Shown here: positions 1 through 64,000 of the stretch, piece after piece
Layout: every line of letters starts with the position of its first letter
Numbering within the stretch: the first letter of the stretch is position 1
From: Halichondria panicea
Taxonomy: Eukaryota > Porifera > Demospongiae > Suberitida > Halichondriidae
Assembly: GCF_963675165.1 (NCBI RefSeq)
Contig: NC_087380.1
Coordinates: 5,960,071 to 6,024,070 of the forward strand
Direction: 5' to 3'
Length of the DNA: 64,000 nt
Notes under the pieces: generated by a model
Database searches by the model: none
What the model was told of the DNA's origin: nothing
What the model saw: only the letters and a program-made list of their open reading frames with translations
Made by a program: the position numbers and the translations under genes

Positions 1-985
1 GTGAGAACTCCGATGTAGCGATGTAATCGGTGGGATTATGGCAGCAGCTGTGAGCGTCATTGTGCACGGGAAAGCTGCAGCCGGTGCCACGGTAACGTTC
101 TTCCCACCAGAGATTGGGTGTCGTGCGAGAGCAGAGATGGTGGTCATGGTGGTAGGGTGGATTAGAACAGTGGCCTACAGAAATGTAAATAACACTAATT
201 TCTTTAGCTATCTGCACTCTCACCTGCACAATAGTTGTTTTTATTGCAGTTGCAATTCTCGATTGAACTTTTTTTTCCGTTCACATTTTTGACTGGTGGC
301 AGCAGCTCCTGGTTGCTATGTAGATAGCTTGAATTCAGAATGTAAATCTCCGGGCATGGAGCCTATATATAAGATGTTGATTGTAGAGTGCATGATAATA
401 ATGGCTATTATAACATGAAACACTCCACTGACAGATGCCATTTCATGAAGCTAAAAAGCATTGACAAACATAATAAAAACTCACAATTGGAGGAAGAAAG
501 AGCCTCACTTTTAGCACTGACTCTTGTTTTGGACCAACCTATATATAATTGTGCAGAGAAATACAAATGCATACTGTGACTATATACATGCACTTACTAA
601 TGTAAGACGATGGCCAACATTACGCAAGAAGATGTAACTTTCTGGCAGAAAATTGCTGTCGAGTTGCTGGGATACTTCGTCCTTTAAGTCAACAAGTGTG
701 ACATCAGGGCATACCCTGAGGAAATTGAAGTTAGTGCTACCAATCCAGCAGCTGTGTAACTGCATGGATACTGTTGTTATGTGAACATTACCTCACAAAC
801 CCCGCTGATATTGACGTTGTGCACGTACTCAAATTAGCGTGCCTGAGGTCAGTCTTCCACTGTGACTGAGGAACTACAAGGATGTTCACATCGATCTTCT
901 GCAAGGAGTACATAATCATTGCATATGAAGTACTTATAGTCATATTTGCACCCTCACGCAAACCAAAGAACAAACCAAAGATCAT
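1..985 (-). CDS. SPATA1-like protein, N-terminal exons (partial, runs off left edge)
   Basis: Four minus-strand exons can be chained with consistent phases: about 985-792 (donor GTAATG), 715-598 (acceptor CCTCAG, donor GTAAGT), 538-485 (donor GTGAGT) and 174-1 (open to the edge). Exon 1 ends in ISAGFV, continued by R-VCPDVTLVDLKDEV and then by a block with YIFLRNVGHRLTL; exon 3 holds PKQESVLK followed by LFLPP. This order (a beta strand with VPQSQW, the SAGF-R-V-PD-TL motif, the FL-VG-L motif, KQES-L, PP) matches what I recall of the ubiquitin-like N-terminal part of SPATA1, a poorly understood protein linked to sperm/cilia. The start is unsure: a Met at 985 opens the frame, but a good acceptor (CTCCTTGCAG) just before position 898 would make this an internal exon with the true exon 1 further right. 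The gene is divergent from DIMT1. The last exon (1-174) is alanine/threonine-rich and is assigned only by phase and acceptor. Confidence 0.55.
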
Positions 986-1728
986 TGTTTATTTTGGCTT
1001 GTAGATAGCTGGTAGTTTAGAGCGCTTGTAGTTAGTTTGTAGTTAGCTAGCTACCTTGTACATACTATAGACTTGCAAGCCATCACTGTTGCACGGCAAA
1101 CAGTAGACTGCATGGTCAAACTCCGTGTAGAGACTCGTGTTGCTCAGTCAGCATATCACATAAAGATTGTAAATGGCTGCGGTTTTTGTGACGTCAGTCT
1201 ACTGCACGTGATACTTAGAGTTTTCAATATATACGTCACTATATCAATGCAGATCTTGTGGTACTGCATGCGATGCGGTCTAGCCACTGAGTTGCCACAT
1301 ATATCGTGGCAAACGTTGCACGAGTTTTTACACGGGATTTGACCAATCTACTGTTCCCCGTGCAACAGTGACGGCTTGCGAGTTTATGTACATACCTTGT
1401 CTGCATGATCATGATTGCCTGGGTCTTCTTTACAGGAATACATTATGATCCCTCAAATTATCATGAACATGTTTACAGCCACTCTACAGATCACACTTCT
1501 CTAATAATTATGCTTTTGGAGAGCTGTCCCACAGTACTCAGTACATCACTTAGCAACAATTGCCACTGTCAGACTGCAGTCGATCCACGTACTTGATCTT
1601 CTGCAACACTGAAAATGAACAAATTGGGGCGGGGCTCGAACGCTTCACTTCAGTAGTTTTAACCACGTGGTCACAAAAACAAAGTCACCTGTACGTACGT
1701 ACCTAGCACCTTATCTCAAACAATAATT
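986..1728. promoter_or_regulatory. Shared upstream region of SPATA1-like gene and DIMT1
   Basis: This interval separates two divergently oriented genes. It contains a perfect CRE/ATF palindrome TGACGTCA at 1189-1196, a CACGTG E-box at 1205-1210, a GC-box-like GGGGCGGGGC at 1626-1635 and a second E-box CCACGTGG at 1663-1670, about 60 bp before the DIMT1 start codon. E-boxes near ribosome-biogenesis genes are common in animals; use of these sites is inference. On the minus strand, 1622-1673 also resembles a decayed tRNA-type A/B-box pair (GTGGTTAA, then GTTCGAGCC), so the GC-box and second E-box could be chance features of a SINE remnant. Confidence 0.35.
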
Positions 1729-22827
<21,099 letters not shown>

Positions 22828-23249
22828 TGTACTTTGTTCAAGACAATAATTGTGTACGTGTTATTGCAGTAATTTTGCTCGTAAATGTCATAGAAATATT
22901 GTTTGTTTATTCATCATTAATTTTTCCAAGTGGTGAAGTACATGTACATGGAAATAAATAAATAAATATAACCAAGTAGTCTATTATAATAATTATGTTC
23001 ACAGAACACAACGAATAGTACAGAAAAATCTATACAACATGAACATACATCATTGTACTCTTGTAGTTCATTCGGACTAATATATAATATAGTCAAGTGA
23101 TTTCGATGGCTTGATCAATTTTAAAACCTAAATATTTGCTACTATTCCATTTTTGAATTTACCTGTGTGTTTAATTTGTTAAATTCGTCTAATTTTCAAC
23201 TTTCTCTAATTGTTTAATATAGAATGGCGAGGGTCTTTTTCTGTTCCTC

Positions 23250-23255
23250 TTTATT
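23250..23255 (-). terminator. Poly(A) signal overlapping the gene X stop codon
   Basis: The minus strand reads CAG-TAATAAAG: AATAAA begins inside the TAA stop codon at 23254-23256. Conserved in units 2 and 3. It leaves a very short 3' UTR and keeps the convergent DIMT1 and X transcripts about 0.3-0.4 kb apart. Confidence 0.6.
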
Positions 23256-24295
23256 ACTGAAAGTAAGTGTAAGCGGGGGAATCGATGCCTAGGCGAGTGT
23301 TAACCCACTGGTTTGTAGTGATCGTGTTCGTTGTTGGGAGGTTTAGTCCATCTGTTATGTTTTCGGCGTTGAGGACATCTGTATAGAGGTTTCGTGCAAC
23401 GTAGGGGTAGTGTTTGCACCCAGGGCGTAGTATGATAGAGGGGGTTAGGACCACACGGTTACAGGGGGCAGAGGGATTACATTCACAATGCTGCTGGGCC
23501 AACTGTGGATGGGAACAAGCAATATTATAATCATATTATTTTATTATCTTCACTTAGTACATGCAGTAAAGAAAGCTGTATATAGGTAGATTAATGCACT
23601 TTGCCGAGAGTATTTTACGATCTGATTTCTCACCACTGTTTTGTAATCGCTAAGCACAGCTGAGATGAGATCATCAACTCCTTGCATTTGATTTCGTGGC
23701 TCGTCTTGAAGCTGATTGGCTGATTGCGAAGCCAGTCTGGCCAGATCAGCATATCCCTGGAGCGCGGCCAATGAATTCCAAATGTTGTTGTTGCTGCTAT
23801 CAATGTCGTATGCTTTTGTGATCTCTGGTGTGCTGCACTGGTGCTCTTGATCAATCTGCAACAAGGTAGAGCCTGGTTAATTAACTAGCTCTACATGTGG
23901 TTGTGGTTATGTTTACTCTTTCCTATGCATGGAACAATAGACTAATGATTATAGCCACTTACGAAATTTCTGTAGCTTCTTTGCACAATTTTGCTGTAAT
24001 CATCGAGCAGATATAATCCTTCAAGCAGATAGCCAGCAGCCACTGCAAAGTCGTGACCTTCACCAGGTGCACTGCAGTTGAACCCTGAGGCTGAGAGCTG
24101 AGATTGAGCGATAGCAGCAGCAGTTGTGGGCGTTGAATTGGTGGGGCTCGTGGTGTTGTAGCTTTCAGCTATGCTTTCAGTTGTGTTTGTGATCAGCTCT
24201 CCTGCACTTTCTGTGTTTGGTAGCGGTGCTGCAATGGCTCCACATAGTGCAGACAGCACAAAAAAAGCAAAGCATAGCATAAGGTTGGCATTCAT
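23254..24295 (-). CDS. Gene X copy 1: secreted glycoprotein of unknown family
   Basis: Three coding exons: 24295-23963, 23855-23619 (or to 23634, a second possible donor) and 23502-23254, all joined in phase 0; 272 (or 267) aa. The N-terminus starts MNANLMLCFAFFVLSALCGA with likely signal cleavage after GAIAA. A Thr/Ser-rich stretch follows with sequons (NTT, NTT, NST, NCS; a fifth, NIT, in exon 3). Mature cysteines number six: one in exon 1 (FNCSAP), one in exon 2 (HQCSTP), four in exon 3 (HCEC, PC, GC). Two amphipathic helical stretches are seen (GYLLEGLYLLDDYSKIVQ; LAALQGYADLARLASQ). Introns are about 107-131 bp. A TATA box lies at 24408-24415. It is convergent with DIMT1 and divergent from gene Y. 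I do not recognise the family; a secreted helical ligand is one possibility. Confidence 0.8.
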
Positions 24296-24718
24296 GATGG
24301 GATTTGGGGTGTTGATTTTTTTGAAGAACTTTCTGTTTTTTTCACTTCTTCACAAGTAGTTTGCAAGATTGTAAAGTGTTCATGCTCTTCCATGACAAAG
24401 AAACTCATATTTATAGTCTACCATGCCTAAATCCCAGACCTCTATCTGGAGAGAAACCCCAGTAGAGCTGGAAATGAAGAGCTTGATGGGTTTCTTGGAT
24501 GTCAGTTACGAAATTGTTTAAAGATTAGGTTACCGATAACTGGACAGTTAGACAGGAGCACATGAAAACATCAGCCCAAGCTCCTCTTACAGAGAGCCCT
24601 CTACAAGCAACCATGGCAGTTGATTCTACCAGAAGAGATATAACTTTGCTGCATAGTCAGACCAGACTCACTTCCTATGGTGTAAAGAGATACTAGAGGA
24701 AGACATTTTTGAGAACAG
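24296..24718. promoter_or_regulatory. Bidirectional promoter between genes X and Y (unit 1), with Y 5' UTR exon
   Basis: TATAAATA on the minus strand (24408-24415) stands about 113 bp before the X start. For Y, a non-coding exon appears to end at 24718 (GAGAACAG|GTAAGT) and to splice to the acceptor at 25005 (TTCATTGCAG); a weak TATA-like GATATAAC lies near 24640. The shared region implies possible co-regulation of X and Y (inference). Confidence 0.5.
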
Positions 24719-25159
24719 GTAAGTATTAATCACAATGCCTCAATCCATTTGCAAGATATTATCACAATTGTAAGAGTTGATAGTCCACTGTGTATAGATC
24801 AAGGTGCTTGAGAGGTCATAATAATCGTTTACTGTCCTGTTCGCTAACTACGTACACTGTGTCTATCTCTTTGTGTGATCGTGTGATCGTTTTTTCGTAT
24901 TGCATAACTGACATTACTCATGCATCATCTAACCATAAGGTTTATTCATAGCAGCTTTGTATAAGGAAATGAGTATACTCTGCATGGGATTTTTCTTCAT
25001 TGCAGAATATTGCAGGTCATGCATGGGGGAATGGAAGAAAATAGCTTTCAAAATGACTATAAAAATGCTCAAAGTGATACCTGTCTTCAGTTAACTTCTT
25101 CTCAAAACAATATCACTTCAGACAACTTAACCGATCACTTCTATCTATATCAGCTGATA

Positions 25160-26712
25160 ATGGCGCCTAGAGTCATCATCATTCTACTGTTCAGTCTTAC
25201 TTACTCAACTATTACTCTAACAGCACCTGTGCCTCGATCACAGAATAGTGTCGAAGATGGCAGACCTCGAAGACAGACCTTAGGAACACCTAGCATTGTC
25301 TCGATTATGGTGGCTTCAGACTCATCTGATGAAAACTGCCCAATATATGGTGACAGAGATTGTGGAAAGGTTCAAGATATGCTGTGTGCAGCACAAACAT
25401 TTCAGCAAGAGTACATCAGGAGGCTGGTATGTTCAGTTCTGTTCTTCGTTGTATGATACATGTACAAATGTGTGACTGCATGTACGTATTGTAATTTTTT
25501 ATAATGTATTCTTTATCTCCATTAATTTTTTCAGAGCCAACCAGCCTCCATGCAATCAGTGGATTCCTGTGCAAGAGTTGCTTTCGCTCGTACCAACAAC
25601 ATAAGACATTTGTACGATGACTTCAAGACTCTCTCCTCTATTTTCATGCAAGTGGGACAGGACTTTTCATTTCCAAACTTTGCCGATACTCAGTGTCAAA
25701 TCAGGCACATTAACTCATATCTGGGAGAAACGGTATAGTGCATGTATCATATATTATAGTGCTAACCCAAAAGAGAGTTACCTCAGCTAATTAAACTTGT
25801 GTAGCTTGCTAGGTTCTTTGGGAATTACTCTTTTAATTATTTTACAGGTTGACTATTTCTGTGAGTACAACAAGACTGAGTGTGGAACAGTTCGTTATGT
25901 TTGCAACACTGATTTCATCCCCAATCCGACATTTAACTACACAAGGGATCAATTTGATGAGGAGTGTTTCGATAATCTCCTTAACTCACTCCAGATGGCT
26001 CTTAACCTGCTCCATCACCAATATTTCTCGGCAGTTTCAGGACAAAGTATTTGTGCGCGTCCTGGTGCTACTTGCTTCAGAGCATCGCACGACCAGACAG
26101 CCTCGTTGGAATCATTCAGAGCAATCCTCAGAGAAAGACAACAAAGCCTGCCATCTTCACTTGTAAGTATAGAGCAAGTAATTATAGGAGACCACTTGCA
26201 CAGTACGCTAAACAGTCATGGAGCACAATTAATGGTTTATTCTTTTTTCAGATTACTCACAATGATGTGGAATGCAGACCTGCTATTGTATTTGAACCGT
26301 CTGTGCTCAACTTGTACTCATCCTTGGTTGAGACGAGTCGAGAGCTGTCCACTGTATCAAACCAGAGTGACCTTGTTCAGCAACTGAACTTAACTGTTTT
26401 GCCTCTTCTTCATGATGTAGTGGTGAGTCTTTCGTGATGTTTGCTAAATACTGTTTTCTTCTGCACTTAATTTTGCTGCTGGAAATAATGCTCATTTCTC
26501 CTTTATTCTTTCAGACACCAGTTGTTGATGAGAGTGCATTGAATGGACTGAGTATCACCATTCCTAGCAGCCCGCAAGAACACTCTGAAGATGAAGCAAT
26601 GGCCAGCTGCCTTGTAACTCGTCTGAGCATAACGTACGAGGCCCTAATGCACGATCAGCTTCGTCACCATTGGACAGTACTGAACAGAGCAAGAGATACT
26701 GGCTGCGTCTAA
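25160..26712 (+). CDS. Gene Y copy 1: secreted cysteine-rich protein of unknown family
   Basis: Five coding exons: 25160-25426, 25535-25732, 25848-26162, 26252-26422, 26515-26712; all four introns (89-115 bp) are phase 0; 382 aa. The start at 25160 (ATAATGG, strong context) gives a signal peptide MAPRVIIILLFSLTYSTITL-TA, followed by a furin-type site R-P-R-R (residues 35-38), so a short propeptide is likely. The mature chain has 14 cysteines and sequons NKT, NYT, NQS, NLT. Helix-like stretches include CAAQTFQQEYIRRL, FDNLLNSLQMALNLLH and VLNLYSSLVETSRELST. In-frame ATGs upstream (25019, 25031) could give a form extended by up to 47 residues. The gene is divergent from X. No known domain was recognised. 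The all-phase-0, five-exon layout recalls some helical cytokine genes, but that is only an analogy. Confidence 0.85.
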
Positions 26713-27424
26713 AACCAGTGACACGGACTTCACCATGGAAGCTATGAACAATGACTTCAGGACACTGTTAACATTTAATGCGGCAAAGATTTTAGATAGC
26801 ATTTACTACCCAATTCTTTTGATAGAATCACTTAACTTCATTTTTTCTCACTTTTTATTTGAGTTTGTGTATAGCTAGGTCTCTATTAATAATTATTACT
26901 ATTACTTTCAAAAAAAGGACCTCTAAACAGAATGAAAGCACCGTGGGTGTTAATGCCTCAGTGGAAGTGCCAAAGCTACATAAAGCTAGCTTTTATACAC
27001 ACATTGATTCATGATGAACATTTTTAATTTTGCAGAATCCAGGGAAACTCAAAGAGTGGGTAATGATCGACGATGATTGTTGTTAAAAACGATTGATGTC
27101 AAAAGTTCATTGCAGCAAGTTTAATAGCAGAGCCTTGCAGCTCTCTTCTCACTCTTGCAGCTACTAATAGCTATAGCGTTCTAGTGCAGAGCTAACTATT
27201 AAGTAGAGTAGCAACACTTGGTGAACAAGTTTTCCTACAGATTCTTTTGAAAAGGCTGCAATGGCATTCCAAATATTAAGCAAAACTAGGCATAACTCGA
27301 GACGAAGCTTTATTTTGCATATCCACGAACACGAATCCAAGAAAACATGACTAGAAGCCTATAGAAACTCTTACTTGCACTTCATTGATCCTTGAGCAGC
27401 TAGCTGTACGTACATACATGTAAC
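26713..27424. other. Gene Y 3' flank
   Basis: No clear exon. AT-rich; no canonical AATAAA found close to the Y stop (ATTAATAATT at about 26885 is the nearest candidate). The stretch 27125-27320 is the inverted relative of the dispersed repeat at 6238-6400. Confidence 0.5.
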
Positions 27425-28680
27425 CATAGATACTGTACACTCCGTGGATGTGAAACACTTCCGCCCACTACCAAAAGTCCTGAAACACTCATTGCAACGG
27501 ATGACACGGACCCAGTATCCGGAATTCCGTATAGTATACGGAATCTACTGCATGGATACAATAATAACAGTAACTACGTGTGAGTGATAGGATAACTGAA
27601 GCTCCCAGTCCAAGTTCTTCCAGTGCTAACTGATTCTCTGCGCAGGGAAAGCCAAGAGAGATGTTCATGAATGAAAGTGGAAATGCAGAAATCATATTGG
27701 AACCTGATCTAGCTACATGTACACTGCTGACTTAATTTTTGTGATGACATTGTATATATAGCACAGCATGTATGCACACAGAATATTATATAGGCAGGCA
27801 TCCATGCACGGAGATAGACTTAGTAATAGACAACTAAATGGACAACTAAAACTGATTTAAAGTTGAAGGAGGATTCTTCTTCGTCTTATCGCTACTTGTG
27901 CTCGTACACTTGTTTGTTAGTCTTGCATCAGGGAATAATTATGCTCCTTTCCGCTTCCTTTGGTGATAGAGCATTACCTAAATTAAAAAAGTATGTTAGT
28001 AATAATAATTTACTCAGGCCGCTGTTGTACGATCATGTATGCATTATCATCATACAGTACATTTTTATGAGTAAACATGTTCACCACAAAAAGACACGCT
28101 TTCCTGAAATAACAAAACATTTACTGAGGGTCAAAATAGATTCTCCTGGTATAAGGACATCTATATTATTGAATGACCACATCATTTAAGTGATGGAGCT
28201 TTTTGTTGGCAAGATCGCCTAACCACAAGATAGGTACTGTTGAACACCTATTTTTGACCTATCATTCAGTTTGCTGCTAGCCTTATACATTTCCTTAAGT
28301 GCTGAACACATTCTCCCAGTACTTCACTTCATAGACTAACAGGAAAGCAAAGCGAAATGTTCCAACCATAAACCCAACCAAAGATCGCCTAACCACAAAC
28401 TTGTCACCTAGTAAGTTACAGACAAAAATGAGCTCCAAAAGGCTATCCACTAATAATGTAGGCTCAATATACATGCTCTATGATAGACTTACCTCCCACC
28501 TACGAGTACAGCAAGCCTTCTCCTCAACTGAAGCCACAAGTGCGCAGCTGTGCAAGAAAAACAACACTAAAAGTGTCCATTTCTGCAGCTGGGTGCCGTT
28601 GCAGTGAGTGAACACGAATACTCCGTAATCTACCCGTATACTACCTACGTTTCACATCCACGGAGTGTACAGTATCTATG
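27425..28680. mobile_element. 1,256-bp TIR DNA transposon, unit 1 only
   Basis: Perfect 32-bp terminal inverted repeats (27425-27456 and 28649-28680; outer end CATAGATACTGTACACTCCG) flanked by a 7-bp direct duplication ATGTAAC (27418-27424, 28681-28687). Unit 2 has the empty site ATGTGAC at 46588-46594. No recognisable transposase; the 108-codon frame at 27863-28189 has no motif and may be chance. A direct repeat GATCGCCTAACCACAA occurs inside (about 28213 and 28383). Superfamily not assignable; a 7-bp duplication is unusual. Confidence 0.9.
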
Positions 28681-30130
28681 ATGTAACAGTCTACACACAC
28701 TATCGTATCAGAGCTCTGCTATACCGTATTACCTCGATTGGATTGCGCATGCGCACCAAGACATCTCCAAGTATATCAACTTGATTGCTCTCGCAAGTTG
28801 TACCATAGATAGTATCTATGGTTGTACTAACTTGAGATTTTTGCCAGACGTGCCATGGCGTTCTTGATATCTTGTATTGGTCACTGCTATAATTTTACGT
28901 TCTCTCATAATGGACCCCTCCCATCAGAGGACAACCTCTATAAGGATACTAGCTATGGCACGGATTGAAATCACTATCTTGATGCATGTTTTTTACTTTT
29001 AGCTATAAAAATGGAGGCTACAAAAGATGAAAAGAGTCGATGACGTAGCGCATCACGGATACGGATATTCGACCATTCAATCCTTTCCTTCCTTTATCTC
29101 TTCACCAGAGAACTGCCTCCGAAAAGAGGACAAAAGCTCTGCTCCTAAACTGTCCTTTATTTGAAAGTTCCACTGTATTGGGGCGCGATCAATTTGGCAC
29201 CATGTAAACAGGTAAAAGTGTATGGGTATATCGTTGATATAGACCAGATATAAGTAGGGCCTGATAAATTATGCTCTTAATGTCTATTTTTGGTAAAGAT
29301 CATTAGTTTTGCATAACAACATTTCAGGGCAAAAAATGGCTGAAGGTGGTGGTCAGTTCAAGTCAGCTAGATATAACTGACTGAGAATCATGATAATTAT
29401 GTCTTGTGTGCTGTGTTATATTGTCTTTTATGTCACATTTTTGGGTAGTCACATTTAAAGAATAGAATAATGGGAGAAAAAAGTATAATTAATTTTATCA
29501 GGGCCAAATGAAAAGGCCTGCCTTTTCTGGAACACCAGATACAACTGGTAAAAAGGAAAGGATGAAGCTGTCCACCTTTGATTCATGTGCCTGCTGTACA
29601 TAAAGAATAAGATGCCACAAACCGAGACTCATCAAGTGCATGCATGGTCTTTACCCGTTCAAAAACCTAACTGACATGAGCTTTACCGCCATTGACCCTT
29701 TACCCGCCATTGACTCGATACAACGAGTCATAATGCCTGCGCACTGTGTCCATCCGAAATGTCACAAAGAGCGCACAAAGTTGCTAAAATCTGTAAGTAA
29801 ACCGTAATTTTTCGCCTGCATGGCGGATCGCAGGATCTTAAGGGGGGGGGGCGAAAACATCCCAGCAATTTTAAGGTTTCAGCACGTCATTTGGTCGGGA
29901 TGTACGCTACAGTTTCGTGTCCTTCAGTAGTTACAAAACTCAGTACTTAATCTACTTAGCTCTCTAAGCAAATGGATTGTCTATAATGTTCTACTGCGAT
30001 CTTAGAAGCGATGTTTATACTGCTATGGTTTACCTTTTTCAGCATATAACAGCATAGGACTTGATAATACACAATTAGCTATAGTTAATAATAGCTAGTA
30101 GGTATGGAGGTAAAGTGCATCCTGAAAGAG
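28681..30130. other. Region between the TIR element and the gypsy-like remnant (unit 1)
   Basis: No gene I can support. There are scattered splice-like sites and a 20-codon frame at 29733-29792 starting M-P-A-H-C followed by C-H-K and a GTAAGT donor, vaguely like a THAP start. A poly-G run is at about 29840. Unit 2 keeps the same content with small differences. Confidence 0.4.
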
Positions 30131-30137
30131 ATCTGTG

Positions 30138-31480
30138 GCAAGGTTTTCCGGCAGTTGAAACGGGTTGGTTCTCATCTGGGGGTATAGTTTTGTCACAAAC
30201 GTATTCTCCTGTTTTGGAGCACAGCAATTGAGAGTCTGAAATGCGCCTGAGTATTCAGGTATCAAAATGATCTTGTTAGGGGCGTTCTTTTGAGTGAGAT
30301 CTATCAGGGATGCTGCGAAATTGGGGATGACATTTCTGTAATAATCTGTGAGTCCGAGAAAAGCTCTAACTTAATTGTTTGGTTCGAGGGTTTATTCTTC
30401 TTTGTTTTCAGGGGGCTGTATTTGCGATACAATATTGAGCGTGCTCTTTTGTCGCTCCCAGTGATCTAGTATTCCACATTTTCTGTTCGTCACAGGGGTT
30501 ACTGGGGCACTTGTTGGCAAGGTTTTCCGGCAGTTGAAACGGGTTGGTTCTCATCTGGGGGTATAGTTTTGTCACAAACATATTCTCCTGTTTTGGTCTC
30601 AAGCCCAGTGACCTAGTAGTCCATATGCATCTAGGTAGTATAGACTTTTGTCCTGTGGTGCAGTGAGTAGTCCTCTGCAAACTGGCCCCACTGGTTTTTG
30701 ACTTTCGTTCGCTTACATGAAGGCATACATCTGAGCTGTGGGTAAACCTCCCAAAAATTGCTCACTAACCAACCATGAGGTCAATCACTTGGGCATGCAA
30801 TGTCAGTACAGTCTCTTGTCCATCTGGTTGCTAAGTCTGTGAGAACAACTCCCTGAGTGATTCTCTGGTCTTCTGCTTGTGTGATCTGAATCATTGCCGA
30901 CATGTCTCCTCGTTGAGATATTTTATCTTCTAAGTATCGAGGTCTTCAACTAGTCATAGTCATAGGCTGCCATAGCTATACATAATTATGCCTGCTGTGC
31001 TTTGCCAGTTAGTTGAGGTGCAAGTACTACTTGCATCTCAACTAACTGGCAAAGCACATCACCTTCGAATGTAGCATGGGAGCATACAAGGTGGACAAGT
31101 CAAGGTGCATGCATGTACATGCCTACTGTATAGGCATGTACATGCACCTTGACTTGTTCACGTACTCGTATGATCCCATGCTGCATTAATTCGAAAGTGA
31201 TGAGATAGGCCTCGATGTCATCTGTGTCTAGGAGACTACTCAACTTCAGTGAGGGCCTGCTTTTGCCAGGTTAGTCGGTTTGCTGTCTTGTCCGTCACAA
31301 GCTTCTGAAGTAGTGCTATCTGTTCCTCTGCAAACTGCTTCTCCCGCATTTGTCTGTCTCTAGCAAGTTCCTCTTGTCGCTGTGGTATTTGTTCCTCTCT
31401 CTACTCCCTCTCGGCAGCTAGTTCTTATCGTCTTTGTTCCTCTCTTTGCTCTCTCTCTCGGCAGCTATAGTTCCTCTTAT
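30138..31480 (-). pseudogene. Ty3/gypsy-like LTR retrotransposon remnant (unit 1)
   Basis: On the minus strand from right to left: a charged coiled-coil Gag start (EELARDRQMREKQFAEEQ, about 31340), DTDDIEAYL (about 31220), LAPQLTGKAQ (about 31010), a capsid/SCAN-like block with FLGGLPTAQMYAF (about 30720-30750), then about 350 bp further on a polymerase hinge block with VRAFLGLTDYY and LTQKNAPNK (about 30370-30270). Many stops, frameshifts and rearrangements; no LTR pair or primer-binding site found. An 80-bp direct repeat occurs at 30138-30217 and 30516-30595. It lies at the right end of the unit. Confidence 0.75.
30996..31201. repeat. Two adjacent palindromes inside the Gag remnant (unit 1)
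   Basis: Palindrome 1: arms 30996-31026 and 31028-31058, 30 of 31 bases matching, 1-base loop. Palindrome 2: 31059-31201, imperfect, with its best arms centred near 31122-31126 (GGCATGTACATGC...). Together they read, on the minus strand, X, inverted X, inverted Y, Y, where X and Y are neighbouring Gag segments. Confidence 0.85.
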
Positions 31481-34020
31481 AATTAATTGCCGTTGTATAT
31501 AGACTGTGTTCCAGATCCATCTACCAGCTTCCATCCACCACAGCAGGTCACCAGTATGTCCGTGCATGTTACTACGCATGGATGGACTGTGTGTACCTGT
31601 GCTCAACACTGCATGTATTAATTCATCACAAATCATAATTATACCCGCACAAAATGGATGTAAAATAAATATATAGGGATTGGTCATCACCCCACCAGTA
31701 AAAATTGCGTGGTATATTGGCCGGGAAAACATGGAAAACTACCAGTACATGTGATTGACGTTGTAACGGATTGGAGTTATGCTCTCGTCTGATTTCTTGT
31801 TTCCACGCTTTTTTGTGGTTCCCCTGGCCAATCCTAGCAATTTTTCACATTGCAAATGTTTTCTAGTCGGACATGACGATGTACGCCACAAACCACGTTA
31901 TGTATAGTGCTCAAATCGATTGTATATATGATATGAGTTTTTTAATATTATTGTAGGCTTATTCTCAAAATATTGCATGTGTGTTGGGGAGGGAGGGGAG
32001 CATGCAATCGCTCAGATTGCATGCTCATAGTTTGATCACTTTCATTTACAGTTGTCGTATAATTATACAGTGTCTGTTGTAGTGACTGCTTTCATATGAC
32101 AGGTGTCTCCGTACGTGTGTGTGTGTGTGTGTGTAGCTTTTACCTTGTATGTATATACATTCTTGTTTCCTACTCCACGTCAGCCTCTCAATAAACAATA
32201 ACGTCTGTTGTTGGGAAGTCTAGTAGTGTTTGTGTGAAATTTCACTTAGTTAAAATCTACCTCCCCTAGATTTTTTTTTTAGAAAGATCGGATGCAGTTT
32301 GTTCTAACACGTACTAAGCTGCATGGTAGTAAATGAGGTGTGAAGGTCGCTAAAATTACTGTAAACAGTTTCGAATACTCTACCATTATTTTATGTACTT
32401 CTTCCGAGTAGTTGTTGTATAATTATGTGGGCACGGATCATAAACTCTCTGTTTGAAACTAATTGTTAAACAGATCATGTTGTTACATATATAATTATGT
32501 CAACAATTTCAAAATCTTGATTTTAGGATACGTAAGTATATACTTAAGGATATAGGGTTGAAGTATTTCTATGGTACTTGGTCACCAATTTTGGATGTGG
32601 AAACAAGCCTGGAGAGGTTACAACAACTAAGGCACCGTAGCGTTGCTTAGTTTCCAAAACAACTCTTAATATAGCAACCGTGTTTCACTAGCTAGTTTCT
32701 CTTTCCTCTCGTTGGCTTACAATGAACTCATTTTGAATGTTACTATTAATTCTATAGCCATACTTAATGATCCGTAGTTGTATACCTTATTAAGTTTGAA
32801 TTGTATGTGGTGCATGCACTCTGTTTATGCATTGTTGGCGTCCTTGTAGTCATGTACGTTAATCGTAATCTAGTCAAGACGTTATCGTATACATCTACAT
32901 GTAAGGTCGTACTTTGTGAGTTCCTCCAGTTCCAACTCTAACACTATACGCTAACCCTAACCCTATTAGGCCACTGCGATAATATATTAACTGTAGTCCC
33001 TAAATGTGCGTGTAGCTGTGTGGAGTGTATCCTGTGCCAGCACCTATTATGGGAGGGTCATGCATGACTGCATGTAGCCACACACTTTCATATTCCTCCT
33101 AGCAGATTGAGATTCATTTTCTGTATGTATACTATAGACTAGGTCATTTTTAGTTCGATAATGGTTTGTGTGTGTGCTTCAATTGCCTTTCCACTTTCCT
33201 CTACTAAATTAGGATTCAAAGTTCTTCTATACTCACCATTGGTGACTTTCAATTACTATTGACTCTTTTCCAAGAAACCATTCTAATTGTTACCAAGGTC
33301 TTTCCTTACGTACCTTTTGTCACGGTCAATAGTATCCTCCTTGTTCAAAGTTGCCTGGGAATTGTTAGATCATGCGTGATCAGAGCCCCACATTTTGAAT
33401 ACTTATTTTTCCCAAATGCTCGTCTTTCAATTGTCTTCCTTACTAACTTCCACCAACCCTTTCTCCACTTAACCCTTTCTAAGTTTTCCCGTTTCAGTAT
33501 TCAATCTCCTTGTTCCAATTGTTATAATAACGCTTTTAAATTACGGCTTCCAGTCTTAGCATCCTACAGTATGATAATTATGATAATTATAGTTGCATTT
33601 TTAAGATTTCTTCGAGTACATTGCTTGTCGTTATTTCCTGCTTTGGTCGCTAAGCTGTACAAGTGGCAAATGTATCAGTGTCTTGTGCGTTAGTATTAGT
33701 TATTGCATGCATGAGTTCAATAGTCATTGGAGTGACGTAGGTCCACAGGCCCTGAGGCCATTACATTTCTCCGGCATTACATTGCTCCAGTGCCGATATT
33801 TGCAGTGATCAGGCAACAATGCTCATTACGATCTGACCTCAACACCAACTTTGTAAGCCTATTGTGCTAATTATATTGAGTCTGGTGTAAGTGGTGTTTG
33901 AACAAAATTACGCATGCTGTAAAAGTATACAATGAAGTCAATATCAGAAGCCATACGTCCACCATTAAGGAAGCAATCAAAAAAATGAAAACAGAACATC
34001 CCTAGTGTTCTAGTCTATCA

Positions 34021-34187
34021 CAGAGGAGGTCCGACATGCGTGCACGAATCACTACAAGTTCAGTGCATTGATGTCATTGCAGTCACGTGATAACGTTCAG
34101 GCGACGATGCACTGAACTTGTAGTGATTCGTGCACGCATGTAGGAAGTTGTAGTGATTCATGCACGCATGTCGGATCTCCTCTGAGT
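34021..34187. repeat. Long hairpin with partly duplicated right arm (unit 2)
   Basis: Counterpart of 14734-14867. The right arm carries an extra ~33-bp duplication (GTAGTGATT-C-TGCACGCATG twice), shared with unit 3 (51927-52091) but absent in unit 1. Confidence 0.8.
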
Positions 34188-36294
34188 CTATCATTAAGAC
34201 ACTATAACTTGCTCAAGATTATTGTAAATAGGTGTTTACTGGTTGTTATTTTCATGCATGGCCCTGTATTGAGGTGAGATGTGAGTATTTACGTTTGTAG
34301 AGAACACAACCAGACATTTAATACAAGATTAGTAATGTTGAACCTTCGAAGATACATGATATTTAATCTGGGCTATTTTGTATGACTGCATGAAAACCCC
34401 TAACCTCGATATTTACATGGTATGTGGATTGCCAGCACTCATCAAATGTTTCCTACTACATTCCTGCCTTTCCCCCAGCTGCACTTGTGTGGATGTATCC
34501 TCACATGGTGACTATTCCTTGAGGGGGGATCATTTCGCATGATATCAAGTTACGCACTGTACATGTGATGCACTGTGGATGGAAGTTTGAGATTGCAGTG
34601 TTGTGGCATTTATTGTACGCTAACGCTGTTTTACAAACAACACTGAACTTTTTTACGAGCTTTTTTTAGCCATAGTATGGTGCTATAATTATAAAAGCTA
34701 TAATAATAGGCCACCAAGAGAGTATGCAGATGTATTTATGGCTGTTGTTGGAGCGTTCACTATACAACATGTATTCTGCAGCTCAATGAAATCTACCAGC
34801 TAGGGGATCGAGATACAACTGCACGAGGACCTAAACAATGAAGCTCTACGTACAATGTATAAACAAACTATTATGCAATGATGGAGACGGATGGGATAGG
34901 GAGGATTGTTAACGAGGAAGTATATATTATGGTCTTGTGCATGAGGGGAAAACAACTTTACCTAGCTCGCTATTTCATTTCTCTTAAAAGGGAAACTATG
35001 TATTTATATATTAATTATGTCCTCATGGACTATAGACTATAATTATCTCATAGTTTAGTGTGGAGCAATGCTTGAGAAGTTCTACGCATTAGATTGAGAA
35101 CTTAGAGGCTTCAAATTTATTATCACACAAGGATTCTGTTTGTACACTCTAAACCACGATCAGCTGATTTTTGTGGTTTTCAAATTTGTACAACAACCAT
35201 ACAAATGAATGTCTGGGGCATGATTCAGGGTGCACACACACACCACAAGGTGCATGCTATTTCGCTGAGTAAATTTACTCCCTGAAAGTAATTAGCGTAA
35301 TTGGAAATCCCATATCCTAGCTCACAGTATCACGTACACCACCTGCGAAATAGTTATCAATTGCTGTTTTGGCACCTGCTTAGTTGGCATGCTTTATTGC
35401 TCATGTTACAACTTTCACCTTCGGAGTTCCATCATGCAACCTATTCGACCGTGAATGTGTGTTCGTTTAATTGATTGAGTGTCTAGAGTTACAATTCAAT
35501 TTTAATTATGAACCCTGTACCAAATTTAGCGTGTGTAAGGTGTTATTAAGTCAACTGTTATGTCGTATAATTGTGCTTTCAATAACAGGCCTGTAAATTA
35601 ATTCTACACTGTACCTGGGGGAAAACCCCAATTTGTGTATAATTAGTAGATGTATGAATCCCCTGAGGTATGTGCCGGGTTTGTGTCTAGGGGGATTCCC
35701 TTGATATGAACCCACACATGTGTAATGTTTCACAACTCTGTGAAAAACAATTTAAGTACCTACATATCCGGCTTAGTCGTCTGATTGGAGGAATTCCCAT
35801 TAATTTTGAAGCCATTGTTTTTTAAAATCTATTTCTAGAGCGCTTCTAAGAATACATTTAATAAGTTCCTTTTGTTTACATTATTATAGTGCGCGTGTTC
35901 AGTGCAAATTATTATTATGACTTGTTTTGCATGCTGTGTATGGATACTACAGTATTGTCTCTTTATGGAACTCTAGGGCTGACTGTATTATGCAACTTGC
36001 CGGTGGTCTACTGGGGGGAGGGGGATATGCTTACTTATCATTGTCTTCATCAAATGATTTCATACCAGGAAAGATGCAACATTAACGATATTTTCAATAC
36101 TTATTGTAGGAAACAAAGAATTTTACCCAATGCTCCTTTTTCAAAGACTTGTCACTTGTCACTTAGTAGTATGTTGCAATGAAAATTCCCCATGAACTTT
36201 AAGCGAGCTATATACAGTTGAGGCTGTGGGCCAGTTTTGATTCGCTGAAACTTCTATCGTTGAATTGGTCGGTAATACCAGGTGCTATACGTAT

Positions 36295-36456
36295 GTACCC
36301 CATAGCGTGTAATTTGCGGGGGGGGGGGGGAATTTGCTGTTAAATCTTTAGCACGAATATTTGTTGTTGACCACTTTTTTCAACAAACAGACTAAAATAG
36401 TACTCAACCCCACGGATTATTTGACCCCCGGAAATTTCCTGCTATAATACAGTATA
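36295..36456. mobile_element. Decayed CCGTATAGCG-type MITE (unit 2)
   Basis: Counterpart of 17021-17196, with a small internal deletion. Confidence 0.5.
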
Positions 36457-39400
36457 ATTATACAAAGAATTGCATTTTGCAACAATGCATGCATGCATGT
36501 TTGTATGAAGTTACTTAATGGACCCGCCCCACCCCACGGGAGGGTGTGATTGTGATTGGTTGTTTTTACTGTTGGCATTTAATCATAGCTCTCTGGAACA
36601 AGGAAAAGAAGTGTCGACAGTTTCTTTTTGTTTACTTGTTTGTTAAATGCATGGTAATAGGTATCTTTGCTATCAATACATATTACTCGCTCAAGTGAAT
36701 TTAGTTAATTTTATGAGTCATTTGTTATGTTGCCTATAGTTACTGAACTATGATTAATCTTCAGGAAGTTGTGATTTGTCCGTATGAATTTGTTAAAAAA
36801 AGATGAATCACATTTCAACCCGCTGTGTTACATGTACTCTGACGATGTTCAATACATTTTATCCTTCAAGTGCATTTGTCACCTAACTGTATTTATCGTG
36901 TTGGTGTCAAATGATCCGTTATGCTCCTGCTCCCCCCCCCCCACCCCCACCACACTCCACCCCCTAGTTTAGTTAAGACTGTCATTATTACTTTAGACCT
37001 AGACCAGAAAAACAACGTTCGCTAAATATAGATTAAGATGTACTCAATGCTCAATGACGGCTATTATAGGCACTTAATCACATCCTGCTCCTCTGTGTGG
37101 GGCCTATACCAATGCAAATAGATTTTCTCCATCCCACGGTCACTGGTTTTCATCAGTATACTTGCTTGCATTCACTAGACACACCAATCTAGTTTTTGGT
37201 TTTATTTTGCGTGCTCATGCATGTACATGTACAACTCACAAACGTTGCTTAAGCTTTCACTTTCTGTATTCCCAACTCCATTGCTTGCAGTAATAAGTAG
37301 TCACTTCCTGCATGTGCATGGCCAAATCAAAGATAGATGTGATGATGTTTGTTGACATCGAATGGCTTCTTCCTCGTTACACTAATCCAACTACTTAAAC
37401 ACAAGTGACTTCGGTATGCACTTAATTGCCATCTCACTTTGTACATTTTGGGGAAAAAATTAATGACCAAATACTGCCGACTGATTGGAACATTTTAAAA
37501 CTTGCGGAATAGGAATTTTGTTGTCATGCTTATAGTTACCAATGGTATTGTTGGTCAGAGCCTGTCTTGAGTATTGATTGATTCAATATCAGCTGCATGG
37601 CATTATCTGCATGTGCTTTCACATATTTCGCAGCTAGTAAACAACTTCTGTACCAGTGCATTGCATAGTGGGACTTGGATAGTAAGTTAATGAACTAGTT
37701 TCACCTCATTAGGTATACGTAACTACGCATAATGTTACAATCACGATAAGGGTAAGTGACTATTCTATATTTGTGGATGTTAAAGCTGGCTCTCCGTCAC
37801 AAAGGGAAACCTTACTCTCCCTTGTGCATGGCTGATAGATGTTTTGTATATCAGATTACATAAACACAAATTATTGTGAAATATGCAAACACCCATCGAT
37901 GTCTTCTGTTCTAAAATCCCCCATTTTCTAAACAGGTCATTGCTTCATTAATTGCTGAGGTTCACTGCATGCTCACGTCCAGTTTGTCAGTCATGTTTAT
38001 GCTACTATGTGTACCTGTAAACTGGGTGGAGCTGAGAATCACTCTGGTCTTGTTAATTATTATATTGTCGTATTAAATTGTCAACAGACCTCGTGTACAG
38101 TACATTTATAGTTGTAGACTGTAGCAGTAATCCTTAATGTTATAACACCTGTACAGTACCATCTGGTATGTAATTTGCCCTTTGACCCTCAGGAGTGGGA
38201 CGGCATGCTGAGAATCCTCTTCACTCGCAAGAACAAAACACTGAGTGCTATATTTAGGTGAGTATAATTATGTTATCGGACCCACATTTCCCAAATCATT
38301 CTGAAAATAAATTCTGATTGGTCAAGCCTCGTTACCCGAGGCAACCACCCGGGAGATCTATGTAAACTAGCGCTCATCGATCGATAGGTTATAGTTTCTA
38401 ATTGTGTGATCCTCACCTATCCAGTTGACGTTAGATTACAATCCGGTGGTGATTGAAATTGCACACTTACGGCTGCACGCAAGTCTCCTAGTCTCCTAGA
38501 TGTAGGTGCATGGTACACCGATAGAAACTCTGTTGCAAGGTTTAGCTAATTGTTTGTGTACATGCACGCTGTGTTTTTGTTTACCTTTTGAAGCAGATAG
38601 CATTTTCACTGTTTTAAGCTACAGAAACCGTGCAAGTATAGGTGTAATCATAATTATCAATGTGCATTCCTTTCCTGTTTTAATACCAGCGGCTGTATAC
38701 CAGCGGCTGTGTACCAGCACTATAACTAACTAGAATGTATGTCCTGCATGATCGTATTAAAGTTTTAACTTTCCATTTTTCGATTAGAATGGATTTCCTT
38801 ACCAATTTGTTTCCGGGGTATACTACCCTGTGACATTGTCCCCGCCCAGAAGTACGTTGACATGTGTCACATCAGTTCCTGTCGCTATAATCATTTTGAA
38901 ACTGTTTCCTTTAGATTTAGTGTTGTATCATTTGAATTGATATTTATGCTCATACATGTATTAATCCTCTGAGACCTCCTAATGATCTATTTCAGTTTTC
39001 AGTTCCTAGTGCTTTACATTCCCTTTGTTAGTAGGAGCAGTGCAGCTCTGTTTAAGGGAGTTTCAACACTTTCCTCTATTTTCTAAATACCCTAGTTATT
39101 ACAACAAAATAATTTTAAACAAACTTGCCATTACAGATGTACATTAAAATTGTTTACTTAGACGCTCATAAACAGCATGGGGTAACAAAATATTTTTCTT
39201 AAAGTTTAAACAAAAACAGCTAAGTTGGCCATTACATCATGTGAACCATATGAGCCCCTCGGGGCCTGCTTACTGACTGGGCACTCGTTGTCTAGTGTTC
39301 GGGTGTTTTCCCTAGAAATGGTGACAGACGTTATTAGAACGAGGAAACCGTGAATATAGTTTAGAGCGTGTGCGTAGTGTTGTTTCTACCTTTTAAGTGG

Positions 39401-40366
39401 GTTTGTCACTCTGGCTGGATTATAGTGTAGACGTATTTCATAAGCTGGGCTAGTTGAATTGTATGACCTATTTGTTGTGTGTACTGCGTCATAGTAGTAC
39501 AGCCGGTTATCATTGAACCACTGAAATGTGCTCGTTGACATTGTCCAGATGCGCATAGTAAACAGTTAAGATTACAGTAGTTAACTCTGGGTCCTTTGTG
39601 CTGAGTCGAGTAAGACATACAAAACTGTGTCTTGTTGGATTGCATATATACACAGGACTGTAAATAACACAGAATTGAGTTGTGTGTATAATAATTATTA
39701 TGCTTGTGTACATACATACACTAAAATGAATGCAATTAGAACCGTGTTGTAAACAAAAGGATGCCTTCGACAAAAACTGAAGCTAGCTCACCCCATTCTA
39801 TACGGCATGAGGTGATTTGTATGCTGTGTGAGCAGAAGTGTTTGTCTCTTGATTATGTGATTTGTTTACGTGGTTCCTGCTTTTTGTTAAGTTTCTATGT
39901 TTAACTTCTATTTTTGGACTCATAAATGTATACATGGCTTGATGAAGTAACAGTATCCATACTTAATGTTTGTAACAAGAATGTAATTGAATATCTATCC
40001 ATCCGGCTAGTTTAATTGAGCAATCTGAAGTATTATAATTGTTTACGTATAATACATGTGTGTTAAAATGTATTATAGAATGTATCGTAAAGTGAACCTC
40101 TCATCAGCTATATTGCTGGTCTTCCTAAGAGCCTTGAAAGATAAACATGAACAAAATCATAGAGATTAGACTAACATAACAAGTGTAACAATAAGTTTTT
40201 GATAGAGCTAGCCTCTTCTAGATAGTCCTAGTGTCTAATGAGTTGCATAGATTTGTATAGGGTTAAAGTCTTGTTCCATTTGTATTGTTCTCACTGCACC
40301 CGTTCAGATAGAACTTGGGTCCCATAATTATTGTGGGGGCAGTAATCTTGTTCTATATTGAATATT

Positions 40367-40400
40367 AACCTAACCTTAACCCTAACCCTAACCCTTAATA
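40367..40400. repeat. Interstitial telomere-like repeat (unit 2)
   Basis: Same CCCTAA block as 21215-21247. Confidence 0.85.
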
Positions 40401-40599
40401 CTATCTCAATATTATACTGAACTGTGCATGTGATGCGTAGATGAAGAGTATTGATTGTTGTGTTATTGCTTATTCTGTTCTAAGCAATTGTCAGTTGTTG
40501 ATAGCCGAAAGGTCATCAGTTACACACTTTGCTGTCTTGATTGTATCGATATTGGAGGTATAATATTATGTATAAAGCTGTATCGTTTGCATAGATAAT

Positions 40600-40950
40600 T
40601 ATATTGATGGCACATGTTTTTATTGTTGGCATGTCATTAGTATAGAGAATAGCAGTGGTCCCAACACAGAACCTGTCAAATGTTAGCCCCGCTTGATGTT
40701 ATGCCATCAACTACGGCTCTCTGCTGTGTCTGTCTAATAAGAAACTCTAGAACCAGTGATGTGCCTTATTGATAATTGCTTGTAGTTTCTTCAGTATGGG
40801 GGGGTGTGTTTGCAATTGAGTCAAAAGCTTTACTGAAGCCAATGAAAACAGCAGCAACTGCCTTTCCCTGGTCTACTTCTCTTCTCAAATTTCAAGCAGC
40901 ACATCTTCTGTTGAGTGTTTAGGTCTGAATCATGATTGAAATTTCGTAAT
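40600..40950 (-). pseudogene. LINE reverse-transcriptase fragment (unit 2)
   Basis: Counterpart of 21425-21770. Here the motif A codon at 40838-40840 is changed so the block reads FIGFSKAF: the catalytic Asp is replaced by Gly. A 17-bp segment near 40930-40950, absent in units 1 and 3, extends the upstream homology. Confidence 0.75.
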
Positions 40951-41728
40951 GATGTTATTCTATGCTTGATCTTGACTATGGCATTCTTTATTTACTACAA
41001 TGTGTACTTATGTTAGTTCCTATATTGTTCAGGAAGTAAAATATGTACGTTGCTACTAAAAATAACAATATTCTTAAATAATAAGAGCCCATTTTTTTTT
41101 GCAGAACTAAAGGTGTTCTTGAGCTGCTTGAGAAGAACTACAGAATACACCAGTCGCTAACGGATACGGTAAGCTCCGTCCACCCGTTGTTGCCTGGCCA
41201 CGGGAAAGATCAAAGCATTCCAGTGCTATGTACACGCGTTTGCACTACTACAAGAATGTACAGTGTACAAACACATAACAAAAGCAACCATATCTTGTCA
41301 TAATTGTATGGCCATGGCACATATTTTACGAGACCCCGTGCAATATCTATGTATAATACTAACAGGGGCTTTCATTAATTTTGTGTGTGTCTAGTTTGCT
41401 CCTAATTTGGGAGGGGTATTCGTCAGTCACATACCCTTAACCTGATCTCACCGAGACGATCTACCTTGCAACTGAACTAACAGTATGTTTTTCATTCCAG
41501 GGAATGGGTGAGTATAATGTGTTAGTGTGTTTTTGTGAGTAAGGGAAATGCGTTGGGTCCAGTTTTTGTTGGTGTCTGAGCTGACATAACATAGCTAGCT
41601 GTACATTTTTGGGCCAGGAAATACAAATTCTTAGCACACATGTGCTAGCTGATTTGTTTGGTTTCTGTGTGGATAATTAAGTGGTTACTTCCATTATTGT
41701 GGTAAAGTATGTATGTGTGGTTGTGCAT

Positions 41729-41729
<1 letters not shown>

Positions 41730-41785
<56 letters not shown>

Positions 41786-41793
41786 CTCTCTCT
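41730..41793. repeat. (CT)n polypyrimidine tract (unit 2)
   Basis: Shorter CT run (about 64 nt) with a TTGC interruption, ending at the splice acceptor of the DIMT1 exon 10 copy. Confidence 0.9.
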
Positions 41794-42418
41794 AGATGGT
41801 CCCCGAAGACTTTGACATCAAATCTCACGTGCTCAAGATTCTTGGAGAGAGTGAGAAAACGGAACTGAGACCGAGGTGTTTGGATGTGGACTCTTTCTTA
41901 AGGTATAGGTTTTGTATAAAATCTGGTGTAATGCAGTAGTTAACAGTTCATTCATCATTTGCAGCTTGTTGGAGATTTTTAACCGAAACTCTATTCACTT
42001 TGCCTGATGTACTTTGTTCAAGACAATAATTGTGTACGTGTTATTGCAGTAATTTTGCTCGTAAATGTCATAGAAATATTGTTTGTTTATTCATCATTAA
42101 TTTTTCCAAGTGGTGAAGTACATGTACATGGAAATAAATAAATAAATATAACCAAGTAGTCTATTATAATAATTATGTTCACAGAACACAACGAATAGTA
42201 CAGAAAAATCTATACAACATGAACATACATCATTGTACTCTTGTAGTTCATTCGGACTAATATATAATATAGTCAAGTGATTTCGATGGCTTGATCAATT
42301 TTAAATATTTGCTACTATTCCATTTTTGAGTGTGTTTAATTTGTTAAATTCGTCTAATTTTCAACTTTCTCTAATTGTTTAATATAGAATGGCGAGGGTC
42401 TTTTTCTGTTCCTCTTTA

Positions 42419-43452
42419 TTACTGAAAGTAAGTGTAAGCGGGGGAATCGATGCCTAGGCGAGTGTTAACCCACTGGTTTGTAGTGATCGTGTTCGTTGTT
42501 GGGAGGTTTAGTCCATCTGTTATGTTTTCGGCATTGAGGACATCTGTATAGAGGTTTCGTGCAACGTAGGGGTAGTGTTTGCACCCAGGGCGTAGTATGA
42601 TAGAGGGGGTTAGGACCACACGGTTACAGGGGGCAGAGGGATTACATTCACAATGCTGCTGGGCCAACTGTGGATGGGAACAAGCAATTTTATAATCATG
42701 TTATTTTATTATCTTCACTTAGTACATGCAGTAAAGAAAGCTGTATATAGTGCACTTTGCCGAGAGTATTTTACGATCTGATTTCTCACCACTGTTTTGT
42801 AATCGCTAAGCACAGCTGAGATGAGATCATCAACTCCTTGCATTTGATCTCGTGGCTCGTCTTGAAGCTGATTGGCTGATTGCGAAGCCAGTCTGGCCAG
42901 ATCAGCATATCCCTGGAGCGCGGCCAATGAATTCCAAATGTTGTTGTTGCTGCTATCAATGCCGTATGCTTTTGTGATCTCTGGTGTGCTGCACTGGTGC
43001 TCTTGATCAATCTGCAACAAGGTAGAGCCTGGTTAATTAACTAGCTCTACATGTGGTTGTGGTTATGTTTACTCTTTCACTATGCATGGAACAATAGACT
43101 AATGATTATAGCCACTTACGAAATTTCTGTAGCTTCTTTGCACAATTTTGCTGTAATCATCGAGCAGATATAATCCTTCAAGCAGATAGCCAGCAGCCAC
43201 TGCAAACTCGGGACCTTCACCAGGTGCACTGCAGTTGAACCCTGAGGCTGAGAGCTGAGATTGAGCGATAGCAGGAGGTTCTTGTGTGGGTGTTGAGTTG
43301 GTGGGGCTCGTAGTGTTGTAGCTTGCTATGCTTTCAGTTGTGTTTGTGATCAGCTCTCCTGCACTTTCTGTGTTTGGTAGCGGTGCTGCAATGGCTCCAC
43401 ATAGTGCAGACAGCACAAAAAAAGCAAAGCATAGCATAAGGTTGGCATTCAT
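42419..43452 (-). CDS. Gene X copy 2: secreted glycoprotein
   Basis: Exons 43452-43120, 43011-42775 and 42667-42419, same length and phases as copy 1 (272 aa). Differences cluster in the Thr/Ser-rich segment of exon 1: one residue is lost (IAESY to IASY) and one gained (TPTTAAA to TPTQEPPA), plus GHDFA to GPEFA, and D-to-G and N-to-D changes in exon 2. All six mature cysteines and the five sequons remain. A TATA box lies at 43566-43573. An in-frame extension reaching an ATG at 43566 exists, but that ATG overlaps the TATA box, so the start at 43452 is preferred. Confidence 0.8.
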
Positions 43453-43884
43453 GATGGGATTGGGGGTGTTGATTTTTTTGAAGAACTTTCTGTTTTTTTT
43501 CACTTCTTCACAAGTAGTTTGCAAGATTGTAAAGTTTTCATGCTCTTCCATGACAAAGAAACTCATATTTATAGTCTACCATGCCTAAATGCCAGACCTC
43601 TATCTGGAGAGAAACCCTCCATAGCCAGTAGAGCTGGAAATGAAGAGCTTGATGGGTTTCTTGGATGTCAGTTACGAAATTGTTTAAAGATTAGGTTACC
43701 GATAACTGGACAGTTAGACAGGAGCACATGAAAACATCAGCCCAAGCTCCTCTTACAGAGAGTCCTCTACAAGCAACCATGGCAGTTGATTCTACCAGAA
43801 GAGATATAACTTTGCTGCATAGTCAGACCAGACTCACTTCCTATGGTGTAAAGAGATACTAGAGGAAGACATTTTTGAGAACAG
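43453..43884. promoter_or_regulatory. Bidirectional X/Y promoter (unit 2)
   Basis: Counterpart of 24296-24718, with TATAAATA on the minus strand at 43566-43573 and the Y non-coding exon donor after 43884 (GAACAG|GTAAGT). Confidence 0.5.
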
Positions 43885-44325
43885 GTAAGTATTAATCACA
43901 ATGCCTCAATCCATTTGCAAGATATTATCACAATTGTAAGAGTTGATAGCCCACTGTGTATAGATCAAGGTGCTTGAGAGGTCATAATAATCGTTTACTG
44001 TCCTGTTCGCTAACTACGTACACTGTGTCTATCTCTTTGTGTGATCGTATGATCGTTTTTTCGTATTGCATAACTGACATTACTCATGCATCATCTAACC
44101 ATAAGGTTTATTCATAGCAGCTTTGTATAAGGAAATGAGTATACTCTGCATGGGATTTTTCTTCATTGCAGAATATTGCAGGTCATGCATGGGGGAATGG
44201 AAGAAAATAGCTTTCAAAATGACTATAAAAATGCTCAAAGTGATACCTGTCTTCAGTTAACTTCTTCTCAAAACAATATCACTTCAGATAACTTAACCGA
44301 TCACTTCTATCTATATCAGCTGATA

Positions 44326-45903
44326 ATGGCGCCTAGAATCATCATCATTCTACTGTTCAGTCTCACTTACTCAACTATTACTCTAACAGCACCTGTGCCT
44401 CGATCACAGAATAGTGTCGAAGATGGCAGACCTCGAAGACAGACCTTAGGAACACCTAGCGTTGTCTCGATAATGGTGGCTTCAGACTCATCTGATGAAA
44501 ACTGCCCAATATATGGTGACAGAGATTGTGGAAAGGTTCAAGATATGCTGTGTGCAGCACAAACATTTCAGCAAGAGTACAACAGGAGGAGGCTGGTATG
44601 TTCAGTTCTGTTCTTTGTTGTATGGTACATGTACAAATGTGTGACTGCATGTACGTATTGTTATTTTTTATAATGTATTCTTTATCTCCATTAATTTTTT
44701 CAGAGCCAACCAGCCTCCATGCAATCAGTGGATTCCTGTGCAAGAGTTGATTTCACTCCTACCAACAACATAAGACATTTGTATGATGACTTCAAAACCC
44801 TCTCCTCTATCTTCATGCAAGTGGGACAGGAATTTTCATTTCCAAACTTTGCCGATACTCAGTGTCAAATCAGGCACATTAACTCATATCTGGGAGAAAC
44901 GGTATAGTGCATGTATCATAATTATAGTGCTAACCCAAAAGAGAGTTACCTCAGCTAATTAAACTTGTGTAGCTTGCTAGGTTCTTCGGGAATTACTCTT
45001 TTAATTATTTGACAGGTTGACTATTTCTGTGAGTACAACAAGACTGAGTGTGGAACAGTTCGTTACGTCTGCAACACTGATTTCACCCCCAATCCGACAT
45101 TTAACTACACAAGGCATCAATTTGATGAGGAGTGTTTCGATAATCTCCTTAACTCACTCCAGATGACTCTTAACCTGCTCCATCACGTCTATTTCTCATC
45201 TAGTTCGGCAGTTTCAGGACAAAGTATTTGTGCGCGTAGTGGTGCTACTTGCTTCAGAGCATCGCACGACCAGACAGCCTCGTTGGAATCATTCAGAGCA
45301 ACCCTCAGAGAAAGACAACAAAGTCTGCCATCTTCACTTGTAAGTATAGAACAAGTAATTATAAAGGAGACCACTTGCACAGTACGCTAAACAGTCATGG
45401 AGCACAATTAATGGTTTATTCTTTTTTCAGATTACTCACAATGATGTGGAATGCAGACCTGCTATTGTATTTGAACCGTCTGTGCTCAACTTGTACTCAT
45501 CCCTGATTGAGACAAGTCGAGAGCTGTCCACTGTATCAAACCAGAGTGACCTTGTTCAGCAACTGAACTCAACTGTTTTGCCTCTTCTTCATGATGTAGT
45601 GGTGAGTCTTTCGTGATGTTTGCTAAATACTGTTTTCTTCCGCACTTAATTTTGCTGCTGGAAATAATGCTCATTTTTTCTTTATTCTTTCAGGCACCAG
45701 TTGTGCATGATGAGAGTGAGAGGACAGCATTGAATGGACTGAGTATCACCATTCCTAGCAGCCCGCAAGAACACTCTGAAGATGAAGCAATGGCCAGCTG
45801 CCTTGTAACTCATCTGAGCATAACGTACGAGGCCCTAATGCACGATCAGCTCCGTCACCATTGGACAGTACTGAACAGAGCAAGAGATACTGGCTGCGTC
45901 TAA
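44326..45903 (+). CDS. Gene Y copy 2: secreted cysteine-rich protein, most diverged copy
   Basis: Exons 44326-44595, 44704-44901, 45016-45339, 45431-45601 and 45694-45903, all phase 0; 390 aa. Compared with copy 1 there are about 17 replacements (for example AFART to DFTPT, HHQYF to HHVYF, LNLTV to LNSTV) and in-frame insertions of one residue at the end of exon 1 (EYNRRRL), three in exon 3 (FSSSSAV) and four in exon 5 (HD and ERT region). The 14 mature cysteines, signal peptide, R-P-R-R site and all four sequons (one as NST instead of NLT) are kept. This is the most distinct Y protein and so the best test for functional divergence. Confidence 0.85.
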
Positions 45904-48080
45904 AACCAGTGACACGGACTTCACCATGGAAACTATGAACAATGACATCAGGACACTGTTAACATTTAATGCGGCAATGATTAGATAGCATTTACTACCC
46001 AATTCTTTTGATAGAATCACTTAACTTCATTTTTTTCTCACTTTTTATTTGAGTTTGTGTATAGCTAGGTCTCTATTAATAATTATTACTATTACTTTCA
46101 AAAAAAGGACCTCTAAACAGAATGAAAGCACCACGGGTGTTGATGCCTCAGTGGAGGTGCCAAAGCTACATAAAGCTAGCTTTTATACACACATGGATTC
46201 ATGATGAACATTTTTAATTTGCAGAATCCAGGGAAACTCAAAGAGTGGGTAATGATCGACAATGATTGTTGTTAAAAACGATCGATGCTGCAAGTTTAAT
46301 AGCAGAGCCTTGCAGTTCTCTTCTCACTCTTGCAGCTACTAATAGCTATAGCGTTCTAGTGCAGAGCTAACTATTAAGTAGAGTAGCAACACTTGGTGAA
46401 CAAGTTTTCCTATGGATTCTTTTGAAAAAGCTGCAATGGCATTCCAAATATTAAGCAAACTAGGCATAACTCGAGACAAAGCTTTATTTTGCAAATCCAC
46501 GAACACAAATCCAAGAAAACATGACTAGAAGCCTATAGAAACTCTTACTTGCACTTCATTGATCCTTGAGCAGCTAGCTGTACATACATGTGACAGTCTA
46601 CACACACTACCATATCAGAGCTCTGCTATACCGTATTACCTCGATTGGATTGCGCATGCGCACCAAGACATCTCCAAGTATATCAACTTGATTGCTCTCG
46701 CAAGTTGTACCATAGATAGTATCTATGGTTGTACTAACTCGAGATTTTTGCCAGACGTGCCATGGCGTTCTTGATATCTTGTATTGGTCACTGCTATAAT
46801 TTTACGTTCTCTCATAATGGACCCCTCCCATCAGAGGACAACCTCTATAAGGACACTAGCTATGGCACGGATTGAAATCACTATCTTGATGCATGTTTTT
46901 TACTTTTAGCTTTAAATGGAGGCTACAAAAGATGAAAAGAGTCGATGACATAGCGTATCACGGATACGGATATTCGACCATTCAATCCTTTTCTTCCTTT
47001 ATCTCTGCACCAGAGAACTGCCTCCGAAAAGAGGACAAAAGCTCTGCTCCTAAACTGTCCTTTATTTGGAAGTTCCACTGTATTGGGGCGCGATCAATTT
47101 GGCACCATGTAAACAGGTAAAAGTGTATGGGTATATCGTTGATATAGACCAGATATAAGTAGGGCCTGATAAATTATGCTCTTAATGTCTATTTTTGGTA
47201 AAGATCATTAGTTTTGCATAACAACATTTTCAGGGCAAAAAATGGCTGAAGGTGGTTGTCAGTTCAAGTCAGCTAGATATAACTGACTGAGAATCATGAT
47301 AATTATGTCTTGTGTGCTGTGTTATTGTCTTTTATGTCACATTTTTGGGTAGTCACATTTAAAGAATAGAATAATGGGAGAAAAAAGTATAATTAATTTT
47401 ATCAGGGCCAAATGAAAAGGCCTGCCTTTTCTGGAACACCAGATACAACTGGTAAAAAGGAAAGGATGAAGCTGTCCACCTTTGATTCATGTGCCTGCTG
47501 TACATAAAGAATAAGATGCCACAAACCGAGACTCATCAAGTGCATGCATGGTCTTTACCCGTTCAAAAACCTAACTGACATGAGCTTTACCGCCATTGAC
47601 CCTTTACCCGCCATTGACTCGATACAACGAGTCATAATGCCTGCGCACTGTGTCCATCCGAAATGTCACAGAGAGCGCACAAAGTTGCTAAAATCTGTAA
47701 GTAAACCATAATTTTTCGCCTGCATGGCGGATCGCAGGATCTTAAGGGGGGGGCGAAAACATCCCAGCAATTTTAAGGTTTCAGCACGTCATTTGGTCGG
47801 GATGTACGCTACAGTTTCGTGTCCTTCAGTAGTTACAAAACTCAGTACTTAATCTACTTAGCTCTCTAAGCAAATGGATTGTCTATAATGTTCTACTGCG
47901 ATCTTAGAAGCAATGTTTATACTGCTATGGTTTACCTTTTTCAGCATATAACAGCATAGGACTTGATAATACACAATTAGCTATAGTTAATAATAGCTAG
48001 TAGGTATGGAGGTAAAGTGCATCCTGAAAGAGATCTGTGGCAAGGTTTTCCGGCAGTTGAAACGGGTTGGTTCTCATCTG
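45904..48080. other. Gene Y 3' flank to gypsy-like remnant (unit 2)
   Basis: Same as 26713-30130 of unit 1 but without the 1.26 kb transposon. No supported gene. The inverted relative of the dispersed repeat is at 46300-46480. Confidence 0.5.
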
Positions 48081-49378
48081 GGGGTATAGTTTTGTCACAA
48101 ACGTATTCTCCTGTTTTGGAGCACAGCAATTGAGAGTCTGAAATGCACCTGAGTATTCAGGTATCAAAATGATCTTGTTAGGGGCGTTCTTTTGAGTGAG
48201 ATCTATCAGGGATGCTGCGAAATTGGGGATGACATTTCTGTAATAATTTGTGAGTCCGAGAAAAGCTCTAACTTAATTGTTTGGTTTGGGGGTTTATTCT
48301 TCTTTGTTTTCAGGGGGCTGTATTTGCGATACAATATTGAGCGTGCTCTTTTGTCGCTCCCAGTGATCTAGTATTCCACATTTTCTGTTCGTCACAGGGG
48401 TTACTGGGGCACTTGTTGGCAAGGTTTTCCGGCAGTTGAAACGGGTTGGTTCTCATCTGGGGGTATAGTTTTGTCACAAACATATTCTCCTGTTTTGGTC
48501 TCAAGCCCAGTGACCTAGTAGTCCATATGCATCTAGGTAGTATAGACTTTTGTCCTGTGGTGCAGTGAGTAGTCCTCTGCAAACTGGCCCCACTGGTTTT
48601 TGACTTTCGTTTGCTTACATGAAGGCATACATCTGAGCTGTGGGTAAACCTCCCAAAAATTGCTCACTAACCAACCATGAGGTCAATCACTTGGGCATGC
48701 AATGTCAGTACAGTCTCTTGTCCATCTGGTTGCTAAGTCTGTGAGAACAACTCCCTGAGTGACTCTCTGGTCTTCTGCTTGTGTGATCTGAATCAGTGCC
48801 GACATGTCTCCTCGTTGAGATATTTTATCTTCTAAGTATCGAGGTCTTCAACTAGTCATAGTCATAGGCTGCCATAGCTATACATAATTATGCCTGCTGT
48901 GCTTTGCCAGTTAGTTGAGGTGCAAGTACTACTTGCATCTCAACTAACTGGCAAAGCACATCACCTTCGAATGTAACATGGGAGCATACAAGGTGGACAA
49001 GTCAAGGTGCATGCATGTACATGCCTACTGTATAGGCATGTACATGCACCTTGACTTGTTCACGTACTCGTATGATCCCATGCTGCATTAATTCGAAAGT
49101 GATGAGATAGGCCTCGATGTCATCTGTGTCTAGAAGACTACTCAACTTCAGTGCATGAGGGCCTGCTTTTGCCAGGTTAGTCAGTTTGCTGTCTTGTCCG
49201 TCACAAGCTTCTGAAGTAGTGCTATCTGTTCCTCTGCAAACTGCTTCTCCCGCATTTGACTGTCTCTAGCAAGTTCCTCTTGTCGCTGTGGTATTTGTTC
49301 CTCTCTCTACTCCCTCTCGGCAGCTAGTTCTTATCGTCTTTGTTCCTCTCTTTGCTCTCTCTCTCGGCAGCTATAGTT
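48050..49378 (-). pseudogene. Ty3/gypsy-like remnant (unit 2)
   Basis: Same arrangement, breaks and 80-bp internal repeat as in unit 1, so the decay predates the duplication. The LAPQLTGKAQ block lies at about 48910 and the pol hinge block near 48170-48270. Confidence 0.75.
48898..49103. repeat. Two adjacent palindromes inside the Gag remnant (unit 2)
   Basis: Counterpart of 30996-31201, with the same X, inverted X, inverted Y, Y order. Confidence 0.85.
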
Positions 49379-51926
49379 CCTCTTATAATTAATTGCCGTT
49401 GTATATAGACTGTGTTCCAGATCCATCTACCAGCTTCCATCCACCACAGCAAGTCACCAGTATGTCCGTGCATGTTACTACGCATGGATGGACTGTGTGT
49501 ACCTGTGCTCAACACTGCATGTAGTAATTCATCACAAATCATAATTATACCCGCACAAAATGGATGTATAATAAATATATAGGGATTGGTCATCACCCCA
49601 CCAGTAAAAATTGCGTGGTATATTGGCCGGGAAAACATGGAAAACTACCAGTACATGTGATTGACGTTGTAACGGATTGGAGTTATGCTCTCGTCTGATT
49701 TCTTGTTTCCACGCTTTTTTGTGGTTCCCCTGGCCAATCCTAGCAATTTTTCACATTGCAAATGTTTTTCTAGTCGGACATGACGATGTACGCCACAAAC
49801 CACGTTATGTATAGTGCTCAAATCGATTGTATATATGATATGAGTTTTTTAATATTATTGTAGGCTTATTCTCAAAATATTGCATGTGTGTTGGGGAGGG
49901 AGGGGAGCATGCAATCGCTCAGATTGCATGCTCATAGTTTGATCACTTTCATTTACAGTTGTCGTATAATTATACAGTGTCTATTGTAGTGACTGCTTTC
50001 ATATGACAGGTGTCTCCGTACGTGTGTGTGTGTGTGTGTGTGTAGCTTTTACCTTGTATGTATACATTCTTGTTTCCTACTCCACGTCAGCCTCTCAATA
50101 AACAATAACGTCTGTTGTTGGGAAGTCTAGTAGTGTTTGTGTGAAATTTCACTTAGTTAAAATCTACCTCCCCTAGATTTTTTTTTTAGAAAGATCGGAT
50201 GCAGTTTGTTTTAACACGTACTAAGCTGCATGGTAGTAAATGAGGTGTGAAGGTCGCTAAAATTACTGTAAACAGTTTCGAATACTCTACCATTATTTAT
50301 GTACTTCTTCCGAGTAGTTGTTGTATAATTATGTGGGCACGGATCATAAACTCTCTGTTTGAAACTAATTGTTAAACAGATCATGTTGTTACATAATTAT
50401 GTCAACAGTTTCAAAATCTTGATTTTAGGATACGTAAGTATATACTTAAGGATATACGGTTGAAGTATTTCTATGGTACTTGGTCACCAATTTTGGATGT
50501 GGAAACAAGCCTGGAGAGGTTACAACAACTAAGGCACCGTAGCGTTGCTTAGTTTCCAAAACAACTTTTAATATAGCAACCGTGTTTCACTAGCTAGTTT
50601 CTCTTTCCTCTCGTTGGCTTACAATGAACTCATTTTGAATGTTACTATTAATTCTATAGCCATACTTAATGATCCGTAGTTGTATACCTTATTAAGTTTG
50701 AATTGTATGTGGTGCATGCACTCTGTTTATGCATTGTTGGCGTCCTTGTAGTCATGTACGTTAATCGTAATCTAGTCAAGACGTTATCGTATACATCTAC
50801 ATGTAAGGTCGTACTTTGTGAGTTCCTCCAGTTCCAACTCTAACACTATACGCTAACCCTAACCCTATTAGGCCACTGCGATAATATATTAACTGTAGTC
50901 CATAAATGTGCGTGTAGCTGTGTGGAGTGTATCCTGTGCCAGCACCTATTATGGGAGGGTCATGCATGACTGCATGTAGCCACACACTTTCATATTCCTC
51001 CTAGCAGATTGAGATTCATTTTCTGTATGTATACTATAGACTAGGTCATTTTTAGTTTGATAATGGTTTGTGTGTGTGCTTCAATTGCCTGTCCACTTTC
51101 CTCTACTAAATTAGGATTCAAAGTTCTTCTATACTCACCATTGGTGACTTTCAATTACTATTGACTCTTTTCCAAGAAACCATTCTAATTGTTACCAAGG
51201 TCTTTCCTTACGTACCTTTTGTCACGGTCAATAGTATCCTCCTTGTTCAAAGTTGCCTGGGAATTGTTAGATCATGCGTGATCAGAGCCCCACATTTTGA
51301 ATACTTATTTTTCCCAAATGCTCGTCTTTCAATTGTCTTCCTTACTAACTTCCACCAACCCTTTCTCCACTTAACCCTTTCTAAGTTTTCCCGTTTCAGT
51401 ATTCAATCTCCTTGTTCCAATTATTATAATAACGCTTTTAAATTACGGCTTCCAGTCTTAGCATCCTACAGTATGATAATTATGATAATTATAGTTGCAT
51501 TTTTAAGATTTCTTCGAGTACATTGCTTGTCGTTATTTCCTGCTTTGGTCGCTAAGCTGTACAAGTGGCAAATGTATCAGTGTCTTGTGCGTTAGTATTA
51601 GTTAGGCATTGCATGCATGAGTTCAATAGTCATTGGAGTGACGTAGGTCCACAGGCCCTGAGGGCATTACATTTCTCCGGCATTACATTGCTCCAGTGCC
51701 GATATTTGCAGTGATCAGGCAACAATGCTCATTACGATCTGACCTCAACACCAACTTTGTAAGCCTATTGTGCTAATTATATTGAGTCTGGTGTAAGTGG
51801 TGTTTGAACAAAATTACGCATGCTGTAAAAGTATACAATGAAGTCAATATCAGAAGCCATACGTCCACCATTAAGGAAGCAATCAAAAAAATGAAAACAG
51901 AACATCCCTAGTGTTCTAGTCTATCA

Positions 51927-52091
51927 CAGAGGAGGTCCGACATGCGTGCACGAATCACTACAAGTTCAGTGCATTGATGTCATTGCAGTCATGTGATAAC
52001 GTTCAGGCGACGATGCACTGAACTTGTAGTGATTCGTGCACGCATGTAGGAAGTTGTAGTGATTCATGCACGCATGTCGGATCTCCTCTGA
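51927..52091. repeat. Long hairpin with partly duplicated right arm (unit 3)
   Basis: Counterpart of 14734-14867, sharing the extra right-arm duplication with unit 2. Confidence 0.8.
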
Positions 52092-53998
52092 GTCTATCAT
52101 TAAGACACTATAACTTGCTCAAGATTATTGTAAATAGGTGTTTACTGGTTGTTATTTTCATGCATGGCCCTGTATTGAGGTGAGATGTGAGTATTTACGT
52201 TTGTAGAGAACACAACCAGACATTTAATACAAGATTAGTAATGTTGAACCTTCGAAGATACATGATATTTAATCTGGGCTATTTTGTATGACTGCATGAA
52301 AACCCCTAACCACGATATTTACATGGTATGTGGATTGCCAGCACTCATCAAATGTTTCCTACTACATTCCTGCCTTTCCCCCAGCTGCACTTGTGTGGAT
52401 GTATCCTCACATGGTGACTATTCCTTGAGGGGGGATCATTTCGCATGATATCAAGTTACGCACTGTACATGTGATGCACTGTGGATGGAAGTTTGAGATT
52501 GCAGTGTTGTGGCATTTATTGTACGCTAACGCTGTTTTACAAACAACACTGAACTTTTTTACGAGCTTTTTTTGGCTATAGTATGGTACTATAATTATAA
52601 AAGCTATAATAATAGGCCACCAAGAGAGTATGCAGATGTATTTATGGCTGTTGTTGGAGCATTCACTATACAACATGTATTCTGCAGCTCAATGAAATCT
52701 ACCAGCTAGGGGATCGAGATACAACTGCACGAGGACCTAAACAATGAAGCTCTACGTACAATGTATAAACAAACTATTATGCAATGATGGAGACGGATAG
52801 GATAGGGAGGATTGTTAACGAGGAAGTATATATTATGGTCATGTGCATGAGGGGAAAACAACTTTACCTAGCTCGCTATTTCATTTCTCTTAAAAGGGAA
52901 ACTATGTATTTATATATTAATTATGTCCTCATGGACTATAGACTATAATGATCTCATAGCTTAGTGTGGAGCAATGCTTGAGAAGTTCTACGCATTAGAT
53001 TGAGAACTTAGAGGCTTCAAATTTATTATCACACAAGGATTCTGTTTGTACACTCTAAACCACGATCAGCTGATTTTTGTGGTTTTCAAATTTGTACAAC
53101 AACCATACAAATGAATGCCTGGGGCATGATTCAGGGTGCACACACACACCACAAGGTGCATGCTATTTCGCTGAGTAAATTTACTCCCTGAAGTAATTAG
53201 CGTAATTGGAAATCCCATATCCTCTCAATTGGGGTATATTTCACATTAAGTGACCTAGCTCACAGTATCACGTACAACACCTGCGAAATAGTTATCAATT
53301 GCTGTTTTGGCACCTGCTTAGTTGGCATGCTTTATTGCTCATGTTACAACTTTCACCTTTGGAGTTCCATCATGCAACCTATTCGACCGTGAATGTGTGT
53401 TCGTTTAATTGATTGAGTGTCTAGAGTTACAATTTAATTTTAATTATGAACCCCATGTACCAAATTTAGCGTGTGTAAATTTAGCGTGTGTAATGTGTTA
53501 TTAAGTCAACTGTTATGTCGTATAATTGTGCTTTCAATAACAGGCCTGTAAATTCTACACTGTACCTGGGGGAAAACCCCAATTTGTGTATAATTAGTAG
53601 ATGTATGAATCCCCTGAGGTACGTGCCGGGCTTGTGTCTAGGGGGGATTCCCTTGATATGAACCCACACATGTGTAGTGTTTCACAACTCTGTGAAAACA
53701 AGTTAAGTACCTGCATATCCGGCTTAGTCATCTGATTGGAGGAATTCCCATTTAATTTTGAAGCCATTGTTTTTTAAAGTTTATTTCTAGAGCGCTTCTA
53801 AGAATACATTTAATAATTATTTACATTATTATAGTGCGCGTGTTCAGTGCAAATAGAATCATTATTATGACTTGTTTTGCATGCTGTATATGGATACTAC
53901 AATATTGTCTCTTTATGGAACTCTAAGGCTGACTGTATTATGAAACTTGCCGGTGGTCTACTGGGGGAAGGGGGATATGCTTACTTATCATTGTTCTA

Positions 53999-54297
53999 CA
54001 GTAGAACCTCGATTATCCGGCCCTCCATTATCCGGAACCTCGATTATCCGGCTTGGCAGTTTTCTTGTTATCAGATCAGAAAATGGGGGTGTCCCTCAAA
54101 CGCGCATGCGCGTTGCAGCTGTTACCATGGAGACATGCCTGCTTATCTTTTGCGCATGCGCAGACAACCATGTGGCACTGTTGTTTATCAATAAAGTGGG
54201 TGGATCAAGGCGTGGTTTATCTATTCGATTATCCGGCGTATTCACTTATCCGGCCTGCTTCTGGAACCAAGGTGTCCGGATAATCGAGGTTCTACTG
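53999..54297. mobile_element. Pogo/Tigger-like MITE, 299 bp, unit 3 only
   Basis: Ends CAGTAGAACCTCGATTATCC and its complement, flanked by TA on both sides (53997-53998, 54298-54299). This end sequence and the TA duplication are typical of pogo/Tigger elements of the mariner superfamily. Units 1 and 2 lack it (TATCATTGTCTTCATCAAAT near 16760 and 36040). Extra GATTATCCGG repeats and ATGCGC palindromes lie within; no transposase. Confidence 0.9.
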
Positions 54298-55853
54298 TAC
54301 ATCAAATGATATCATACCAGGAAAGATGCAACATTAACGATAATATTATTCATTACTTATTGTAGGATTGGTGGAACATCACCCAATGCTCCTTTTTCAA
54401 AGACAGCCTCTTGTTACTTAGTAGTATGTTGCAATGAAAATTCCCCATGAACTTTAAGCGAGCTATATACAGTTGAGGCGGTGGGCCAGTTTTGATTCGC
54501 TGAAACTTCTATCGTTGAATTGGTCGGTAATACCAGGTACTTGCTCAAGTGAATCTAGTTAACTTTATGAGTCATTTGTTATGTTGCCTATAGTTACTAA
54601 ACTATGATTAATCTTCAGGAAATTGTGATTTGTCCGTATGAATTTGTTAAAAAAAAGATGAATCACATTTCAACCAGCTGTGTTACATGTACTCTGACGA
54701 TGTTCAATACATTTTATCTTTCAAGTGCATTTGTCACCTAACTGTATTTATCATGTTGGTGTCAAATGATCCGTTATGCTCCTGCTCCCCCCCCCACCCC
54801 ACCACACTCCACCCCCTAGTTTAGTTAATTACTGTCATTATTACTTTAGACCTAGACCAGAAAAACAACGTTCGCTAAATATAGATTAAGATGTACTCAA
54901 TGCTCAATGACGGGCACTTAATCACATCCTGCTCCTCTGTGTGGGGCCTATACCAATGCAAATAGATTTTCTCCATCCCACGGTCACTGGTTTTCATCAG
55001 TATACTTGCTTGCATTCACTAGATACACCATTCTAGTTTTTGGTTTTATTTTGCGTGCTCATGCATGTACATGTACAACTCACAAACGTTGCTTAAGCTT
55101 TCACTTTCTGTATTTCCCAACTCCATTGCTTGCAGTAATAAGTAGTCACTTCCTGCATGTGCATTTCAAAGATAGATGTGATGATGTTTGTTGACATCGA
55201 ATGGCTTCTTCCTAGTTACGCTAATCCATGCAACTACTTAAACACAAGTGACTTCGGTATGCACTTAATTGCCATCTCACTTTGTACATTTTGGGAATAA
55301 AAATTAATGACCAAATACTGCCGACTGATTGGAACATTTTGAAACTTGCGGAATAGGAATTTTGTTGTCATGTTTAGTTACCAATGGTATTGTTGGTCAG
55401 AGCCTGTCTTGAGTATTGATTGATTGAATATCAGCTGCATGGCATTATCTGTGCATATGGTGCTTTCACATATTTCGCAGCTAGTAAACAACTTCTGTAC
55501 CAGTGTATAGTGGGACCTGGATATTAAGTTAATGAACTAGTTTCACCTCATTAGGTATACGTAACTACGCATAATGTTGCAATCACGATAAGGGTAAGTG
55601 ACTGTTCTATATTTGTGGATGTTAAAGGCTGGCTCTCCGTCACAAAGGGAAACCTTACTCTCCCTTGTGCATGGCTGATAGATGTTTTGTATATCAGATT
55701 ACATAAACACATAAATTATTGTGAAATATGCAAACAACAAATCGATGTCTTCTGTTCTAAAATCCCCCATTTTCTAAACAGGTCATTGCTTCATTAATTG
55801 CTGGGGTTCACTGCATGCTCACGTCCAGTTTGTCAGTCATGTTTATGCTACTA

Positions 55854-56078
55854 CCGTATAGCGCGAAATTTTCGAGGGGCTTAATTTTCGTGGATTTCGT
55901 GGGTTAGCAATCCTACACGAAAATTAAGTCCACGAAAATCGTTCTTTACCTGCTATAACGTGCAAGATTTAAAGGAGTGGCTTCCGGTAGCAGTCATTCC
56001 GCGAACATTGTGCAACGAAATGGCTTTTAGAGGCCAATCCACGAAATATAAGTGCCTCGAAAATTTCGCGCTATACGG
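55854..56078. mobile_element. CCGTATAGCG-family MITE, 225 bp, unit 3 only
   Basis: TIRs CCGTATAGCGCGAAATTTTCG; TA on both sides (55852-55853, 56079-56080). Units 1 and 2 show the empty site GCTACTATGTGTACC (near 18770 and 38003), so insertion after duplication with TA duplication is demonstrated directly. Confidence 0.95.
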
Positions 56079-58538
56079 TATGTGTACCTGTAAACTGGGT
56101 GGAGCTGAGAATCACTCTGGTCTTGTTAATTATTATATTGTCGTATTAAGTTGTCAACAGACCTCGTGTACAGTACATTTATAGTTGTAGACTGTAGCAG
56201 TAATCATTAATGTTATAACACCTGTACAGTACCATCTGGTATGTAATTTGCCCTTTGACCCTCAGGAGTGGGACGGCATGCTGAGAATCCTCTTCACTCG
56301 CAAGAACAAAACACTGAGTGCTATATTTAGGTGAGTATGTTATCGGACCCACATTTCCCAAATCATTCTGAAAATAAATTCTGATTGGTCAAGCCTCGTT
56401 ACCCGAGGCAACCACCCGGGAGATCTATGTAAACTAGCGCTCATTGATCGATAGGTTATAGTTTCCAATTGTGTGATCCTCATCTATCCAGTTGACGTTA
56501 GATTACAATCCGGTGGTGATTGAAATTGCATACTTACGGCTGCACGCAAGTCTCCTAGTCTCCTAGATGTAGGGGCATGGTACACCGATAGAAACTCTGT
56601 TGCAAGGTTTAGCTAATTGTTTGTGTACATGCATGCTGTGTTTTTGTTTACCTTTTGAAGCAGATAGCATTTTCACTGTTTTAAGCTACAGAAACCGTGC
56701 AAGTATATAGGTGTAATCAATGTGCATTCCTTTCCTGTTTTAATACCAGCGGCTGTACCAGCACTATAACTGTATGTCCTGCATGATCGTATTAAAGTTT
56801 TAACTTTCCATTTTTCCATTAGAATGGATTTCCTTACCAATTTGTTTCCGGGGTAAACTACCCTGTGACATTGTCCCCGCCCAGAAGTACGTTGACATGT
56901 GTCACATCAGCTCCTGTCGCTATAATCATTTTGAAACAGTTTCCTTTAGATTTAGTGTTGTATCATTCGATATTTGTGCTCATACGTACATGTATTAATC
57001 CTCTGAGACCACCTAATGATCTATTTCAATTTTCAGTTCCTAGTGCTTGTGTCCATAGGATATTTACATTCCCTTTGTTAGTAGGAGCAGTACAGCTCTG
57101 TTCAAGGGAGTTTTATACTTCTTAACACTTTCCTTAATTTTCTAAATACCCTAGTTATTACAACAAATAATTTTAAACAAACTTGCCATTACAGATGTAC
57201 ATTAAAATTGTTTACTTAGACGCTCATAAACAGCATGGGGTAACAAAATATTTTTTCTTAAAGTTTAAACGAAAACAGCTAAGTTGGCCATTACATCATG
57301 TGAACCATGAGCCCCTCGGGGCCTGCTTACTGACTGGGCACTCGTTGTCTAGTGTTCGGGTGTTTTCCCTAGAAATGGTGACAGACGTTAATAGAACGAG
57401 GAAACCGTGAATATAGTTTAGAGCGTGTGCGTAGTGTTGTTTCTACCGTTTAAATGGGTTTGTCACTCTGGCTGGATTATAGTGTAGACGTGTTTCATAA
57501 GCTGGGCTAGTTGAATTGTATGACCTACCTGGTGTGTGTGTCATAGTTTAGTACAGACGGTTAATTCATGTGCACGTATAAATTTAGCGGGTAAAAAACA
57601 CATTCATGGCCATACATAATAATTATGATATTCATTGAACCACTGAAATGTGCTCGTTGACATTGTCCAGATGCGCATAGTAAACAGTTAAGATTACAGT
57701 GGGTCAAGAAGGGTGGTCTTACACCTCCTTTGTGCTGGGTCGAGTAAGACATACAAAACTATGTCTTGTTGGATTGGATATATACACAGGACTGTAAATA
57801 ACACAGAATTGAGTTGTGTGTATAATAATTATTATGCTTGTGTACATACATACACTAAAATGAATGCAATTAGAACCGTGTTGTAAACAAAAGGATGCCT
57901 TCAACAAAAACTGAAGCTAGCTCACCCCATTCTATACGGCATGAGGTGATTTGTATGCTGTGTGAGCAGAAGTGTTTGTCTCCTGACTACGTGATTTGTT
58001 TACGTGGTTCTTAAGTTTCTATGTTTAACTTCTATTTTTGGACTCGTGAATGTATACATGGCTTGATGAAGTAACAGTATCCATACATTATTGTTTATGT
58101 AAGTGAATATTATATCCGTCCGGCTAGTTTAATTGAGCAATTTGAAGTATTAATTGTTTACGTACCTGTGTGTTAAAACTGTGTGTTATAGAATGTATCG
58201 TAAAGTGAACCTTCTCACGTTTGTGCTAGTAGCAGTAGTAATAAACAGGAGAGTCTCATCAGCTATATTGCTGGTCTTCCTGAGAGCCTTGAAAGATAAA
58301 CATGAACAAAATCATAGAGATTAGACTAACATAACAAGTGTAACAATTATATTATTGTCATAAGTTTTTGATAGAGCTAGCCTTTCCTAGATAGTCCTAG
58401 TGTCTAATGAGTTGCATAGATTTGTATAGGGTTAAAGCCATTTGGTGTGTTAAGTATTGTTCTCATTGCACCCGTTCAGATAGAACTTGGGTCCCATAAT
58501 TATTGTGGGGGCAGTAATCTTGTTCTATATTGAATATT

Positions 58539-58571
58539 AACCTAACCTTAACCCTAACCCTAACCCTTAAT
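58539..58571. repeat. Interstitial telomere-like repeat (unit 3)
   Basis: Same CCCTAA block as 21215-21247. Confidence 0.85.
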
Positions 58572-58748
58572 ACTATCTCAATATTATACTGAGCTGTGCA
58601 TGTGATGCGTAGATGAAGAGTATTGATTGTTGTTATTGCTTATTCTGTTCTAAGCAATTGTCAGTTGTTGATAGCCAAAAGGTCATCAGTTACACACTTT
58701 GCTGTCTTGATTGTATCGATATTGGAGGTATAATAATTATTATGTATA

Positions 58749-59094
58749 AAGCTGTTAGATAATTATATTGATGGCACATGTTTTTATTGTTGGCATGTCA
58801 TTAGTATAGATAGAGAATAGAAGTGGTCCCAACAGAGAACCTGTCGAATGTTAGCCCCGCTTGATGTTATGTCATCAACTACGGCTCTCTGCTGTATCTG
58901 TCTAATAAGACACTCTAGAACTAGTGATGTGCCTTGTTGATAGTTTCTTCAGTATGGGGGGTGTGTTTGCAATTGAGTCAAAAGCTTTACTGAAGTCAAT
59001 GAAAACAGCAGCAACTGCCTTTCCCTGGTCTACTTCTCTTCTTAAATTTCAAGCAGCACATCTTCTGTTGAGTGTTTAGGTCTGAATGATGATG
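58749..59094 (-). pseudogene. LINE reverse-transcriptase fragment (unit 3)
   Basis: Nearly identical to the unit 1 fragment; the motif A Asp (58995-58997) is retained. The frame is broken as in unit 1. Confidence 0.75.
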
Positions 59095-59845
59095 TTATTC
59101 TATGCTTGATCTTGACTATGACATTCTTTATTTACTACAATGTGTACTTATGTTAGTTCCTATAATTATTGTTCAGGAAGTAACATATGTACGTTGCTAC
59201 TAAAAATAACCATATCCTTAAATAATAAGAGCCCATTTTTTTTTTGCAGAACTAAAGATGTTCTTGAGCTGCTTGAGAAGAACTACAGAATACACCAGTC
59301 GCTAACGGATACGGTAAGCTCCATCCACCCATTGTTGCTTGGCCACGGGAAAGATCAAAGCATTCCAGTGCTATATGTACACGCGTTTGCACTACTACAA
59401 GAACGTAACAGTGTACAAACACATAACAAAAGCAACCATTATCTTGTCATAATTGTATGGCCATGGCACATATTTTACGAGACCCCGTGCAATATCTATG
59501 TATAATACTAACAGGGGCTTTCATTAATTTTGTGTGTGTCTAGTTTGCTCCTAATTTGGGAGGGATATTCGTTAGTCACATACCCTTGACCTGATCTCAC
59601 CGAGACTATCTACCTTGCAACTGAACTAACAGTATGTTTTTCATGCCATGGTGTTTTTGTGAAATGTGTTGGGCCCAGTTTTTGTTGGTGTCTGAGCTGA
59701 CATAACATAGCTAGCTGTACATTTTTGGGCCAGGAAATACAAATTCTTAGCACACATGTGCTAGCTGATTTGTTTGGTTTCTGTGTAGATAATTAAGTGG
59801 TTACTTCCATTATTGTGGTAAAGTATGTATGTGTGGTTGTGCATG

Positions 59846-59856
59846 CTCTCTCTCTC

Positions 59857-59935
<79 letters not shown>
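59846..59935. repeat. (CT)n polypyrimidine tract (unit 3)
   Basis: About 90 nt of CT running into the acceptor of the DIMT1 exon 10 copy at 59938. Confidence 0.9.
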
Positions 59936-59936
<1 letters not shown>

Positions 59937-60575
59937 GATGGTCCCCGAAGACTTTGATATCAAATCTCACGTGCTCAAGATTCTTGGAGAGAGTGAGAAA
60001 ACGGAACTGAGACCGAGGTGTTTGGATGTGGACTCTTTCTTAAGGTATAGGTTTTGTATAAAATCTGGTGTAATGCAGTAGTTAACAGTTGATTCATCAT
60101 TTGCAGCTTGTTGGAGATTTTTAACCGAAACTCTATTCACTTTGCCTGATGTACTTTGTTCAAGACAATAATTGTGTACGTGTTATTGCAGTAATTTTGC
60201 TCGTAAATGTCATAGAAATATTGTTTGTTTATTCATCATTAATTTTTCCAAGTGGTGAAGTACATGTACATGGAAATAAATAAATAAATATAACCAAGTA
60301 GTCTATTATAATAATTATGTTCACAGAACACAACGAATAGTACAGAAAAATCTATACAACATGAACATACATCATTGTACTCTTGTAGTTCATTCGGACT
60401 AATATATAATATAGTCAAGTGATTTCGATGGCTTGATCAATTTTAAAACCTAAATATTTGCTACTATTCCATTTTTGAATTTACCTGTGTGTTTAATTTG
60501 TTAAATTCGTCTAATTTTCAACTTTCTCTAATTGTTTAATATAGAATGGCGAGGGTCTTTTTCTGTTCCTCTTTA

Positions 60576-61617
60576 TTACTGAAAGTAAGTGTAAGCGGGG
60601 GAATCGATGCCTAGGCGAGTGTTAACCCACTGGTTTGTAGTGATCGTGTTCGTTGTTGGGAGGTTTAGTCCATCTGTTATGTTTTCGGCGTTGAGGACAT
60701 CTGTATAGAGGTTTCGTGCAACGTAGGGGTAGTGTTTGCACCCAGGGCGTAGTATGATAGAGGGGGTTAGGACCACACGGTTACAGGGGGCAGAGGGATT
60801 ACATTCACAATGCTGCTGGGCCAACTGTGGATGGGAACAAGCAATATTATAATCATATTATTTTATTATCTTCACTTAGTACATGCAGTAAAGAAAGCTG
60901 TATATAGGTAGATTAATGCACTTTGCCGAGAGTATTTTACGATCTGATTTCTCACCACTGTTTTGTAATCGCTAAGCACAGCTGAGATGAGATCATCAAC
61001 TCCTTGCATTTGATTTCGTGGCTCGTCTTGAAGCTGATTGGCTGATTGCGAAGCCAGTCTGGCCAGATCAGCATATCCCTGGAGCGCGGCCAATGAATTC
61101 CAAATGTTGTTGTTGCTGCTATCAATGTCGTATGCTTTTGTGATCTCTGGTGTGCTGCACTGGTGCTCTTGATCAATCTGCAACAAGGTAGAGCCTGGTT
61201 AATTAACTAGCTCTACATGTGGTTGTGGTTATGTTTACTCTTTCCTATGCATGGAACAATAGACTAATGATTATAGCCACTTACGAAATTTCTGTAGCTT
61301 CTTTGCACAATTTTGCTGTAATCATCGAGCAGATATAATCCTTCAAGCAGATAGCCAGCAGCCACTGCAAAGTCGTGACCTTCACCAGGTGCACTGCAGT
61401 TGAACCCTGAGGCTGAGAGCTGAGATTGAGCGATAGCAGCAGCAGTTGTGGGCGTTGAATTGGTGGGGCTCGTGGTGTTGTAGCTTTCAGCTATGCTTTC
61501 AGTTGTGTTTGTGATCAGCTCTCCTGCACTTTCTGTGTTTGGTAGCGGTGCTGCAATGGCTCCACATAGTGCAGACAGCACAAAAAAAGCAAAGCATAGC
61601 ATAAGGTTGGCATTCAT
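60576..61617 (-). CDS. Gene X copy 3: secreted glycoprotein
   Basis: Exons 61617-61285, 61177-60941 and 60824-60576. The predicted protein appears identical to copy 1 (272 aa, or 267 with the alternative donor of exon 2). TATA box at 61730-61737. The near-identity to unit 1, but not to unit 2, is part of the mosaic pattern of unit 3. Confidence 0.8.
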
Positions 61618-62040
61618 GATGGGATTTGGGGTGTTGATTTTTTTGAAGAACTTTCTGTTTTTTTCACTTCTTCACAAGTAGTTTGCAAGATTGTAAAGTG
61701 TTCATGCTCTTCCATGACAAAGAAACTCATATTTATAGTCTACCATGCCTAAATCCCAGACCTCTATCTGGAGAGAAACCCCAGTAGAGCTGGAAATGAA
61801 GAGCTTGATGGGTTTCTTGGATGTCAGTTACGAAATTGTTTAAAGATTAGGTTACCGATAACTGGACAGTTAGACAGGAGCACATGAAAACATCAGCCCA
61901 AGCTCCTCTTACAGAGAGTCCTCTACAAGCAACCATGGCAGTTGATTCTACCAGAAGAGATATAACTTTGCTGCATAGTCAGACCAGACTCACTTCCTAT
62001 GGTGTAAAGAGATACTAGAGGAAGACATTTTTGAGAACAG
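61618..62040. promoter_or_regulatory. Bidirectional X/Y promoter (unit 3)
   Basis: Counterpart of 24296-24718; Y non-coding exon donor after 62040. Confidence 0.5.
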
Positions 62041-62481
62041 GTAAGTATTAATCACAATGCCTCAATCCATTTGCAAGATATTATCACAATTGTAAGAGTT
62101 GATAGTCCACTGTGTATAGATCAAGGTGCTTGAGAGGTCATAATAATCGTTTACTGTCCTGTTCGCTAACTACGTACACTGTGTCTATCTCTTTGTGTGA
62201 TCGTGTGATCGTTTTTTCGTATTGCATAACTGACATTACTCATGCATCATCTAACCATAAGGTTTATTCATAGCAGCTTTGTATAAGGAAATGAGTATAC
62301 TCTGCATGGGATTTTTCTTCATTGCAGAATATTGCAGGTCATGCATGGGGGAATGGAAGAAAATAGCTTTCAAAATGACTATAAAAATGCTCAAAGTGAT
62401 ACCTGTCTTCAGTTAACTTCTTCTCAAAACAATATCACTTCAGACAACTTAACCGATCACTTCTATCTATATCAGCTGATA

Positions 62482-64000
62482 ATGGCGCCTAGAGTCATCA
62501 TCATTCTACTGTTCAGTCTTACTTACTCAACTATTACTCTAACAGCACCTGTGCCTCGATCACAGAATAGTGTCGAAGATGGCAGACCTCGAAGACAGAC
62601 CTTAGGAACACCTAGCATTGTCTCGATTATGGTGGCTTCAGACTCATCTGATGAAAACTGCCCAATATATGGTGACAGAGATTGTGGAAAGGTTCAAGAT
62701 ATGCTGTGTGCAGCACAAACATTTCAGCAAGAGTACGTCAGGAGGCTGGTATGTTCAGTTCTGTTCTTCGTTGTATGGTACATGTACAAATGTGTGACTG
62801 CATGTACGTATTGTAATTTTTTATAATGGTATTCTTTATCTCCATTAATTTTTTCAGAGCCAACCAGCCTCCATGCAATCAGTGGATTCCTGTGCAAGAG
62901 TTGCTTTCGCTCGTACCAACAACATAAGACATTTGTACGATGACTTCAAGACTCTCTCCTCTATTTTCATGCAAGTGGGACAGGACTTTTCATTTCCAAA
63001 CTTTGCCGATACTCAGTGTCAAATCAGGCACATTAACTCATATCTGGGAGAAACGGTATAGTGCATGTATCATAATTATAGTGCTAACCCAAAAGAGAGT
63101 TACCTCAGCTAATTAAACTTGTGTAGCTTGCTAGGTTCTTTGGGAATTACTCTTTTAATTATTTTACAGGTTGACTATTTCTGTGAGTACAACAAGACTG
63201 AGTGTGGAACAGTTCGTTATGTCTGCAACACTGATTTCATCCCCAATCCGACATTTAACTACACAAGGGATCAATTTGATGAGGAGTGTTTCGATAATCT
63301 CCTTAACTCACTCCAGATGGCTCTTAACCTGCTCCATCACCAATATTTCTCGGCAGTTTCAGGACAAAGTATTTGTGCGCGTCCTGGTGCTACTTGCTTC
63401 AGAGCATCGCACGACCAGACAGCCTCGTTGGAATCATTCAGAGCAATCCTCAGAGAAAGACAACAAAGTCTGCCATCTTCACTTGTAAGTATAGAGCAAG
63501 TAATTATAGGAGACCACTTGCACAGTACGCTAAACAGTCATGGAGCACAATTAATGGTTTATTCTTTTTTCAGATTACTCACAATGATGTGGAATGCAGA
63601 CCTGCTATTGTATTTGAACCGTCTGTGCTCAACTTGTACTCATCCTTGGTTGAGACGAGTCGAGAGCTGTCCACTGTATCAAACCAGAGTGACCTTGTTC
63701 AGCAACTGAACTTAACTGTTTTGCCTCTTCTTCATGATGTAGTGGTGAGTCTTTCGTGATGTTTGCTAAATACTGTTTTCTTTCGCACTTAATTTTGCTG
63801 CTGGAAATAATGCTCATTTCTCCTTTATTCTTTCAGACACCAGTTGTGCATGATGAAAGTGCATTGAATGGACTGAGTATCACCATTCCTAGCAGCCTGC
63901 AAGAACACTCTGAAGATGAAGCAATGGCCAGCTGCCTTGTAACTCGTCTGAGCATAACGTACGAGGCCCTAATGCACGATCAGCTTCGTCACCATTGGAC
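62482..64000 (+). CDS. Gene Y copy 3: secreted cysteine-rich protein (3' end beyond window)
   Basis: Exons 62482-62748, 62858-63055, 63170-63484, 63574-63744 and 63837 onward, all phase 0. Almost identical to copy 1 (EYVRRL instead of EYIRRL), but the last exon starts TPVVHDESALNG, sharing the HD residues with copy 2. The signal peptide, R-P-R-R site and cysteines are as in copy 1. The stop codon lies outside the window. Confidence 0.85.

What the first reader, a model, noticed from the sequence alone, without database searches (positions are those of the whole stretch)
23254..26712. Tandemly amplified divergent pair of secreted proteins (X and Y) with no recognised family
Two head-to-head genes, each with a signal peptide, several N-glycosylation sequons, even numbers of mature cysteines (6 and 14), helix-rich segments and only phase-0 introns, share a ~420 bp promoter and are repeated three times. 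Such a layout fits a co-expressed ligand pair, or secreted recognition or defence factors. Function is inference; the gene structures are read from the sequence. This is my best candidate for an undescribed system.
Basis: partly seen in the sequence, partly recalled or inferred. Interest (0 to 1): 0.8.

Follow-up and report, generated by a model that had tools for sequence, protein, structure and literature searches.

The report
Amplified cluster of unknown secreted proteins
In an animal genome (probably a sponge) two real genes for unfamiliar secreted proteins sit back to back inside a larger, rapidly duplicating cluster of similar small secreted-protein genes; what they do is unknown, but they look more like signalling or defence factors than housekeeping proteins.

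Summary
The gene structures hold. X is a 3-exon minus-strand gene (267 aa, 6 mature Cys), Y a 5-exon plus-strand gene (382 aa, 14 mature Cys). All six introns are phase 0; both have hydrophobic leaders, sequons and TATA-like boxes. Between copies, 11 of 12 distinct exon gaps are multiples of three against 11 of 50 intron gaps; dN/dS is below 1 in the 12 compared pairs that differ.

The pair reading is weaker. X occurs 13 times over 133 kb, Y four times in full; only four X face a full-length Y, one of these X being broken. Start codons are 864 bp apart, not ~420. Eleven of 13 X lie beside copies of the 3' exons of DIMT1, an rRNA methylase. The surrounding ~230 kb holds three further unmatched secreted-gene families (Z, W, V), also with phase-0 introns.

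Pfam, NCBIfam and PDB sequence searches gave no convincing match; AlphaFold models failed (pLDDT 33 and 32), so the fold is open. X and Y show no convincing homology. Best reading: a fast-duplicating, apparently lineage-restricted cluster of secreted ligands or defence factors. A helical-cytokine identity is possible but unproven.

The parts
23254..24295 (-). Gene X, copy 1: exons 24295-23963, 23855-23634, 23502-23254; 267 aa, leader, 6 mature Cys, 5 sequons
24296..25159 (.). Intergenic region X1/Y1, 864 bp; TATAAAT starting 120 bp upstream of the X ATG, TATAAAA starting 102 bp upstream of the Y ATG
25160..26712 (+). Gene Y, copy 1: exons 25160-25426, 25535-25732, 25848-26162, 26252-26422, 26515-26712; 382 aa, leader, RPRR dibasic site, 14 mature Cys, 4 sequons
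42419..43452 (-). Gene X, copy 2: exons 43452-43120, 43011-42790, 42667-42419; 267 aa
44326..45903 (+). Gene Y, copy 2: exons 44326-44595, 44704-44901, 45016-45339, 45431-45601, 45694-45903 (exon 1 three bases longer than in copy 1)
60576..61617 (-). Gene X, copy 3: exons 61617-61285, 61177-60956, 60824-60576; protein identical to copy 1
62482..64000 (+). Gene Y, copy 3: exons 62482-62748, 62858-63055, 63170-63484, 63574-63744, 63837-64037 (last 37 bases beyond the window)
21927..22827 (+). 3' exons of DIMT1 (dimethyladenosine transferase) tail-to-tail with X1, copied together with X; further copies in the window at 41106-42007 and 59251-60149
8456..9570 (+). Exons of the DIMT1 methylase domain; PF00398 matched at 9103-9509 and nowhere else in the genome search; outer bounds approximate, by eye

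Best explanation
X and Y are working protein-coding genes for two unrelated (or unrecognisably diverged) secreted glycoproteins. They belong to a ~230 kb, apparently lineage-restricted cluster of small TATA-driven secreted-protein genes (families X, Y, Z, W, V) that grows by tandem and segmental duplication next to DIMT1. Shown: gene structures, constraint, copy numbers, cluster context, TATA-like boxes, phase-0 introns. Inferred: the proteins enter the secretory pathway, lose the leader, form disulfides and N-glycans, Y (and W) are cut at a dibasic site (RPRR in Y), and the mature, probably helix-rich proteins act outside the cell by binding a partner: a receptor on the animal's own cells (cytokine-like ligand) or a microbe or foreign cell (defence factor). 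Duplication raises dose and variety, of X above all. I favour the extracellular ligand reading slightly over the defence-effector reading.
Against: No transcript or protein evidence was available. Fold prediction failed for both, so 'helix-rich' rests on weak grounds. X and Y are not convincingly similar to each other or to Z and W, and genome searches with X, Y, Z or V did not reach the other families at E up to 1, so a common family is not shown. Simple scans of the X1-Y1 intergenic region for STAT, NF-kB, AP-1 and IRF consensus strings found none. A class I cytokine receptor profile found nothing in the genome at E up to 1, though its 14 controls hold no animal and rang only below cut-off in two prokaryotes.
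Confidence: 0.45

Rival explanations
1. X, Y, Z, W and V are helical cytokine-like ligands (four-helix-bundle type, as in class I cytokines) that signal through an orphan receptor and JAK-STAT in an early-branching animal.
For: Secreted, roughly 190-390 aa, disulfide-capable, duplicating and diverging, clustered, introns all phase 0. IL-4/13 genes have all introns in phase 0 (three of them) and very low identity between relatives (passages of PMC5440397 and PMC4905449). The genome has a STAT gene. JAK and STAT are reported in Porifera, IL6 only in vertebrates and IL6R from Mollusca on (passages of PMC13203501).
Against: No cytokine profile in Pfam matched. Both AlphaFold models are unusable. 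The class I receptor profile PF09067 gave no hit and the JAK profile gave none either, uninformative because no control rang. CRLF3, a class I receptor, is reported absent in Porifera. Helical hydrophobic moments reached p<0.05 in 3 of 18 segments picked by eye (one in X, one in Y, one in V, none in Z; one Z segment fits strand periodicity better, p = 0.012). Y has 14 mature Cys, more than typical of that class (recalled).
Confidence: 0.15
2. They are secreted defence or recognition effectors (antimicrobial, allorecognition or symbiont-control proteins) amplified for dose and diversity.
For: Tandem amplification with divergence and broken copies, loose constraint in X (dN/dS up to 0.82), leaders, even Cys counts, TATA-like boxes.
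Against: Both mature proteins are acidic (K+R against D+E: 12 to 25 in X1, 27 to 43 in Y1), unlike most cationic antimicrobial proteins (recalled). No lectin, immunoglobulin-like or other known domain found. No test of activity possible.
Confidence: 0.3
3. They are reproductive, matrix or skeleton-associated secreted proteins with no signalling or immune role.
For: The same sequence features fit; lineage-restricted secreted arrays are common for such roles (recalled).
Against: By eye there is little repeat or low-complexity sequence outside the X N-terminal region; not tested further.
Confidence: 0.2
4. The three X-Y pairs in the window are partly an assembly artefact (duplicate haplotypes joined in tandem).
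For: Copies 1 and 3 are nearly identical: X coding sequence identical, Y 5 differences in 1146 aligned bases; 8.2 kb at 98.8%.
Against: In the X-Y part copy 2 differs from copies 1 and 3 by 3-4% and the copy spacings differ (19.17 and 18.16 kb). Ten further, more diverged X copies, two of them inverted, lie beyond the window, so amplification itself is real in this assembly.
Confidence: 0.1

Closest known systems
Class I helical cytokines (for example IL-4/13)
   Same: Small secreted disulfide proteins, fast sequence divergence, introns all phase 0 (for IL-4/13)
   Different: No sequence match, no fold evidence, no receptor found; exon numbers differ (X 3, Y 5, IL-4/13 4); Y is about twice the usual length (recalled) with 14 Cys
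Lineage-restricted secreted proteins in non-bilaterian animals (for example species-specific antimicrobial peptides of Hydra, PMC10945409, search listing only)
   Same: Secreted, taxonomically restricted
   Different: X and Y are 267 and 382 aa with multi-exon genes, acidic, and have no antimicrobial evidence; restriction of X and Y to one lineage is not tested
DIMT1 (18S rRNA dimethyladenosine transferase)
   Same: Its 3' exons were copied together with X
   Different: A housekeeping neighbour, not related to X or Y; useful as a synteny anchor

Membership tests
Class I helical cytokine | Four-helix up-up-down-down bundle | tested here: inconclusive
   AlphaFold2 mean pLDDT 33.5 (X) and 31.6 (Y); no usable model, so no fold search was run
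Class I helical cytokine | Sequence profile of a known cytokine family | tested here: not met
   Pfam scans at E up to 10 gave only sub-threshold unrelated hits; HMMER's filters may lose weak matches
Class I helical cytokine | Secreted, with leader peptide | tested here: met
   Hydrophobic N-terminal leader in X and Y by sequence and a hydropathy scan; no signal-peptide predictor was available
Class I helical cytokine | All introns phase 0 | tested here: met
   X 2 of 2 and Y 4 of 4 introns phase 0; feature supported for IL-4/13, for the wider class recalled
Class I helical cytokine | Cognate class I receptor and JAK-STAT in the same animal | tested here: inconclusive
   STAT present; PF09067 no hit, controls uninformative; JAK profile no hit, no control rang
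Secreted defence effector | Direct binding to or killing of microbes, or induction by challenge | not testable with these tools
   No expression or activity data
X and Y as paralogues of each other | Convincing sequence similarity | tested here: not met
   BLASTP E 0.12 with word size 2 and hhalign probability 0.1%; best of the 15 X-Y exon pairs z = 3.5 (X exon 2 with Y exon 1, 4 of 500 shuffles as good), not corresponding exons and one of 91 pairs tried

The most novel reading that the evidence does not exclude
The cluster encodes the missing ligands of an early-branching animal's JAK-STAT or similar receptor system: five highly diverged families of helical cytokine-like proteins, arranged and amplified like a vertebrate cytokine cluster, with X and Y a divergently transcribed pair within it. 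This would place helical cytokine-type signalling far earlier than now documented.
Probability: 0.1. Interest if true: 0.88.

Novelty: new variant of a known kind. Interest (0 to 1): 0.5.

Why it matters
[quoted passage not shown] If this is a sponge, a cluster of unmatched, duplicating, TATA-driven secreted proteins with all-phase-0 introns is a concrete candidate list for extracellular signals or immune effectors. The neighbouring DIMT1 gene gives an anchor for finding the same locus in other species even when the proteins have diverged beyond recognition.

Tried and rejected

Homology of X with Y, suspected from similar intron positions, was not supported. Structure prediction gave unusable models; I ran no fold search because matches to such models would be meaningless.

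A second cluster on contig C5 was suspected from weak hits and rejected: one is an isolated X exon-1 relic, and the other lies in a stretch where I recognised only a Rab-type GTPase gene by eye.

The one genome-contig hit to Y (36 residues, 41%, a rumen Bacteroidales bin) is judged chance. Viral contigs gave no relative of Y or X and the phage collection no near match to the window stretch. PDB hits of the Z profile to viral fusion glycoproteins (best E 0.0021 from a two-row profile, short stretches) are judged chance, as are the V hits (E 0.5-0.7) and the X hits to Rap1 (E 0.4-0.6). The Pfam scan of the spacer upstream of X1 found nothing at E up to 0.1. Placing the organism through COX1 failed: only one nuclear fragment matched. 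A paper search for a 131.46 Mb sponge assembly found none.

Searches did not complete and the same request was repeated.

Full report
What is there. The window is C4:5960071-6024070 of a 131.5 Mb genome in 39 contigs. A STAT_bind match suggests an animal or a close relative. I think it is a sponge from size, G+C and sequence style, but that is recall and judgement; no call established it.

Gene models. X (minus strand) has three exons and Y (plus strand) five, all six introns GT...AG and phase 0. X is 267 aa: leader ending near AIAA, a Ser/Thr/Asn-rich stretch with sequons, then a part with six Cys. Y is 382 aa: leader, a short stretch ending in RPRRQ (a furin-type site by recall; copy Y4 reads RPQRQ), then a part with 14 Cys.

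Are the genes real? Across 12 of the 13 X copies and all 4 full Y copies, distinct alignment gaps are multiples of three in 11 of 12 cases in exons and 11 of 50 in introns (Fisher p = 1.3e-5). The exon exception is the frameshift of X6. X11 was dropped because the exon-3 acceptor string was not found; it carries an in-frame stop in exon 2 and has lost the start of exon 3. dN/dS (NG86) is 0.37-0.82 in 8 X pairs and 0.14-0.50 in 4 Y pairs, out of 13 pairs that I chose; the 13th, X1-X3, is identical. Fisher tests of synonymous excess were below 0.05 in 4 of 5 chosen pairs; X5-X13 was not (p = 0.17). These results support purifying but loose constraint on real coding genes.

The amplification. X has 13 copies from C4:5983324 to 6116388, 11 of them with open frames; Y has 4 full copies and a decayed one near 6128-6129 kb. 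X1-X3 and X11 face a full-length Y; X12 keeps Y-side scraps; X4-X10 and X13 have none. The region is a mosaic of duplications at about 78-99% identity among the 70 longest listed. The gene tail-to-tail with X1 is DIMT1: a joined tail of its last exons matches human DIMT1 structures (E 3e-13; that these chains are human is recalled). Copies of that tail lie beside 11 of 13 X, all the minus-strand ones; none was listed beside X12 and X13, and one tail (6076 kb) has no X. The methylase domain itself matched only at window 9.1-9.5 kb. So the amplified unit was probably the tail of DIMT1 plus X, with or without Y (inference).

How it probably works. The best-supported statement is that these are extracellular proteins from an expanding cluster. 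Whether they signal to the animal's own cells or act on microbes or foreign cells is open. Features that lean to signalling: all-phase-0 introns as in IL-4/13 genes (passages of PMC5440397 and PMC4905449), a dibasic site after the leader in Y and W, acidic charge, and a STAT gene in what may be a phylum with JAK and STAT but no reported IL6-type ligand or receptor (passages of PMC13203501; CRLF3 absent in Porifera, PMC6797617). Features that lean to defence: copy-number growth with decaying members and loose constraint. Against signalling: no receptor found, though that search was not calibrated. The pair arrangement is real in the window but not needed for X to persist, so a strict two-component system is unlikely.

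Literature. Eight searches of the paper library were made. In the titles and abstract starts listed, none named a sponge helical cytokine or this cluster; the library lacks most subscription papers, so this is a limited statement. Passages were read in four papers; the others were seen only in listings.

Verdict. Real, unmatched and part of something larger than reported; function open. I place it as a new variant of a known kind (amplified orphan secreted-protein cluster), interest 0.5, with a low-probability but high-interest cytokine reading.

Noticed in passing
[not shown]
   Followed up: partly
C4:6142896-6169059 and C4:6954863-6955550 (L021, L048-L050): W family: tandem 2-exon secreted genes with RRQ/KRQ sites; the diverged member has a Pro/Thr-rich tail; one nearly identical copy lies 0.8 Mb away
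   Followed up: partly
C4:5941589-5942797 (L023): V: 4-exon leader-bearing gene, all introns phase 0, no Pfam match, no second copy found, on the other side of DIMT1
   Followed up: partly
window 8456-9570 and 21927-22827: DIMT1 appears to have its last exons about 12 kb downstream of the methylase exons; the 3' end was copied many times with X
   Followed up: partly
window 30098-30370 (-): Open frame that looks like a retrotransposon polymerase/RNase H fragment (by eye)
   Followed up: no
L044, about 4394-4641: Isolated relic of X exon 1 on contig C5 between unrelated genes
   Followed up: yes
G000:C1:5280527-5280718 (L047): Nuclear fragment of mitochondrial COX1 with two TGA codons
   Followed up: no
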